Below, piece after piece: positions 1 to 64,000 of a stretch of 64,000 nucleotides of DNA. Numbering within the stretch: the stretch's first letter is position 1; each line of letters starts with the position of its first letter. The position numbers were made by a program, and so were the translations under genes. Location of the stretch: NCBI GenBank assembly GCA_017535325.1, contig JAFXUC010000139.1, forward strand, positions 1 to 64,000, written 5' to 3'. The notes beneath the pieces were generated by a model. It saw only the letters and a list, made by a program, of their open reading frames with translations, ran no database searches and was not told the DNA's origin. The stretch comes from Bacteroidales bacterium (GTDB taxonomy: Bacteria; Bacteroidota; Bacteroidia; Bacteroidales; UBA3824).

Positions 1-1
1 A

Positions 2-280
2 CATGAGGACATTTGGTCGCCGAATCACAAGAAAAAACAGCCGTACAATTTTATCTGGCGGAATTTATATTTTGACAAAGGTAATTTGTATGTTTTTGAC
101 AGAATGTTGTTTCAAGACAAAGGCATTGCAGCGGTTTATAAGTTGAAAAGCGGCAAGGATTATCCGTGGGATTTCAGCGAAATAAAAAACTGCATAAACA
201 CGGCAGAAGTTTTAAAAAATTTAACGGCTCTTTCAAGGCGGTTTGTTTTGTCAAACAATTATTGGACGGTGGGGGAATAG
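2..280 (+). CDS. C-terminal part of an unknown protein, cut by the window edge
   Basis: The frame is open from the first bases of the window to a TAG at 278-280, giving at least 92 residues, so the true start lies outside. The visible part is rich in aromatic and basic residues (for example NFIWRNLYFDKGN and YVFDRMLFQDKG) and has no signal peptide or membrane segment. I do not recognise the family. The TTG at 86 could be read as a start, but the same amino acid style continues upstream of it, so a longer protein is more likely. It is followed by 120 bases without a gene before the GH9 gene. Confidence 0.5.
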   Translation, partial: HEDIWSPNHKKKQPYNFIWRNLYFDKGNLYVFDRMLFQDKGIAAVYKLKSGKDYPWDFSEIKNCINTAEVLKNLTALSRRFVLSNNYWTVGE

Positions 281-400
281 AGGTAATGGTACTGATTTTA
301 CAGGTACGTGTGTGCTAAAAAACTTTAAATATCATCTTTGTTTCTGGGATTATTTTATATCTTTACCGCAGTAATTTAATACTTAAAATTTTATGCTGAT

Positions 401-2974
401 ATGAAAAGATTTTTCTCCAAGATACTTGCAGCGGCGGTTTTGAGTGCGGCTGCGGTAAGTGGTTTGAATGTGCAGGCTCAGGAGTTCAAACTCTCAGAGT
501 CGGGCTGTTTTAGAAACTATGGCGTTGACATTGCCGTTTTCGAGGATTATTATCCGGAGGGACATCAGGGCGGTGTTTGTATAATTATGAACGGCAAGCG
601 TATAGCCACCAACGGCGACCTCAGACTCGAACCGACTCCCGGTCAGTGGCAGGGAGTGCCTAAAAAAGTTTCGCGCTTGGTAAGCGGAAATTCAATTACG
701 GCAACTATGTGTTATCCTGACACGAGCCGGCATTTGAGAGGTTTCAATCCGGCTGTCTATCCCGACCTTGCGTTTTATTATCATGTGGAAACCAAGGCGG
801 CGGGAGCCTCTGTCGAAATAACGGTTTCGCTTGACAGCCCTGTTCCGTCAAAATATAAAGACAAAGTCGGGTTCAATCTCGAATTTTTTCCCGGCGAACT
901 TTTCGGACAGCCGTGGATTATGGACTCCAAGACAGGAATTTTTCCTCAGCAGCCCAATGCTCCTTTGAGGACTTTTAAGCCGGGTATTGACTTTAAAGGC
1001 AATTTTGAAGGCAAAGACGGCTCTACTGTCAACCTCGAAAAGTTTTTGGGGACGGGATACAGTCCGCTTGTTGCCGATGATATTGTAGCCGAGCCGTATG
1101 CCGAGGGCAAAAAGTTTGTGGTCTGTCCCAACGACCCGCTGAAAAAAATCACGGTGGAGTCAGAAACTGAACCGTTACAACTTTACGACGGCAGAATGAA
1201 CCACAACAACGGCTGGTTTGTTCTCCGCAGCCCTCTGCCCGTAGAGCAGAAAGGCGTAGTTCTTAAATGGAAAATTACACCCAATACCGTTTCAGACTGG
1301 ATTTACGCTCCCGTTGTTCAGACTTCGCAGATAGGTTATACGAGTTTTCAGCCAAAGCGTGCCGTTATTGAAACCGATGTCCGTGACAGTGCTGTTGCGG
1401 AGGTCTGTCTTATAAAAATTACTTCCGAAGGCGAGGAAACGGTTTTGCGTCAGAAGCCCGTCAACTGGGGAAGGTTTTTGAGATACAATTATCTGAGGTT
1501 TGACTTTTCAAGCGTTAAGACTCCCGGACTGTACAAGGTTGTTTACAAGGGCAGCGAGTCTGTTGTTTTCAAAATTGACGACGATGTTTATCAGCGCGGC
1601 GTATGGCAGCCGGTTATTGAGTATTTTCTGCCGGTTCAGATGTGCCATGTAAGGGTAAACGAAAAATATAAAGTCTGGCACGACGCCTGCCATCTTGACG
1701 ATGCACTTGTAGCGGAGCGCGGCAACCTTTTTGACGGTTACGACCAAAAAGAGGATTTCCCCGGCATAATTCCGAATGAGAAAAAAAGTATAAATGTCGG
1801 CGGGTGGCACGACGCGGGGGATTTTGATCTCAGAGTAGAGTCTCAGGCGGGCGAGTGTTATAACCTTTCGCTTGCCTACGAATGTTTCAAGCCTGAAATC
1901 GACGTTACTTCCGTTGACTGGAAAAACCGTGTTGTGGAGATTCATCAGCCTGACGGCAAAAACGACATTCTCCAACAGATAGAAAACGGTGCGTTGACAA
2001 TTGTGGCGGGTTATAATGCCCTCGGACGGCTTTACAGGGGTATTATTTGTAATTCGCTGCGTCAGTATGTGCTTTTGGGCGATGCTTCGGCTATGACAGA
2101 CAACATTCCCGGCAACAATGACGACCGCCGCGTTTATACAGAGACAAATCCTTACAGGGAACTTTCAACATCGGCTGCTCTGGCTGCAACTTACCGTACT
2201 TTGAAAGGTTTCAACGACACGCTTGCCAGCCGTTGTCTTGAAATTGCCGAAGCGGTTTACCGTCAGAACAAAAATGCGGAGGGCTATGCCGCGTTTTCAA
2301 AGTATCAGGCTGACGCGGAACTTTTTATTTCTACCGGCAAAAGGGAATATCTTGACAACATTCTCACTTTGACGGACTCCGTCGGAAAATACATCGGATA
2401 TTGCGGCTGGTATCTCTCGCGGATAGAGCGTTATTGCAATGCTCAGAAAGACAAAAAATGCAAGGCTTTTTCCAAGGCTTTCCGTGCGGCGTTGCCGGAG
2501 TATGCGGCACAACTCAAAATCTCGACTTCTGAAAATCCTTACGGTGTGCCTTACCGTCCAAATATCTGGGGTGCGGGTTGGGATATTCAAGGTTTTGGAT
2601 TCCGTCATTATTTTCTCACTTCCTGCTATCCTGAAATTTTTTCAAAAGAGCCTGTCTTTGATGCCTTGAATTTTGTTTTGGGCTGTCATCCGGGACTCAA
2701 CCGCTCGTCGTTTGCCTCCGGAGTCGGCGCAGAGTCTGCGACGGTAGGCTACGGACTCAACCGCAGCGACTGGTCGTATATTCCGGGCGGTGTGATTTCG
2801 GGTACAGGGCTTATCCGTCCCGACTTTCCCGAACTTTTGAAGTTTCCGTATCTCTGGCAGCAGACCGAGTATGTAATAGGCGGCGGCTCCTCGCATTATA
2901 TGTTTTTGGTATTGGCAGCCCAAAAGTTGTCAGGACAGCAATATTTTCCGTCTATCTTTTCCGGTTCAAAATGA
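401..2974 (+). CDS. Glycoside hydrolase family 9 endoglucanase, secreted
   Basis: Inverting beta-1,4-glucanase expected to act on cellulose or mixed-linkage glucans outside the cytoplasm. The 857-residue protein starts with a signal peptide (about residues 1-27, ending in VQAQ). It then has a roughly 270-residue N-terminal region, an Ig-like CelD_N domain near 305-395 (begins SQIGYTSFQPKRAVIETD), and the GH9 catalytic domain to the end. The catalytic Asp motif GGWHDAGD is at 467-474 (D471, D474). The general acid is E823 in WQQTEYVIGGG, and GVGAESATVGYG precedes it. No T9SS sorting domain is present, so it is probably periplasmic or surface-exposed by another route. Its 3' end overlaps the convergent CDF gene by 79 bases. 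The family call is firm; the exact substrate is inferred. Confidence 0.93.
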   Translation: MKRFFSKILAAAVLSAAAVSGLNVQAQEFKLSESGCFRNYGVDIAVFEDYYPEGHQGGVCIIMNGKRIATNGDLRLEPTPGQWQGVPKKVSRLVSGNSITATMCYPDTSRHLRGFNPAVYPDLAFYYHVETKAAGASVEITVSLDSPVPSKYKDKVGFNLEFFPGELFGQPWIMDSKTGIFPQQPNAPLRTFKPGIDFKGNFEGKDGSTVNLEKFLGTGYSPLVADDIVAEPYAEGKKFVVCPNDPLKKITVESETEPLQLYDGRMNHNNGWFVLRSPLPVEQKGVVLKWKITPNTVSDWIYAPVVQTSQIGYTSFQPKRAVIETDVRDSAVAEVCLIKITSEGEETVLRQKPVNWGRFLRYNYLRFDFSSVKTPGLYKVVYKGSESVVFKIDDDVYQRGVWQPVIEYFLPVQMCHVRVNEKYKVWHDACHLDDALVAERGNLFDGYDQKEDFPGIIPNEKKSINVGGWHDAGDFDLRVESQAGECYNLSLAYECFKPEIDVTSVDWKNRVVEIHQPDGKNDILQQIENGALTIVAGYNALGRLYRGIICNSLRQYVLLGDASAMTDNIPGNNDDRRVYTETNPYRELSTSAALAATYRTLKGFNDTLASRCLEIAEAVYRQNKNAEGYAAFSKYQADAELFISTGKREYLDNILTLTDSVGKYIGYCGWYLSRIERYCNAQKDKKCKAFSKAFRAALPEYAAQLKISTSENPYGVPYRPNIWGAGWDIQGFGFRHYFLTSCYPEIFSKEPVFDALNFVLGCHPGLNRSSFASGVGAESATVGYGLNRSDWSYIPGGVISGTGLIRPDFPELLKFPYLWQQTEYVIGGGSSHYMFLVLAAQKLSGQQYFPSIFSGSK

Positions 2975-3846
2975 ATTGAGATATGGGTAGAATTGCCGAA
3001 TTCCTGTTTGAGTTTTTGTTCGATGTTTGAGGCGTGGCAGTGCGCGTGATAAAGCGAAATGCCGCCGGGAAGACGGAAGTGCATTTCAACGGCTATGCGG
3101 CTGCCTATGCGCCGGGTTTTAAGACCGTGAACATCGCTGACCTCAGGCTCGGATTCGGCAATTTTTATTATACGTTCTTCCACGTCGGGCGGAAGGCTTT
3201 TTTCCAAAAGTTCGCCGCACGCCTGAGTGATTAATTCAAAGGCGGTTTTAACGATAAGCACGCTGACCAAAACAGCCGCAACGGGATCAAGAACCGCCCA
3301 TTTTTCGCCTAAAAAAAATGCCGCACCTACTCCCGCCGCCGTTGCCACGGACGAAAAAGCATCCGTTCTGTGATGCCAAGCGTTAGCCACAACAGCCTGA
3401 GAGTCAACTTCTTTTCCGACTTTGACGGTAAATCTGTAAGCCCATTCTTTAAGAGCGATACTCATCAAAGCCACAATCAGCGCAACCGCCCCCGGCACAG
3501 GCAACTTTTCGCCCATAAACGCATTATAAATGCTGACCGCGCCGTTGTAGAGAATCATCACCCCGACAAAAAAGAGCAGAACGCCGATAAAAGCCGTTGC
3601 CAGAGTTTCGTATTTTCCGTGTCCGTAATCGTGGTCTTCGTCCTGAGGTTTTGCGCTGAGTTTTACAAAAGCCATCACCACAAAATCCGTCAAAAAATCC
3701 GACAGCGAATGAACGGCGTCGGCAATCATAGCCGCCGAGCCGCCCAAAATTCCGGCGGCAAACTTTGCTAATAACAAAACCACGTTAACAGCACTGCCTT
3801 TGAGTGTTACGCGGTAAATCTTTTTTTCACGAATAGAAGAGTCCAT
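2896..3846 (-). CDS. Cation diffusion facilitator (CDF) metal efflux transporter
   Basis: Inner-membrane divalent cation/proton antiporter (usually Zn, Fe or Mn export). The 316-residue protein has the CDF pattern: TM helices from about residue 14. The first metal site is ADAVHSLSDFLTD (HxxxD) near 42-54, followed by the DHDYGHGKYE loop with a second His/Asp set. TM5 carries NAWHHRTDAFSS (HxxxD). A cytoplasmic ferredoxin-like C-terminal domain from about 210 contains HGLKTRRIGSRIAVEMHFRLP and HCHASNIEQKL. Length is normal for the family. Its final 79 bases lie antisense inside the GH9 coding end, so the two genes converge with overlap. Metal preference cannot be read from the sequence. Confidence 0.93.
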   Translation of the reverse strand: MDSSIREKKIYRVTLKGSAVNVVLLLAKFAAGILGGSAAMIADAVHSLSDFLTDFVVMAFVKLSAKPQDEDHDYGHGKYETLATAFIGVLLFFVGVMILYNGAVSIYNAFMGEKLPVPGAVALIVALMSIALKEWAYRFTVKVGKEVDSQAVVANAWHHRTDAFSSVATAAGVGAAFFLGEKWAVLDPVAAVLVSVLIVKTAFELITQACGELLEKSLPPDVEERIIKIAESEPEVSDVHGLKTRRIGSRIAVEMHFRLPGGISLYHAHCHASNIEQKLKQEFGNSTHISIHFEPEKIDGKYCCPDNFWAANTKNI

Positions 3847-3889
3847 AATGAATATTATTTTTCAAAAAATTGTCGCAGAAATTTTAAAT

Positions 3890-5449
3890 TTAACCTTCTA
3901 CCACTTCTATTTTTACGTCGTGTTTACTTTTGCGTTTGCTCCAACCTATCCCGACGAGAAGAATCTTTTTTGAAAAACCTTTCAACGCTTCGGGGTAGTT
4001 CTTGTTTTTAATTTGGTCGATTGCGCCTTGTGCGGATTTTTTGCTTTTGAGTTCAACGACTATTGCAGGACGTGTTGAATTTGGCAGCGGTAAGAAAATC
4101 ATATCCGCAAAACCCTTTCCCGAAGGCTGTTCGCGGAAAATTTTATAAAACCTTTTTGCGGCGTAATATGCCAGTGTTATGGCACACGCCATTGAATTTT
4201 CGTCTTTGTATTTTATGATTGACGAAGCCTCAAAACGGTACTTGTCAAAAGCCTCTGAAATATAGTCAACGTCTTGGTCTATTGTCTTATTAATCAGCGT
4301 TAAAGAATCGGTCAAAGCATTTGAAACCTCGCCCCAACCTGCACGCCCGATTGAAAGTCTGAACTCACCTGCGACCTCGGTATTAGGAATCCTTACCGTA
4401 CAGTCTTCCGGATTATATGAAAGATAGCCGAGATGTGCCAACAAAGTAAGAACATCGTCGCTATTATCTATGTTTTTCATATCGTTACGAAAACTCGTTA
4501 CCTCTACCGTAACGCTTTCACCGTTAAGCATTTTAATGATTTTTTGCTGAACGGAATCATGGTCGATATTAATGTAATGCTCTATGGTTGTGTACGATGC
4601 GGATTTTGACCAATGACTATTGTATTCTCCGTCTTCTGCCGCCAACATAACAGAGTTCGGATTGAACATGTATTTTTCATTGCCGATAATATATCCGTCG
4701 TAAGCGTGTTCCATCAATGCCATATTCATATTGAATTTTTGACAGATTACACTAACCTCGTCTTTGGTAAAGCCGTAATATTTAGCGGTTTTTGCAGGAC
4801 GGATTACGCTGTATTCGTCAAAATTGTTAAGTGCCGACTGCGCCTCTACTTTTATAATCGGCAAAATTCCAGTCATATAAACCAACAGAAAAACATCGTC
4901 GGCAGTGTTTGATTTGAACATCGAGCGCAAGAAATTAACGTATTTTTTCTGTGTCTTTTCGTCAATTTCTCTCACTAATTTGTCCCATTCGTCAATAATG
5001 AGGATAAAACGGTCGCCGGTTTTATTGTGGATTTCTTCAAGCGCCGTCATTAAAATATTTTTTTCTTTCAGAAACGGATACGATTCTTTTATATCTTTAA
5101 TGATTTCTTTTTGAGAATCATCCACAACGTTTTTGCCGTCCATTAATGAAAATCTGTTCCAATCAATATAAATTGTCGGATATTTGTTTAAATGCTTTCT
5201 ATAACTTTCTGACTTTGAAATTTCTAAGTCGTCGAACAAAGCGGCAGAATCAGATTTCCTATCATAATAGGCATAAATCATCTTTGCGGCGACGGATTTC
5301 CCGAAACGCCTCGGCCGCGAAACGCAAATATAACGGTGCGAAGTGTCAAGGTTATCGTTTAAAATCTCTATTATACCCGACTTATCGGTGAAATCAGTGT
5401 TTTTTATGCTTTTGAAGGCTAAATTGCCTTTGTCAATGAATATGCCCAT
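3890..5449 (-). CDS. AAA-ATPase with PD-(D/E)XK nuclease-like C-terminus
   Basis: Member of the large Bacteroidales family annotated as AAA-ATPase_like plus PDDEXK_9 (DUF1703). The 519 residues begin with a short DKGNLAFKSI segment and a Walker A RPRRFGKS at 45-52. Walker B is FILIIDEWDKL near 148-158. The C-terminal 120 residues look like a PD-(D/E)XK fold: GFADMIFLPLP supplies the acidic residue and IVVELKSKKS the ExK. These genes occur in many divergent copies per genome and no biochemical role is settled. A link to mobile elements or defence has been suggested but is inference here. It stands alone between the CDF gene and the divergent uvrC, with no partner gene. Confidence 0.85.
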   Translation of the reverse strand: MGIFIDKGNLAFKSIKNTDFTDKSGIIEILNDNLDTSHRYICVSRPRRFGKSVAAKMIYAYYDRKSDSAALFDDLEISKSESYRKHLNKYPTIYIDWNRFSLMDGKNVVDDSQKEIIKDIKESYPFLKEKNILMTALEEIHNKTGDRFILIIDEWDKLVREIDEKTQKKYVNFLRSMFKSNTADDVFLLVYMTGILPIIKVEAQSALNNFDEYSVIRPAKTAKYYGFTKDEVSVICQKFNMNMALMEHAYDGYIIGNEKYMFNPNSVMLAAEDGEYNSHWSKSASYTTIEHYINIDHDSVQQKIIKMLNGESVTVEVTSFRNDMKNIDNSDDVLTLLAHLGYLSYNPEDCTVRIPNTEVAGEFRLSIGRAGWGEVSNALTDSLTLINKTIDQDVDYISEAFDKYRFEASSIIKYKDENSMACAITLAYYAAKRFYKIFREQPSGKGFADMIFLPLPNSTRPAIVVELKSKKSAQGAIDQIKNKNYPEALKGFSKKILLVGIGWSKRKSKHDVKIEVVEG

Positions 5450-5590
5450 AGTTGATGAATTTTTATCGTTCGTGCAAAATTATAAAAAAAAACTTTCTTT
5501 ATTCAAAAATATAAACTTTTTTCCAAAAAGTTTTCCATCTGAAAATATTTTTCTAATTTTGAAAAAAATTTGAAGTGCAGGCCTTCAACT

Positions 5591-7405
5591 ATGTCCGAAT
5601 TAGAATATAAAGTGAAAACGTTGCCGCTTAGTCCGGGTGTGTATAATTTTTTGGACGAAAACGGAACCGTTATTTATGTCGGTAAAGCAAAAAATCTGAG
5701 AAACCGCGTATCGTCGTATTTCCGCGAAAAAAATCAAGTCGGAAAAACGGCTGTATTAGTCCGTCATATCCGCGACGTTCTGCATATCTGCGTCAGCACC
5801 GAAACTGACGCACTCTTGCTTGAAAACAAACTGATAAAAAAATTTCAGCCGCGTTACAATATCCTCTTAAAAGACGATAAAACTTATCCGTGGATTTGTA
5901 TCTCTAACGAGGACTATCCGCGAGTGTTTTTCACCCGCAAAAAAAACACCGACGGCAGTCTGTATTTCGGACCTTACCCCTCAGTCGTAGCGATGAGAAA
6001 CGTTTTGAACATGTTCAGACGGCTTTTTCGTTTGAGAATCTGCAAAACGCTTATGACGGAAGAACTCGTTAACAAAGGAAAATACGAGGTCTGTTTGGAT
6101 TACCACATAAAGAATTGTTGCGCACCTTGTATCGGCGAAGTTTCAAAAGAGGAATACGCAAAATATATTTCCACCGTAAAGAAAATTCTTAACGGCAAAA
6201 CCGCCGACGTACTCAACATGATGCGCTCGCAAATGTCCGCGTTAGCCGAAAAAATGGAGTTTGAAAAGGCTCAGGAAATCAAGGAAAAATACGACGTTTT
6301 GGCGGATTACCACGCAAAGAATGTTATTTCCGTAAACATCAACGGCACGGTGGAGGTTTTTTCGCTGTTGTACGACCAAACGGACGATTTTTATTACGTA
6401 AATTTTATGAAAGTTTCCGAAAGTTTGATTCTCAGGTCTTTTACGCGGGAGATTAAGGCGCGGGTAGACGAGGACGAAAAAGACGTGCTTTTGACCGCGA
6501 TGACGGACATTCATTTTTCGGATTTGAACCTCGGCGACAAGGCTGACGAAATTATCCTGCCGTTTGAGACGGATTTCGGTTTCAACGATTTCAAAATCAC
6601 CGTCCCGAAGTCCGGCGACAAAAAGCAACTTCTTGAATGGTCGGAGCGTAACTGCAAACTTTTTATGGCGGAGCAGCAGAAACAGCATTCGCTCGTTGAC
6701 CCCGACAAAAGCGTCAACAACCTTATGAAAACCATGCAGAAGGATTTGCAACTTGATGCCGAGCCGAGACATATAGAGTGTTTTGATAACTCCAACATTC
6801 AAGGTACGAATCCCGTTTCTTCATGCGTTGTTTTCCGCAACGGCAAACCGTACAAAAGGGATTACAGGCTTTTTAACGTTAAGACCGTTGAAGGACCTGA
6901 CGATTTTGCAACGATGCGCGAAGTGGTTTTCAGGCGTTATAAAAGGCTCTCGGAAGAGGGAAAACCGTTACCGCAACTCGTCATAGTCGACGGCGGAAAA
7001 GGACAGTTAAGATGTGCTTACGAGACGTTAAAAGCACTCGGTCTTTACCCGAAAATAGCGTTAATCGGCATAGCAAAACGTTTGGAGGAGATTTTTTTCC
7101 CCGAAGACAACATTCCGCTGTATTTGGACAAGACTTCGCCGACTTTGAAAGTGATTCAGCATTTAAGGGACGAGGCGCACAGGTTTTGCATAACGTTTCA
7201 CAGAAACAAACGTTCAAAAGGCATGATTCATTCCGTTTTGGAGGACATTGAGGGCGTAGGCGACAAGACGATTGCAAAACTTCTCTCGGCTTTCGGCTCG
7301 GTCAACGAGGTTTCCAAGGCAAGTCTTATGGAACTGCAAAAGGTTGTCGATTTGTCAAAGGCGGTAAAAGTGTATGAACATTTTAAAAAGAATGAAAATA
7401 TTTGA
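5591..7405 (+). CDS. uvrC: UvrABC nucleotide excision repair endonuclease subunit C
   Basis: Makes the 3' and 5' incisions around lesions in nucleotide excision repair with UvrA and UvrB. Domains in order: GIY-YIG nuclease at the N-terminus (SPGVYNF about 14-20, IYVGKAKNLRNRV about 28-40); UVR helical pair that contacts UvrB (MEFEKAQEIKEKYD near 220); RNase H-like 5' nuclease domain with FDNSNIQG (Asp near 399) and IVDGGKGQL; and a C-terminal HhH pair (IEGVGDKTIAKLL). I chose ATG 5591 (MSELEYKVK) over the in-frame TTG at 5570, because homologues begin just before the GIY-YIG core. That gives 604 residues, normal for the family. It leads a forward gene run that includes recO. Confidence 0.96.
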   Translation: MSELEYKVKTLPLSPGVYNFLDENGTVIYVGKAKNLRNRVSSYFREKNQVGKTAVLVRHIRDVLHICVSTETDALLLENKLIKKFQPRYNILLKDDKTYPWICISNEDYPRVFFTRKKNTDGSLYFGPYPSVVAMRNVLNMFRRLFRLRICKTLMTEELVNKGKYEVCLDYHIKNCCAPCIGEVSKEEYAKYISTVKKILNGKTADVLNMMRSQMSALAEKMEFEKAQEIKEKYDVLADYHAKNVISVNINGTVEVFSLLYDQTDDFYYVNFMKVSESLILRSFTREIKARVDEDEKDVLLTAMTDIHFSDLNLGDKADEIILPFETDFGFNDFKITVPKSGDKKQLLEWSERNCKLFMAEQQKQHSLVDPDKSVNNLMKTMQKDLQLDAEPRHIECFDNSNIQGTNPVSSCVVFRNGKPYKRDYRLFNVKTVEGPDDFATMREVVFRRYKRLSEEGKPLPQLVIVDGGKGQLRCAYETLKALGLYPKIALIGIAKRLEEIFFPEDNIPLYLDKTSPTLKVIQHLRDEAHRFCITFHRNKRSKGMIHSVLEDIEGVGDKTIAKLLSAFGSVNEVSKASLMELQKVVDLSKAVKVYEHFKKNENI

Positions 7406-7412
7406 AATAAAA

Positions 7413-8147
7413 ATGAAAATTAAAATTATAGTTTTTTTAGGCTTGATGTTTTGTATGTCGTGTTCCGGACCTCAGCCGGATATACAGATTGACAAGTTTG
7501 CGCAGATTGTTTATCAGATGCACAGAACGGACGCAATTGTCGAAATTGCGACACTCGATGACAAAAATCTCCAAAACGATTCTTTGTCGTATTATAACGG
7601 GCTTTTTGCCGAGTCGGGAATTACGCGCCGCGAATTTATCGAAGAGATAGAGTGGTATACGCAGCACCCCGACAAGTATAAGGAACTTTACGAAAAGGTT
7701 ATGAAAATCATCGCAGAAGAAGAGCGTAAAGCCGAAGAAGAGGCTCTTGCCAAGACAAACGCGGAAAAAGACTCCTCTGATATTTGGACAATGAAAAAAG
7801 ACTGGCATCTGCCTTTGGACGGTGCGACAGACCCGATTGCGTATGAATATTTGGTTACAGCGGCGGGCGTTTACACCCTTTCGGCGGATGTGATTTATTA
7901 TTCTGACGACAAGACAGTTAATCCGCGCATGACGGTTATTGCAAACTATGAGGACGGTACAAACGATCAAAATGCGTTTTACGGTATTCAGAGAGACGGA
8001 CAGAAACATTTCATGGAGGTTAAGTTGAAAACCAATCCCGACAAAACTCTTAAAAGTATTTCCGGCTGGGTGCTTGACCATTCTGACGGCACGGAGTCAA
8101 AACATATTGACGTTTACGGTATAACGCTAAAATATTCTTTGGAATAA
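7413..8147 (+). CDS. DUF4296 domain lipoprotein
   Basis: Bacteroidota-specific lipoprotein of unknown role. From the ATG at 7413 it has 244 residues, with a short signal peptide ending FCMSC that is probably lipidated on the Cys. The DUF4296 domain follows: FAQIVYQMHRTDAIVE, then SLSYYNGLFAESGITRREF and HPDKYKELYEKV, about residues 25-105. A charged stretch (EEERKAEEEALAK) leads to a second beta-rich domain of about 120 residues, which is longer than usual for this family. In-frame ATGs at 7374 and 7392 would overlap the uvrC end; 7413 places the signal peptide right at the start and leaves a 7-base gap. The stop overlaps the recO start (TAATG), so the two are co-translated. Confidence 0.75.
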   Translation: MKIKIIVFLGLMFCMSCSGPQPDIQIDKFAQIVYQMHRTDAIVEIATLDDKNLQNDSLSYYNGLFAESGITRREFIEEIEWYTQHPDKYKELYEKVMKIIAEEERKAEEEALAKTNAEKDSSDIWTMKKDWHLPLDGATDPIAYEYLVTAAGVYTLSADVIYYSDDKTVNPRMTVIANYEDGTNDQNAFYGIQRDGQKHFMEVKLKTNPDKTLKSISGWVLDHSDGTESKHIDVYGITLKYSLE

Positions 8148-8875
8148 TGATTCAGAAAACCCGCGCCATAATTTTGCAGTATTCTAAGTACGGCGACAAC
8201 AAATTGATTCTCAATACTTTCAGCGAGGATTTCGGCAGACTGTCATTCGCCTTGAAATTACCTGAGGGCAAAAACAAAGCGAATGTTTTGCCGTATTGCC
8301 AGCCGCTTTTTCAAAACGAAATCGAATACAGGGGTTCCAATTCGGCGGTAAAAAACATCAAGAGCATTTCTCCCGCCGTCAACTACGCTACGATTCCGAA
8401 AAATACCGCCAAAATGTCAGTCGCGATGTTTCTTTCGGAGGTTTTGTTGAAGACTTTGACGTATTCCGAGGCTAACAAAGAACTTTACGGATTTATTTCG
8501 ACAAGTTTGCTGCTTTTGGACGACAAAGACTACAAAGGCAGAAATTTTCACCTGAAATTCCTCATGCAGTTGTCGAAGTATGTCGGATTTTTTCCTTTTA
8601 ACAGGTATTCGCAGCAAACGCCGTGTTTTGACATTGCAAAATCCAAGTTTTGTCAGGACATTGCGGGCAGTCCGCATTTTATCCGCGAGCCGTATTCAAA
8701 GATTTTCAGCGACATTCTTGACAATGACATTTTGTCATGCGAGGAGATTCCGCTGAACGGTGCGGCGAGAAGTTTTCTGCTTGAAAAAATTTTGGATTAT
8801 TACCGTTACAGATTCGACAGTCTCCACGACATCAGGAGTTTGGAAATCTTGCAGGCGGTTTTTCATAATTCATAA
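8147..8875 (+). CDS. recO: DNA repair protein RecO
   Basis: Mediator of RecA loading and strand annealing in the RecFOR recombination pathway. The 242-residue protein shows the RecO N-terminal OB fold: IQKTRAIILQYSKYGDNKLILN, then FSEDFGRLSFALKLPEGKN, with the usual PYCQPLFQNEIEYRG strand. The C-terminal helical half includes FLSEVLLKTLTYSEANKELY. Length is right for Bacteroidota RecO. The start codon shares a base with the upstream stop (TAATG). The stop lies inside a tandem heptamer repeat (see 8864-8898). Confidence 0.92.
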   Translation: MIQKTRAIILQYSKYGDNKLILNTFSEDFGRLSFALKLPEGKNKANVLPYCQPLFQNEIEYRGSNSAVKNIKSISPAVNYATIPKNTAKMSVAMFLSEVLLKTLTYSEANKELYGFISTSLLLLDDKDYKGRNFHLKFLMQLSKYVGFFPFNRYSQQTPCFDIAKSKFCQDIAGSPHFIREPYSKIFSDILDNDILSCEEIPLNGAARSFLLEKILDYYRYRFDSLHDIRSLEILQAVFHNS

Positions 8876-8898
8876 TTCACAATTCATAATTCACAATT
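8864..8898. repeat. Five tandem copies of the heptamer CAYAATT
   Basis: Units are CATAATT, CATAATT, CACAATT, CATAATT, CACAATT, back to back. The array begins inside the last recO codons, contains the recO stop (8873-8875) and ends 14 bases before the next ATG. A 7-base unit shifts the reading frame with every gain or loss, so copy-number change would alter the RecO C-terminus and the spacing to the next gene. Confidence 0.85.
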
Positions 8899-8912
8899 AA
8901 AAAGTTAACAAA

Positions 8913-9362
8913 ATGAACAAAATCAGTAATTTGGTAATCGGTCAGGGCATAGGTCCTGTAAAATTTTTGATGGGTGAAGACGAAGTGGTTTCGCTTATAG
9001 GCAAGCCGGATTCGAGGGAAACGGAAGACGAAGACGGCGAAAAAGTTTTAACGCTGTTTTACGACACAATCGAGACGGATTTTGTCTTTGAGGAAACCGA
9101 AGACGGAAATTTTGCGCTTTCGTCTCTGCTTTGCACCTCGGAAGATTTGACGCTCGACAACAAAATCCGTTACGGGGCAAGCGAAGAAGACTTTTTGAAA
9201 TACACAAAATCGTTGAAAGCCGCCGACCCGGAAACAGAAACGGACGAGAATTCCGGTGAAAAATTCCTTTATTTTGAAGATTTGGGACTTTTGGCGATTT
9301 TTACAGAGGGAAAACTTTCGGGGCTCCAAATCGAGTATTGGGACGACGAAGACGATGAATAA
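8913..9362 (+). CDS. Small acidic protein of unknown function
   Basis: A 149-residue cytoplasmic protein, strongly acidic, ending YWDDEDDE. It opens with ISNLVIGQGIGPVKFLMGEDEVVSLIGKPDS, a pattern seen in small two-layer sandwich proteins where a helix-strand pair precedes GxP (distantly like SmpA/BamE or immunity-type folds). No signal peptide or membrane helix is seen. It sits 37 bases after recO and 27 bases before the S41 protease gene, on the same strand, so shared transcription is likely. I do not recognise a named family and assign no function. Confidence 0.7.
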   Translation: MNKISNLVIGQGIGPVKFLMGEDEVVSLIGKPDSRETEDEDGEKVLTLFYDTIETDFVFEETEDGNFALSSLLCTSEDLTLDNKIRYGASEEDFLKYTKSLKAADPETETDENSGEKFLYFEDLGLLAIFTEGKLSGLQIEYWDDEDDE

Positions 9363-9389
9363 AAACTTTAAATTAAACGTTATAAGAAA

Positions 9390-11033
9390 ATGAAAACAAA
9401 GAAAATATGTATAGCCGGAATTATTGCCGCATCGCTCTTTTTGGTCTCTTTCACCAAGGACGACGGTGATGATTTTGAATTGGTGAAAAGTCTGGAAATT
9501 TTTCATACTTTAATGAGGGACATAAGGATTTTGTATGTTGACGAGACTTCGAGCGGCGAACTTGTCTCCACTGCGATGGACGAAATGCTGAAACATCTTG
9601 ACCCTTACACCGTTTATTATCCCGAATCTTTGGTTGAGGACGTTATGTTTATGAACACTGGCGAATATGCGGGCATCGGCATAGATTTGGAGAAACTTTC
9701 GGGCGTTTATAAAGTTGTTGAAGTAGGCGAGGGGAGTCCTGCCGACAAAGCGGGTCTTTTAATCGGCGACGAAATTCTTAAAATCGGCGGCACGGAGATT
9801 ACCCCAAAAAGCAACGACGAAATTTCACTATTAATAAAAGGTGAGCCCGGCACTCAGGTTTCGATAACTTACCGAAGAGACTCTCAGGAAAAGAGCGTCA
9901 ATATTAAGCGTGCCATGATAAAAGAAAAAAACATTCCTTATTTCGGAAAAATAGATTCCAAGACCGGTTATATAAATTTGTCGGGATTTACGGAAAATTG
10001 TTCAAAGGAGTTTAAATCGGCTTTCCTGAAACTCAAAAACGAAGACAAAATTGAGAATCTCGTCATTGACCTGCGTTATAATCCGGGCGGACTGCTGATA
10101 GAGGCAGTCAACATCGTAAACCTGTTTGTAGACAAGGGCGAAAAAATCGTGGAGATGAAAGGCAGGGTTGAGCAGTGGAACAAAGTTTTTAAGGCAGAAA
10201 ACAATCCCGTTGACACAAAAATGCCTGTCGTGGTTTTGGTGAACGGAAATTCGGCGTCGGCTTCCGAAATTGTTTCGGGTGCGCTTCAAGATTTGGACAG
10301 AGCGGTTATTGTCGGCGAAAAAACTTTCGGCAAAGGATTAGTGCAGACAACAAAGGATTTGGTCTATAATTCCAAACTGAAAATTACGACGGCAAAATAT
10401 TATATTCCGTCGGGCAGGTGTATTCAAAAACTTGATTACTCTCACAAAGATTCAAAAGGCAACGCAACTCAGATTGCAGAATCGCAGTTTAAGACTTTTA
10501 CGACCAAAAACGGACGCAAGGTCAAAGACGCGGGCGGAATCATGCCCGATATTTCCGTAGGACGCGACACTTTGTCTGAAATTGTGGAAAACTTGGTTGC
10601 AAGCAATCTAATTTTTGATTATGCGACTAAATACAGAAGGGAACATGCTTCTATTGCCAAGCCTGAGGATTTTGTGTTTTCTGATGAAGATTTGGAAAAA
10701 TTTAAAAATTTTGCCGGTGATAAACTCTTTGATTATCAGAGTGAATCAGACAGGTTAATTAAACTTTTGGATGATGTTTTGAAAAGTAAATCAAATTCTA
10801 CTGCAATAAAAGAAAACTTAACTTCTTTAAAGTCAGAAGTCAAAAAAATAAAGCAGAGAGAATTTGATAAATATTCCGCTCAGATAAAGAAGACTATTTC
10901 TGCGGAAATTATAACGAGATATTATTATCATGAAGGAGTTATCCGTTATAATCTCAAACATGACGACTTTTTGGAGCAGGCAAAAACGGTTTTAAACGAT
11001 GCAAATCTCTACAAAAAAGTCTTTTTGAATTAG
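9390..11033 (+). CDS. Carboxy-terminal processing protease, peptidase family S41
   Basis: Ser/Lys-dyad protease of the CtpA/Prc family that trims or degrades envelope proteins in the periplasm. The 547 residues start with a signal or anchor segment (about 1-22). The PDZ domain spans about 92-175 (EYAGIGIDLEKLSG, then GSPADKAGLLIGDEILKIGG). The protease core follows: LVIDLRYNPGGLL near 224-236, catalytic Ser in GNSASASE (about S290), Lys in GEKTFGKGLVQ (about K315). A C-terminal helical region of about 150 residues carries the usual Bacteroidota tail. It closes the run that begins with uvrC. The palindrome TTAGTTAACTAA (11030-11041) covers its stop, but no strong terminator is visible. Confidence 0.93.
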   Translation: MKTKKICIAGIIAASLFLVSFTKDDGDDFELVKSLEIFHTLMRDIRILYVDETSSGELVSTAMDEMLKHLDPYTVYYPESLVEDVMFMNTGEYAGIGIDLEKLSGVYKVVEVGEGSPADKAGLLIGDEILKIGGTEITPKSNDEISLLIKGEPGTQVSITYRRDSQEKSVNIKRAMIKEKNIPYFGKIDSKTGYINLSGFTENCSKEFKSAFLKLKNEDKIENLVIDLRYNPGGLLIEAVNIVNLFVDKGEKIVEMKGRVEQWNKVFKAENNPVDTKMPVVVLVNGNSASASEIVSGALQDLDRAVIVGEKTFGKGLVQTTKDLVYNSKLKITTAKYYIPSGRCIQKLDYSHKDSKGNATQIAESQFKTFTTKNGRKVKDAGGIMPDISVGRDTLSEIVENLVASNLIFDYATKYRREHASIAKPEDFVFSDEDLEKFKNFAGDKLFDYQSESDRLIKLLDDVLKSKSNSTAIKENLTSLKSEVKKIKQREFDKYSAQIKKTISAEIITRYYYHEGVIRYNLKHDDFLEQAKTVLNDANLYKKVFLN

Positions 11034-11180
11034 TTAACTAAAAATAGTTGGCATAAATTTTGCATTTAATTTGCTATAAAATTTCAATTAATTTTAATCA
11101 AATGCTTGATAATTAATAAGTTGTTTATGGGGCTTGAATTTAGGGCAAAAAAAAACTTTGAAAAAAAATTTTTTAAAGTA

Positions 11181-11211
11181 TTGCTTTATATTAAAAAAGT
11201 TTATACATTTG
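11181..11211 (+). promoter_or_regulatory. Bacteroidota sigma-ABfr-type promoter for the gene at 11253
   Basis: The -33 element TTG is at 11181-11183, followed by a 20-base spacer and the -7 element TACATTTG at 11204-11211. It ends 41 bases before the ATG. Confidence 0.7.
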
Positions 11212-11252
11212 AGCCGTGAAATTTTAGTTCACATTTCAGGCTCATAAACATT

Positions 11253-11639
11253 ATGAAAGCAAATTTGTTGATTATAATAACGATTGTAATTTTAACGGGT
11301 GCTTATTGTGTTAATGAATTGCTAACGTTTGATTCTCCTGTGATTAAAATACGTCAGGCAAACGTTATCAACTCATCTAACGGCAAAATGATATGCTACA
11401 CGATAAACTTGTATTCGCCGTCACAAATCAGTGAGTTTGTTGCAATGCCGAACACCGCAGATGGCGACAAGGATTCGTCGGTGTTGAAAGTGGAATTTAA
11501 CAGTCATACCCGCAGGGCTACGGTAGTGTATTATTATGCTGTCCCGCAATTAAAACCCGAAAAGGAGATTGAAATAAATTTCTGTCTCAACAACCGTACG
11601 GTTATGGCCGCAAATGTAGCGGATGCTAATATTTTTTGA
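11253..11639 (+). CDS. Small secreted or membrane-anchored protein of unknown function
   Basis: A 128-residue protein with one hydrophobic N-terminal segment (LLIIITIVILTGAY, about residues 4-18), then a beta-rich domain of about 105 residues. Tracts such as SPSQISEFVAMPN, TRRATVVYYYAVP and EKEIEINFCLNN suggest a single sandwich domain on the periplasmic side. It has its own consensus promoter and stands alone, one gene ahead of the SiaC homologue. That gene also has its own promoter, so no operon is implied. No family recognised. Confidence 0.65.
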   Translation: MKANLLIIITIVILTGAYCVNELLTFDSPVIKIRQANVINSSNGKMICYTINLYSPSQISEFVAMPNTADGDKDSSVLKVEFNSHTRRATVVYYYAVPQLKPEKEIEINFCLNNRTVMAANVADANIF

Positions 11640-11705
11640 AAAAAAAAGTTGTAATTTTGCAAAGTTTGGCATAATTTTTATTACATTATTTTATGTGTAT
11701 AAAAA

Positions 11706-11736
11706 TTGTAAAACGTAAAGAATTTTTATATTTTTG
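11706..11736 (+). promoter_or_regulatory. Promoter for the SiaC-like gene
   Basis: TTG at 11706-11708, a 20-base spacer, then TATTTTTG at 11729-11736. It ends 47 bases before the ATG at 11784 and matches the Bacteroidota consensus. Confidence 0.72.
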
Positions 11737-11783
11737 CAACGAGATTTATAAAAATTCATTTTAAGCAAAAAACTCTAAGAACC

Positions 11784-12176
11784 ATGATAGAACACATACA
11801 GTTAGAACCAAGTGTAGATACCCCGGGTATTGATATGGATCCCTCGACCGGTGTTTGTGAATTTACCGGCAAATCCTTTCCTTCGGACGTAACGGCTTTT
11901 TATGCGCCCGTTGTGGAATGGATTCAGGAATACGAGAAAAATCCGTGTCCTAAGACAGTGTTGAATTTGAAACTTGATTATTTCAATACTGCCTCAAGTA
12001 AGATTTTGTTGGAAATTTTCACAATGTTTGAAACCCTTTATAAAAACGGCAACGATGTTGTTTTGAACTGGTATTATCCGGACGATGATGAAGATATGCA
12101 ACAAACGGGTCAGGAATATTCTGAATTGTTGATGCTGCCCTTCAACAAAATCGGATATTCGGTAGTATTTACTTAG
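11784..12176 (+). CDS. SiaC/DUF1987 family regulatory phosphoprotein
   Basis: Small STAS-like switch protein. In the Pseudomonas Sia system, SiaC is phosphorylated by the kinase SiaB, dephosphorylated by the PP2C phosphatase SiaA, and when unphosphorylated activates a diguanylate cyclase. This 130-residue homologue has the family layout: LEPSVDTPGIDMDPSTG near the start, then the phosphoacceptor segment LDYFNTASSKILLEIF. T69 in FNTASS aligns with the modified Thr of SiaC. It ends with LNWYYPDDDEDM. It stands alone with its own promoter and terminator. No SiaB-like kinase is seen in the window, but a PAS-SpoIIE phosphatase that could be the SiaA counterpart lies at 57899-60202. Family call firm; the local circuit is inferred. 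Confidence 0.85.
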   Translation: MIEHIQLEPSVDTPGIDMDPSTGVCEFTGKSFPSDVTAFYAPVVEWIQEYEKNPCPKTVLNLKLDYFNTASSKILLEIFTMFETLYKNGNDVVLNWYYPDDDEDMQQTGQEYSELLMLPFNKIGYSVVFT

Positions 12177-12237
12177 AATTTGATTTTATAAAGATATTTT
12201 TTTTGTTTTTCCTTGTACGTTTGATTTTTGAGTAGTA

Positions 12238-12275
12238 AGAGGTTGTCTTAACAAATAAGGCAACCTCTTTTTTTG
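12238..12275 (+). terminator. Rho-independent terminator after the SiaC-like gene
   Basis: 12-base stem AGAGGTTGTCTT (12238-12249) pairs with AAGGCAACCTCT (12257-12268) with one G-U, followed by a T tract. It ends 15 bases before the sprA -33 element, so it separates the two units. Confidence 0.85.
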
Positions 12276-12289
12276 TTTTGTGAAAAACA

Positions 12290-12321
12290 TTTGTAAACTT
12301 CCCCAAAAACATATACTTTTG
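12290..12321 (+). promoter_or_regulatory. Promoter of sprA
   Basis: Full consensus: TTTG at 12290-12293, a 20-base spacer, TACTTTTG at 12314-12321. The ATG at 12342 leaves a leader of roughly 14 bases. Confidence 0.8.
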
Positions 12322-12341
12322 TAATCGTTTTTTTATTGAAT

Positions 12342-15300
12342 ATGAAACTATTGAAAAGCACAACCGTTTTTGCGGGCGCGGCGGCGGTTTTTGCCGCAAC
12401 CGTTTTTTCGACGGGCGCGCAAAATTTCCAGCCATCGGAATACAAACTTCAAGTGTCCGATACGGGTATTTTGTCAGATAAGGAAAGAGCAAAATCTCCA
12501 ATACAGTTAAAAGACCCCGCTGTCATAACCACCGAAACAGAATACGATTACAAGTCCGGCGGTTACACCACCAAAACCAAAGTCGGGGACATGGAAATTT
12601 CTCGTCCCGAATTTCAGAGCGCAAAAGACCACGACAGTCTCGAATCAAAAAAAGAAATGCGCGGCTACTGGAAACAGCAGATGCAGGAAAATTACAGTCT
12701 CGACGGCAAAAACCAGCGTTCAGGACTCGAACGCTATCTTAATCCGAGAATCAACGTAAACATGAGAGGCTTTGACAGAATTTTCGGAACCAACGTCATC
12801 GACATAAAACCGCAGGGAAACGTCAGCGTAACCTTCGGCGCGGACATCTCAAAAATCGATAATTACACTTTGCCCAAAAAACAGCGCAACGACGTCTCTT
12901 TCGATTTTGACCTCGCAATGCAGGTCGGCGTAACGGGTACTATCGGCGACAAGATGAAAGTCGGCGTCAACTACAACACCGAATCCACTTTTGAGTTTGA
13001 AAACCGTCAGAAAGTGGAATACATCGGACATCAGGACGAAATCATTCAGCGCATAGAGTTCGGTAACGTCTCAATGCCGCTTGAAGGAAACCTTATCACC
13101 GGAAGCACAACGCTTTTCGGCGTCAAGACAGACCTGAAATTCGGAAAACTCACCGCAACCGCCGTTCTCTCGCAGCAAAAAGGCGAAACCAAAACTATCG
13201 AAGTAAACGCCGGAAGCGTCAGCAGCGATTTTTCCATACAGTCGTCCGATTATGAGGCTGACAGACACTTTTTCCTGAACCATTTTTTCAGGGACAACTA
13301 CGAAAAGGCTCTCCAAAACCTGCCGGTAGTAAATTCGGGAATCGTTGTAACAAACATCGAAGTCTGGGTTACAAACAACAAACTCGCAACCGAAGACGCC
13401 AGAAACGTTGCCGCGTTTTTGGACCTTGCCGAACCGGAGCATATTTTTAACACTCAGACAGTAAAATATTCCTCGTCAAAAATTCCGTGCAACACTTCAA
13501 ATACTCTTTACAACAACCTGATAACCACGTATCAGGGTTTGCGCGACATTAATTCTTTGACAAGCACTTTGAGCGGAAAGTTTCAGTCCGGCTCCGACTA
13601 TGAAAAAATCGGAAACGCAAGAAAACTTTCTTCTTCGGAGTACAGTTTCAATGCCCAGTTGGGATACATCTCGCTTAACTCCTCGCTCAGAGACGATGAG
13701 GTTTTGGCGGTTGCTTACGAATACACTTACAAAGGCAAAACTTACAAGGTCGGCGAATTTTCGTCGGAATTGAACTCCGGTCAGACGCTTATTTTGAAAC
13801 TTTTGCGCGGAACCTCGTTTTCTCCCGCACTTCCGAACTGGGACTTGATGATGAAAAACGTTTACAATCTCAACGCTTACCAGATTTCAAACGAGGACTT
13901 TCTCTTGCAGGTAAAATACCAGTCCGACAAATCGGGAACGCTTGTCAACTATCTGAATGCCGGAGACATAGACGGTGTTATGCTGGTAAAAGTTTTAAAC
14001 CTTGACAATCTTAATTTTCAAAACAACCGCGCTCCCGACGGCAATTTCGACTTTATTGACGGCGTAACCGTCAACGCGGAAAAAGGCAGAATCATTTTCC
14101 CCGTGCTTGAACCTTTCGGCGGATACCTGCGCTCCAAAATCGGCGATGAGGCCGCTTCTGACAAATACTGTTACCAGCAACTTTACGACTCCACAAAAAC
14201 TGTCGCAAAGCAAAACGCCGAAAAAGACAAATTCTATATCACGGGAAGTTACAAATCGAGTTCGGGCAGCGAAATTTCCCTCGACGCAATGAACATCGAA
14301 GAAGGCTCTGTAAAAGTTACAGCCGGCGGTCTCACCCTTACCGAAGGCACTGACTATGTTGTTGATTATCTTTTAGGTACGGTAAAAATTGTCAACGAAA
14401 GCATTTTGCAGTCGGGCAACAAAATTTCGGTTTCGGTGGAGAGCAACACCATTTTCAACTCCGCCACCAAAACGATGATGGGAACGCATTTGAATTATCA
14501 GTTCAGCGACAATTTCAACGTCGGCGGAACGATTATGCGCCTTTCGGAAAAGACGATGACCAACAAGGTTTCAGTCGGTTACGAGCCTGTCAAAAACACA
14601 ATTTGGGGCTTGGACGCACGCTATTCAATGCCGTTGCCGTATTTGACAAGGATTATCGACCGCCTTCCGCTTATCTCAACTACCTCGGAATCAAGACTTT
14701 CTGTTGAAGGTGAGTTTGCACAGTTGCTGCCCGGACACAGCCGCAGCGTTGACAAGGCGGGAACTTGTTACATCGACGATTTTGAAGCCTCCCAGACCAA
14801 AATAGACGTAAAGTCCGTTTCGCGCTGGGTGCTTTCGTCCGCGCCCTCAGGCACGAGAAAATTTCCGGAGGCAGGTCTTAACAATGATTTGCGTTACGGT
14901 TACAACCGCGCACTTCTTGCATGGTACAATGTCCTTTCGGATTTGCAGGGAACAAGCGTTTCGGGGTCGGGCATTACGCCGTCTTACATCACAAAAGACG
15001 ACCAGTCAAACCACTATATCAGAGCGGTTTACGAAAAAGAAATTTTCCCTAACGCCCAGTCCGTCAGCGGAATTTCCACGCAGTTAACAGTCTTAAACCT
15101 CGCTTATTATCCATCGGAGAGGGGACCTTATAACTTTGACGTTCAGGGACTTGACGAAAACGGTTACTTAAAAAATCCCGAAAACCGTTGGGGCGGTATT
15201 ATGCGCGAAATGACCACGACCGACTTTGAATCCTCAAACATCGAATACCTTGAATTTTGGATGTTAGACCCGTTCATTTACGAAAAAGACGGCATGGGCG

Positions 15301-18300
15301 CAGACCTTTATTTCAACCTCGGACACGTTTCTGAGGACATTTTGAAGGACGGCAGAAAGAGTTTTGAAAACGGTATTCCTTTTCCGATGGACGAGAGTTT
15401 CATCGACTCTACGGCTTGGGGACGGGTTTCAAACAAGACGTTTTTAGTCAACGCCTTTGACAACACAAACGGCGCGAAAGAGGCTCAGGATTTGGGTTTT
15501 GACGGTTTGGACGATGTTCAGGAGCGCAGTTTTTTTACCAAGTATCTTGACGATTTGGCAAACAAGTACGGCACAAATTCCGTGGCTTATCAAAACGCTT
15601 ACAACGACCCCGCCGCCGACAATTTTCACTATTTCCGGGGCGGCGATTATGACGAGCAACGGCTCTCGATTGAGGAGCGTTACAAGCATTACAACGGTAC
15701 AGAGGGCAACTCGTCCGATAAGAGCGGCACTTCGGCTTACTCTACTGTAAAAGACCGTTACCCCGATGTTGAGGACATCAACCTCGACAACACTTTGAGC
15801 GAAACCGAATCCTACTATCAATATAAAGTGCATATTTCGCCGGGCGGCATGCAGGTCGGTCAAAACTACATTACCGACATCGTTGAAAGCAATGTCAAGA
15901 CGGTAAACGGCGAAAGCGAAACCGTAAAATGGTATCAGTTCAAAATTCCGGTTTACCAGCCGGATTCGGTTGTAGGTACGATTTCGGATTTTAAGTCGAT
16001 ACGTTTTATGAGAATGTATCTGACAAACGCCAAGAAAAACATTATTCTGCGTTTTGCTGAGATGAACCTTCTCCGCGGCGACTGGCGCAAATACACCGCT
16101 TCGATGACCTCAGCCGGCGAAATCCTGACAGACCGTCAGATAAACGACGGCGTGCTTGACATTACAAACGTCGGTTTGGAGGAAAACGGTTCCAAAACGC
16201 CTGTCAATTATCTTTTGCCGCCCTCAATCAGCCGCGAGAGGGACTACGAAACCAATCAGGTTATTGAGCAGGACGAAAAGTCTATGTGTCTGCAAGTCAA
16301 AACCCTTCCTGACGGTCAGGCGGTGGCGGCTTACAAAACCGCAATTTTGGATCTCCGTCAGTACAAAAAGTTGAAAATGTTTGTCCACTGCGAAGAAACT
16401 CCGGGCGCAATCCTTAACGACAGGGATTTGAGAATTTTTGTCCGTCTCGGCAGCGACTACAAAGAAAACTATTACGAATACGAAATTCCGCTTTATGTTA
16501 CGCCAGCCGGTTATTATCCCGACGACGACAACGGAAGGCTTTCTGTCTGGCCGGAAAGAAACAACGTTGAGATAGTTTTTGAAAAACTTCAACTTGTCAA
16601 GCAGCAGAGAAACAACGATTTGAGAGCGGCGGGTTCAACCTATTCGTTAACAATGCCTTATACTTCGCAACTTGACGACGGCAGCCGCATAACGGTTATG
16701 GGCAGTCCTAATATTTCCAATATCAAGACGATTATGATTGGTGTCAGAAACCCGTCAATGACCGAAAACACCGAGGAAGACGACGGCATGGACAAGAGTG
16801 CGGAAATCTGGGTCAACGAACTCAGGCTCACCGACTTCAACGAAGACGGCGGCTGGGCGGCGCGTGCTAAAATGGAATTGCAGTTGGCGGATTTGGCAAC
16901 GGTTACGGTTTCGGGTTACACTCACACGCCCGGTTTCGGAAGCATCGAAAAACGTGTTTCGGAGCGTCATCAGGAGACGGTTTACCAGTATGATTTTTCG
17001 ACGCTGTTTCAGGTCGGAAAGTTTTTCAATCCCGATTACAACGTCAGAATGCCGCTCTATTTCGGCTATTCAGAAAACTACGAACTCCCGAAATACAACC
17101 CGCTTGACCCCGACATCGAACTTGACGTTACGCTCAAAGACCCGAAACTCTCAAAAGCCGAAAAAGACGATGTCCGCGACCGCAGCATCACTTACGAAAA
17201 GCGTAAAAGCATTAATATGACCAATATTCATATTGAAGGCCGCAGCGAAGAGGCAAAAGAGACCGCCCGTATGGAAAAAGAACTGAAAAACAATCCCGAC
17301 GGCAAAACCGGCGATAAGAAACAGCCGAAAAAACAAAAGCAGAAACCGTTTTACCATGTGTCAAACTTTACGGCGGGCATAGCGTATTCGGAATATTTTA
17401 CGCACAATTCAACGATAAAATCGCAACTCGAAAGAATGTTGCAGTCGTCGGTGGAATACAATTACACGTACAATCCGAAGAATTACCGTCCGCTGTCAAA
17501 GGTAAAATTTCTGCACAACAAGAATTTTGAGTTGATAAGGGATTTCAACTTTTATCTTCTTCCGACGATGGTTTCGGTCAACGCCAACATCAACCGCAAT
17601 TATTCCGCCGTCGAGTACAGAAACATCGACAATCAGGCGGTGTTTTTAACGCCGTCTTATCAAAAGGAGTTTATGTGGCAGCGCAATTACGAGGTGCGTT
17701 ACAAATTGTCGCAGAATTTGAAATTTTCGCTTTCGGCGCACACTTCGGCGCAGGTTGACCCCGACGGACGGCTTGACAACACCGATTTGGAAGAGGTTCA
17801 GAGAAAGCGCGACACATTGTTTATGAAAATTTTTGACTGGGGACACAACACGGATTACCGTCAGAATATGAAATTTGACTGGCAGGTGCCGGTTTCAAAA
17901 ATTCCGGGTCTGAGGTGGACAAACGTAAACGCTGTTTACAATGCCGACTATCACTGGGAAGACGGAAACGAGCCTGTTGAAGGCGGGGACGAACTCGGTC
18001 AGAAATACACAATCTATCACGGCAACAAAATCAACAATTCGGGAATCCTTACCTTGAACTGCAACCTCAGTTTTGAGCGTGTTTACAAAAACGTGCCGTA
18101 TTTCAAGACCGTCATGGGGCGTTTCGGCAGGGACGGCAGAAAAAACGCCTCAAACGAAAAACGCGAAGTTGTTTATCAGAAAGGCAATCTGAGGTTTTTC
18201 AAAAACAAGGAGCGCAACATCGTTCACTCGCTCGGCACAACGGAAGTCGAGGTCGAGGTTTTGGATTATGACGGCAAAAAAATTGACGGCGATGTTCAGA

Positions 18301-19802
18301 TTGTTGACAAAAACAAAGTGAAGTTTACAGCCGCGGACGATTACGCAAACTGCTCGGTAAAAGTTACGGGCAAAAAACCTGTCAGCGATTCGCCGCTTCT
18401 TGTGATTTCGGATTATGCCCTGATGTCGTTGTTTTCAGTCCGCAGCGTGTCGGTTTCGTACAAAAACCAGCGTGCAAACACCACAACGGGTTATCTTTCA
18501 GGCACAAAAATTCTCGGAATGGAAAATTATGCGGGAGCGGTTGCGCCGGGTTTTGCTTACATAATGGCGTTGAACGGCGAGGATTTTCATTACCGCGCAA
18601 CCGAAAAATCATGGCTTGTAAAGGATTCAACGCTGATGGACCCCGTTTTGTATACAAGAGGCAATAACATCGGCGTAAGAGTGGCTGTGGAGCCGGTAAA
18701 CACTTTCAGAATAGACGTCAACTTTGACCGTACAATGCTTTATAATACGGAAGATTATTTCTGCTGGACGGGCGGCGACAACTGGGAGACTACTTCGCGT
18801 GTAAAAACGGGAAACTACCGCGCCTCGTTCAACATGATAAAAACGGCGTTCAAAAAAGTCGGTTCGGATTATTCTTTGGAGACTTATTCCAAGTTTTTGG
18901 AATCGCGTCTTACGATAGCAGACCGTCAGGCTGAGCGGCGTGCCTCAAACACTTCGCTTTATACGCCTTCAAAAGACGAAGACGGCGTGCCTGAGGGTTA
19001 TTCTCTGACACATCAGGACGTGTTGCTGCCGGCGTTTTTGGCGGCGTATTCCGGCATCAGCCCCGAAAAGATTTCGCTTGATCCGTTTTTGAAATTTCCG
19101 CTTCCTAATTGGCGAATCAATTACAAAGGTTTCGGCAATATTGCCTTGTTGAAGGATTACGTCAGGTCGGCAATGCTGACACACGCTTATACTTGTACTT
19201 ACTCGGTTTCTAATTTTAAAAACAACGCAAATTATTCGTTTGAACAGGAGGATATTTACGGACAGAGTTTTGTGCGTTATGATGTCAACAACCTCTTTAT
19301 TCCGCAGTACGAAATCGGGTCTGTAACTTTGGAGGAGAGGTTCAATCCGCTTTTCGGAGTTGATGTTTCGTGGGTTAACATGCTGAGTACAAAACTCGAA
19401 TACCGCCGTACAAGGCTTATGACCTTAGCGTTTGCAAACTCGCAGATAACCGAGGCTTACAAAAAGGAATGGGTTATAGGTCTTGGTTACAAATTTGCGC
19501 AGTTGCCTTTCAACATACGCACCTCGTCGGGTTCAAAACGTTTGAAATCGGATTTGGATTTGCGGACGGATTTTGTAATCAACAACGACAAGACGATTTT
19601 GCGTGAAATTGAGGACTTGTACAACGAGATTTCGGCAGGTCAGAGGAGTTATTCCATAAGGACAACGGCAGACTATCAACTCTCGCAGCGTTTGAAACTT
19701 CAACTTTATTACAACCACAACATTTCAAACCCGCTGATTTCAACGAGTTACCGAACTTCCAACATCAAGTTCGGTTTTACGCTGACGATGGGACTGGATT
19801 AA
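12342..19802 (+). CDS. sprA: T9SS outer-membrane translocon SprA (Sov)
   Basis: Giant outer-membrane beta barrel through which type IX cargo crosses to the cell surface. At 2486 residues it has the expected size. It starts with a signal peptide (AAVFAATVFSTGAQ, about 1-27). The N-terminal SprA motif region follows (LNPRINVNMRGFDRIFGTNVIDIKPQGNVS split over 130-165, then MKVGVNYNTESTFEFENRQK). The conserved LPGHSRSVDKAGTCYIDDFE segment is near 800. Long beta-strand repeats continue to the C-terminal YRTSNIKFGFTLTMGLD. A Lys/Gln-rich linker (KQPKKQKQKPF) occurs near 1660. I chose ATG 12342 over TTG 12336 because the signal peptide begins there. It is transcribed alone from a consensus promoter; partners such as PorV and plug protein genes are not adjacent. 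Confidence 0.97.
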   Translation: MKLLKSTTVFAGAAAVFAATVFSTGAQNFQPSEYKLQVSDTGILSDKERAKSPIQLKDPAVITTETEYDYKSGGYTTKTKVGDMEISRPEFQSAKDHDSLESKKEMRGYWKQQMQENYSLDGKNQRSGLERYLNPRINVNMRGFDRIFGTNVIDIKPQGNVSVTFGADISKIDNYTLPKKQRNDVSFDFDLAMQVGVTGTIGDKMKVGVNYNTESTFEFENRQKVEYIGHQDEIIQRIEFGNVSMPLEGNLITGSTTLFGVKTDLKFGKLTATAVLSQQKGETKTIEVNAGSVSSDFSIQSSDYEADRHFFLNHFFRDNYEKALQNLPVVNSGIVVTNIEVWVTNNKLATEDARNVAAFLDLAEPEHIFNTQTVKYSSSKIPCNTSNTLYNNLITTYQGLRDINSLTSTLSGKFQSGSDYEKIGNARKLSSSEYSFNAQLGYISLNSSLRDDEVLAVAYEYTYKGKTYKVGEFSSELNSGQTLILKLLRGTSFSPALPNWDLMMKNVYNLNAYQISNEDFLLQVKYQSDKSGTLVNYLNAGDIDGVMLVKVLNLDNLNFQNNRAPDGNFDFIDGVTVNAEKGRIIFPVLEPFGGYLRSKIGDEAASDKYCYQQLYDSTKTVAKQNAEKDKFYITGSYKSSSGSEISLDAMNIEEGSVKVTAGGLTLTEGTDYVVDYLLGTVKIVNESILQSGNKISVSVESNTIFNSATKTMMGTHLNYQFSDNFNVGGTIMRLSEKTMTNKVSVGYEPVKNTIWGLDARYSMPLPYLTRIIDRLPLISTTSESRLSVEGEFAQLLPGHSRSVDKAGTCYIDDFEASQTKIDVKSVSRWVLSSAPSGTRKFPEAGLNNDLRYGYNRALLAWYNVLSDLQGTSVSGSGITPSYITKDDQSNHYIRAVYEKEIFPNAQSVSGISTQLTVLNLAYYPSERGPYNFDVQGLDENGYLKNPENRWGGIMREMTTTDFESSNIEYLEFWMLDPFIYEKDGMGADLYFNLGHVSEDILKDGRKSFENGIPFPMDESFIDSTAWGRVSNKTFLVNAFDNTNGAKEAQDLGFDGLDDVQERSFFTKYLDDLANKYGTNSVAYQNAYNDPAADNFHYFRGGDYDEQRLSIEERYKHYNGTEGNSSDKSGTSAYSTVKDRYPDVEDINLDNTLSETESYYQYKVHISPGGMQVGQNYITDIVESNVKTVNGESETVKWYQFKIPVYQPDSVVGTISDFKSIRFMRMYLTNAKKNIILRFAEMNLLRGDWRKYTASMTSAGEILTDRQINDGVLDITNVGLEENGSKTPVNYLLPPSISRERDYETNQVIEQDEKSMCLQVKTLPDGQAVAAYKTAILDLRQYKKLKMFVHCEETPGAILNDRDLRIFVRLGSDYKENYYEYEIPLYVTPAGYYPDDDNGRLSVWPERNNVEIVFEKLQLVKQQRNNDLRAAGSTYSLTMPYTSQLDDGSRITVMGSPNISNIKTIMIGVRNPSMTENTEEDDGMDKSAEIWVNELRLTDFNEDGGWAARAKMELQLADLATVTVSGYTHTPGFGSIEKRVSERHQETVYQYDFSTLFQVGKFFNPDYNVRMPLYFGYSENYELPKYNPLDPDIELDVTLKDPKLSKAEKDDVRDRSITYEKRKSINMTNIHIEGRSEEAKETARMEKELKNNPDGKTGDKKQPKKQKQKPFYHVSNFTAGIAYSEYFTHNSTIKSQLERMLQSSVEYNYTYNPKNYRPLSKVKFLHNKNFELIRDFNFYLLPTMVSVNANINRNYSAVEYRNIDNQAVFLTPSYQKEFMWQRNYEVRYKLSQNLKFSLSAHTSAQVDPDGRLDNTDLEEVQRKRDTLFMKIFDWGHNTDYRQNMKFDWQVPVSKIPGLRWTNVNAVYNADYHWEDGNEPVEGGDELGQKYTIYHGNKINNSGILTLNCNLSFERVYKNVPYFKTVMGRFGRDGRKNASNEKREVVYQKGNLRFFKNKERNIVHSLGTTEVEVEVLDYDGKKIDGDVQIVDKNKVKFTAADDYANCSVKVTGKKPVSDSPLLVISDYALMSLFSVRSVSVSYKNQRANTTTGYLSGTKILGMENYAGAVAPGFAYIMALNGEDFHYRATEKSWLVKDSTLMDPVLYTRGNNIGVRVAVEPVNTFRIDVNFDRTMLYNTEDYFCWTGGDNWETTSRVKTGNYRASFNMIKTAFKKVGSDYSLETYSKFLESRLTIADRQAERRASNTSLYTPSKDEDGVPEGYSLTHQDVLLPAFLAAYSGISPEKISLDPFLKFPLPNWRINYKGFGNIALLKDYVRSAMLTHAYTCTYSVSNFKNNANYSFEQEDIYGQSFVRYDVNNLFIPQYEIGSVTLEERFNPLFGVDVSWVNMLSTKLEYRRTRLMTLAFANSQITEAYKKEWVIGLGYKFAQLPFNIRTSSGSKRLKSDLDLRTDFVINNDKTILREIEDLYNEISAGQRSYSIRTTADYQLSQRLKLQLYYNHNISNPLISTSYRTSNIKFGFTLTMGLD

Positions 19803-19843
19803 AAAAAAGTTAAAAAAATGTTTTTTTTCAAAAAAAAAATTTT

Positions 19844-19851
19844 TACCTTTG
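19844..19851 (+). promoter_or_regulatory. Probable -7 element for the TIR gene
   Basis: TACCTTTG matches the Bacteroidota -7 box and lies 31 bases before ATG 19883. No TTTG/TTG is found at the expected -33 distance (the region is poly-T), so only half the promoter is supported. Confidence 0.45.
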
Positions 19852-19882
19852 GAAAGTCAAAATTAAACATCATTTTGTGGAA

Positions 19883-20983
19883 ATGGAAAACATGGATTTA
19901 CTGGAAGAGCAAAAAATAGAACAACCAAATAATAAAGTAGAAACAGAGCCGGTCTGCGTAAACAAAGACCGTCCTGTGTATTTTTCGTATGCCCGTAATG
20001 ACAGCAAAAATCCTGACTGGCAGCACATTTCGGATTGCGTGGAAAAATTGTTGGAGACTTTCAGAAAAGAAAATATTGAATATAAAATAGATGTTGCAGA
20101 CCTTGGCGCAGGCAACAGAATTTCTGATTTTGAAAAGGAAATCGGCTTTAAGAGCGAAATAGTTGTTTTGGTTTTTTCAGACAAGTATTTCCGCTCTATG
20201 CATTGTATGTACGAGTTTGTGCAGATAAAAAAATCTCTTGCCGCATATCCCGACAAAAAACTTTTGTGTATTAAGAGCGGGCAGTTCAGTCTTTCTGACA
20301 TTGATTACATAATGCAACTTGAACAATATTGGGGAGACAAAAAGCAGGAGTGTGAAAGAATAGAATATCACCGTTTGCGTTCGCTTTCAGAGACCGAGCG
20401 TTCTGCCAAGGACAACGGTTTTTATATGGACGACGTACGGGATTTGTATTCGTTTTTTAGCGCAATCAACTATACAACTTCCGACATCAACGATTGGAGT
20501 TGTTTTACAAACGAAATTAAGAAATATTACGCCAACAAGCCGAAACCTAATTTGCCTGACCCTATTCAAAACCTTTATAATCACCCGCAACAACAGCAGA
20601 GGGGTGTTCAACAGCAGCCTGAGAGGGTTGTTCAACAGCAGGCTATGAAGCAGCCGGTACAGCCGCCTGTTATGCGGCCGCAGCCGACGGCAACTCCGAG
20701 AGTAAACAATGCAGTGTCTTATTCAGCACCGCAGACTCAGCAGGTTAAAAAGGGTTTTTTAAGCACTATTCCTTTGAAATATAAAATAATCGGCGGTATT
20801 GTGCTGTTTATATCTTTATTGAATACCTGTGGTGCTTGTCTTGATGATGATACGCAATCACAAACTAAGCAGTATAAGCAGGAATATTACGACAATTACT
20901 CCGATTATGATGACGAACCGGAAAATGTTAATATCAATCAAACCCGAAGATATGAAGATTATAACTTCGATGATGGATATTAA
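19883..20983 (+). CDS. TIR-domain protein with a C-terminal membrane anchor
   Basis: TIR domains in bacteria commonly cleave NAD+ or build signals from it, often in anti-phage defence or effectors. Here the TIR occupies about residues 28-165: RPVYFSYARNDSK (strand A and BB-like loop), EIVVLVFSDKYFRS (strand D), and SMHCMYEFVQIKKS, whose Glu (E111) sits where the catalytic Glu of NADase TIRs lies. A Pro/Gln-rich linker of about 70 residues follows, then one TM helix (IIGGIVLFISLLNTCGACL, near 300) and an acidic, Tyr-rich 45-residue tail. Start is uncertain among GTG 19877, ATG 19883 and ATG 19892. Next to it are sprA and the convergent ruvA; no effector-sensor partner is seen. Function not assigned. 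Confidence 0.8.
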   Translation: MENMDLLEEQKIEQPNNKVETEPVCVNKDRPVYFSYARNDSKNPDWQHISDCVEKLLETFRKENIEYKIDVADLGAGNRISDFEKEIGFKSEIVVLVFSDKYFRSMHCMYEFVQIKKSLAAYPDKKLLCIKSGQFSLSDIDYIMQLEQYWGDKKQECERIEYHRLRSLSETERSAKDNGFYMDDVRDLYSFFSAINYTTSDINDWSCFTNEIKKYYANKPKPNLPDPIQNLYNHPQQQQRGVQQQPERVVQQQAMKQPVQPPVMRPQPTATPRVNNAVSYSAPQTQQVKKGFLSTIPLKYKIIGGIVLFISLLNTCGACLDDDTQSQTKQYKQEYYDNYSDYDDEPENVNINQTRRYEDYNFDDGY

Positions 20984-21011
20984 ATTCAGAATAATAAGAT
21001 TCAACAAAAAA

Positions 21012-21611
21012 TTATTTTACATTTCTCAGTGCAAATTTGATAATGTCTTCGGCAGACATTTTCGGGTTTTGTTTTAATGCCGCGTCTGCGCCTTTTTCCG
21101 CCTGCGCTTTCGGATAGCCGAGCATGATGAGAGCCGAAACCGCCTCTTCACGCTGCTGGGAATTGACTGCCGTGATTGCTGACGCGGCAGAAATATCCGA
21201 AATGCCGAGTTTTTGGATTTTGTCTTTTAGGTCTATGACAAGCCTTTGTGCGGTTTTTGCGCCGATGCCTTTTACCCGTGAAATCATTTTGGAATCTTCC
21301 CTCGAAACCGCGCTTTGCAGTTCGCCGACAGACATTGACGAGAGTATGACACGCGCCGTGTTCGGTCCTATTCCCGAAACGTCCAAAAGCATTTTGAAAA
21401 CCTCTCTTTCTGTTTTGTCAAAAAATCCGAAAAGCGTCTGGGAATCTTCCCTTTGAATGTGGTAAACGAAAAGTTTGCATTCTTTTTTGCCTTCTATTTC
21501 AGAAAACGTCGAAAGCGATATGTTAATCAGCCAGCCCACGCCGTCTTTGGTCTCTATAACAGCGTAGGACGGCGTCAAATCCGTCAAAAGTCCGGTAATG
21601 TATTCGTACAT
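21012..21611 (-). CDS. ruvA: Holliday junction DNA helicase subunit RuvA
   Basis: Tetrameric junction-binding protein that loads RuvB for branch migration. The 199 residues show the OB fold (MYEYITGLLTDLTPSYAVIE, then LFVYHIQREDSQTLFGFFDK). The tandem HhH is GIGPNTARVILS and RVKGIGAKTAQRLVIDLKDKI. The flexible linker and C-terminal RuvB-binding domain (EEAVSALIMLGYPKAQAEKG) end at FALRNVK. It is convergent with the TIR gene (28-base gap) and has its own consensus promoter inside the end of the next gene. Confidence 0.96.
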   Translation of the reverse strand: MYEYITGLLTDLTPSYAVIETKDGVGWLINISLSTFSEIEGKKECKLFVYHIQREDSQTLFGFFDKTEREVFKMLLDVSGIGPNTARVILSSMSVGELQSAVSREDSKMISRVKGIGAKTAQRLVIDLKDKIQKLGISDISAASAITAVNSQQREEAVSALIMLGYPKAQAEKGADAALKQNPKMSAEDIIKFALRNVK

Positions 21612-21639
21612 AATTTCCTTGTTTTATAATTTTGCGTTA

Positions 21640-21671
21640 CAAAAATATAAAAAACACGGCATTTAAGCAAA
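21640..21671 (-). promoter_or_regulatory. Promoter of ruvA
   Basis: Read on the minus strand: TTTG at 21671-21668, a 20-base spacer, TATTTTTG at 21647-21640, ending 29 bases before the ruvA ATG. The -33 box overlaps the 3' end of the upstream ATPase gene. Confidence 0.72.
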
Positions 21672-23078
21672 CAAATCGTCAAGCGTTATGAGGTTTTGAA
21701 CCGAAAAGCGGTAAATGCCGTCGCTTATTCCGTATGGCGTAACCATCACAAAATGAGGACTTTTGTTTGTTTTGGAAACGCTGACAAACCTCGTGCTTTT
21801 GTGCCGTAAATTTTCATCGTCTTGCTTTGTGATTTCGTATTTGCCGGTAGAAAACTTCATTTCGCAAAGGTTTACAACGTTGTCTGCCCTGTCAATGACC
21901 ATGTCAATTTGTGCGCCTTCGGAGTTTTCGTCGCCTTTTGTCTGCCATGAATATACTTTTGTAGAAACTCCTGAAATGCCGAGAGCCGCCTTTATCTGTT
22001 TTATGTGTGCAAAACAGACCCTTTCAAAAGCCAGACCCTGCCAGGAGTTTCTAAGCGGAGTGTTGGTGTTAACAGTCCAAAAATTTTCCGTGCCTGAATC
22101 GGAGTTTAAAATAAACTTGTAATAAAACAAAGTATAATTGTCTGTTAATTGAAACAGGTATTTGCTTCGCTTAATCCCCGAAAGATTATATTTGCGTATA
22201 AACCCGCAGTTTTCCAAATCTTCCAAAATCCTTGTCAGTTGTCCGCTGCTTGAAATTCCGGGTTCAGAGACAAGTTCTTCGCGGGTCATTCCGGATTTTT
22301 TTGTTCCCAAAACCGAAACGATTTTCATATACGGTTCGGAATTTTTGAAAAGCGAATTGTAAAGTTCGTTGTATTCGTAACGGAGTTTGCCTTTTTCGCT
22401 GAAAAACAGATTGTCAATATTTTGTGAAATGCTGTATTCCCTGTTTAAAAGCGACCAATAAAAAGGTATTCCGCCCATAACCATATAGCAGAGAAGTATT
22501 TCGTAACGGCTTATCGACAAATGTCTGCTTTGGGCATAAAGTTCACATTCTTTGAGACTAAACGGAAGGAGGTGAATCCTGTAAGTTACCCTGTTATGAA
22601 GTCCGCCGTGATTTTTAAAAACGTTGTTGATAATCCACGATGTTGCAGAACCGCAGATAATCAGCAGAATATCTTTACGCGCCGAGGCGTATCCGTTCCA
22701 AAAATGTTCCAACGCGGATACAAAATTGGATTTCGGAGCGTCCATCCAAGGCAGTTCGTCAATAAAAACTACTTTTTTGCCTTCGCCTAAGTTGTCTAAA
22801 AATTCAGAAAGCAGAAAAAAAGCGTCAAACCAATCTTCCGGCACTCTGCATTTTTTCATTCCGCATTTTAGAAGCGAGGCTTTAAATTCCTGCAACTGGG
22901 TTTTGGTTTTTTGGTTTGCGATTCCCGAATGTTGAAACGCAAATTTATAAGCAAAAGTTTCCCTTATCAGAAACGTTTTCCCGACTCTTCTTCTGCCTGT
23001 AACTGCCACAAATTCAGAATATTCTGATTTGTAAGCCTCCAACAGTTCCTTTTGTTCGTTTTTACGGCCTATTATCAT
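21663..23078 (-). CDS. ATPase_2-type AAA protein with DUF234-like nuclease tail
   Basis: Member of the archaeal-type ATPase_2 (PF01637) plus DUF234 group, widespread and uncharacterised. The 471 residues contain a Walker A GRRRVGKT at 28-35 and a Walker B VVFIDELPWMD near 104-114. A sensor segment LLIICGSATSWI follows near 139-150. A winged-helix region is near 270-310 (GMTREELVSEPGISSSGQL). The C-terminal part resembles PD-(D/E)XK: AQIDMVIDRADNVVNLCEMKF has D and ExK in the right order. It belongs to a different family from the AAA/PDDEXK protein at 3890 although the domain plan is similar. It follows the DUF4294 gene on the same strand, separated by a strong hairpin. Confidence 0.82.
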   Translation of the reverse strand: MIIGRKNEQKELLEAYKSEYSEFVAVTGRRRVGKTFLIRETFAYKFAFQHSGIANQKTKTQLQEFKASLLKCGMKKCRVPEDWFDAFFLLSEFLDNLGEGKKVVFIDELPWMDAPKSNFVSALEHFWNGYASARKDILLIICGSATSWIINNVFKNHGGLHNRVTYRIHLLPFSLKECELYAQSRHLSISRYEILLCYMVMGGIPFYWSLLNREYSISQNIDNLFFSEKGKLRYEYNELYNSLFKNSEPYMKIVSVLGTKKSGMTREELVSEPGISSSGQLTRILEDLENCGFIRKYNLSGIKRSKYLFQLTDNYTLFYYKFILNSDSGTENFWTVNTNTPLRNSWQGLAFERVCFAHIKQIKAALGISGVSTKVYSWQTKGDENSEGAQIDMVIDRADNVVNLCEMKFSTGKYEITKQDDENLRHKSTRFVSVSKTNKSPHFVMVTPYGISDGIYRFSVQNLITLDDLFA

Positions 23079-23110
23079 GACAAATTATTTTTATGGGCGC
23101 AAATATAATA

Positions 23111-23179
23111 AAAAATCCGTTCACCGGTTTCCAGGAACTGTTTTTTTTTTGTTTCTTGGAACTCTGTGAGCGGATTTTT
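23111..23179 (-). terminator. Long hairpin terminator between the DUF4294 and ATPase_2 genes
   Basis: 14-base arms AAAAATCCGTTCAC (23111-23124) and GTGAGCGGATTTTT (23166-23179) pair with one G-U. An inner imperfect arm (CCAGGAAC and CTTGGAAC) encloses a run of ten T. Read on the minus strand it ends in T residues after the DUF4294 stop. Confidence 0.7.
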
Positions 23180-23195
23180 CCATTTCAGCGAAGTT

Positions 23196-23816
23196 TTATA
23201 ATTGTCCGTTTTCTATTCTTACGATTATGTCCTCAATCATTTTGTCTTCTTCGAGGGCGTCGTATTCGCTTTTGAGGTTGCTGCCGAAAAGCCGCGCTAT
23301 GCCCTGAAAAATAAACGCGCTGAACGAACCTTTCAACTCTTTTAAAACTTCGTATGTCGTGCTGCCGGTTTCCCTGTCAACAAGTTTGATGAGGATTCTG
23401 CCTTGCGTGATGCTCAGTTTTACGAGTTGGTCTTCAAACTGCGCCCTCAAAAGTTTTTCCTGCGATTTTATGTACGCCTTCTGGTCTTCTTCGTTGTCGA
23501 TCTTAGAGAGAGAATCGGTGAGTTGGGCATAAACACGTTTTATGATTTTTGCATACGGCCATACTTTTTTGACGTTGTAGACGAGTTTGTCGTATTTTGC
23601 TCTCTGACGCTCCGTGGTAAAAACAAAAGGCGGCATTATAACGATAGGATTGTGTCTGACAATGAGGATTGTGTCGGGAGAACGGATTATTCCCGGAACA
23701 ACCTCAGTCCGTTTCATCCTTTCGGTGTCCCTTAATTCGTCGCCGTGAAGAATGATTTGCGCATTCAGGTTCAGCCCGAAAAGTATGAATGATATTATCA
23801 AAAAAAAATGTTTCAT
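23196..23816 (-). CDS. DUF4294 domain protein, exported
   Basis: Bacteroidota-specific exported protein of unknown role. The 206 residues begin with a signal peptide (MKHFFLIISFILFGLNLNAQ). They contain the family core: PIVIMPPFVFTTERQRAKYDKLVYNVKKVWPYAK in its middle third, a Lys/Glu-rich helix (QKAYIKSQEKLLRAQFEDQLVK split over two helices), and LSITQGRILIKLVDRETG. The motif ILIKLVDRETGS is typical of the family. The promoter on the minus strand is consensus (23861-23892) and overlaps that of the divergent S66 gene. Confidence 0.82.
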   Translation of the reverse strand: MKHFFLIISFILFGLNLNAQIILHGDELRDTERMKRTEVVPGIIRSPDTILIVRHNPIVIMPPFVFTTERQRAKYDKLVYNVKKVWPYAKIIKRVYAQLTDSLSKIDNEEDQKAYIKSQEKLLRAQFEDQLVKLSITQGRILIKLVDRETGSTTYEVLKELKGSFSAFIFQGIARLFGSNLKSEYDALEEDKMIEDIIVRIENGQL

Positions 23817-23860
23817 AGTATTTTTAAGTGTTAATAAGCCTGACCTTTTAATATCTGCGG

Positions 23861-23908
23861 CAAAATTAGTAATTGCGCGTGAAGTTTACAAATTATTTTT
23901 TACCTTTG
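23861..23908. promoter_or_regulatory. Overlapping divergent promoters (DUF4294 and S66 genes)
   Basis: Minus strand: TTTG (23892-23889), a 20-base spacer, TAATTTTG (23868-23861). Plus strand: TACCTTTG at 23901-23908, 23 bases before ATG 23932, without a clear -33. The minus -33 box lies in the region the plus-strand polymerase must cover, so the two promoters should interfere. Confidence 0.65.
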
Positions 23909-23931
23909 CGTTCAAATCAAATTTTTTTTCT

Positions 23932-24852
23932 ATGAAAAAGATTGTTCCAAAAGCCTTGAAAAAAGGCGACAAAGTCGGAATCGTCGCACCGGCGGGTTAC
24001 GTCAGCGCGGAACAGATAAAGTCTGCCGTGAAAAAAGTTGAAAAGGCGGGTTTTGTTCCCGTTGTGGCGGAAAATATTTTGTCCCGCAACGGTTATCTCT
24101 CTGGAACTGACGAGGAAAGGGTGTTTCAGTTGAATTCGATGTTTAAAGCCCCTGACATTAAGGCTGTTGTAGCGGCAAGAGGCGGTTACGGCTGTTCGAG
24201 AATTTTGGATATGATTGATTATGACTCTCTTATGCAAAATCCGAAAATTTTGGGCGGATATTCCGACATAACCGCTCTGATATGCGCCGTTTATAAAAAA
24301 ACGGGTTTGGTGACATTTCATTCGTCGATGTTAATCCCTGAGGATACCGCTTACACGCGAAATTCAATGTGGGGAATTTTTCAAGACGGTAAAAAAGGTT
24401 TTTTAATTAAGCCGCAAAAAAGCAGTGAAGTAGAAGTTTTACGTCAGGGAAAAGCCTCAGGCGTACTTTTCGGCGGAAATTTAACGCTTTTGGAAACCTT
24501 AATCGGAACCGAATACGATTTTTCGCTTTTTAACAAGATACTTTTTATTGAGGAAATCAACGAGCCGCCTTACAAAGTGGACAGAATGTTAACGCATTTG
24601 AAAAACGCTAAGGATTTTTCGGGTTTGAAAGGTTTGATTTTCGGCAAGATGAAAGGCTGCGAAGCGCAGGGCGAAAACTCTCTGTCTTTGGATTATGTTA
24701 TAAACGATTTTTGTAAAAACCTGAAAATTCCCGTTATCAAAAATTTTTCTTTCGGACACGTTAACGACCGTTGTACGTTTCCCGTGGGCGTAAGAGCCGA
24801 AATGAATACAGAAAATTTTCAGGTTAAACTTTTAGAAAACTGCGTGGAGTAG
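23932..24852 (+). CDS. Murein L,D-carboxypeptidase, peptidase family S66 (LdcA-like)
   Basis: Cleaves the L-Lys/DAP-D-Ala bond of cytoplasmic murein tetrapeptide in cell wall recycling. From ATG 23932 (MKKIVPKALKKGDKVGIV) the protein has 306 residues, typical for LdcA. The frame is open further upstream, but only the part from 23932 resembles the family, and the -7 box lies just ahead. Landmarks: KVGIVAPAGYVS near 14-25, VVAARGGYGCSRIL near 79-92, and the nucleophile S111 in GGYSDIT. The C-terminal half has LFGGNLTLLETLIGTEYD, IEEINEPPYKVDRML (Glu of the triad) and NFSFGHVNDRCTFPVG (His). It is convergent with the esterase gene. Confidence 0.93.
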   Translation: MKKIVPKALKKGDKVGIVAPAGYVSAEQIKSAVKKVEKAGFVPVVAENILSRNGYLSGTDEERVFQLNSMFKAPDIKAVVAARGGYGCSRILDMIDYDSLMQNPKILGGYSDITALICAVYKKTGLVTFHSSMLIPEDTAYTRNSMWGIFQDGKKGFLIKPQKSSEVEVLRQGKASGVLFGGNLTLLETLIGTEYDFSLFNKILFIEEINEPPYKVDRMLTHLKNAKDFSGLKGLIFGKMKGCEAQGENSLSLDYVINDFCKNLKIPVIKNFSFGHVNDRCTFPVGVRAEMNTENFQVKLLENCVE

Positions 24853-24865
24853 GGGAGAGAGAGGG

Positions 24866-26395
24866 TTATTTAGCCCAGTCTGCGCCTTCCGCCGTTCTGC
24901 GCCATGCAAAATAACTGTCGAGAACTTTCATCGCTTCAAGGCTCGGCGTTTGTCCTTCATAAGGTTTAGGACCTGTTAAATACATAACTTTTTGGTTTTC
25001 AGTATTAAATTCTGGCCAAACAGGAACGTCTTTGCCGTTTGGGTCGCCGGTCTTTGCAAAATTGGTCCAGTATTCGCCGATTGCTTTTGAAAGGGCGATG
25101 TCGCTGTCTCCGGTGTGGACGTGCTGGAAAACAAAGTTTACGTCCTGACCGTGGTATGAGCCTTCCGAATTTGCGGGCGGCTGGTCAAAATAGTAAAGAT
25201 AAACCTTTGATTTGCCTTTTTGAGACTGCAAACTTGCCCAAGCCCATGTCTGCCAGCCGAAAGCCGCGTCGCGCATCAGGTCGCGGGCTGTTTTGTTTAG
25301 TTTCTGCTCTTCGCCCAAGGGGTAGGCTTTAAGAAGCGTGTCTGCAAATTTTCCGTAACGCCTTTCAACGTTTGCTGGGTGCGTTTCGTAAGTGTCGCCC
25401 CATGAAAAACTTGCGCCTTCGTCAGAATTGTAGCCCACGAGAATGTCAACGTCGTTGAAATCGCCTTTTTCGTAAAGCGTATATTGGTTGTCTTTTATCA
25501 CGTAACCGTCAACGATAGGCCATGCACCGAATCCCGACATGTCCCTGCCTGCAAACTGCTCTGCGGGTAAGGCGCGGAGTTCCGCGAGGGATTTTGCGCC
25601 GAGTTTTTCCGCAATTTTCAAGCCGTCGTTTTCAGCCATTTTTAAGGTTTTCATGTTTTCGCCAGGATAGGTGGTTTCCCTGACCGGTCCGAAAGAGCCG
25701 CCGCTCTGTGAAATCGCCCTTCTGAACAGGCCTTTTGCAAGCGGTGAGGCGCAAAGCATGCTTACGGAAATTCCGCCCGCGCTCTCGCCGAAAATCGTAA
25801 CGTTTGCGGGGTCGCCGCCGAATTTTTCGATGTTGTTTTTAACCCATGTGAGACCGGCGATTTGGTCTAAAAGTCCGTAGTTGCCGCTTACGTGCTGAGG
25901 ATTTTCAGCCGTCAACTCCGGGTGCGACAAAAAGCCGAGGTTGCCGACCCTGTACGCCACCGAAACGAGGACAACGCCTTTTCTTGCCAAAGGTTCGCCG
26001 TCGTAACTTGCCTCTGCGGTAGAGCCGAAAGAAAAGCCGCCGCCGTATATCCAAACCATTACGGGAAGTTTGTCTTCGGGTGTTTTTGCCGGTGTCCAGA
26101 CGTTGAGGTAAAGACAATCTTCGCTGAAAGCCGCCGTGTTTTGTCCGCCTTGTATGGGACCTTTGGCAAATTCAACGGTCTTTTTTACTCCGTCCCAAGG
26201 CGTTAAAGGCTGGGGGGCTTTCCATCTCAAATCACCGACAGGCGGCGCGGCAAACGGTATGCCTTTGAAAATTTTGAGGCTGTCTTTTTCCAGACCTTCA
26301 ATCCGTCCGCCTTCTACATCTGCGACGTTGCTTACTTGTTTCTGACACGAAAAGCAAAACAACGCCAAACAAAAAAGTAATGCTGTTTTTTTCAT
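24866..26395 (-). CDS. Type B carboxylesterase lipoprotein
   Basis: Serine ester hydrolase of the alpha/beta fold, para-nitrobenzyl esterase type. I start it at 26395 (MKKTALLFCLALFCFSC), since the open frame upstream carries no signal peptide. The lipobox-like CFSC suggests an outer-membrane or periplasmic lipoprotein. In 509 residues: FKGIPFAAPPVGDLRW (43-58), EDCLYLNVW (92-100), oxyanion loop YGGGFSFGS (117-125), and nucleophile S205 in FGESAGG. The acid is in NSDEGASF, and the His in SYHGQDVNFVFQH. The region by the GH10-CE1 gene suggests acetyl or feruloyl groups on xylan as possible substrates, but this family is broad and that is inference. Confidence 0.9.
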   Translation of the reverse strand: MKKTALLFCLALFCFSCQKQVSNVADVEGGRIEGLEKDSLKIFKGIPFAAPPVGDLRWKAPQPLTPWDGVKKTVEFAKGPIQGGQNTAAFSEDCLYLNVWTPAKTPEDKLPVMVWIYGGGFSFGSTAEASYDGEPLARKGVVLVSVAYRVGNLGFLSHPELTAENPQHVSGNYGLLDQIAGLTWVKNNIEKFGGDPANVTIFGESAGGISVSMLCASPLAKGLFRRAISQSGGSFGPVRETTYPGENMKTLKMAENDGLKIAEKLGAKSLAELRALPAEQFAGRDMSGFGAWPIVDGYVIKDNQYTLYEKGDFNDVDILVGYNSDEGASFSWGDTYETHPANVERRYGKFADTLLKAYPLGEEQKLNKTARDLMRDAAFGWQTWAWASLQSQKGKSKVYLYYFDQPPANSEGSYHGQDVNFVFQHVHTGDSDIALSKAIGEYWTNFAKTGDPNGKDVPVWPEFNTENQKVMYLTGPKPYEGQTPSLEAMKVLDSYFAWRRTAEGADWAK

Positions 26396-26501
26396 ATTAT
26401 CAGTGTTAATAAATGTGCGCGGTAAAGATATAAAATATTTTTTTGACGGTTCATTTTTTTTTATTAAAATTGCAGAGTAAAATGTACGGAAAAATTTTGA
26501 G

Positions 26502-27332
26502 ATGAATATCAGTTTGTTTACACAGCATATTAAGGTTTTTGTTGCGGAGGTTTCTCCCGATATGAAGGAAGTCCGCGACAAATTGTGCGTTGTTTTATCA
26601 AAGGCGGGGATAGAGGTCATAAAAGAGCAGGCTTTGATTTCCGAGGCTGATTGCAGTGTTCATATTTTAGGCTCGGTGGATTTTTACAACGAAGGCTCCG
26701 AGGGCTACTTCTTTGATATGGGCGTTCAGTACCGGGAGGCGGCAAAGTTGAGAAATTCGGGCTTGAAAATGTTTATCTGGAATCCCGCTTCAAGGTCTGA
26801 GGCATACGTCAACAGCATACGCCGCGAAATTATCGAAAATACGGTTTATTCCACAAAGCCCTCGCCGATTGTCTTTGTGGAGGAGTTGAGGGGCATTATG
26901 AGCGTCAAGACCTCGGCAAAGCAGGAAGTTATCGAAAGGGACGTGTTTTTTATTTACAACGACTTGGACAAGGACTCTGCGGGCGGCATTCTGAATATGT
27001 TGCAGGACGTTCAGACGGTGATTCCGCTCGGTATTGCCATGAACTCCGAGACCGATTACACCGAATACATCAAAACCCAGTTGACAGGCTGCAAAATTGG
27101 TGTCGTATATTTCGACTATGCCGGAGACTGGGCTGTGTCTTTTGCGCGTCAGATTTGGAAAGACAACGGCGGACAGTCCGGAAAAACGCCGCTCTTTATC
27201 GTCGGAAACGCCGACCATGCAAACGAGAATATTTTAAGGGTTTTTGACGGGGTTATTGAGACCGCCGTGCGCGAAATCAGCATTATTCCTCTTGACATAA
27301 AAGTATTTTTTGACAAACACGTAAAAAAATAG
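26502..27332 (+). CDS. Free-standing two-domain TIR-like protein
   Basis: 276 residues, no signal peptide, two alpha/beta units. Unit 1 (about 8-135) opens KVFVAEVSPDMKEVRDKL, matching the start of DUF4062/TIR-like domains that head many STAND ATPases. It ends with a helix holding SPIVFVEELRGIM. Unit 2 (about 145-270) opens DVFFIYNDLDKDSAGGIL and has IKTQLTGCKIGVVYFDYAGDWAVSFARQIWKDN split over strand D and helix, then TPLFIVGN. In known nSTAND proteins such a pair precedes an ATPase and repeats; here the gene stops after it and a strong terminator follows. It could be a solo effector or a remnant. The family likeness is by eye and function is not assigned. Confidence 0.68.
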   Translation: MNISLFTQHIKVFVAEVSPDMKEVRDKLCVVLSKAGIEVIKEQALISEADCSVHILGSVDFYNEGSEGYFFDMGVQYREAAKLRNSGLKMFIWNPASRSEAYVNSIRREIIENTVYSTKPSPIVFVEELRGIMSVKTSAKQEVIERDVFFIYNDLDKDSAGGILNMLQDVQTVIPLGIAMNSETDYTEYIKTQLTGCKIGVVYFDYAGDWAVSFARQIWKDNGGQSGKTPLFIVGNADHANENILRVFDGVIETAVREISIIPLDIKVFFDKHVKK

Positions 27333-29823
<2,491 letters not shown>

Positions 29824-29841
29824 TATTTGTTTTTATCAGTT

Positions 29842-29887
29842 ACGGACTGTATACCTGCTTTTGCCGGTTTACAGTCCGTTTTTTTTT
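29842..29887 (+). terminator. Terminator after the GH10-CE1 gene
   Basis: Perfect 10-base arms ACGGACTGTA (29842-29851) and TACAGTCCGT (29870-29879), followed by T8. Confidence 0.88.
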
Positions 29888-29896
29888 GTTTTTTAA

Positions 29897-29928
29897 TTTG
29901 CAAATCTTAATATAAAACTCTATTTTTG
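29897..29928 (+). promoter_or_regulatory. Promoter of the fic gene
   Basis: Full consensus: TTTG at 29897-29900, a 20-base spacer, TATTTTTG at 29921-29928. Predicted start of transcription falls at about 29934-29936, on the left edge of the operator array. Confidence 0.8.
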
Positions 29929-29932
29929 CGGC

Positions 29933-29992
29933 AAAAGGTGGTAGTACTACCACCTTTTTTGGGGTGGTAACTTACCACCTTTTATGGTGGTA
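29933..29992. promoter_or_regulatory. Triple GGTGGTA operator array
   Basis: A 26-base perfect palindrome (29933-29958; half site AAAAGGTGGTAGT), a second perfect palindrome GGTGGTAACTTACCACC (29963-29979), and a lone half site GGTGGTA (29986-29992). The half sites share GGTGGTA and directly follow the promoter. This looks like a binding array for a dimeric winged-helix repressor; the Fic protein encoded 18 bases downstream has such a domain, so autoregulation is the simplest reading (inference). Confidence 0.75.
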
Positions 29993-30009
29993 TAAATAAA
30001 AATTCGGTT

Positions 30010-31086
30010 ATGAAAGAATTAAATAAACTGTACGAAAAATGGATGTCGTTGCAACCGTTGAGCGAAAAACAGCAAGATATTTTGAGTAAAAAATTTACTG
30101 TTGAATACAATTATAACAGTAATCATATTGAGGGTAATACTTTGACATACGGTCAGACAGAATTGTTGTTGATGTTTGGAACGGTAAGCGGGGAAAACCA
30201 TTTGCATGATTTTGTTGAGATGAAAGCAAGTCAGGTCGGACTTAAAATGATGAGTGAAGAAGTTAAAGCGGAAAATATGCCTTTAACACAAAATTTTATC
30301 CGCACATTGCATAAAACTTTGCTAAGAGAAGATTACACCGTTTACCGAAATCTTCCGGGCGGGGTTACTACATCTTTTATAATTCATGCCGGACAATACA
30401 AAACTCGTCCAAACAGTGTTATAACACGTTACGGCGACCGTTTTGAATATGCTTCACCCGAAGAGACGCCCGCTTTGATGACTTCGCTCGTTGACTGGTA
30501 CAACAAGGAGGAAAAGCGCGGCAAACTTTCGCCCGTGGAGTTGGCGGCTTTGTTTCATTATCGTTATATTAGAATCCATCCGTTTGAGGACGGTAACGGC
30601 AGAATTGCGCGTTTGTTGGTTAATTATATTTTTTCACGGCACAATTGGCCGATGATTGTTGTTAGAAGCAGAAATAAAAACGAATATTTGGAAGCCTTGC
30701 ATCAAACGGATATGCTTGTAGGTACTGCACCGTCCGACGGAGCTGCGGCAACTATTTCGCAAATAGAACCGTTTCTGAAATATTTTAAGGAATTGGTAAA
30801 ACGGGAACTTCAATACAATATTTCGTTTGTTGAAAAAAGCGGTGAAAATATTTGGTGGTATGACGGTCAGCAGTTGGAGTTCCGGTCTCCGAATGTTCCG
30901 AAATTACTCTCAATTTTGCAGCAAAATCCGAGCATAACGTATGCTGAGCTTTCAAAAGAGTTGGGTATCAATACTTCTGCCGTTCAAAAACTTTTGACGG
31001 GATTAAAAGAAAAAGGTTATATTCAAAGGCGTAACCATGAAAAAATGTGGTATGTTTCGGCGGTTTCGTCTTTATTAAAAGCGTAA
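30010..31086 (+). CDS. Fic-domain protein with C-terminal winged helix
   Basis: Fic enzymes usually transfer AMP from ATP to target hydroxyls. The 358 residues hold an N-terminal inhibitory motif SNHIEG (S37, E41: (S/T)xxxE(G/N), class II autoinhibition). The complete Fic motif HPFEDGNGRIAR is at 190-201, with catalytic H190 and acidic D194. The flap region is GGVTTSFIIHAGQ near 117-129. A winged-helix DNA-binding domain is at about 298-350 (ITYAELSKELGINTSAVQKLL, then EKGYIQRR). The palindromic array on its promoter suggests it represses itself. The stop at 31086 is 4 bases from the gldA-like ATG, so both probably share one transcript. Targets are unknown. Confidence 0.9.
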   Translation: MKELNKLYEKWMSLQPLSEKQQDILSKKFTVEYNYNSNHIEGNTLTYGQTELLLMFGTVSGENHLHDFVEMKASQVGLKMMSEEVKAENMPLTQNFIRTLHKTLLREDYTVYRNLPGGVTTSFIIHAGQYKTRPNSVITRYGDRFEYASPEETPALMTSLVDWYNKEEKRGKLSPVELAALFHYRYIRIHPFEDGNGRIARLLVNYIFSRHNWPMIVVRSRNKNEYLEALHQTDMLVGTAPSDGAAATISQIEPFLKYFKELVKRELQYNISFVEKSGENIWWYDGQQLEFRSPNVPKLLSILQQNPSITYAELSKELGINTSAVQKLLTGLKEKGYIQRRNHEKMWYVSAVSSLLKA

Positions 31087-31090
31087 AAAA

Positions 31091-31921
31091 ATGTCAGTTA
31101 AAGTAGAAAATCTTACAAAACTTTACGGTGAAAACAAAGCCGTTGACAATATAAGTTTTAACATAAATTCGGGCGAGGTTGTGGGCTTTTTGGGTCCTAA
31201 CGGCGCAGGAAAAAGTACAACCATGAAAATCATTACCGGTTGTATTGCAAGCGATTCCGGCGAGGTTTTTATTAACGGCGTCAACATCAAAGACGATATG
31301 AATGCCTTAAAAAAAACTATCGGTTATCTTCCCGAAAACAATCCGCTTTATCTTAACATGTACGTCAAAGAGTATCTCGAATATTCCGCGCAGATGTATT
31401 TGCAAAAAAGCGAAGTTAAAAAAGCAGTTGAAGCGGCGGTTGAAGCGGTCGGTCTCGGCGAACATCAGTTCAAGAAGATAGGGGAGTTGTCAAAAGGTTA
31501 CAAACAAAGAACTGGAATTGCCCGTGCAATGGTTCACAATCCGTCTATTTTGATTCTTGACGAGCCTACAACAGGTCTTGACCCAAATCAAATCGTTGAA
31601 ATCCGAAATCTTATAAAAGAACTCGGAAAAGAAAAAACCGTCATACTTTCAACGCATATCATGCAGGAGGCTGAGGCGGTCTGCGACCGTGCGGTTATTA
31701 TCAACAAGGGCAAAATTGTTGCCGACGACACGCTCAAAAACCTCAAAGCCCCGAAATCGTCGGATTCGATAACCGTGGAGTTTGGTCTCGGCGGCAATTT
31801 CAGCGGCAATTTTGAGGAAATGATAAAAGCGTTTGCCGAAAAAGAAGGGCTTTCTGTTTTGTCGATAACAAAGAGCAAAGGAAATCTTGAAAATATTTTT
31901 AGGGAACTTACGCAGAAATAA
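31091..31921 (+). CDS. gldA: GldA-like ABC transporter ATP-binding protein
   Basis: ATPase of an ABC exporter. In gliding Bacteroidota, GldA works with GldF and GldG. The 276 residues have Walker A GPNGAGKST (35-43), Q-loop near YLPENNPLY, signature ELSKGYKQRTG, Walker B ILILDEPTTGLD and switch His in STHIMQEAEA. The segment ENNPLYLNMYVKEYLEY after the Q-loop is characteristic of GldA. No permease (GldFG) gene is adjacent: ilvE follows. It lies 4 bases after the fic gene with no visible promoter of its own. The symbol rests on overall likeness; another Bacteroidota NatA-type ATPase is possible. Confidence 0.75.
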   Translation: MSVKVENLTKLYGENKAVDNISFNINSGEVVGFLGPNGAGKSTTMKIITGCIASDSGEVFINGVNIKDDMNALKKTIGYLPENNPLYLNMYVKEYLEYSAQMYLQKSEVKKAVEAAVEAVGLGEHQFKKIGELSKGYKQRTGIARAMVHNPSILILDEPTTGLDPNQIVEIRNLIKELGKEKTVILSTHIMQEAEAVCDRAVIINKGKIVADDTLKNLKAPKSSDSITVEFGLGGNFSGNFEEMIKAFAEKEGLSVLSITKSKGNLENIFRELTQK

Positions 31922-31973
31922 GATTTATTTTGTATATTTGCGCATTGTTAAAAATATTAAACCATAATCTAAA

Positions 31974-33020
31974 ATGGATAACAATAAAAACGAGTTGGCC
32001 CCGCTTGACTGGGCAAACATAGGGTTCGGTTACATAAGAACCGATTACAATGTCAGATGCTATTACCGCAACGGAAAATGGGGCGAAATAGAAATTCATT
32101 CTGACGAGAATATTTCAATGCACATGGCTGCAACCTGCCTGCATTACGGTCAGGAGAGTTTTGAAGGCTTGAAAGCATACCGCGGAAAAGACGGCAAAGT
32201 GAGACTTTTCCGTCCCGACGAAAACGCTATGCGTATGCAAAGTACTTCACGCGGTATTTTGATGCCGGAAGTGCCTACCGAAATGTTTATCGAAATGGTG
32301 GAAAAAGCCGTTAAACTCAACGCGCGTTTTATTCCGCCTTACGGTTACGGCGCAACACTTTATATCCGTCCGCTGATGATTGGCGTGGGCGCGACGGTCG
32401 GCGTTAAACCTTCGCCGGAATATTTGTTTATGATTTTTGTTACGCCGGTAGGAGCGTATTTCAAAGGCGGTTTTGCAACAGGCAACTATATGATTGTCAG
32501 GGATTATGACCGTTCTGCACCGCTCGGTACGGGTATTTACAAAGTCGGCGGCAACTATGCGGCTTCGCTCAAAGCAAACAAAATGGCTCACGATATGGGT
32601 TATATGTCAGAATTTTATCTCGATGCAAAAGAGAAAAAATATATGGACGAGTGCGGCGCGGCAAACTTTTTCGGTATCAAAAACAACACTTATGTTACCC
32701 CGAAATCGACGTCGATTCTGCCCTCAATCACCAACAAGAGCCTTATGCAACTTGCAGAATGGATGGGCATGAAAGTAGAACGCCGTCCTATTCCGGAAGA
32801 AGAGTTGGAAACCTTTGAAGAGGCGGGCGCATGCGGTACGGCTGCGGTAATTTCGCCGATTCACGAAATTGACGATCCGAAAACCGGCAAAAAATACGTT
32901 ATCGCAAAAGACGGCAAACCCGGTCCCATAAGCAAAAAACTTTACGAAAAATACACCGCAATTCAGTTCGGCGAATGTGAAGACCCGTTCGGCTGGACAA
33001 GAGTAATTGAAGGTATTTAA
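31974..33020 (+). CDS. ilvE: Branched-chain amino acid aminotransferase
   Basis: PLP enzyme for the last step of Val, Leu and Ile synthesis. 348 residues of the BCAT class II (eukaryote-like) subtype. Landmarks: HYGQESFEGLKAYRGKDG near 58-74, IRPLMIGVGATVGV near 131-143, PLP lysine K190 in GIYKVGGNYAASLKAN, and EFYLDAKEKKYMDECGAANFF split near 211-231. GACGTAAVISPI binds the phosphate. A -7 box TATATTTG at 31933-31940 precedes it, without a clear -33. A bidirectional terminator follows and is shared with the convergent second Fic gene. Confidence 0.95.
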   Translation: MDNNKNELAPLDWANIGFGYIRTDYNVRCYYRNGKWGEIEIHSDENISMHMAATCLHYGQESFEGLKAYRGKDGKVRLFRPDENAMRMQSTSRGILMPEVPTEMFIEMVEKAVKLNARFIPPYGYGATLYIRPLMIGVGATVGVKPSPEYLFMIFVTPVGAYFKGGFATGNYMIVRDYDRSAPLGTGIYKVGGNYAASLKANKMAHDMGYMSEFYLDAKEKKYMDECGAANFFGIKNNTYVTPKSTSILPSITNKSLMQLAEWMGMKVERRPIPEEELETFEEAGACGTAAVISPIHEIDDPKTGKKYVIAKDGKPGPISKKLYEKYTAIQFGECEDPFGWTRVIEGI

Positions 33021-33030
33021 TGAAAAATAA

Positions 33031-33060
33031 AAAAGCGTGCTAAAAAATGCACGCTTTTTT
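33031..33060. terminator. Bidirectional terminator between ilvE and the second Fic gene
   Basis: Arms AAAAGCGTGC (33031-33040) and GCACGCTTTT (33049-33058), with A and T runs on both sides. Confidence 0.88.
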
Positions 33061-34006
33061 ATTCAGATTTTTCAATATGAAAATAACCGCCGCTGCGAAG
33101 CGGGCCTCTAAATTCTACAAGTCCTTGTTTTCTTAACGTTCCTATTGTCCGTTGGAGTTTTATAAAACTTACCTGTTGTACAAACTCCTTGATTTGCATA
33201 ATTTTGATGCCGGGATTCTCTTGTATTGCTTTAAGTACTGTTTCACTGCAATCCACGTTTCTTAAATGACGTTTTTTATGTGCGCTGTAAGTGTCTTTTT
33301 CGCTTTTGAAAAGTATGCTCTGACTTGACAAGGCGCATTTTGCAATAAAATTTGTAAAGTCTTCGGTCAACTCTTTGCTTTCTTTTATCAGACGGTCATA
33401 TTCGGGCTTAACGTCGGCGGGGATAATTACAGGCGTAAACTTTCGCCGTAAAACGCCCAAATTCATTATAAGCCGCGCCATTTTGCCGTTGCCGCCTTTA
33501 AACGGGTGTATGTAAATGTATTCGTGATATGCCTTTGCCGCAAACCTCATAATGTTTTCTTCGGAGTCATCGCTGTTGAACCATTCCAAAAATTTTTTCA
33601 TTTTCAGGGCTATGACCTTGTTTTTGCCCTCCGGATATTTGCCCGCTACAAAGTCCGGCGTGCGCGAATGAAGGGTTTTATGAAGAAATTTGATGTTGTC
33701 TTCCGTTATTTCCTGTTTGTCTATGAATTGAAAAATTCTTTCGTATGCGTCATATTGTTCCAAAATTTCGTTTCCTGCGGCGGTTTCGTCTTCGGATTCA
33801 GCAAAACCGTTTTCAATTACGTTTTTGACGGTTTGTTTCGTTACCGTCGTCCCGCTTAATGAAAGGCTGCTGTAAACAAACGGAACAGCATATTTCTCTT
33901 TCAGCGCGTTGAAGAATTTCTTCTCCTCGCCGCATTTAAAAGAATAATTGTCCCTGTTTTGTGCAAATTCTGACGCTGCCGTTTCAATATTGATTAGTGT
34001 TTCCAT
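33059..34006 (-). CDS. Divergent Fic-domain protein with altered active-site motif
   Basis: A 315-residue Fic-fold protein. The motif reads HPFKGGNGKMAR (H167 to R178). Catalytic His is kept, but the residue that is normally Asp/Glu and holds Mg2+ is Gly171, and the first Arg is Lys175. The N-terminal inhibitory segment reads SSLSLSG at 46-52, where most relatives have SSxIEG, so the inhibitory Glu is Ser51. The C-terminal tail after about 255 has a winged-helix look (NPGIKIMQIKEFVQQVSFIKL, then GTLRKQGLVEFRG when taken as two helices). It may be a non-AMPylating Fic or a regulator. It sits alone, convergent with ilvE. The fold call is good; activity is unclear. Confidence 0.82.
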   Translation of the reverse strand: METLINIETAASEFAQNRDNYSFKCGEEKKFFNALKEKYAVPFVYSSLSLSGTTVTKQTVKNVIENGFAESEDETAAGNEILEQYDAYERIFQFIDKQEITEDNIKFLHKTLHSRTPDFVAGKYPEGKNKVIALKMKKFLEWFNSDDSEENIMRFAAKAYHEYIYIHPFKGGNGKMARLIMNLGVLRRKFTPVIIPADVKPEYDRLIKESKELTEDFTNFIAKCALSSQSILFKSEKDTYSAHKKRHLRNVDCSETVLKAIQENPGIKIMQIKEFVQQVSFIKLQRTIGTLRKQGLVEFRGPLRSGGYFHIEKSE

Positions 34007-34093
34007 AATCCGAATACTTTTAAAAGTTTGCTAAATTATATACAAAAAATCAATTTTCCAAATCTTTTTTCAAAAAATTTTTTACATATAATA

Positions 34094-34134
34094 CAAAAAA
34101 AACAGCAAGAAAACCTTGACGCAGGTTTTCTTGC
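34094..34134 (-). terminator. Terminator of the manC transcript
   Basis: Perfect 12-base arms GCAAGAAAACCT (34105-34116) and AGGTTTTCTTGC (34123-34134). Read on the minus strand they are followed by a T run (34102-34094). Confidence 0.85.
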
Positions 34135-34152
34135 CGTTTAAGAAAAAAAGTT

Positions 34153-35262
34153 TTATACGAAATCCTCCCCGAATTGGATTTTTACGTTGTTGACAAGTTG
34201 TCTTATGTTTTGTTCGTTTGCTTTCGGAACGATTAGCAGAAGGTTGTCGCTTTGTGCGACGATATAGTCTTTAAGTCCTTCTACGACAACGAGTTTGGTG
34301 TCGGCGTTTATGATGCAGCCGGTTGTGTTTTCGGTTATGACTTTTGTGCCGGCAACGGCGTTTTGGTTTTCGTCTTTTATGGAGTTTTCGTAGAGCGAGC
34401 CCCATGTGCCGAGGTCAGACCATTGGAAAAGCGCGGGGATAACGTAAGTTTCGGAATAATTTTCCATGATGCCGAAGTCTATCGAAATATTGGGACACCT
34501 TTCGTAAGCCTTGTTGATAAACGCTTTTTCCTCAGGCGTGTTGTAAAACTCCCTGCCTTCTGCAAAGCGTTCGGCAATCTCAGCCTGATGCATTTCAAAG
34601 GCGTCTATGATGGCTTTTACGTTCCATAAGAAAATTCCGGCGTTCCAGAAAAACTCCATGCTTTCAACAAACATTTTCGCCATTTCCAAGGCGGGTTTTT
34701 CGGTAAAGAGTTTTACTTTTGTAACCTCGTTTACAGCGAGCGGGTTCTCACCGATTTTGGAGTCTATTTGTATATAACCGTAACCTGTTTCGGGTCTTGT
34801 CGGGATAATGCCGATTGTAAGAAGTGCCTCCGTGTTGAATTTTACAAACTGCAACCCTCTGTTTATCGTTTCTTCAAAGCCTCTGTCGTCGCCGATAAAA
34901 TGGTCGGCGGGGGAGACTACGATGTTGGCGTCAGGATTTTTTGCAAAAATTTTGTACGAGGCGTATGCTATGCACGGAGCGGTGTTGCGGCGCAAAGGCT
35001 CCGTCAGAATGTTTTCTTTCGGTAATTCGGGCAGTTGTTTTGCAACAATTTCTGCGTAGTCGTCACCAGTTACGACAAAAATGTTTTCTATAAGGCAAAT
35101 GTGACGGAATCTGTCAAAAGTTTGTTGAATCAGGGTACGTCCTACCCCTAAAATATCCAAAAACTGTTTCGGACACTGAGTTCTGCTTTTGGGCCAAAAA
35201 CGGCTTCCTATGCCGCCCGCCATGATAACGCAATAGTTGTTGTTGTCTAACGGTCTCATCAT
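34153..35262 (-). CDS. manC: Mannose-1-phosphate guanylyltransferase
   Basis: Makes GDP-mannose from mannose-1-phosphate and GTP for surface polysaccharides and GDP-fucose. I start at 35262 (MMRPLDNNNYCVIMAGG; 35259 is equally possible). The frame upstream is open but low-complexity and unlike the family. About 369 residues: pyrophosphorylase signature AGGIGSRFWPKSRTQCPKQF near 16-35, FVVTGDDYAEI, VVSPADHFIGD, TGYGYIQ, FTEKP, and FFWNAGIFLW, all usual for GMP transferases. The C-terminal part has SDLGTWGSLY and a short hexapeptide-like segment, with no PMI domain fused. The -7 box TACCTTTG lies on the minus strand at 35291-35284. Confidence 0.93.
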   Translation of the reverse strand: MMRPLDNNNYCVIMAGGIGSRFWPKSRTQCPKQFLDILGVGRTLIQQTFDRFRHICLIENIFVVTGDDYAEIVAKQLPELPKENILTEPLRRNTAPCIAYASYKIFAKNPDANIVVSPADHFIGDDRGFEETINRGLQFVKFNTEALLTIGIIPTRPETGYGYIQIDSKIGENPLAVNEVTKVKLFTEKPALEMAKMFVESMEFFWNAGIFLWNVKAIIDAFEMHQAEIAERFAEGREFYNTPEEKAFINKAYERCPNISIDFGIMENYSETYVIPALFQWSDLGTWGSLYENSIKDENQNAVAGTKVITENTTGCIINADTKLVVVEGLKDYIVAQSDNLLLIVPKANEQNIRQLVNNVKIQFGEDFV

Positions 35263-35398
35263 ATAGTTATTTATAATTTTTTGCAAAGGTAAATATATTT
35301 TTTCAAAAAGACGGAGAAAAACTTCAAAAAAAACGGGACGGTCTTTTTTTTGAAAGTCCGTCCCGAAAAAATAAAAAAACAAAAATTATGGTTCTTTC

Positions 35399-36019
35399 CT
35401 ATTTGAAATCGGTAACCTCGTCTGCGGGTTTGTCAATAACGTAAACCGTGAAACAGCCTTTTACTGTTTCGGGGCTGCCGTCGTCTTTCTTGACAGGAAC
35501 CTGTTTTTCCACGTAGTTGCCTTCCGCATCCCAGTCTCCCTGCGTTACCATAACAACGTTGGATTTTTCTTTTATCTCAATCATGATTTTGAGCGAAGTC
35601 GGCTGAGCCGGTGCAAAATCAAAAAAGGGATGGGTCATAGAGGTTGATGTCTCTTTTTCACGGTAATCTTGAAGACATGTCTGACCTTTTTTAGGCTCAG
35701 GACTGCCCTCAGGAAGTTGTCCCGGCAAGTCGATGACTACCTGATTTGAGTTCAAATCCACAATTTTTACCTGAACATCGTTGTTGAAAACGGGCGAGGC
35801 AAAAAACTGTATTCTGTACTCGTTGCCTTTTGCCAACGGGAGAACAAATTCGTATTTCTTACCTGAAAAACATGTCGCGCTTTTTGAGGCGGTATTGTAT
35901 CTCCAAGGCTTTTCCGCTTTTCTGAAATTAAGGAAGTCCGCGCAGTTTTGAGCCTGAACCGCCGCCGGCAATATCGCTGACATTGCCAATCCGAGTATTA
36001 TATTTTTTAAAGTTTTCAT
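35399..36019 (-). CDS. Exported protein of unknown function
   Basis: About 206 residues from ATG 36019 (MKTLKNIILGLAMSAILP). A clear signal peptide ends VQAQ, so the mature protein is periplasmic or on the surface. The mature part is beta-rich with three or four Cys (NCADFLNF, SATCFSGKKYEF, KGQTCLQDYRE, VKGCFTVYV) that could form disulphides. GNEYRIQFFASPVFNNDVQV resembles a jelly-roll strand pair. It lies in a minus-strand group downstream of porE, the flavin-type protein and a lipoprotein of unknown function, and 75 bases from that lipoprotein. Co-transcription with T9SS gene porE is possible. No family recognised. Confidence 0.7.
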   Translation of the reverse strand: MKTLKNIILGLAMSAILPAAVQAQNCADFLNFRKAEKPWRYNTASKSATCFSGKKYEFVLPLAKGNEYRIQFFASPVFNNDVQVKIVDLNSNQVVIDLPGQLPEGSPEPKKGQTCLQDYREKETSTSMTHPFFDFAPAQPTSLKIMIEIKEKSNVVMVTQGDWDAEGNYVEKQVPVKKDDGSPETVKGCFTVYVIDKPADEVTDFK

Positions 36020-36093
36020 ATTAAATAACATTTTATCTATAAAACGCTGATGGGGCTTTATTATTTTCCTGTCGCGTAATTTTTTAAGTTTTT

Positions 36094-37005
36094 TTATTTA
36101 TTGCTGGTTAAAGCCTGTCTGATGTCGGTGATGGTCTTTTTCAGCGTGTTGAAATTATCTTCGCTGATTTCGATTTTCTTGTTGCCGCCGATAATCATTG
36201 CGCCGTTTTCAGTGGTCTGGTTGCCGGTGTTTTCCACTACAACTACCGAAAGTTGGTTGTAAGCCGCTCCCAAGGGTCTCAACTGCTCAATGGTTTCTGA
36301 GATTCCGGGTTTTGACTTGAACTGTTCGAGATATGCCATAAGGCTCTCAAAAACGTTTTTCTCGTCAGCAATCTGCTGAATGTTGATGTCGGTGTTTGAG
36401 AAACTGTCAATTGAATTGATAATGATGTACATACATTCAATCCAGCCGCCTGCCGAAATCTGTGCGATTGTGGAGTTTTTGCCCTGAATTTCCAAAGCCT
36501 TTTTGATGTCCAAGTAAGTATCGTTTGCGATTGCTTTCAGAGAGTCTTTGTTTTGGATTTGCTCGTCGATTCTGTCGTTGAGTTTTGTGCTGAAAACCGA
36601 TTCAAGACCGAGTTTTGCAGACAATTCCCTTAGAACGGCGAGGTATTTTACTGCGTCCTGATTCTGTCCGTTGACAGCGCAGTAAGCCATGTCCGCGCAG
36701 TATACTCCGAAGTTTGTCTCTTTGCTCTTGCTGTCTTCGTAAGTGTTGGCTCTGTCAGTGGGATTCAGGAGCGCGGAAGAGAATTTTAATTTTTCGCTTG
36801 AAAACGCGAAAATGTCTTCCGGAGAAGGCAACAGATAATACGTCGTGAGATCGTCGCTGCTTTCTGCAAAACCGTCGCTTTCTATTTCCTGATTGTTGCC
36901 GGTGTTGCCCTGATTGTTGTTGCCGCCGTTGCAGGCCTGTAAACCGAGTAAGGCCGTTGCACTTACCATTGCGCTGAGACCTAATGTCTTATAATTCAAT
37001 TTCAT
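36094..37005 (-). CDS. Lipoprotein of unknown function
   Basis: 303 residues with a lipoprotein signal (lipobox LQAC at about 22-25), then an Asn/Gly-rich linker (NGGNNNQGNTGNN). A helical domain of about 260 residues contains YYLLPSPEDIFAFSSEKLKF, FGVYCADMAYCAVNGQNQDAVKYL split over two helices, and LGLESVFSTKLNDRI. The pattern of helices and the repeated ADMAY/QDAVKYLAVLREL style recurs in lipoproteins of Bacteroidota, but I cannot name a family. It lies between the flavin-type gene (21-base gap) and the exported protein gene, on the same strand. Confidence 0.72.
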   Translation of the reverse strand: MKLNYKTLGLSAMVSATALLGLQACNGGNNNQGNTGNNQEIESDGFAESSDDLTTYYLLPSPEDIFAFSSEKLKFSSALLNPTDRANTYEDSKSKETNFGVYCADMAYCAVNGQNQDAVKYLAVLRELSAKLGLESVFSTKLNDRIDEQIQNKDSLKAIANDTYLDIKKALEIQGKNSTIAQISAGGWIECMYIIINSIDSFSNTDINIQQIADEKNVFESLMAYLEQFKSKPGISETIEQLRPLGAAYNQLSVVVVENTGNQTTENGAMIIGGNKKIEISEDNFNTLKKTITDIRQALTSNK

Positions 37006-37026
37006 AATTGTTTTGATATTAAATTT

Positions 37027-37467
37027 TTAAATCTTGTTAATTCTGTTCCATGTAAGTTTTTTGCCGATACCGAAACGGTTGTCGGTAAGTTTGTAAAAGT
37101 CGGGTTCGAGGGTCAGATAATCGCCTTTTACCGCCAAGGCATACGGATATTTTTTCAGGTATATGCCTTTTACGTAGTCCAGCTCTTTTGCCGTATAGTA
37201 AACCGCTTTTGCTGTTATTTGCAGACCTTGAATCTTTCCGAGTTCGTCGGTCTCCAAAAATATGGAGGCGGCAACCGAAGAATTTTGGTTTATTTCCCTG
37301 CCGTGCCGTGTGTTTTCGTTGATTTTTACAACGAAAATATTTGCTGCCTCGTCATAAACGTAGTAGCAGTTGCAGCAGTACGGCTTGTTGCCTGCTGCTG
37401 TGGCAAGGGTCAAAACGTGATGTTCGTTTATCAGGTTTAGAATTCTTTCGTCAATGTTTTTATCCAT
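37027..37467 (-). CDS. Pyridoxamine 5'-phosphate oxidase-like FMN-binding split-barrel protein
   Basis: A 146-residue single-domain protein of the flavin-binding split-barrel group. It shows the family order: ILNLINEHHVLTLATAAGNKPYC (first helix and strand), CYYVYDEAANIFVVKINENTRH (the Tyr-rich strand then the S/T-R-H turn), NSSVAASIFLE, then LQITAKAVYYT. Members bind FMN, F420 or haem and reduce or oxidise small substrates; which applies here cannot be told. It is downstream of porE on the same strand, 91 bases away, and upstream of the lipoprotein gene. Confidence 0.82.
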   Translation of the reverse strand: MDKNIDERILNLINEHHVLTLATAAGNKPYCCNCYYVYDEAANIFVVKINENTRHGREINQNSSVAASIFLETDELGKIQGLQITAKAVYYTAKELDYVKGIYLKKYPYALAVKGDYLTLEPDFYKLTDNRFGIGKKLTWNRINKI

Positions 37468-37558
37468 ACGGTTTTTCCTCGTTTTTCCAATTTACAAACG
37501 TAAATCTAATTGTTTAATTATCCCTTAAAATATCTTTAATTTTAAATTAACGATATGT

Positions 37559-39553
37559 TTATTCTCCGCCGAAAGGAATACCGCTTTCCTTGTAATCCGT
37601 TCTTAACACCACAAATTCCGTGCGGCGGTTAAGCTGGTGGCAGATTTCCTTGTCCTGATTGCTGTCAAGTTTGTTGATGAAAGCCTCGTTCAGGACGTCG
37701 CCTTCTTTGAGGAACGGGTATTTTGACGCGATTTTTTTGCTGACTTTAATCGGGTTGCCTTCGCCCATACCCTTTGATTGAAGTCTGTCGGCGGGAATGC
37801 CTTTTGTAATAAGGTAGTCCACAACCGACTGCGCTCTTGCCTGAGAGAGTTCCAGATTTGCCTGGTCGGAACCTCGGAAGTCGGTGTTGGCGCGTAGTTC
37901 TATCGTAATCGTGTTGTTGACGTTAAGAATGTCCACGAGCAAGTCGAGCGAAACCTTTGACTCTTCCCTCAAAGTTGCTTTGTTGAAGTCGTATTCGATG
38001 TTTTCAAGTTCTATGACGTTCAGGAGCGGTGTCATAAGGATTTCGATGTGGAGAACGGTGTTGTCCGTCAGTCCGCGTGTGGTCTCCTTGCCGATGCCTT
38101 TCAAATAACCCGCTTTTTCGGTTATGAACATATAATCGTTGTTTTCAGAGAGTTGAAACGTGAATTTGCCCGCGCCGTTGCTCTTGGTGTCAAGTTGCGT
38201 GCCGTCGGTGGAGGTCAGCGAAACTTTCGCGCCTTCGATTGCAATCATGTTTTCCTCGTTTTTAATACTGCCCTCTATGCTGACCTGAATAGGAGGCAGA
38301 TAAAAGCCCCAGATGTCGTCGCTGCGTGAGCCTTCCCTGTTTGAAGAGAAAAAGCCGCGTTTGTAGGTTTTGAAAACATGTATGCCGTAATCGTCCGCCG
38401 AGGAGTTGATCGGGTATTTCATGTTTTCAAGACTTGTTTTGCCGTCCTTGGTGTAAAGGCGGAAAATGTCAAGACCGCCCATGCCGCCGCGTCCGTCAGA
38501 GGAGAAGTAAAAACTTCCGTCAGCGGCTGCAAACGGGAAAACCTCGTTGCCTTTGGAGTTTATCTGACTGCCCATGTTGACGGGTGTGCTCCAAGAGTTT
38601 TTGCCCTCGCGCGTTGACTTCCAAATGTCCTTGCCGCCTTGTCCGCCCGGACTGTCGGAGGCAAAATACAGCGTTCTGCCGTCCGGCGAAAGACACGGAT
38701 GTCCTACCGAAATGCTGCTGTCGCGGAAAAGCACAACTTCCTCCGGGTTGGTCCATTTGCCGTCTTCCAAGTTGGTTACGAAAATTCTGCAACCCAAAGA
38801 CTGACCTTTGAAATTTTTGCACGAGGTATAATACATCGTGTTTCCGTCTTCGGTTACAAAGGGCGAACCCTCGTCAAAAAGCGTGTTGACCGCGCCCTCC
38901 ACGGGTACGGGAACCGACCATTTGCCTTTTTTGTCTTTTGACGAGAAGAAAATGTCCGTGTAGTTGGTTCCGGAATTGGCGTTTTTGGTGCTGCCTGCCG
39001 AAGCCTCCCTTGCCGAAGTAAAATAGATGTCGGTACTGTCAACGCCGAAACAGGGCGCGTAGTCAGACTCCTTGTCGTTGAGCCAGCGCGCGTTCCAAAC
39101 CACGTAACGGGTCGGCGAGGCAATCCATTTGAGGGACGTCTCGCAGTCTTTTACGCCCTGCGCTCCTCTCGGATCGTCAGGCACGAGGTCCTGGTAGTTG
39201 CTGTACTGAACCGACGCGTCTTCGTAGTTGCCCTTCATTTTGAGGGCGTCCGCCAAGTACAAAGTCGCAAGCGGATTGGAATATTTCGCCTGAACCGCCT
39301 TTCTGTACCATTTTTCCGCATTGCGGGCATCGCTCATGTTTCTTGCACATTCGCCTAAATAAAATGCCGCCTGACCTTTGGTTGGCTTATCTTTTATTTT
39401 CGGAAAATATTTGACCAAAAGTTCCTGACATTTGGTATATTCTCCGCTGTTATAGTAAGTTAGAGCCTTGTCTACTTTTTTGTTTTGTGCCGATAATGGC
39501 AGTGCCGCTAATGTCGCTGCGGAGAGGGCGACTGCTAAAATTATTGAACGCAT
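37559..39553 (-). CDS. porE: T9SS-associated OmpA-family protein PorE
   Basis: Peptidoglycan-bound periplasmic component linked to the type IX secretion machine. The 664 residues show the four-part PorE plan. After a signal peptide (1-22) come TPR repeats to about 130 (KALTYYNSGEYTKCQELLVKY, AAFYLGECARNMSDARNAEKW as separate helices). A PD40-type propeller spans about 150-410 (repeated GHPCLSPDGRTLYFASD, NEVFPFAAADGSFYFSSDG). A carboxypeptidase regulatory-like domain spans about 425-510 (SIEGSIKNEENMIAIEGAKV). An OmpA C-terminal domain spans about 520-655 with the peptidoglycan-binding Asp in RANTDFRGSD and Arg in LSQARAQSV. The domain order is what separates PorE from ordinary OmpA proteins. 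Symbol given on architecture. Confidence 0.88.
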   Translation of the reverse strand: MRSIILAVALSAATLAALPLSAQNKKVDKALTYYNSGEYTKCQELLVKYFPKIKDKPTKGQAAFYLGECARNMSDARNAEKWYRKAVQAKYSNPLATLYLADALKMKGNYEDASVQYSNYQDLVPDDPRGAQGVKDCETSLKWIASPTRYVVWNARWLNDKESDYAPCFGVDSTDIYFTSAREASAGSTKNANSGTNYTDIFFSSKDKKGKWSVPVPVEGAVNTLFDEGSPFVTEDGNTMYYTSCKNFKGQSLGCRIFVTNLEDGKWTNPEEVVLFRDSSISVGHPCLSPDGRTLYFASDSPGGQGGKDIWKSTREGKNSWSTPVNMGSQINSKGNEVFPFAAADGSFYFSSDGRGGMGGLDIFRLYTKDGKTSLENMKYPINSSADDYGIHVFKTYKRGFFSSNREGSRSDDIWGFYLPPIQVSIEGSIKNEENMIAIEGAKVSLTSTDGTQLDTKSNGAGKFTFQLSENNDYMFITEKAGYLKGIGKETTRGLTDNTVLHIEILMTPLLNVIELENIEYDFNKATLREESKVSLDLLVDILNVNNTITIELRANTDFRGSDQANLELSQARAQSVVDYLITKGIPADRLQSKGMGEGNPIKVSKKIASKYPFLKEGDVLNEAFINKLDSNQDKEICHQLNRRTEFVVLRTDYKESGIPFGGE

Positions 39554-39711
39554 TTCATAAACTTTTTTTGTAAACGTTGTCTAAGATTTCAATTAGCAAA
39601 TATTGTGTTTTTTTTTGTCTTTTGAAAATATTTTTAACTTTTTTTTGCTGAAAAAAACTTTTGACAAAAAAAATGCTTATTTTCGCACCGTAACATATAT
39701 TTTTTTTGACT

Positions 39712-41631
39712 ATGCTGAGAGGTTTTTTACTGCTTTTGATAATTCTTTCGGTAAGTGTTGAACGCGCTTTTCCGCAAATAGAAATAGATTATTCCGACTT
39801 TGCGAATGTCGGCGACGGCTATGTCTATGCCGTCAAAAATTTCAGTCCGGGAGAAATGACCGTTTCAAAACTCGATTCTATGAAATGGAATATATCTTCT
39901 TTTAAGCCTGATACTTACGATACGGTGAGGTTTTACCCGAAACACCGCAGCCGTTACGGAAACCTTTTTCCGAATGCCGAGGTCTTGAAATTTCAGACAA
40001 AAAAGAACATGGAGTTTCTTACAATCGACTCCTCAAAGGTAAAACTCCACGGCATTATCAACGATTATTTGGGCCTGAGAGCCGCCGTGGTTTTGGTTTT
40101 TCCGACGGAACTGGCGATTTACAAATTTCCGCTGAAAAAAGGCAAGGTGTTGAATGACAGTATTTCAAAGAACTTTGTTTCAAGTTACGGTTTAAAACAG
40201 TTTGCCGACTCTGTCCGCATAGACCTCGACATGAGCAACTATTCCGTTTTTGACACTTCCGGCTTTGTAAAAACCCCGACAGACAGTTACGAGACGCTGA
40301 GGGAAAAAAATACGGTTTACAAAAAAATGGTGGCGTACAAGCAGTCTCACCTTTTCGGCTGGGTTCCTGCGCAGGAATTTTCGAGCACAACCAAGGTGGT
40401 TTATTACCGCTGGTTTGCCAAGAAAAACGGCATTGCGGTTATGGAGGCGGAAGGCGACACCGAAGGCAACATTACGGCAATCCGTTATCAGCACCGCCAG
40501 CCCATGCAGGTCTCAATCGAAAAAACGGACGTTAACTGCAAGGGAAAAAACACGGGTTCGATTTTTGTAAACGTCAGCGGCGGCACTCCCGATTACAAAT
40601 TTGTGTGGTCGCACGGCAAAAAAGGCAGAAAACTCGATTCCCTTACGGCGGGCGTTTATACGGTTGAGGTTACCGACTGCAAGGGCGAGCGTCAGACCCA
40701 GAGTGTTGAAATAAAAGAGCCGGAAAGCGAACTTACATTAAAAATCAATTACAAGGACATCACCTGCTACGGCGCAAACGACGCGGTTTTGAAAGCCGAC
40801 ATCAAAGGCGGAACCAAACCTTATTATATAGTGTGGTCTGACGATACTGAGGCGGAGGAAATCATAAACAAAGGTTCGGGAATTTACGGCTGTATCGTCA
40901 GGGACGCGCAGAGATGCTTTTCGTGGGATTCGGTTGAAATCACGCAGCCTGAGACTTCGATGATGTTTTCGCCGAGGGTGGAACATTCGCAGTGCAACGG
41001 ACAAGCAAAAGGCTCGGTGTTTTTTGAAGTTACCGGCGGCGAAAAGCCTTACAAATATTTCCTTAACGATGAACAAACCTCGGACACCGCAGGCGGACTT
41101 TTTGCGGGAATTTATCAGGCTAAGGTCGTTGACAAACGCGGCTGCGAACTCGTGCGCAAGGCAGAAGTCCGTCAGCCTGACAAACCTTTGGAGGCTGACG
41201 GCGAGGTGAAAAACGTTACATGTTCGGGCGGAAGCAACGGCAGCATTACGCTGAAAGTTTCCGGCGGCACTTCCGGCTACAAGTATTTTTGGAGCAACGA
41301 CGCGCAGACTAAGGACGTTAACAATCTTTCGCCCGGAGTTTACAAGGTTAAAATTACGGATTCAAAAGACTGCTCCATCGAGAAAAGTTTTATCGTAAAC
41401 GCGCCTTCGTCGGTTTTGAGGGTGGAATGTACGGTCAGCGACGTAACCGTTAAAGGCGGAAATGACGGCTCTATAAAAGTGAAAGGCGTCGGCGGCGTAG
41501 AGCCTTATACCGTAACCTGCAACAACAAAAACGATTTCAAAAACCTCAAAGCCGGAAACTACGACATCAGGCTTTCCGACAAAAACAACTGCACTGTTAT
41601 CGAAACGGTTATCGTAAGCGAGCCGGAATAA
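39712..41631 (+). CDS. Exported protein with five SprB-type repeats
   Basis: Surface-type protein of Bacteroidota. 639 residues from ATG 39712 (MLRGFLLLLIILSVSVERAF): signal peptide, a 240-residue N-terminal domain of unknown type, then five repeats of about 75 residues from about 265 to the end. Each repeat follows the SprB pattern: conserved xxVxCxGxNxGSI, GGTxPYxYxWS, LxAGxYxVxVTDxxGC, then xxExxP. The protein stops right after repeat five (IVSEPE), with no T9SS sorting domain, although SprB relatives are T9SS cargo. So it may stay periplasmic, or be truncated. It diverges from porE and shares a bidirectional terminator with the next gene. Confidence 0.85.
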   Translation: MLRGFLLLLIILSVSVERAFPQIEIDYSDFANVGDGYVYAVKNFSPGEMTVSKLDSMKWNISSFKPDTYDTVRFYPKHRSRYGNLFPNAEVLKFQTKKNMEFLTIDSSKVKLHGIINDYLGLRAAVVLVFPTELAIYKFPLKKGKVLNDSISKNFVSSYGLKQFADSVRIDLDMSNYSVFDTSGFVKTPTDSYETLREKNTVYKKMVAYKQSHLFGWVPAQEFSSTTKVVYYRWFAKKNGIAVMEAEGDTEGNITAIRYQHRQPMQVSIEKTDVNCKGKNTGSIFVNVSGGTPDYKFVWSHGKKGRKLDSLTAGVYTVEVTDCKGERQTQSVEIKEPESELTLKINYKDITCYGANDAVLKADIKGGTKPYYIVWSDDTEAEEIINKGSGIYGCIVRDAQRCFSWDSVEITQPETSMMFSPRVEHSQCNGQAKGSVFFEVTGGEKPYKYFLNDEQTSDTAGGLFAGIYQAKVVDKRGCELVRKAEVRQPDKPLEADGEVKNVTCSGGSNGSITLKVSGGTSGYKYFWSNDAQTKDVNNLSPGVYKVKITDSKDCSIEKSFIVNAPSSVLRVECTVSDVTVKGGNDGSIKVKGVGGVEPYTVTCNNKNDFKNLKAGNYDIRLSDKNNCTVIETVIVSEPE

Positions 41632-41632
41632 A

Positions 41633-41662
41633 AAAAACGGTAAGTTTTTTCTTACCGTTTTT
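41633..41662. terminator. Bidirectional terminator
   Basis: Perfect 12-base arms AAAAACGGTAAG (41633-41644) and CTTACCGTTTTT (41651-41662) with a T6 loop. It overlaps the stop codon of the minus-strand gene. Confidence 0.88.
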
Positions 41663-42461
41663 CAAATGATTCGCATTTACAGTCGTAATTTATAAAGTAC
41701 GTCCCGTTAGGGTGTTTGGAGACGTCAACCGCCGTGGCAAAACCGTTTTCTATACGGTTGCCGGAGAAGTCGAAAATCTCGTAGTTTGTCGCCCTCGAAA
41801 ACGTAATCTTGCCGCTTGTCTGTCCGTTGTTGCCCGGAGTAAAGGTTACTTCGGGAGCAAGGCTCGTGAAAGTCATCTCGGTGGAATAACGCGGCTTTTT
41901 GGTGCAGTCCACCTGCTTGATGCGGAATTTGTTGATGCCGCTGTGGAGCGGAACTTTTACCGTGTAAGAGTTTTCGCCCGGAGTGCCTTTGCCTTCAATC
42001 TGAGCCACTCTTACCCATTTTTTCCATTTGAACTGCTCTACCGCAAAGGTCAGGCTGCCAGCCTCGCCCGTAGTTGTGAAAGTAAACGTACCCGTCTTGT
42101 CAAATTTTGAGGAGGTAAGCGTAAAAGTGCTTTTTGGTTTCAGCGCGTCGCTGTTCAAAACCTTCGGCGTGCAGCCTTCTTTGTGTGTGATGACTATCGT
42201 AATCATGTCGCCTTTTACAAGGTGATAAGCCGAAAGGTTGAGTTCTATTGACGAGCGGTTTGTGTCGTCCAAGGCTGTGTTGCCGTTGACTGTGATTTTG
42301 GTAATGCAAAAACCGACCCCGCTTGTGGCAAACGGGTTCATAATGTACAGGTTGATGCCTTGAAACACTCCGTCGATTCTCATTTCCTTGTCGGCAAAAG
42401 CGTTTGTGCATGTCAGAGCCATTATCAACAGCAAAAAAAGCGAATGTTTAAACTTTTTCAT
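41652..42461 (-). CDS. T9SS cargo protein with type A-like C-terminal sorting domain
   Basis: 269 residues: signal peptide (MKKFKHSLFLLLIMALTCTNAFA), two or three beta-sandwich segments (FTLTSSKFDKTGTFTFTTTG, SLTFAVEQFKWKKWVRVAQI), and an ending that reads as a T9SS sorting domain. The ending shows YEIFDFSGNRIENG, then VDVSKHPNGTYFINYD, and the basic tail SFEKR. That order (G-x-x-V/I turn, vdvs, GtYf, short basic end) is the type A signal. It therefore should be exported by SprA and anchored or released at the surface. The middle resembles Ig-like surface domains; its binding partner is unknown. Convergent with the SprB-repeat gene. Confidence 0.75.
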   Translation of the reverse strand: MKKFKHSLFLLLIMALTCTNAFADKEMRIDGVFQGINLYIMNPFATSGVGFCITKITVNGNTALDDTNRSSIELNLSAYHLVKGDMITIVITHKEGCTPKVLNSDALKPKSTFTLTSSKFDKTGTFTFTTTGEAGSLTFAVEQFKWKKWVRVAQIEGKGTPGENSYTVKVPLHSGINKFRIKQVDCTKKPRYSTEMTFTSLAPEVTFTPGNNGQTSGKITFSRATNYEIFDFSGNRIENGFATAVDVSKHPNGTYFINYDCKCESFEKR

Positions 42462-42532
42462 ATTTCCTCAAATTTATACCGGAGTCGGGGTACTTAGTTT
42501 AACGCCGATAAAATTATGCCAAATTTGTTAAT

Positions 42533-44188
42533 TTAATGTGAATTATCTATTAATTTTAGCAGTTCGCCGACGGCTTCTTCTTCGGGAATTGACTTTTTCA
42601 CCATTTTGCCGTCTTTGTAGAGCGAGATTTTGTTTTTGCCGTCGCCGACATAGCCGTAATCCGCGTCCGCCATTTCGCCCGGTCCGTTTACAATGCAGCC
42701 CATGACGGCGATTTTAAGGTTCCTGTAATTCTTGGTCGCCTCCTTGATTTTCTTTACCGTGGACTGCAAGTCGTAAAGCGTCCTTCCGCAGCCCGGACAG
42801 GACACATATTCGTTGCCGGTGATGCGAAGACGGCTTATTTGAAGAATTTTGAACGCCAAGCGCACCGTTTTTGTAAAGTTGCCGTTACTTTCAAGACAGA
42901 TTCCGTCGCCGAAACCGTCTATGAAAACGCCCGCGCAGTCAGCCGCAATTTTGAAACTCTCTTTGCTTTTCGGACACAAAAGCACGGGATTTTTCATTCC
43001 GTTTTTCTCCAACTGGTAAAAAATGTAACGGAACGCTCCGACCTGGTTTTTGTTTTTCGGTTTTGCGACAAGAGGTTTTGTCTTGTCAATTTTTGAAAAA
43101 TCCGTGTCTTCGTCAACAAAAACAAAGCCGTTTTTAGTGTTGCCGTCAATTACAAAATCGGGCTTTAAGTCCCCGTTTGAAGCCTCAGCCTCCTCTTTTT
43201 TGTCCGAAATTACTGCGACGGCGGCAATTTGGTTGTTGAAAGGCAGTACTTCGCGCTTTTTGTAGTTGTACGGGTCGTAAAAAAGAGGGATTTCCGGCAG
43301 TTTGTCGCCGCCTTTTATATAGTCTCTGTAAGCGATGATTTCCTTTGCCGGGAGAATTTCGTTTTCAGGCTCTTCGGTAAGAGAGACGCGGATTGTGTCG
43401 CCGATGCCGTCGTTTAAAAGCGGACAGATTCCGGCGGCGGATTTCAGCCTGCCGTCTTCGCCCTCGCCCGCCTCCGTAACGCCGAGATGAAGCGGAAAAT
43501 TCATATTCTCGTCTTTCATCCTTTTTACCATAAGACGCGCGGCGCGTATTGCGACATTCGGGTTTGAGGATTTCAGCGAAATTGCGATATTATGAAAATT
43601 TTCCCTTACGGCAACCCGCAAAAACTCCATTACGCTTTCCACCATTCCTTCTATCGTGTCGCCGTAGCGGTTGAGAATCCTCGACGAAAGCGAACCGTGG
43701 TTTGTGCCTATTCTGACGGCTGTTTTATGCTCTTTGCAGACTTTTAAGAAATCCGAAAACGTCTTCTCCAAAAGTCTGCCTTCTTCTTTAAATTCTTCTT
43801 CCGTAAGGCACGGCAAAGAGTGATGACAGAAATTGCCCGGATTAACGCGGACTTTTTCTACAATTTTAGCACACTCAAAAGCGATTGCCGCATTGAAATG
43901 CACGTCTGCAACAAGCGGCATTTTAACGCCTAACGCACGGATTCTCTGGTGAATCTGCCTTAACGCTTCTACGTCTTTTATCGACGGAACGCTTACGCGG
44001 ATAATGTCGCAGTCGGTTTTTTGAGCAACCTCAACTATTTGTCTGACAGTTTTTTCGATGTCGGCAGTTGAAGTATTGCACATAGTCTGGACGGCTATCG
44101 GGTTTTCTTGCCCGATTTTTACGCCGCCGATTGTTACCCCGCAACTGAGGTTTCTGTTGTAATTGGTAATAGAGTTTGTGTATTCCAT
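42533..44188 (-). CDS. ispG: 4-hydroxy-3-methylbut-2-enyl diphosphate synthase, Bacteroidota long form
   Basis: [4Fe-4S] enzyme of the MEP isoprenoid pathway that reductively opens MEcPP to HMBPP. 551 residues: TIM barrel with VTIGGVKIGQENPIAVQTM near 18-36, VRVNPGNFCH and VRIGTNHGSLS. The Bacteroidota/plant-type insert spans about 285-450, and the C-terminal ferredoxin-like domain carries cluster cysteines in SCPGCGRTL and VMGCIVNGPGE, followed by the Glu. The insert explains the length beyond the roughly 370 residues of the E. coli form. The start lies 7 bases after the rlmI-like stop, so the two form one transcript. Confidence 0.95.
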   Translation of the reverse strand: MEYTNSITNYNRNLSCGVTIGGVKIGQENPIAVQTMCNTSTADIEKTVRQIVEVAQKTDCDIIRVSVPSIKDVEALRQIHQRIRALGVKMPLVADVHFNAAIAFECAKIVEKVRVNPGNFCHHSLPCLTEEEFKEEGRLLEKTFSDFLKVCKEHKTAVRIGTNHGSLSSRILNRYGDTIEGMVESVMEFLRVAVRENFHNIAISLKSSNPNVAIRAARLMVKRMKDENMNFPLHLGVTEAGEGEDGRLKSAAGICPLLNDGIGDTIRVSLTEEPENEILPAKEIIAYRDYIKGGDKLPEIPLFYDPYNYKKREVLPFNNQIAAVAVISDKKEEAEASNGDLKPDFVIDGNTKNGFVFVDEDTDFSKIDKTKPLVAKPKNKNQVGAFRYIFYQLEKNGMKNPVLLCPKSKESFKIAADCAGVFIDGFGDGICLESNGNFTKTVRLAFKILQISRLRITGNEYVSCPGCGRTLYDLQSTVKKIKEATKNYRNLKIAVMGCIVNGPGEMADADYGYVGDGKNKISLYKDGKMVKKSIPEEEAVGELLKLIDNSH

Positions 44189-44195
44189 TTTACTG

Positions 44196-45392
44196 TTATT
44201 CTACGTAAAGAACCAAGCCTTTAAGATATTCGCCCTCAGGGTGATACATCGAAACGGGGTGGTCGTCGGGTTGTGTAAGTTGGCGGAGAATTTTTACTTT
44301 GCGTTTGGCTTGCAACGAAGCCTCCATAACCGCCATTCTGAAAGTCTGCTTGTCGATAGCCTGCGAGCAGGAAAACGTAAACAGCAGAGACCCCGGCGCA
44401 ATTTTTTCCATTGCGGCGCGGTTGATTCTCTGATAACCTTTTACCGCCTGATTGGTAACGTTTGCGTGCTTTGCAAAGGCGGGCGGGTCAAGGATTATCA
44501 AATCGTATTTGTCTTTTTCCATCTGGTCGAGAAAATCAAAACCGTCGGTGGCAACAGCCTCGTGGTTGTCTTTGAAACCGTTTAATTCTCCGTTTTTAAC
44601 GGTAAGATTTATAGCTGTTTGAGAGGCGTCAACGGAAGTAACGCTTTTAGCACCGCCTTTCAACGCCGCAACCGAAAATCCGCCGGTATAGCAAAACATG
44701 TTCAGGACAGTTTTGCCTTTTGAATATTGGCGCAGGAGATTGCGGTTTTCCCTTTGGTCGATAAAGTAGCCGGTTTTTTGTCCTTCGATTACGTTGACAA
44801 GGAATTTCATGCCGTATTCGCTGACCGTTTTTTCGCTTTCGGAGCCGAAAAGAAAACGGTTTTCAGGTGTTACGCCGTCGCTTTTGGGCAGCGTTTTGTC
44901 GGACTTGTCGTAAATCGCGGAGATTTTTTGCGGAAAGTTTTCTAGGAAAATCTCTTTGAACATTTCCTCTAACTTCCACATTCCGAGGCTGTGAGCCTGA
45001 AAAACCAAAATGCCGTCGTAATAGTCGCAGATAAAGCCCGGAAAACCGTCGCCCTCGCCGTGAATTACTCTGAAAACGTTGGTTTCAGGGTTGTTGGTGT
45101 AGCCCAAAATGTCGCGCATTTTTACTGCGTTCATAATTTTTTTTGTCCAAAATTCTTTGTCGGGCGTTACCTCGTCAAAGGTAAAAATTCTGACACTGAT
45201 ACTGCCGTTTTTTTGGTAATGTCCGAGTCCTAAGAATTTCTCGTTGTTGTCGTATACGGCGACATTTTCGCCGTCAAGGGCGTTGCCCACAGTTTTTTTT
45301 ACCGCGCCAGAAAAAATCCACGGGTGAAGTCTCAAAGCCGACCTGTCTTTGCCGGATTTGAGTATTATTTTCGGAAAATTGTATTTATTCAT
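44196..45392 (-). CDS. RlmI-like 23S rRNA (cytosine-5) methyltransferase
   Basis: SAM-dependent RNA methyltransferase with an N-terminal PUA domain. From ATG 45392 (MNKYNFPKIILKSGKDR) it has 398 residues. The PUA part contains LRLHPWIFSGAVKK and LGLGHYQKNGSISVRIF. The middle has VFRVIHGEGDGFPGFICDYY in two strands. SAM motif I is NMFCYTGGFSVAALKGGA with SVDAS; motif IV is LIILDPPAFAKH; the end shows LFTFSCSQ. These are all usual for the RlmI/YccW group, whose E. coli member makes m5C1962. Target position here is inferred. It is first in the rlmI-ispG pair; a -7 box TAATTTTG lies at 45421-45414 on the minus strand. Confidence 0.87.
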   Translation of the reverse strand: MNKYNFPKIILKSGKDRSALRLHPWIFSGAVKKTVGNALDGENVAVYDNNEKFLGLGHYQKNGSISVRIFTFDEVTPDKEFWTKKIMNAVKMRDILGYTNNPETNVFRVIHGEGDGFPGFICDYYDGILVFQAHSLGMWKLEEMFKEIFLENFPQKISAIYDKSDKTLPKSDGVTPENRFLFGSESEKTVSEYGMKFLVNVIEGQKTGYFIDQRENRNLLRQYSKGKTVLNMFCYTGGFSVAALKGGAKSVTSVDASQTAINLTVKNGELNGFKDNHEAVATDGFDFLDQMEKDKYDLIILDPPAFAKHANVTNQAVKGYQRINRAAMEKIAPGSLLFTFSCSQAIDKQTFRMAVMEASLQAKRKVKILRQLTQPDDHPVSMYHPEGEYLKGLVLYVE

Positions 45393-45443
45393 CGTTTCAT
45401 ATTTTTTAACGCCCAAAATTACTGATTTTTTTTCATTTTTTTA

Positions 45444-45451
45444 TACCTTTG
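45444..45451 (+). promoter_or_regulatory. -7 element for the coiled-coil/RND pair
   Basis: TACCTTTG, 18 bases before ATG 45470. No clear -33. The divergent -7 element of the rlmI-like gene is only about 22 bases away. Confidence 0.45.
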
Positions 45452-45469
45452 CACCAAAAATTATTTAAA

Positions 45470-46366
45470 ATGGAAAAAGAAAATTCAAATTCACCGGTTA
45501 ATAAATTATTGTTGGCATTGGTTCTTGTTTTGGCCGTTGCCGTTATTTGGCTGCTGATTGACCGCAGCGCACAAAAACAACAAGCGGACGATTTGATTGC
45601 AAAAATCGAAATCGGAAATCTTCAAAAAGATTCTCTTAACCGCGAAATGACCATGATTATGGACAGTTACAACCAACTGCAAACCACCAACGACACCATC
45701 AACGCGCAGTTGGAAGAGCAGAAGGCAAAAGTCGCAGAACTTATGACGACATTGAAACGCACAAAAGCCTCCAATCTCGACTCGCTCAAAAAATACCGCG
45801 CCGAAGTGGAAACCCTCCGCTCAATAATGCGCAGTTTTGTGGTTCAAATCGACAGTCTTAACACCAAAAATATAATGCTGACCGAAGAAAACAACCGTCT
45901 TACAGGTCAACTCTCTAACGCAAGACACGAAAACCGTCAACTCTCCAACGTAAAGGATTCTTTGCAGGGACGTGTTAAAGAGGCCGAGGCTCTCAAAGCG
46001 CAAGGCATGAGACTCGTTGCCCTTAACGACCGCGACAACGAAACCACAAGAATTTTGAAAGCAAAAAAATTCCGCGTTACCTTTACCCTTAACGAAAACG
46101 ACATGACCAAAAAAGGTTCTAAGGATTTGCTCGTAAGGCTCGTAAAACCCGACGGAAGTATTTTGATGAACGAAAGTTCGGGCTTTTTCAACTATCAGGG
46201 CAAAGAAATCGCGTATTCGTCAAAGAAAAACATCAACTACGACGGAAAGGCACAAAACGCTGTCGTTTACATAATTTCGCGCGAAGTGCTTTCGGCGGGC
46301 AATTATCAGGCTGACGTTTTTTGCGAAGGAAGAAATATCGGCTCGGTAGAAATCAACGTTAACTAA
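45470..46366 (+). CDS. Membrane-anchored coiled-coil protein of unknown function
   Basis: 298 residues from ATG 45470. One TM helix near the start (KLLLALVLVLAVAVIWLLI, about 12-30), then a coiled coil of about 150 residues with regular heptads (LNREMTMIMDSYNQLQ, LEEQKAKVAELMTTL, TEENNRLTGQLSNARH). A C-terminal beta domain of about 105 residues follows (KKFRVTFTLNENDM, then DLLVRLVKPDG). The layout resembles periplasmic spacers. It is 14 bases ahead of the RND exporter gene on the same strand, so it may assist that exporter. No named family recognised; the in-frame TTG at 45449 falls within the promoter and was not used. Confidence 0.75.
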   Translation: MEKENSNSPVNKLLLALVLVLAVAVIWLLIDRSAQKQQADDLIAKIEIGNLQKDSLNREMTMIMDSYNQLQTTNDTINAQLEEQKAKVAELMTTLKRTKASNLDSLKKYRAEVETLRSIMRSFVVQIDSLNTKNIMLTEENNRLTGQLSNARHENRQLSNVKDSLQGRVKEAEALKAQGMRLVALNDRDNETTRILKAKKFRVTFTLNENDMTKKGSKDLLVRLVKPDGSILMNESSGFFNYQGKEIAYSSKKNINYDGKAQNAVVYIISREVLSAGNYQADVFCEGRNIGSVEINVN

Positions 46367-46380
46367 CATTTTAAGAAAAT

Positions 46381-48714
46381 ATGTGGAACAAAATTGCAAA
46401 CTTTATCCTTAACAACAAAAAAATCATACTTATTATAATAGGTGTGATTACCGTTTTTATGGGATACAACATGAAGAATCTCCGTATGAAGTATGCAACC
46501 GCTCTTATGATGAACGAAAGCGATACGGCGTATCAGAGATTTTTGGATTTTAGAAAAACTTTCGGCGAAGACGCAAGCCTTATCGTCTGCGCTTTTGAAG
46601 ACAAGGATTTTTTGACCATCGACAAGTATCAGAACTTGTTAAAACTTCAAGACAGCCTTAAAACCGTAATCGGAGTAACAAACATTCTCTCATACACCAA
46701 CGCTATTGACTTGGCTAAGGATACTACGGAGAAAAAGTTTAAGGCTAACAAAATCTTTGACCCGCAGCCAGTTACGCAAAGTCAGTTGGACTCGTGCTTT
46801 GAGTTGGTAAAGAAGTTCAAGTTTTATGACAAGATGCTTTATACCGACAATGACTGTTACGTTTTGGCGATAACCTGCGACCCGGAAGTCATTTATTGCA
46901 AAAAGCGCGACGTTATGGTTGCTGATATTGAGAAGTTTGTCGAAAAATTTTCGGTAGAAAACAATTCGCCTTATCATATTTCGGGCTTGCCTTACACGCG
47001 CTCGCGCCTTATGATTATGGTAAGGGACGAGTTGGTGATTTTTGCGATTATCTCTTTGATAGTTGTTTCGCTGATTTTTATGATATTTTTTCGGAGCGTC
47101 AAGACCACGGCTCTTGCGGTTTTGATTGTCTTTACGGGCGTTATCTGGACAATGGCTCTGATGGCGATTTTCCAATACGAAATGACTATGATGAGCGGAA
47201 TGTTGGCACCGCTGCTTATTGTTATCGGTATTCCGAACACAATTTATCTTCTTAACAAATACCATCACGTTTACAGAGAAATCCGTGATAGAGAAAAGGC
47301 TCTGTTTGAGACAATTACGCAGGTTGGTAAAGCAACGTTTTTAACTAACCTTACCACGGCGGCAGGTTTTGCAACGTTCCTTATTACGGGCAACGAAATG
47401 TTGATGGAGTTCGGTTTGATTGCAACGTTAGGCATTATAACGATGTTTTTCTTGTCGGTTTTGATGGTGCCCTCGCTTTTCAGCCTTGTTAACCCGCCGA
47501 CGGATAAAGAGTTGAAACACCTTGATACGCAATTTGTTAACAAAATCGTAGAAAAATTTGTTTACTTGGTGGAAAACCACAGAAAAGCAATTTATGTCGG
47601 AACGGTTTGTTTGGTTGCGGTTTCGATTTTCGGCATGACGCTTTTGAGAAATGAGAGTTTTCAGGTGGACGACCTGCCCGAACACAATCAGACTTATATC
47701 GACTTGAAATATTTTGAAAAAGAGATGAACGGTATTCTGCCGCTCGAAATCTCTATCGACACCAAGAAGAAAAAAGGACTTCTTAACATCAACACGATTA
47801 AAAAAATCGAGGCGATAGAGGACAGTTTGAAATATTTCAACTGCCTTTCAAACGGTACTTCGATTGCCGACGGTCTGAAAATTATCCGCAGAGCATATTA
47901 CAACGGCAATCCTGATTATTATTCGCTGCCGATGCAGACAGAGTTGCCTTTTATCATGCCTTATTTGAAAGGCAATCAGGAGGCGGCTCAAAACAATCAG
48001 ATGGCTGGCAACTTGTTGAAATCGATGATTGATTCCACGTATTCGCGTGCAAGGATTCAAATGAGGGTTGCCGACATCGGAACAGTGAGAATGGTTGCCG
48101 TTACGGACAGCATTCAAAAGATTCTCGACCATTATTTCCCGCCGGAGAAAAACACCTGCGACATAACGGGTACGTCGGTGATTTTTGCTTTCGGTTCGTT
48201 GAAATTGATTGACAACTTGGTTCAATCGCTTGTTTTGGCGATAATTTTGATTTCGCTTTGTATGGTGGGACTGTTTTCGTCATGGAGAATGGTGTTTATT
48301 TCGGTGATTCCTAACTTTATTCCGCTGATTGTAACGGCTGCGATAATGGGATTTTGCGGAATCAGGCTGAAATCTTCAACGATTCTGGTGTTCAACATCG
48401 CCTTCGGAATTTCGGTTGACAACGCTATCCACCTGTTTACCAAATTCAGGCACGAACTTGACGCTACGAATTACGACACGCCGAAATCTGTTATCGGAGC
48501 GTTGAGGGAAACGGGCGTAAGTATCATTTACTCGGCGATAATTCTTTTGACGGGCTTTATGATATTCTGTTTCTCGCAGTTCGGCGGAACGATAGCCTTG
48601 GGACTTTTGATTGACATTACGCTGTTTGTGGCGATGTTCACAAATCTTCTGTTTTTGCCGTCAATGCTGATGAGTTTCAATATCAACTTTAAGAAAAAGG
48701 CGAAAAAAGAATAA
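46381..48714 (+). CDS. RND/MMPL-family exporter
   Basis: 777-residue inner-membrane transporter of the RND superfamily, MMPL/patched branch. Two matching halves: a TM helix (KKIILIIIGVITVFMGY), a periplasmic loop of about 180 residues, then five TM helices (about 215-360). The pattern repeats from about 400, with the second cluster at about 615-770. Sterol-sensing-like segments include LMAIFQYEMTMMSGMLAP and FGISVDNAIHLFTKFRHEL, the latter carrying the Asp typical of proton relay in this branch. Substrates of relatives include lipids and hopanoids; none can be assigned here. Coupled to the coiled-coil gene upstream and followed by a terminator. Confidence 0.88.
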   Translation: MWNKIANFILNNKKIILIIIGVITVFMGYNMKNLRMKYATALMMNESDTAYQRFLDFRKTFGEDASLIVCAFEDKDFLTIDKYQNLLKLQDSLKTVIGVTNILSYTNAIDLAKDTTEKKFKANKIFDPQPVTQSQLDSCFELVKKFKFYDKMLYTDNDCYVLAITCDPEVIYCKKRDVMVADIEKFVEKFSVENNSPYHISGLPYTRSRLMIMVRDELVIFAIISLIVVSLIFMIFFRSVKTTALAVLIVFTGVIWTMALMAIFQYEMTMMSGMLAPLLIVIGIPNTIYLLNKYHHVYREIRDREKALFETITQVGKATFLTNLTTAAGFATFLITGNEMLMEFGLIATLGIITMFFLSVLMVPSLFSLVNPPTDKELKHLDTQFVNKIVEKFVYLVENHRKAIYVGTVCLVAVSIFGMTLLRNESFQVDDLPEHNQTYIDLKYFEKEMNGILPLEISIDTKKKKGLLNINTIKKIEAIEDSLKYFNCLSNGTSIADGLKIIRRAYYNGNPDYYSLPMQTELPFIMPYLKGNQEAAQNNQMAGNLLKSMIDSTYSRARIQMRVADIGTVRMVAVTDSIQKILDHYFPPEKNTCDITGTSVIFAFGSLKLIDNLVQSLVLAIILISLCMVGLFSSWRMVFISVIPNFIPLIVTAAIMGFCGIRLKSSTILVFNIAFGISVDNAIHLFTKFRHELDATNYDTPKSVIGALRETGVSIIYSAIILLTGFMIFCFSQFGGTIALGLLIDITLFVAMFTNLLFLPSMLMSFNINFKKKAKKE

Positions 48715-48720
48715 AAAAAT

Positions 48721-48760
48721 AAAAAACGGTTGCAATTTTTTTGCAGCCGTTTTTTTTTTT
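48721..48760 (+). terminator. Terminator after the RND exporter gene
   Basis: Arms AAAACGGTTGCA and TGCAGCCGTTTT (one G-U) with a T-rich loop, then T10. Confidence 0.85.
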
Positions 48761-48773
48761 GCATTTTTCTTTC

Positions 48774-48828
48774 TACTTTTGTACTGAAAAGTTTAAGGGG
48801 TGTTTTATAAACTTGTTTTTACCCTTAG
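48774..48828 (+). promoter_or_regulatory. -7 element and leader of the carboxynorspermidine genes
   Basis: TACTTTTG at 48774-48781, 86 bases before ATG 48868; no -33 at the proper distance. The leader holds a weak inverted repeat (TAAGGGGT at 48794-48801, ACCCTTAG at 48821-48828). No known riboswitch recognised. Confidence 0.35.
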
Positions 48829-48867
48829 ACGCCTAAGTTTTAATTCTCAAATTCATGAACTAAAAAA

Positions 48868-50127
48868 ATGAGTAAAGTATTAGTTATCGGTTGCGGAGGC
48901 GTGGCAAGCGTGGCAATCGCAAAAATCTGTCAAAACGACAAAGTCTTTTCTGAAATGTGCATCGCAAGCCGCACAGTGTCAAAATGCGAGGCTATGAAAG
49001 AAAAATGGCAGCCAACAACTTCAACAAAAATTTCAACGGTGCAAATCGACGCAAACTCAAAAGAGCAAATCGTCGCTCTGATAAAGAGTTTTAAGCCGGA
49101 CGTTTTGTTGCACGTGGGAATGCCGTATCACAACATCGTTTTAATGCAGGCGTGTGCTGAAAACAAAGTACATTACATCGACACCGCAGCCTACGAACCC
49201 GAAGACACTAACGAACCCGTTTGGAGAGAGGGTTATGAAAAACGCTGCAAGGAAAAAGGTTTCGTGGCGTATTTCGACTATGCCGAACAGTGGTCATACA
49301 ACCAAAAATTCAAGGACGCAGGCGTTACGGCTCTGCTCGGAGGCGGTTTCGACCCCGGAGTAACCAACGTTTTTGTCGCATACGCAAAAAAACATTTCTT
49401 CGATACGATAGAATATGTTGACATTCTCGACTGCAACGGCGGCGACCACGGCTATCCGTTTGCGACTAACTTTAACACGGAAATCAACCTGAGGGAGGTT
49501 TCTTCGCCTGCCGATTATTACGAAAACGGCAAATGGGTCGGCGTACCCGCAATGTCGATAAAGCGCGAATACGATTTTCCGGAAGTCGGCAAAAAAGACA
49601 TGTATCTTCTTCACCACGAGGAAATTGAATCGCTGACAAAGAATTTTCCCGAAATCAAGAGAATGCGTTTTTACATGACTTTCGGCAAAAGTTACTTAAC
49701 CCACATGAAATGTCTTGAAAACGTCGGACTCTTGAACTCGACACCCGTAAAATTCGGCGAACATAAAATAATTCCGATTCAGTTTTTGAAATCCCTTATG
49801 CCCGATCCTTCGACTTTGGGCGCAAGAACTGTCGGAAAAACCAACATCGGATGTATTTTTACAGGTTATAAAGACGGCAAAAAACGCAATATTTATATTT
49901 ATAACGTTTGCGATCATCAGAAATCGTTCAAGGAAGTCGGCTCTCAGGCTATAAGTTATACGACCGGCGTTCCGGCAATGATTTCGGCGGCTCTTTTGGC
50001 AACCGGACAGTGGAAAAAAGCGGGCGTTTTCAACCTCGAAGAGTTTGACCCCGATCCGTTCATGGAAATGCTGAACGTTTACGGCCTGCCGTGGAAAGTT
50101 GACGAAAACCCCGTTTTAGTGAATTAA
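48868..50127 (+). CDS. Carboxynorspermidine/carboxyspermidine dehydrogenase
   Basis: NADPH-dependent enzyme that condenses aspartate semialdehyde with putrescine or diaminopropane in the alternative spermidine pathway. It is homologous to saccharopine dehydrogenase (Lys1 type). The 419 residues open with the Rossmann motif VLVIGCGGVASVAIAKI. They also hold DVLLHVGMPYHNIVLMQAC, YIDTAAYEPEDTN and ALLGGGFDPGVTNVFVAYA, all distinctive of this clade. The next gene, 3 bases on, is the matching decarboxylase, which separates it from true saccharopine dehydrogenases. Confidence 0.92.
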   Translation: MSKVLVIGCGGVASVAIAKICQNDKVFSEMCIASRTVSKCEAMKEKWQPTTSTKISTVQIDANSKEQIVALIKSFKPDVLLHVGMPYHNIVLMQACAENKVHYIDTAAYEPEDTNEPVWREGYEKRCKEKGFVAYFDYAEQWSYNQKFKDAGVTALLGGGFDPGVTNVFVAYAKKHFFDTIEYVDILDCNGGDHGYPFATNFNTEINLREVSSPADYYENGKWVGVPAMSIKREYDFPEVGKKDMYLLHHEEIESLTKNFPEIKRMRFYMTFGKSYLTHMKCLENVGLLNSTPVKFGEHKIIPIQFLKSLMPDPSTLGARTVGKTNIGCIFTGYKDGKKRNIYIYNVCDHQKSFKEVGSQAISYTTGVPAMISAALLATGQWKKAGVFNLEEFDPDPFMEMLNVYGLPWKVDENPVLVN

Positions 50128-50130
50128 AAT

Positions 50131-51279
50131 ATGAAACCTCATTTCATATCAAACGAAACTTTAAACGTATTGAAAGGTCTGCCGACGCCGTCGTTTGTGA
50201 TTGACGAAGGCAGACTTTTGTCTAATCTTAAAGTTTTAAACAACATAGAGAAACTCTCTGGTTGTAAGATACTTCTTGCTCAGAAATGTTTTTCGACTTA
50301 CCGTCTTTATCCGTTAATCGGACAGTATCTTTCTGGCACGGTGGCGAGCGGACTTTTTGAGGCGCGTTTGGCGGCGGAAGAAATGCCCGGAAAAGAAAAC
50401 CATGTTTTTGCGCCGGCTTTCAAGGCGGAAGATATTGAAGAACTTGACTCGATGTGCGGTCATATAGTTTTCAACTCTTGGAACCAGTTTTTTCTTCATT
50501 CGTCAAAATGCAAAAACGCCAGTCTCGGCATTAGAATCAATCCTGAGTTCAGTACGCAGAATCATGCGATTTACGACCCGTGTTCTTACGGTTCGAGGCT
50601 CGGAATACGGCTTTGTGATATGCCTAAGGAGTTGCCGGAAAGGGTAGAGGGCTTTCATTTTCATACGCTTTGCGAGCAGGGTTTTGAAGATTTGGAGAGG
50701 ACTTTCAAAGAAGTGGAAAAAAAGTTTTCCAAGTATTTCCCGAAATTAAAGTGGCTCAATCTTGGCGGCGGACATTACATCACGCACGAGGATTACAACG
50801 TAGAAGGTCTTATAAACCTTTTGAAATATATCCGCGAAAAATACGGTTTGCAGACTTATCTCGAACCCGGCGAAGGCGTGGTCTTGAACAGCGGATATTT
50901 GGTTTCAACCGTTATGGACAAGGTAAAAAACGGCTTGGAGATTCTTATTCTTGACGCAAGTGCGGCGTGTCATTGTCCTGATGTGATAGAAATGCCGTTT
51001 TTGCCGCCGGTTTTTGAGACGGCGGAAAACGGACAGTTTCTTTACAGGCTTTCGTCGATGACGTGTCTTGCGGGCGATGTTTTCGGCGATTATAACTTTT
51101 TGAGAGAAAAATCTGTCGGCGACAAAGTCATTTTTGAGGACATGGCATTGTACACGATGGTCAAGACAAATACTTTCAACGGTATGCCGCTGCCTGAGAT
51201 TTTTTTACTCACGTCAGACAATCAGATAAAAAGTATAAAAAAGTTCGGGTACGAAGATTTTAAGATGAGGTTAGGGTAG
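50131..51279 (+). CDS. nspC: Carboxynorspermidine/carboxyspermidine decarboxylase
   Basis: PLP decarboxylase that yields spermidine or norspermidine from the product of the previous enzyme. 382 residues of the alanine racemase/group IV fold. Landmarks: TPSFVIDEGRLLSNL near 19-33, PLP Lys K52 in LLAQKCFSTYRLYPL, IRINPEFSTQNHAIYDPC (in two strands), SRLGI, GFHFHTLCEQ, and LNLGGGHYITHEDYN. Active-site Cys lies in LDASAACHCPDV, and GDVFGDYNF binds the substrate. The pair with the upstream dehydrogenase (3-base gap) makes the pathway call firm. Which amine is made cannot be seen. Confidence 0.94.
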   Translation: MKPHFISNETLNVLKGLPTPSFVIDEGRLLSNLKVLNNIEKLSGCKILLAQKCFSTYRLYPLIGQYLSGTVASGLFEARLAAEEMPGKENHVFAPAFKAEDIEELDSMCGHIVFNSWNQFFLHSSKCKNASLGIRINPEFSTQNHAIYDPCSYGSRLGIRLCDMPKELPERVEGFHFHTLCEQGFEDLERTFKEVEKKFSKYFPKLKWLNLGGGHYITHEDYNVEGLINLLKYIREKYGLQTYLEPGEGVVLNSGYLVSTVMDKVKNGLEILILDASAACHCPDVIEMPFLPPVFETAENGQFLYRLSSMTCLAGDVFGDYNFLREKSVGDKVIFEDMALYTMVKTNTFNGMPLPEIFLLTSDNQIKSIKKFGYEDFKMRLG

Positions 51280-51309
51280 GAGAGAAGGTAATTAAAGATT
51301 TTGATGACC

Positions 51310-52458
51310 ATGAATAAAGCATACTTTACGGGAATGAAACTTGTTTTTTTGTTTCTGCTGTTTTTTGCTGTGTTGAGAGTTTCGGCGCAGGACAATATTA
51401 CTTTGCCGTCTTCTGACTGGGAAAAAGTTGATAACGGCGACGGAACTTTTACCGTTAAATACAAAGGCAACAAGTACGTCAGAAATGTAAGAGTAGTTGT
51501 CCTTCCTCAGACTGTTACGTTAAGTCCCGAAACATTGACTTTGGAAGTTGGTGAAACCGAGGAGTTGACTCCCGAATTTTATCCTGATTTTGAAAATGTT
51601 GACAAACGTGTAACATGGGAATCAAACAAAACTTCTGTCGCAACAGTTGATGAAAGCGGCATAGTAACGGCAGTTTCACCCGGAACAGCAACGATTACTG
51701 TCAAGACCGTGGTAAATGAAAAAACGGCGGAAATAACGGTAACAGTTCCAGTTCCGTCTTTTTCTGTTTCTGCAACGAAAAAAGTTGTGTTCAGTAAAGG
51801 AAACCTCCAATATCATTGTAAAAATCGGACATGGCGTTTTGCCGAGCATCAATCCGACATTATTAGTGAAGGTAATAGTGATATATCGGAAACTTATGAC
51901 GGATGGATTGATCTTTTCGGTTGGGGTTCTGGTAATAATCCTATTAATGTGAGTATGGATGATACCGATTATCCAAGTTTTATTGATTGGAATCCAAATA
52001 TTGGCGACGGTTTTACATGGCAGACATTGAGCAGTAGTGAATGGAATTATTTACTTAACACGCGTACAACTGCAAGCGGCATACGATATGCCAAAGTACA
52101 ACAAGGTCAGAATGGATTGTTGATTTTACCGGATTCATGGAATTCGTCTGTGTATAGTTTTCAAAAAACTAATACTGAAGATGCTTCTTATGAATGGATA
52201 AATGCTACAGATTGGGAGAAGTTGGAGTCTTCGGGTGCGATATTTTTGCCTGTGGGTATGAATCGCGACGGAACAAGTACGGCTGTTGTCGGTATTTTTA
52301 CCGGTCAGTATTGGACATCAACACCTAACGGTTCTTCTGAAGCGTATTATTTATTTTTTTATTATGATAATTGGATGGGAGAAAGAGGTAGTCTTGATTT
52401 ATCAACAGATAATCGTCATTATGGAAAATATGTCCGTCTTGTACGCGAGGCGGAATAG
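51310..52458 (+). CDS. Exported BIG2 Ig-like / FISUMP-type protein
   Basis: 382 residues from ATG 51310 (51304 is also possible). Signal peptide (MKLVFLFLLFFAVLRVSAQ within 9-27), a short domain with WEKVDNGDGTFTVKYKGNKY, then a BIG2 bacterial Ig fold about 70-150 (LSPETLTLEVGETEEL, TWESNKTSVATVDESG, VSPGTATITVKT). The C-terminal 220 residues resemble the repeats of Bacteroidota and Fibrobacter secreted proteins called FISUMP (FSKGNLQYHCKN, SSSEWNYLL, GQYWTSTPNGSSEAYY, YGKYVRLVRE). No T9SS sorting domain. The C-terminal half is more AT-rich than the first half. Role unknown; likely surface or periplasm. Confidence 0.78.
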   Translation: MNKAYFTGMKLVFLFLLFFAVLRVSAQDNITLPSSDWEKVDNGDGTFTVKYKGNKYVRNVRVVVLPQTVTLSPETLTLEVGETEELTPEFYPDFENVDKRVTWESNKTSVATVDESGIVTAVSPGTATITVKTVVNEKTAEITVTVPVPSFSVSATKKVVFSKGNLQYHCKNRTWRFAEHQSDIISEGNSDISETYDGWIDLFGWGSGNNPINVSMDDTDYPSFIDWNPNIGDGFTWQTLSSSEWNYLLNTRTTASGIRYAKVQQGQNGLLILPDSWNSSVYSFQKTNTEDASYEWINATDWEKLESSGAIFLPVGMNRDGTSTAVVGIFTGQYWTSTPNGSSEAYYLFFYYDNWMGERGSLDLSTDNRHYGKYVRLVREAE

Positions 52459-52472
52459 CCGCAAAATTTTTG

Positions 52473-52504
52473 TTTGTTTTTTTTAGAAAATTGTTTTAAT
52501 TTTG
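52473..52504 (+). promoter_or_regulatory. Promoter of aroB
   Basis: Full consensus: TTTG at 52473-52476, a 20-base spacer, TAATTTTG at 52497-52504. The ATG at 52523 lies 19 bases past the -7 box. Confidence 0.78.
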
Positions 52505-52522
52505 CGGCATAACATTATTAAT

Positions 52523-53578
52523 ATGAATTTACCTGAAAACGTAGTCTGCACTTTGAACGCTGACGGAGAATTAAGAAAAATTACGGAAAATTTTGCCGGA
52601 AAGGTTTTTGTCTTAACCGACGAAAACACCGTAAAATATTGTTTAGACAAACTGCCCGTACTAAAAGAAATTCAAGCAGTTGTAATAACAATAAAAAGCG
52701 GCGAACAATATAAAAACATTTCAACGCTTCAAGAAATCTGGACTCAGATGGGCGAAAACCACGGCGACAGAAAAAGTCTTTTCGTAAATCTCGGCGGCGG
52801 CGTTATAGGCGACATGGGCGGACTTGCGGCATCGCTTTTTAAACGCGGAATCAAATTCGTTAACATTCCGACAACGCTTTTGTCGCAGGTGGACGCTTCG
52901 TGCGGCGGCAAACTCGCAGTAGATTTCAACAACCTTAAAAACGAAATCGGACTTTTCAGAAACCCCGACAAGGTAATCATCAGCACAGAATTTCTTAAAA
53001 CCCTCGATGCCAATCAGTTGAAATCGGGAATGGCGGAAATGATAAAACACGCGCTTCTCTACAACGAGGATTATTTCGACAGACTTTGCGAATTTGACCC
53101 GCAAAAACCTGATTATGAACTTCTCAGCCGTCTTATTGAAACTTCGGTTATGATAAAAAACGAATTTGTTTCAAAAGACCCGACAGAAAAGGGAATCAGA
53201 AAAATGCTGAACCTCGGACACACAATCGGTCATGCGATAGAAAGTTATTCTTTTGAAACCGAAAAGCCGCTTCTTCACGGCGAGGCTGTTGCTGCGGGAC
53301 TTGTCTGCGAACTCTACCTCAGCAACAATTATTTGGACTTTTCGCACAAAAAACTTATGAAAGTAACGCGGCTGATCAACGATTTGTTTCCGCCGTTTCT
53401 TTTTAAGTTCGACAAATACGAGCATCTTTATTCTCTGATGACTTTTGACAAGAAAAATTCGGGCGGAAACATCAATTTTTCGCTCGTCAAGAATTTCGGC
53501 GTTTACGAAATTGACTGTCATTGCAAAAAAGAGGACGTTTTTCAGGCTTTATCGTTTTACAACCAAATTAATATTTAA
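52523..53578 (+). CDS. aroB: 3-dehydroquinate synthase
   Basis: Second step of the shikimate pathway: DAHP to 3-dehydroquinate, using NAD and a divalent metal. From ATG 52523 (MNLPENVVCTLNADGEL) it has 351 residues. The TTG at 52502 is inside the -7 box and was rejected. Landmarks: KSGEQYKN, NLGGGVIGDMGGLAAS, FVNIPTTLLSQVDASCGGKLAVDF (as strand and helix), metal ligands in GMAEMIKHALLY (Glu), LNLGHTIGHAIESY (His) and LLHGEAVAAGL (His). All catalytic elements are present. The small membrane protein gene follows 8 bases later and is probably co-transcribed. Confidence 0.96.
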   Translation: MNLPENVVCTLNADGELRKITENFAGKVFVLTDENTVKYCLDKLPVLKEIQAVVITIKSGEQYKNISTLQEIWTQMGENHGDRKSLFVNLGGGVIGDMGGLAASLFKRGIKFVNIPTTLLSQVDASCGGKLAVDFNNLKNEIGLFRNPDKVIISTEFLKTLDANQLKSGMAEMIKHALLYNEDYFDRLCEFDPQKPDYELLSRLIETSVMIKNEFVSKDPTEKGIRKMLNLGHTIGHAIESYSFETEKPLLHGEAVAAGLVCELYLSNNYLDFSHKKLMKVTRLINDLFPPFLFKFDKYEHLYSLMTFDKKNSGGNINFSLVKNFGVYEIDCHCKKEDVFQALSFYNQINI

Positions 53579-53586
53579 TAAAGAGA

Positions 53587-54060
53587 ATGTTTATAGACAA
53601 CACGGTAAGTATGTCAAAATGGATGTTTGCTGAAATTTTGGCTTTTGTTTTAGGAATAGCGTTTGTAGTTTATTCAAATTTTAATCCGGGACTGTTTGCG
53701 CTGATTGCCGGTGCGGTGTGTTTTGCGGTGTTTGTTTTGCTGCTTTATATTTGTCCGTCGTACTTTTATTTCAACGACGAAATCTCTGGCAAAGACATGA
53801 TTGAAATCCGCAGCACTCAGGCGTTTCCTTTTTTCAGGAAGTACCGTCAGCACGGAATCTTGAAAAAGACAATTCAAAGTTATAAGATAACCGAAAGTTT
53901 TTTCGGCTTGCAGAAAATGTTGTCGATAACAATAAAGGGCGTTGACCCGCAGACTAAAAAGTCAGTTGAGAAAACGATTGACTCACTTAATATTTCGATT
54001 CTTAAAAAGCAGAAAATCGAGGAGTTGGAGAAGACTTTGCAAAAATATGTTCGGCATTAA
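53587..54060 (+). CDS. Small membrane protein of unknown function
   Basis: 157 residues with two adjacent TM helices (MFAEILAFVLGIAFVVY near 13-29, LFALIAGAVCFAVFVLLLY near 36-54). A cytoplasmic PH-like or beta-rich domain follows (YFYFNDEISGKDMIEIRS, then YKITESFFGLQKMLSITIKG) with a C-terminal helix (LKKQKIEELEKTLQKYV). The layout resembles bacterial PH-domain membrane proteins but I cannot name the family. Start could also be the ATG at 53611. It lies 8 bases after aroB; no link to aromatic synthesis is evident. Confidence 0.7.
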   Translation: MFIDNTVSMSKWMFAEILAFVLGIAFVVYSNFNPGLFALIAGAVCFAVFVLLLYICPSYFYFNDEISGKDMIEIRSTQAFPFFRKYRQHGILKKTIQSYKITESFFGLQKMLSITIKGVDPQTKKSVEKTIDSLNISILKKQKIEELEKTLQKYVRH

Positions 54061-54065
54061 TTTTG
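54036..54065 (+). promoter_or_regulatory. Possible promoter of the LRR gene
   Basis: TTTG at 54036-54039, an 18-base spacer, TAATTTTG at 54058-54065, overlapping the end of the upstream gene. The spacer is 2 bases shorter than in the other promoters here. Confidence 0.5.
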
Positions 54066-54104
54066 TATTTTCCGCTTTTGAAACTATTTAATACTTGAAA
54101 CAAC

Positions 54105-55031
54105 ATGAGAAAATTAATTTTATTGGCGGCTGTTTTTTTTGCCGCTTGTTGCGCGGCGTTTTCGCAAAAGGTTTACACCTCTGTCAGTGATGCTTTGAAC
54201 AATCCTTCTGATGTTACTGTTTTGGATTTGAGCGGTCAGGGTCTGACGGAGATTCCCTCTGATTTCAGCGCGTTGACAAATTTGGAGGTGATTTATTTGC
54301 AGAACAACCAACTTACTGCTTTTCCCGAAGTACTTTGTTCTCTTACGGGACTTCAAATGATTTATGCTGACGGTAATAAAATTGCGACGATACCTTCAAA
54401 AATTTCAGATTTGAAAAAATTAAAGGTTCTCTCTTTGGGCGGCAATCATTTGACGGAGTTTCCAAAGACGGTTGCAGAGTTGGACAAGTTGGAATATCTT
54501 AACCTTGCCGCAAATCTTATACCTAATGTAGAACCTGAGATAACCGGACTTAACAACTTGGTTGAGTTGGACTTGTCTTACAACAAAATTACTGCATTGC
54601 CTGCTCAGTTCGGAACTTTTCCATCACTTGAAGTGCTACTTCTTTCGGGCAACAAAATCTCAACTTTGCAAAGTCTTGCGGGCTTGAAAAAAATTGCGAT
54701 TCTGTATTTGGATGAATGTCCTTTGAAGGCTATGGAGCCTGTTGTATTTACGCTTGTTACTCTTAAAAGACTTTCGATGTCGCAGTGCGGCATTTCTGTA
54801 ATTCCCGCTGAGATTACCAAAATGACACGTCTTACGCATTTATTGCTCAACGGAAACAATATCTCCGTAATGCCGAAAGCGTTGTTTTCGCTGAGCGGAT
54901 TGCAGGAACTTAGTCTTGCTTCAAACGTTATTAAAGAACTTCCCGAAGATGTCTGCAAACTCAAATCTCTTGTGGATTTGAATCTTTGCAACAACCGTAT
55001 TGACGAAGTGCCGATTTGTGTCAGCAGATGA
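54105..55031 (+). CDS. Exported leucine-rich repeat protein
   Basis: 308 residues: signal peptide (MRKLILLAAVFFAACCAAFSQ), then about eleven LRRs of 22-24 residues. The pattern is PxxxxxLxxLxxLxLxxNxI (for example LTNLEVIYLQNNQLTAFP, LSGLQELSLASNVIKELP). This is a binding scaffold, on the surface or in the periplasm; the partner is unknown. The frame ends abruptly after DEVPICVSR with TGA at 55029. An overlapping frame (ATG 55028) continues with LKSIGLSGMGVQMF, which fits the next LRR, and runs to 55111. So the gene is probably frameshifted near its end, or the last segment is separately started (see 55028-55111). Confidence 0.85.
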   Translation: MRKLILLAAVFFAACCAAFSQKVYTSVSDALNNPSDVTVLDLSGQGLTEIPSDFSALTNLEVIYLQNNQLTAFPEVLCSLTGLQMIYADGNKIATIPSKISDLKKLKVLSLGGNHLTEFPKTVAELDKLEYLNLAANLIPNVEPEITGLNNLVELDLSYNKITALPAQFGTFPSLEVLLLSGNKISTLQSLAGLKKIAILYLDECPLKAMEPVVFTLVTLKRLSMSQCGISVIPAEITKMTRLTHLLLNGNNISVMPKALFSLSGLQELSLASNVIKELPEDVCKLKSLVDLNLCNNRIDEVPICVSR

Positions 55032-55111
55032 CGTTGAAATCTATCGGACTTTCCGGTATGGGTGTCCAGATGTTCAATACTGCCGCCAATGATTATAAGG
55101 TTGCGTATTAG
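55028..55111 (+). other. Probable out-of-frame C-terminal tail of the LRR gene
   Basis: A 27-residue frame starting at ATG 55028 inside the LRR stop (ATGA) and ending at TAG 55109-55111. It reads MTLKSIGLSGMGVQMF and then NTAANDYKVAY. The first half has LRR spacing and would follow the last in-frame repeat. Its stop overlaps the stop of the convergent VTT gene, which suggests the original gene ended here. Confidence 0.55.
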
Positions 55112-55725
55112 AGTTTGTCCATTCCGAAGAAAATCAAAACGCCGTAAAGATAAAATCTTATGTAGCGCGTAAGTCCGTAGAGCATAGTCTGTTTGAGCGG
55201 ATATTTTACCATTCCCGCCGCTAATGTTGTCGTTGCAAAAGGCAGCGGAAACAAGGCGGCGAGGATTATGATTATACCTCCCCATTTCTGGATTCTGACA
55301 AAAAACTCAGCGTTGCGGTTTTCAAGCCAGGCGCGGAATTTCGGAAATTTCAAGGCTGTCTTGCCTATAAAATAAGCGTTGATTCCGCCGACGTAAGAGA
55401 TTGTGCCGAGAATTGTCAGCCACAAAAGCGGCGAGTTGAACTTGTCGGACCACATAATAAAAAGGTCGGGCGGTATCCAGCCCAAAAACGATTCAGAAAT
55501 CAAAAACAACGTCAGAACGCCGGGCGTGTCATGGCTGAAAATGTAATCCTCTATGATTTTTGAGAGGTTGAAAAAATGGTTCAAAACCAATACCGCCCCT
55601 ACAATCAAAGCAATGATAATCAAGAGTTTTACTATTATTTTGCTCATAAATGAATACAAGCCCGTATGCTTGTTCCATCTGTGCCATATATCCAACTTTT
55701 CCTGAAATGTTTTTTCTTTTTTCAT
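55108..55725 (-). CDS. YqaA/DedA-type VTT-domain membrane protein
   Basis: 205 residues with four or five TM helices and the VTT (SNARE-associated) core: FLISESFLGWIPPDLFIMWSD in the first re-entrant part, GTISYVGGINAYFIGKTAL, then GGIIIILAALFPLPFATTTLAAGM, the second proline-rich re-entrant loop. DedA-fold proteins flip lipid carriers (undecaprenyl phosphate or phospholipids) across the inner membrane; the YqaA branch is uncharacterised. Its ATG overlaps the kdtA stop by 4 bases, so the two are co-translated. This fits a role linked to envelope lipids, which is inference. Confidence 0.83.
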   Translation of the reverse strand: MKKEKTFQEKLDIWHRWNKHTGLYSFMSKIIVKLLIIIALIVGAVLVLNHFFNLSKIIEDYIFSHDTPGVLTLFLISESFLGWIPPDLFIMWSDKFNSPLLWLTILGTISYVGGINAYFIGKTALKFPKFRAWLENRNAEFFVRIQKWGGIIIILAALFPLPFATTTLAAGMVKYPLKQTMLYGLTRYIRFYLYGVLIFFGMDKL

Positions 55726-56957
55726 AATGTCTTTACTTCTTTTAAAATTTTGTCTGCCGCACCGAGGTTTTTGTTGACGTAATCCGTCGAGATTTTGCCG
55801 GCTCTTTCCAAAAGCGGCTTGTCTGACAAATACCTGTCTAAAACGGAACAGAGTTCTTCCTTGTTGCGGATAGTGGCTGCGCTGCCGAGCGAAACCAAAT
55901 CCACAGCCTCTTTGAACCGTTTGTAATTGGTTCCGAAAACAACAGGTATGCCGTAACTTACAGCCTCCAAAATATTGTGTATTCCGGCTCCGAAACCTCC
56001 GCCTACGTATGCTATTTCGGCGTATTTGTAGAGTCTTGACAACATTCCGAAATTGTCGATTATCAGAACGTCGTAATCCTGAATTGAAGTTTCACTTGCT
56101 TTGGAAAATCTTATATGCTTAAATTTCAGTGTTTTCTCTATTGCAGAGAGATGTCCTTCGTGAATTTCGTGAGGAGCGATAATAAGTTTTATTTTGTGCT
56201 TGTCTTTTAGTTGCTCCAACGCTGAGAAAATCATGTTCTCGTCAGGCGGCCAACTTGACCCCGCAACTATAACGCGGCTGTTTTCAACAAATTTGTCCAC
56301 AAGAGGAATGTTTTCGGCGTTTTGCGTTATCTGACAAACACGGTCAAAACGGGTGTCGCCCGCTATCGTAACATTTGTAATTCCGTTTTCCGCCAAAAGT
56401 TTTACGGAGTTTTCGTCCTGAACAAACAAGTGGGTGAAAAATTCTAAAACCTTTTTGTATTTTCCTCCGTACCACTTAAAAAATACCTGCGATTCCCTGA
56501 AAATCGTAGAGAAGATATACAAAGGAATGTTTCTTAAATGTACTTCGCTCAAAAAGTTGTACCAAAAGTCGTATTTCACAAAGAAAACCGCCTTCGGATT
56601 CACTATGTCAAGAAACTTTTTGGCGTTGTTTGGCGTATCGGCGGGCATGTAGCAAACATAGTCCGCGCCGTTGTAGTTTTTGCGTACGTCGTAGCCCGAC
56701 GGTGAAAAGAAAGTGAGTATTATCTTATAGCCGGGGTACAACTGTCTGAGACGTTCCATTACAGGACGTCCCTGTTCAAACTCGCCGAGCGAACTTACGT
56801 GAAACCAGACATTCTTGTCGTCTTTGTTGACATGCCGTGAGAGTTCTTCGAAAAGGTTTTTGCGCCCTTCCGTATATTTTTTTGCCTTGTCGTTAAGCGG
56901 TGCTATAATCCGCGCCGCGAGGTTGTATGTCCTTATGCCTAATGTATAAAAAAACAT
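55722..56957 (-). CDS. kdtA: 3-deoxy-D-manno-octulosonic acid (Kdo) transferase
   Basis: Inner-membrane glycosyltransferase (also called WaaA) that adds Kdo to lipid IVA in LPS synthesis. 411 residues: N-terminal membrane anchor (FFYTLGIRTYNLAARI). The conserved NVWFHVSSLGEFEQGRPVME contains the catalytic Glu, and KIILTFFSPSGYDVRK follows. Then AVFFVKYDFWYNFL, and in the C-terminal Rossmann half VIVAGSSWPPDE, KLIIAPHEIHEGHL and AYVGGGFGAGIHNILEAVSYGIPVVFG (split over sugar-nucleotide binding strands). A -7 box TAACTTTG lies at 56994-56987 on the minus strand. Confidence 0.95.
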   Translation of the reverse strand: MFFYTLGIRTYNLAARIIAPLNDKAKKYTEGRKNLFEELSRHVNKDDKNVWFHVSSLGEFEQGRPVMERLRQLYPGYKIILTFFSPSGYDVRKNYNGADYVCYMPADTPNNAKKFLDIVNPKAVFFVKYDFWYNFLSEVHLRNIPLYIFSTIFRESQVFFKWYGGKYKKVLEFFTHLFVQDENSVKLLAENGITNVTIAGDTRFDRVCQITQNAENIPLVDKFVENSRVIVAGSSWPPDENMIFSALEQLKDKHKIKLIIAPHEIHEGHLSAIEKTLKFKHIRFSKASETSIQDYDVLIIDNFGMLSRLYKYAEIAYVGGGFGAGIHNILEAVSYGIPVVFGTNYKRFKEAVDLVSLGSAATIRNKEELCSVLDRYLSDKPLLERAGKISTDYVNKNLGAADKILKEVKTL

Positions 56958-57039
56958 TTTTTTTAATAGAAAGATTTTTGTCAGCGCAAAGTTACTGATA
57001 ATAATTGGAATATAAAAATAAAGTTTTATCCTTATATTT

Positions 57040-57071
57040 TTTGTATTGCACCGGAAAAAAACTTATCTTTG
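57040..57071 (+). promoter_or_regulatory. Promoter of the membrane protein gene at 57104
   Basis: Full consensus: TTTG at 57040-57043, a 20-base spacer, TATCTTTG at 57064-57071, 33 bases before the ATG. Confidence 0.75.
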
Positions 57072-57103
57072 CCCCAAAAGTTTAATTAAAATAAAAAATA
57101 GCA

Positions 57104-57793
57104 ATGATAAGTAACGAAAAAAAAGAACTGATGGTTTTTCAAAAAAGAATCTTGGGATTGTTGGGATTCTTTTTGGTGCCGTGTGCTATTGGCTTCGGCC
57201 TTTTGGGAGACAATTCCGCTATTACAAATCCCAAATGGTGGTATTCTATAAGCATGACATATTATGCAAACTCACAGATTTGCATGATTGGAGTATTGTT
57301 CTCAATGTCGGTGTTGTTTTTGTCGTATGTCGGCTATAATGCCTCGGACAGAATCTTGACTATAATATCCGGTTTGAGCGCATTGGGAATTGTCGTTTTT
57401 CCGTGCGGACACGACGACATTTTGATAACAGGTCTTTTTGGCTTGGATTGTGCAACAAGTTTCAAAATCCACTGCATTTGTGCGAGCGTGATGTTTGTAA
57501 GTTTTGCTATAATGGTGGGATACAATTTCAGACAGGGCAAAGACGGCGAAGAGGGTACACCCGAAAAGAAAGTCAGAAACAAGATATATTCTATTTGCGC
57601 CGCCGTGATAATCGTCTTTATGCTGAACCAGGTTATAACAGCATATTTCGGCTGCCCCGGCTATTGGACGCTGATCAACGAGGCGATAATGCTTTGGGCG
57701 TTTAGTTTTGCGTGGCTCGTCAAAGCCGAATTTTTCCCGTGGTTCTACGACAAGACAATATCGCCAAAAATTGACGGGGCTCTTCTGAAATAA
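57104..57793 (+). CDS. Six-helix membrane protein of unknown function
   Basis: 229 residues, about six TM helices (ILGLLGFFLVPCAIGFGLL, QICMIGVLFSMSVLFLSYVG, ILTIISGLSALGIVVFP, IHCICASVMFVSFAIMVGY, IYSICAAVIIVFMLNQVITA, EAIMLWAFSFAWLVKA). Conserved-looking polar residues sit in the loops: WWYSISMTYYAN, FPCGHDDI and KIHCICA. The FPCG..D and KIH pattern recalls DUF998-type membrane proteins, but I am not certain. It is monocistronic with its own promoter, upstream of the PAS-SpoIIE gene, which has a separate promoter. Confidence 0.75.
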   Translation: MISNEKKELMVFQKRILGLLGFFLVPCAIGFGLLGDNSAITNPKWWYSISMTYYANSQICMIGVLFSMSVLFLSYVGYNASDRILTIISGLSALGIVVFPCGHDDILITGLFGLDCATSFKIHCICASVMFVSFAIMVGYNFRQGKDGEEGTPEKKVRNKIYSICAAVIIVFMLNQVITAYFGCPGYWTLINEAIMLWAFSFAWLVKAEFFPWFYDKTISPKIDGALLK

Positions 57794-57826
57794 CGTTGTA
57801 ATTTTTACAATTTTTTTGCTTAAAAG

Positions 57827-57857
57827 TTGTAAATTTCAGAAAATTGCATTATTTTTG
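57827..57857 (+). promoter_or_regulatory. Promoter of the PAS-SpoIIE gene
   Basis: TTG at 57827-57829, a 20-base spacer, TATTTTTG at 57850-57857, 41 bases before the ATG. It has the same layout as the promoter of the SiaC-like gene (TTGTAAA at the -33 end, TATTTTTG at -7). Confidence 0.72.
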
Positions 57858-57898
57858 TGGCGATAAGTGTTAAACATTGCTAAATATATTGTAACAAT

Positions 57899-60202
57899 AT
57901 GGAAATACTCGACGACTATATCTCAACTATTCTGCACGGTTTGGACGAAGGTCTTGTCATCACCGACAAAACCTTCAACAGAGTTTACAACAACAATGTC
58001 CTCAACAGCATTTTGGAACTTCCTGACAACAACGATGCCAATGTGTTCGATTATGTCAGCAGTGAAGACATAGAAATTATCAAAACGCTTTTGTCGCAGA
58101 CAAGCGGCAACAAAGTGAATATTGATGTCAAAATCACCTCTGCCAAGGGCAACAAAAAGTCTCTGAAGCTCAGCATTTCGCCTTATTTTGACACCAAACG
58201 CAATGCCAACGGTTATATAGTGTCCGTTGTTGACAAGTCGGAAGAAGAGAAAGACAAAATCGCCCTGAAAGCCGCAATGTCAAACCTCGACCTTGTTGCC
58301 AACAGCACAGCCGATGTGATATTAAGGTACGATTTCAGGACTTTTGAAATGTCTTTTGTCAGCAAGTCAATAAAATATATGGCGGGTTATGACTATGAGG
58401 AACTTCTCGGAACACGTTGTGTTGACCTTTTCCATCCGAGCGTCCGTCAGCCGATTATTGACACTGTTACAAGTTACGTAAACGGAACGCGCAGTTTTGC
58501 TCGCGGCGGACACGACAAGATTCGTCTGCCGATGTTGAAAAAAGACGGCACGTGTATTATGACCGAAGTTCTCTCGTCGTTTTTGCGCGACTCCAACGAC
58601 CGTCCGATTGACTGTATTTCGATTATCCACGACATCAGCGAAACCCTACGCTACGAAAAGCAGATCAGCGAGCAGAACAATGTTATGAACACGCTCATCA
58701 ACAACCTTATCGCCGATGTTTACCTAAAAGACAAAAATCTGAAATACAAGATTGCAAACCTCAGGTATGCAAAATCTATCGGGTTTGATTCCGTTGACAA
58801 AATCCTTGACAAAACCGACTCCGAGTTGGGAATCGAAGGCAGCGCGGCTATTGAGCAGTTTGAGCAGCATATCATCAACACCGCAAATCCGTCTTTCAAT
58901 ATCGAAAAAAAGATAACCGACCAGGAGGGCAACGAAAAATGGATTTCAACCTCAAAGTTGTCGTACAAAAACAACGACGGACAAATATCCGGCGTTATAG
59001 GCGTGGTCCGCGACATCACAAAACGTAAAAACTACGAACAGACCATTCTTGAACGCACAAGACAGTTTGAGAACACAATCAACACCTTGACAGACGTTTA
59101 TGTAAAAACCGACAACGAGGGTAAAATAGTGGAAGTAAGTCCGTCAGTGTGTGCGCTTTACGGCTGCAAACTCAAAACCGATATTATCGGCAAGAATTTC
59201 TTTGACACATTGTGCCAGATTGATTACGACTACCATATTTTTGTGAAAGAAATTACCAAGATAGGCAGGATTGACGGTTTTTCAAACAAATTAGTCAATC
59301 TTTTGGGTCAGGAAAAATATGTGGAATCCAATCTTGTTACGTGGGTTGACAGCGAAAATGCGATTGCCGGTTTTGAGGGCATACTTCACGACGTTACAGA
59401 GCGGGTTATCCGTGAAAAGACCATCGAATCCCAAAAACGTACCATCGAACTTGCTCATAAGGAAACGATGGACAGCATCAACGCCGCAAAGCATACACAG
59501 TCAGCCATAATGCCTTTCAGCCGTATTCCGAACCTCTTCAACAGCGGTTTCGTAATCTACCGTCCGAAAGACGTTGTAGGAGGCGACTTTTTTTATGCGG
59601 TTGAAAAATTCGGCAAAACGATAGCCACCGTGGGCGATTGTACGGGACACGGCGTTTCGGGCGCACTGCTGAGCACCTTGTCGATGTCGTTTTTGAGCAA
59701 TGTCATCAACGAACTCTCCGACACCGATCTAAACTCGGACAATATTCTTGAAGCCTTGCGCACCAAGGTTATCAACACTATGAACGAAAGCAGCGAAGGA
59801 TTCGATATTAGTCTGATAGTGGTGGACAAAGAGAAAAGACAGTTGCAGTTTTCTGGTGCTTTCAATTCTATGTACTATGTGCGTAAAGGCGTCCTTACCG
59901 AGTATCCGGCTGACAAGTGTCCTATCGGACGTTATCCCAAGTTGGTTAATTTTCAGCGCAACACCATCGACTATGAAGAAGGCGATGAGGTATTCCTGTT
60001 TTCGGACGGTTACGGCGATCAGTTCGGAGGTCCGAACAACCGCCGCTTCGGTTCTCCAAAACTGCGCGAATTGTGTGCGGAAGTATTCCCGCTTAACACC
60101 GCAGAGCAAAAGGAAAAAATTGAGCGTACCCTCGATGAATGGATGGCTCAGCAGTCCCTTTCTCAAATAGACGACGTTACCGTAATGGGCATAAAACTTT
60201 AA
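57899..60202 (+). CDS. Four-PAS SpoIIE/PP2C-type serine phosphatase
   Basis: Cytoplasmic sensor phosphatase; 767 residues without membrane segments. PAS-like domains at about 1-115, 125-250, 260-375 and 385-505. Each ends in the typical GxIxxxxDxT/SE strand (for example GVIGVVRDITKRKNYE, GFEGILHDVTERVI). A coiled linker follows (about 505-535), then SpoIIE PP2C at 540-767 with metal-binding motifs VVGGDFFYAV (D563), VGDCTGHGVSGALLS (D580), LFSDGYGDQFGG and DDVTVMGIKL (758-767). All catalytic acids are present. Such phosphatases reverse phosphorylation of STAS or SiaC-type switch proteins; the SiaC homologue at 11784 is a candidate substrate (inference). Monocistronic, with terminator. Confidence 0.9.
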   Translation: MEILDDYISTILHGLDEGLVITDKTFNRVYNNNVLNSILELPDNNDANVFDYVSSEDIEIIKTLLSQTSGNKVNIDVKITSAKGNKKSLKLSISPYFDTKRNANGYIVSVVDKSEEEKDKIALKAAMSNLDLVANSTADVILRYDFRTFEMSFVSKSIKYMAGYDYEELLGTRCVDLFHPSVRQPIIDTVTSYVNGTRSFARGGHDKIRLPMLKKDGTCIMTEVLSSFLRDSNDRPIDCISIIHDISETLRYEKQISEQNNVMNTLINNLIADVYLKDKNLKYKIANLRYAKSIGFDSVDKILDKTDSELGIEGSAAIEQFEQHIINTANPSFNIEKKITDQEGNEKWISTSKLSYKNNDGQISGVIGVVRDITKRKNYEQTILERTRQFENTINTLTDVYVKTDNEGKIVEVSPSVCALYGCKLKTDIIGKNFFDTLCQIDYDYHIFVKEITKIGRIDGFSNKLVNLLGQEKYVESNLVTWVDSENAIAGFEGILHDVTERVIREKTIESQKRTIELAHKETMDSINAAKHTQSAIMPFSRIPNLFNSGFVIYRPKDVVGGDFFYAVEKFGKTIATVGDCTGHGVSGALLSTLSMSFLSNVINELSDTDLNSDNILEALRTKVINTMNESSEGFDISLIVVDKEKRQLQFSGAFNSMYYVRKGVLTEYPADKCPIGRYPKLVNFQRNTIDYEEGDEVFLFSDGYGDQFGGPNNRRFGSPKLRELCAEVFPLNTAEQKEKIERTLDEWMAQQSLSQIDDVTVMGIKL

Positions 60203-60229
60203 GCGCATGAAAAACGGATAAAATTTTTT

Positions 60230-60267
60230 GGCTGTAACCCCGGAATTTAGCGGGTTACAGCCATTTT
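60230..60267 (+). terminator. Terminator after the PAS-SpoIIE gene
   Basis: Perfect 11-base arms GGCTGTAACCC (60230-60240) and GGGTTACAGCC (60252-60262), followed by ATTTT. It is short on T residues but strong in the stem. Confidence 0.78.
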
Positions 60268-60281
60268 AATAAATAAATCAA

Positions 60282-61235
60282 ATGTTACAACTAGAAAACA
60301 TTACAAAAAACTACGGCAGTTTCCGCGCGGTTGACGACCTTTCGTTTACCGCCGAAGAAGGCAAAATTATCGGATTGATAGGGCCTAACGGCGCGGGCAA
60401 ATCCACAACCATCAGGCTCATAATGAACATTTTGCAGCCCGACAGCGGACAAATTCTGATTAACGGAGAGCCTTACAGGGATGAGGACAGCGACCTTATC
60501 GGTTATCTTCCCGAAGAACGCGGCCTCTACAAAAAGCAGAAAGTCAGCGATATGCTCCGTTATCTTGCCTCGTTGAAAGGAATGAAAGCAGAAGAAATTG
60601 AAACGCAAATCGACCTTTGGCTCTCACGTTTCGGACTCTCAAAATGGAAAAATGAAAAAATCGATGCACTTTCAAAAGGCATGTCGCAAAAAATACAGTT
60701 TATCTCCGCCATAATGCACTCGCCGAAGATAATCTTTCTTGACGAACCGTTTTCAGGACTCGACCCCGTCAGCAGCGACGAACTGTTGAAGGTTATCAAA
60801 GAACTAAAAACGCAGGGACGTATTATCATGTTTTCAACGCACGTAATGGAGACCGCCGAAATTATCTGCGATCATATCATTATGATTAACCACGGCAAAA
60901 AAATCCTTGACGGCACAATTCAGGATATACGGAAAAAGTACGGCTCAGACACAATCACAATCGACTGTACCGGCAGCCATTCGTTTCTTGAAGGTATAGA
61001 CAGCGTAGCGGGCGTTACCGAAAGAGGCCACGAACTGAACATCGCGTTCAAGCCCGGAGCCGACGTAAACTCCCTTATGAGGGAAATTGTCAACAAAGCG
61101 TATGAAAACCAATGCGTTATCAGCAGTCTGAAAGTTGACCAGCCGTCGCTCCACTCAATTTTTGTAAGCATTGCCGCCCAAACAGACGGACAAAACACAA
61201 CTCAAAACACATCAGAAAATGAAATCAAAAATTAA
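60282..61235 (+). CDS. ABC exporter ATP-binding protein (NatA-like)
   Basis: 317-residue ATPase: Walker A GPNGAGKST (34-42), Q-loop segment GYLPEERGLYKKQKV, signature ALSKGMSQKIQ, Walker B IIFLDEPFSGLD and switch His in STHVMETAE. A C-terminal domain of about 90 residues follows (DTITIDCTGSHSFLEG). The EERGLYKK motif and the domain after the switch are typical of the NatA/YhaQ group of Na+ or drug exporters. Its stop overlaps the start of the permease gene by 17 bases. Substrate unknown. Confidence 0.92.
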   Translation: MLQLENITKNYGSFRAVDDLSFTAEEGKIIGLIGPNGAGKSTTIRLIMNILQPDSGQILINGEPYRDEDSDLIGYLPEERGLYKKQKVSDMLRYLASLKGMKAEEIETQIDLWLSRFGLSKWKNEKIDALSKGMSQKIQFISAIMHSPKIIFLDEPFSGLDPVSSDELLKVIKELKTQGRIIMFSTHVMETAEIICDHIIMINHGKKILDGTIQDIRKKYGSDTITIDCTGSHSFLEGIDSVAGVTERGHELNIAFKPGADVNSLMREIVNKAYENQCVISSLKVDQPSLHSIFVSIAAQTDGQNTTQNTSENEIKN

Positions 61236-62454
61236 ACAGGTTGTAAAATTCGAGTTTTTGAGAATTGTTAAAACCAAAGGCTTTATTATAGCCCTGATTC
61301 TCGCTCCGTTTTTGATGGGCGGAGGCATAGCGGCGTTGATTTATTTTACCGAGCAGTCAAACGACCGCACCACAGAGGAAATCTCCATCGGCGTTAAAAT
61401 CCCTGCTTCTGACTCGTTGTATATACCGATTGTCTCGGCAATTTCGGCAAAAGGCTGGACAATCGTGGAAAATTCCGACGCGGGAGAACTCCGGCAACTG
61501 ACCTTGGACAACCGTCTCAAAGGTTACATTGAATACGACAGCATAAAAGGCGTAAGTTATTATTCTGACAAACTTGCCGACCTTTACATAACCAACACCA
61601 TCACACAAATAGTTCAGAACGTAAACCGCAGCCGCGAAATAAGACAGTTGGGGCTTGACGAGGAACAGGTTTCAAGGCTTTTGAATCCGGAATCCGTCTC
61701 CACTTACAAACTCAGCAGCGAGACCTCGGAGACTGCCGAAGCCGCCAACGCCAACGCTGAATACGGCATAAAATTAGCCTGCGGAACGGTTTTTTTTATG
61801 CTTTTTGCGATGAGCTTAATGATGTTTTCTTTGAGTGTCGGACGGTCGGTTTTGGAAGACAAATCGACAAAAATCGTGGACGTTTTGCTGACTTCCGTAA
61901 AACCCGAACAACTTTTGACGGGTAAGATTTTGGGCATAAGCGCGGCAAGTTTTCTCCAAATGTCAACATGGATAATAATCGGCGCGGTTTCGGTAACGTG
62001 TTCAAACGTTTCTGCGCTTTCGGGCATTTCAGATATTTTAACGCCGGGGATATGGGCGATGTCGGCGGTGTTCTTTTTGTTCGGATTTTTTGCGGCGACG
62101 GCTGTTTATGCGTCAATAGGAGCGATGTCCGAGACGGAGCAGCATTTCAACCGTCTGAGCAGTTATGTAATCTGGATTATAATGCTGCCGTGTTTTTTTA
62201 TGGGACCCATCGCGCAAAACCCCGATTCAACGCTTGCCAATGTTTTGTCGTTTATACCGATAATGTCATCGAGTCTTATGCCGTTCAGGGTTATAATGGT
62301 GGATGTTCCGGTATGGCAAATTCTTACAAGTTTCGGAATACTTTTAATTTCGACATTTTTGCTGATAAAACTCTCCGCAAAGATTTTCCGCAACGGAATA
62401 ATGCAGCAGGGCAAAGAGTTCGGTTTTAAGGATATTTTTAAGTGGTTGAAATAA
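61219..62454 (+). CDS. ABC exporter permease (NatB/YhaP-like)
   Basis: 411 residues from ATG 61219 (MKSKIKQVVKFEFLRIVKTKG). The open frame upstream lies inside the ATPase gene and was not used. One TM helix near the start (GFIIALILAPFLMGGGIAAL) is followed by an extracytoplasmic domain of about 150 residues. Then come about five TM helices from residue 180 (FFMLFAMSLMMFSLSVGRSVLEDK as helix plus loop, MSAVFFLFGFFAATAVYASIG, YVIWIIMLPCFFMG). ABC2_membrane_3 type. The loop LEDKSTKIVDVLLTSVKPEQLLTGKI (in two parts) is the usual coupling region of this family. It works with the overlapping ATPase. Confidence 0.92.
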   Translation: MKSKIKQVVKFEFLRIVKTKGFIIALILAPFLMGGGIAALIYFTEQSNDRTTEEISIGVKIPASDSLYIPIVSAISAKGWTIVENSDAGELRQLTLDNRLKGYIEYDSIKGVSYYSDKLADLYITNTITQIVQNVNRSREIRQLGLDEEQVSRLLNPESVSTYKLSSETSETAEAANANAEYGIKLACGTVFFMLFAMSLMMFSLSVGRSVLEDKSTKIVDVLLTSVKPEQLLTGKILGISAASFLQMSTWIIIGAVSVTCSNVSALSGISDILTPGIWAMSAVFFLFGFFAATAVYASIGAMSETEQHFNRLSSYVIWIIMLPCFFMGPIAQNPDSTLANVLSFIPIMSSSLMPFRVIMVDVPVWQILTSFGILLISTFLLIKLSAKIFRNGIMQQGKEFGFKDIFKWLK

Positions 62455-62463
62455 AAACAAAAT

Positions 62464-62504
62464 AAAAAAGACCGTGTGGAATGATTATCCGCACGGTCTT
62501 TTTT
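62464..62504. terminator. Bidirectional terminator between the ABC permease and barrel genes
   Basis: Arms AAAAAAGACCGTGTGG and CCGCACGGTCTTTTTT (one G-U) around an AT-rich loop. Confidence 0.88.
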
Positions 62505-62516
62505 ATGTATGGAAAA

Positions 62517-63134
62517 TTAGAATGTGTAAACAACGCTGAATCCTAATGATTCCAAAGAAATATTAGCACTCCATTTGTTTGTTATGTCTTTCCTGTTGTC
62601 GTCTTTGGCAGGCTTTGAAACATAGTGTTGATAGTAAAGACTGCCAAATTCTATGCCTGCACTCCATTTACTGTTGAATTTGTAATTCAGTACAGGGAAA
62701 AATCCGAATCTTATGTCAGTGTTTTTGGTAAGAGCCTCGTCTTGATTTTTATGTTTTCCAAAACCTAATACAAGTTTTGTTTTAACACCGAAATTTACTT
62801 TTTCCGATGCTACAAAGTCATAGCGGAAATACGGATTGAACTGGAATGAATTGTCTGCATCCCATAATTTTTTGTCCTGGGCATCTTTATCTTTTTCATG
62901 ATAAAATCTTACTTCTCCGCCAAATGCCATATTGTCGCAGAAATAGTAACCTAATTCAGCCCCGAAGTGAAATACATTGTGAGGGTCTGCGTCAGAGGTA
63001 TTTCCGTTTCTTTCATATTTTCCGGCAGTGTTGCTCATGCCGAAATTACCGGTAACAAACAATTGTGCATTGACATTTGTTGTTGCGGCTATAAATCCTA
63101 ATACAGCCGCAACCGTTTTTAAACCTTTCTTCAT
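62517..63134 (-). CDS. Outer-membrane beta-barrel protein
   Basis: 205 residues from ATG 63134 (MKKGLKTVAAVLGFIAATTNVNA, signal peptide). The rest alternates hydrophobic and polar residues in about eight strands (GNFGMSNTAGKYERNG, NVFHFGAELGYYFCDNMAFGGEVRFYHEK as separate strands, WSAGIEFGSLYYQHYVS) and ends in Phe (GFSVVYTF), a barrel insertion signal. Fits the OMP_b-brl (OmpX/OprF N-terminal like) group. Likely a small pore or structural barrel; no specific role shown. A -7 box TACCTTTG is at 63178-63171 on the minus strand. Confidence 0.85.
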   Translation of the reverse strand: MKKGLKTVAAVLGFIAATTNVNAQLFVTGNFGMSNTAGKYERNGNTSDADPHNVFHFGAELGYYFCDNMAFGGEVRFYHEKDKDAQDKKLWDADNSFQFNPYFRYDFVASEKVNFGVKTKLVLGFGKHKNQDEALTKNTDIRFGFFPVLNYKFNSKWSAGIEFGSLYYQHYVSKPAKDDNRKDITNKWSANISLESLGFSVVYTF

Positions 63135-63345
63135 AAATTCAAAAAAATTAGATTGATTAATTAAATTGCGCAAAGGTATTTTTATTTTTTGCCTTTATCA
63201 TTAAACCTGTATTAAATTAATCTGTTTAATTTAATGTTTTGTAATTCTACTGGCTTAAAATTCTTAAAAACGAGAGCCGATGATAAAAAAATGATTTTTT
63301 TGAAAAAAAGTTCAAAAAAAATTTTTTTATCTGAAATTTTAACGC

Positions 63346-63353
63346 TACCTTTG
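63346..63353 (+). promoter_or_regulatory. -7 element for tRNA-Phe
   Basis: TACCTTTG, 30 bases before the tRNA; no matching -33 (poly-T/A region). Confidence 0.45.
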
Positions 63354-63382
63354 CACCGTCAAATTTAGACATTCTGTTTGAT

Positions 63383-63455
<73 letters not shown>

Positions 63456-63466
63456 CTCATAAAAAA

Positions 63467-63500
63467 GAGGCCGCTTGAAAATAAAAGCGGTCTCTTTTTT
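63467..63500. terminator. Terminator after tRNA-Phe, probably bidirectional
   Basis: Arms GAGGCCGCTT (63467-63476) and AAGCGGTCTC (63485-63494), one G-U, with A6 before and T7 after. It also lies just behind the minus-strand gene that ends at 63521. Confidence 0.85.
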
Positions 63501-63520
63501 TATTGTAATATGGATATAAT

Positions 63521-63961
63521 TTATAAACTCTTACACCAACTTACAAAATACCTGATGCCGGCAATGATAAGGGCTGTGCCTAAACCTGGGTAAAATCCTG
63601 CAAAAAATTCTGCCGGAATGCCGGGGATGAATTTCAACGAAATTCCCAAACCCATCATAAATATGATGAGGATATATCCGCGAAGGTCAAAAAACGCAAA
63701 GAGTGATTTTTTACGTTCAGGAAAACCGAGGATTCGCGCAGTGTAACGTTTGATGAAGTTGTTGAACATCAGCGAAAACAATACAGCCACAACAACGGCA
63801 ATCAATGCAAGCCACCATACTCTTTCAGGATTGCAGTCGTTTACAGTTTTCATTGCAGTAATGCCGGTAATAAGTATTTTTATGCCCGGAAAAAGCCAAA
63901 AAAGCACTTGCATCAGCAGCAAGTGCTCTCTGTTAACAGGTAAAATTTTATCTACATTCAT
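63521..63961 (-). CDS. Small membrane protein of unknown function
   Basis: 146 residues from ATG 63961 (MNVDKILPVNREHLLLMQ); an in-frame start at 63997 is less likely because it adds 12 residues unlike the rest. Four TM helices: VLFWLFPGIKILITGITAM, WWLALIAVVVAVLFSLMF, GYILIIFMMGLGISLKFI and FYPGLGTALIIAGIRYFV. Between helices two and three is a basic loop, RYTARILGFPERKKSLFAFFD. The PERKKSLFAFFDLRGYIL segment recurs in uncharacterised Bacteroidales membrane proteins by my recollection. No function assigned. Confidence 0.65.
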   Translation of the reverse strand: MNVDKILPVNREHLLLMQVLFWLFPGIKILITGITAMKTVNDCNPERVWWLALIAVVVAVLFSLMFNNFIKRYTARILGFPERKKSLFAFFDLRGYILIIFMMGLGISLKFIPGIPAEFFAGFYPGLGTALIIAGIRYFVSWCKSL

Positions 63962-64000
63962 AACTTTAAAATTTTCACAAACGTTTCCGGCAGACAAATA

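Follow-up and report, generated by a model that had tools for sequence, protein, structure and literature searches.

Here we describe a probable operator in front of a fic gene from a gut bacterium of the Bacteroidales, found in a window of 64,000 nucleotides (the whole stretch of DNA that was analysed). The palindromes at the start of this gene very probably form the operator of the winged helix (wHTH) carried by the Fic protein itself, dedicated to autorepression of fic. We assign them to the Fic protein because they are conserved in front of homologues, their half-site letters covary with the recognition helix, and they hold a fixed register on the promoter; the sites and these three properties are read directly from the DNA, and together they come near the most that sequence can offer for pairing a protein with its operator. 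A sequence-only reading had predicted an own-wHTH operator laid out for autorepression, and conservation, helix covariation and promoter position now lend that prediction strong support.

The features of the locus are collected in Table 1. The primary sigma factor of Bacteroidota has the consensus TTTG / TAnnTTTG (PMC7366714). The sequence-only reading had given a TTTG-N20-TATTTTTG promoter, palindromes of 26 and 17 bases and a lone half-site, and every detail was confirmed by reading the sequence and by a repeat search, in which the 13-nt arms of O1 were 100% complementary. GGTGGTA is common to O1, O2 and the lone half-site, and the half-sites of GGTGGTA palindromes are separated by a spacer of 3-4 bp. 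O1 is expected to cover the transcription start, and autorepression would be the natural consequence of an operator in such a repressor-type position.

Table 1. Features of the fic locus and neighbouring genes in the window.
Feature	Position	Strand	Details
-33 promoter element TTTG	29897..29900	+	read directly
-7 promoter element TATTTTTG	29921..29928	+	20 bases after TTTG
Operator O1, 26-bp perfect palindrome AAAAGGTGGTAGTACTACCACCTTTT	29933..29958		half-sites 29937-29943 and 29948-29954
Operator O2, 17-bp palindrome GGTGGTAACTTACCACC	29963..29979		8-nt arms, one central base between
Third half-site, lone GGTGGTA	29986..29992	+	6 bp past O2
fic gene	30010..31086	+	358 aa; ATG at 30010; ORF and domain matches
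Winged helix (about residues 299-345)	30904..31044	+	profile match and model
711-aa protein gene	27688-29823	+
ABC-transporter ATPase gene	31091-31921	+
Second fic gene	33059-34006	-	315 aa

The fic product bears the signatures of a class II Fic protein and is potentially active. The Fic core is matched with an E-value of 9e-21 (Pfam Fic 9.2e-21), and the Fic motif HPFEDGNGRIAR at residues 190-201 corresponds to the HPFx(D/E)GNGRxxR signature, with all positions invariant or nearly so in the family. A class II inhibitory-type motif, (S/T)xxxE(G/N), is present N-terminally as SNHIEG (residues 37-42), of which I40, E41 and G42 are invariant across 51 sequences. The AlphaFold2 model has a mean pLDDT of 73 overall and about 90 in the wHTH; residues 32-50 are of low confidence, and the inhibitory helix there is only putative. 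Winged-helix profiles match residues 298-345 (HTH_24 at 3.7e-10, and MarR), so that both domains of the Fic enzyme with a C-terminal winged helix described earlier are borne out by profile matches. In the model, the recognition helix comprises residues 322-335, with Ser323 and Gln326 near its start. A WWYDG beta hairpin (residues 281-290), almost invariant in the wHTH-Fic family, lies between the Fic domain and the wHTH and may serve in dimerisation or in contact between the two domains.

Within the window, GGTGGTA-N2-6-TACCACC matched only O1 and O2, with 0 matches in 100 dinucleotide shuffles, and exact matches in the 3.7-Mb genome were likewise O1 and O2 only. When up to 3 mismatches were allowed, no other site in the genome had fewer than 2 and one had 2. 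A relaxed palindrome pattern applied to 15 genomes matched fic promoters and elsewhere occurred at the rate of its reversed control. No conserved neighbour, partner or antitoxin gene was found beside 22 homologues. Given the control-level rate elsewhere and the lack of a conserved neighbour gene, the regulatory loop looks private to fic.

All same-genus wHTH homologues (L004-L008 and L015) have GGTGGTA/TACCACC-type sites before the ATG, with that of L008 being degenerate and L015 ending after residue 84; the palindromes do not go missing upstream of close homologues. Such a site also precedes L011, which belongs to another family and has lost its C-terminus at a contig end. No operator was found upstream of Fic homologues without the wHTH (L009, L010 and L012-L014), of which L009 and L010 have other, longer C-termini. 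A scan of genome contigs added 80 full-length homologues, which come from isolates and metagenome assemblies of Bacteroidales, and sampling 393 genomes within the order yielded about 25 more loci; the relatives are mostly from metagenome assemblies. Full-length members were confined to Bacteroidales in a draw of 396 genomes across the phylum, and none were found in the viral contigs scanned.

Operators in this larger set were called by a GT-core score with control windows, which replaced a per-locus comparison of the longest palindrome with shuffles, a test with little power when sites span 17-18 bp and the DNA is rich in A+T. Using this finder, which assumes a GT core chosen after the motif was known, a GGT-centred promoter palindrome exceeded the 99% shuffle level in 91/110 Bacteroidales Fic-wHTH homologues and the 95% level in 100/110, versus 0/291 control windows (600-1100 bp farther upstream) at the 99% level. 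The co-occurrence of palindromes with fic-wHTH genes that the sequence-only reading anticipated is therefore found, but GGTGGTA is not the sole motif, as most homologues use GGTTGTA, GGTGGCn, GGTATAC and others. For this reason a perfect-motif scan of 395 genomes of the class, which returned scattered single GGTGGTA palindromes in no obvious pattern, is too blunt. Among the 19/110 members without a call at the 99% level, weaker or asymmetric sites are visible in L094, L141, L163 and L164; no operator was seen in L078/L082 (Glu326), L116 or L167, nor in L215 from a later draw. L169-L171 form a divergent group without the operator.

The homologues share one palindrome build, AAAGGTnnnn-spacer-nnnnACCTTT, spanning 17-18 bp, within which the half-sites are clade-specific: GGTTGTA in the largest clade, and GGTGGCn, GGTATAC, GGTAGCC/GGTGGCC, GGTGGAC and others elsewhere. 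Base 6 of the half-site follows residue 326. Gln occurs with T in 137/140 half-sites (C in 2, A in 1), Arg or Lys with C in 26/30 (R-C 12, R-T 2; K-C 14, K-A 2), and Asn with A in 11/12 (T in 1). Base 4 follows residue 323, where Ser occurs with G 69 times and A 5 times, Ala with T 52, A 9 and G 1, Thr with T 36 and G 8, and Leu with A 2. Gln and Asn usually contact adenine, and Lys and Arg guanine, and the base that is read may be on either strand; the observed pairings agree with these contacts.

Because the GGTTGTA clade dominates the raw counts, we weighted by clade in a covariation scan over every alignment column (99 sequences, effective number 18). The top-ranked column was residue 326 for base 6 (normalised MI 0.48, against 0.24 for the runner-up) and for base 7 (0.45 against 0.23). 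For base 4 it was residue 323 (0.26 against 0.20), which also led for base 5 by a narrow margin (0.26 against 0.24). On a tree of the Fic domain (residues 1-265 only), the residue-326 class switches about 10 times, and 9/10 independent contrasts are in the predicted direction with 0 opposite; this is a quick tree with few strongly supported branches, and only 3 of the contrasts are on strongly supported (starred) branches. The residue-base rule was set down before further loci were fetched, and in these it predicted 51/56 half-sites (K-C 19/20, Q-T 29/32, N-A 3/4). Exceptions to the code are L075, L132, half of L161 and L212, and L073, which has a different palindrome.

Several clades vary this design. 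The Arg326 clade (L101, L104, L105, L109, L111, L112) has two different palindromes, GGTGGCn near -110 and a second, GGTTACA...AATAACC, near -46. Members of the Lys/Asn326 'KQLRQ' clade (L073, L074, L081, L086, L127) have a palindrome that extends outward as ACGTTYAAAGGT...ACCTTTRAACGT, and upstream of the L073 fic gene is an entirely different 32-bp hairpin. Self-AMPylation at Ser323 of the recognition helix was considered as a family-wide mechanism and is unsupported, since this residue is Ala or Thr in the GGTTGTA clade.

The operators also sit in fixed registers on the promoter. TAnnTTTG was found within 200 bp of the start in 86/99 homologues, compared with 20/267 control windows. In 29 loci, the window included, the operator lies over the transcription start, centred 21-24 bp past the -7 box. 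In another 40 loci, the GGTTGTA-type clade, it lies over the -33 region, centred 29-32 bp before the -7 box, with 30 of them at exactly 30. The -33 TTTG is present in 0/38 of the GGTTGTA clade, as if the operator had taken the place of the -33 element. In 13/31 GTGGTA-type loci, a third half-site lies at exactly 6 bp, so that the half-sites run right-left-right in steps of 10-11 and 13 bp; the window combines such a triad with one additional full palindrome. One subclade (L141, L163, L200) carries an asymmetric triad in two copies.

Binding, dimer use, cooperativity and repression are what we infer for these sites, and a mechanism could run as follows. The start of helix 322-335 would enter the half-site AAAGGTGGTA, where invariant parts of the winged-helix domain would read the conserved AAAGGT, residue 323 would specify base 4 and residue 326 would specify base 6 (Gln-T, Lys/Arg-C, Asn-A). 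One palindrome would hold the two wHTH units of a dimer, its half-sites being 10-11 bp apart, or one helical turn. O2 and the third half-site would take further units, the next being placed 13 bp on. Units over the start site would block the promoter and keep expression of this single AMPylase gene low, in a closed autoregulatory loop for which the genome appears to offer no other clear target. Fic activity or self-AMPylation could conceivably control the binding, as the sequence-only reading suggested.

Three other explanations have to be weighed against autorepression by the Fic protein. The palindromes could act in the transcript, as hairpins of an intrinsic terminator or attenuator or as a block to translation, rather than as protein-binding DNA. 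O1 followed by TTTTTT does score as terminator-like at the expected 5' end of the transcript, and genome G603 has an operator-like palindrome with a T-tract directly after the fic stop codon. However, the GGTTGTA clade has its palindrome some 30 bp before the -7 box, where it would be untranscribed, so a hairpin is not the general function; single third half-sites at a fixed 6-bp spacing form no local hairpin alone, and covariation of the half-sites with two recognition-helix residues is left unexplained. On these three points we reject the attenuator reading, and we consider control at the RNA level highly improbable. It is also highly unlikely that the operator is owned by an unlinked transcription factor while the Fic wHTH has another job. 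Proteins with a wHTH sometimes bind DNA without sequence preference, and CbFic2 was studied on random DNA, but here, throughout the family, the operator letters follow the recognition helix of the Fic protein itself, the site is essentially confined to fic in the genomes searched, and no conserved neighbour gene is there to encode another regulator.

A reading closer to the preferred one is that the Fic protein binds the operator and activates its own promoter, or both activates and represses it. The GGTTGTA-clade operator is centred at a class II activator position on promoters that lack the -33 TTTG, so activation in place of repression is conceivable there. In the clade of the window, by contrast, the operator follows the -7 box, lying on the start site and beside a full TTTG-N20-TAnnTTTG promoter, where activation is hard to picture, and CccR, the nearest studied case, represses. 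We regard activation, alone or combined with repression, as quite unlikely.

CccR of Yersinia pseudotuberculosis has a C-terminal HTH after the Fic domain and represses its own gene by binding palindromes in that gene's promoter (PMC9755527). The sequence-only reading cited no described operator of its form, but autorepression through palindromes by a Fic protein with a C-terminal HTH had already been reported. CccR is a precedent for autorepression by a Fic-HTH protein, with different DNA and geometry. The window protein shares the C-terminal HTH after the Fic domain that characterises autorepressors of this kind, placed at about residues 299-345 compared with 295-346 in CccR, as well as a palindromic site in its own promoter, which covariation suggests is matched to its own helix. 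The CccR operator is AGATAATCAT-N26-ATGATAATCT, with half-sites 26 bp apart, attributed to DNA-binding helices 70 Å apart (PMC9755527). In contrast, the window has GGTGGTA half-sites with a 3-4 bp spacer, in tandem palindromes with a third half-site, and the CccR sequence and spacing are not matched. CccR is also secreted, as a T6SS effector that has many targets, whereas the window protein bears no sign of secretion.

A fold search with the model of the window protein ranked BT_2513 first, followed by FICD, CbFic2 and SoFic. Among solved structures, BT_2513 of Bacteroides thetaiotaomicron (PDB 3cuc) comes closest for the Fic core (residues 3-272, E 3e-98), but the match stops before the wHTH. 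CbFic2 of Coxiella burnetii (matched as 8cil) is likewise class II, with an N-terminal inhibitory motif and a C-terminal HTH through which DNA binding alters AMPylation/deAMPylation; random DNA was used and no operator was described (PMC10628234). CbFic2 also has an N-terminal DUF4172 domain, and Pfam reports none in the window protein. SoFic (Sofic) of Shewanella and E. coli is anti-phage (PMC3667792, PMC12249575), and its DNA binding had not been shown as of PMC10628234. The window protein shares its Fic and wHTH architecture and its fold (3zcn/3eqx), and the PADLOC SoFic model matches residues 20-356 with 119 bits, but the NCBI SoFic equivalog cut-off is missed widely, at 30.4 of 550 bits. 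No defence context was found for the window fic gene. Given the PADLOC match and the distant equivalog score, we treat phage defence as no more than a lead.

DNA-binding tails are common on Fic proteins, and CccR is the only one with an operator in the literature searched. For about 100 genes across many Bacteroidales species, we can now predict where the tail docks and which two residues read which bases. With a recognition code predicted, "Fic with an HTH" becomes a regulator that can be put to the test, and the operators are ready-made DNA for assays of binding, structure and AMPylation on DNA. The control of Fic activity by DNA binding, claimed for CbFic2, becomes directly testable with a defined ligand. 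A speculative and rather doubtful extension is that solitary Bacteroidales fic genes are one-gene modules resembling toxin-antitoxin systems. Each would repress itself through a private operator that tracks its helix and insulates paralogues; DNA occupancy would be coupled to AMPylation/deAMPylation, and a signal (phage, stress, ATP) at the Fic site would free the promoter.

Operator-like palindromes, AAAAAAGGTGGTAAACTTACCACCTTTTTT and AAAAGGTGGTAAGATACCACCTTTT, also occur downstream of genes at L206 (G603:C3, just past the fic stop codon) and L205 (G012:C176:3506); they look like intrinsic terminators made from operator sequence. In the window, a second, different Fic gene with the Fic motif HPFKGGNGKMAR lies 2 kb downstream; it does not appear to share the operator, as no GGT-type palindrome precedes it. 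The ABC-transporter ATPase gene begins 5 bp past the stop codon of fic and could share a transcript with it, under control of the same operator, an arrangement not found in L004. The 711-aa protein encoded upstream of fic combines a GH10 xylanase with an esterase domain in one fusion.
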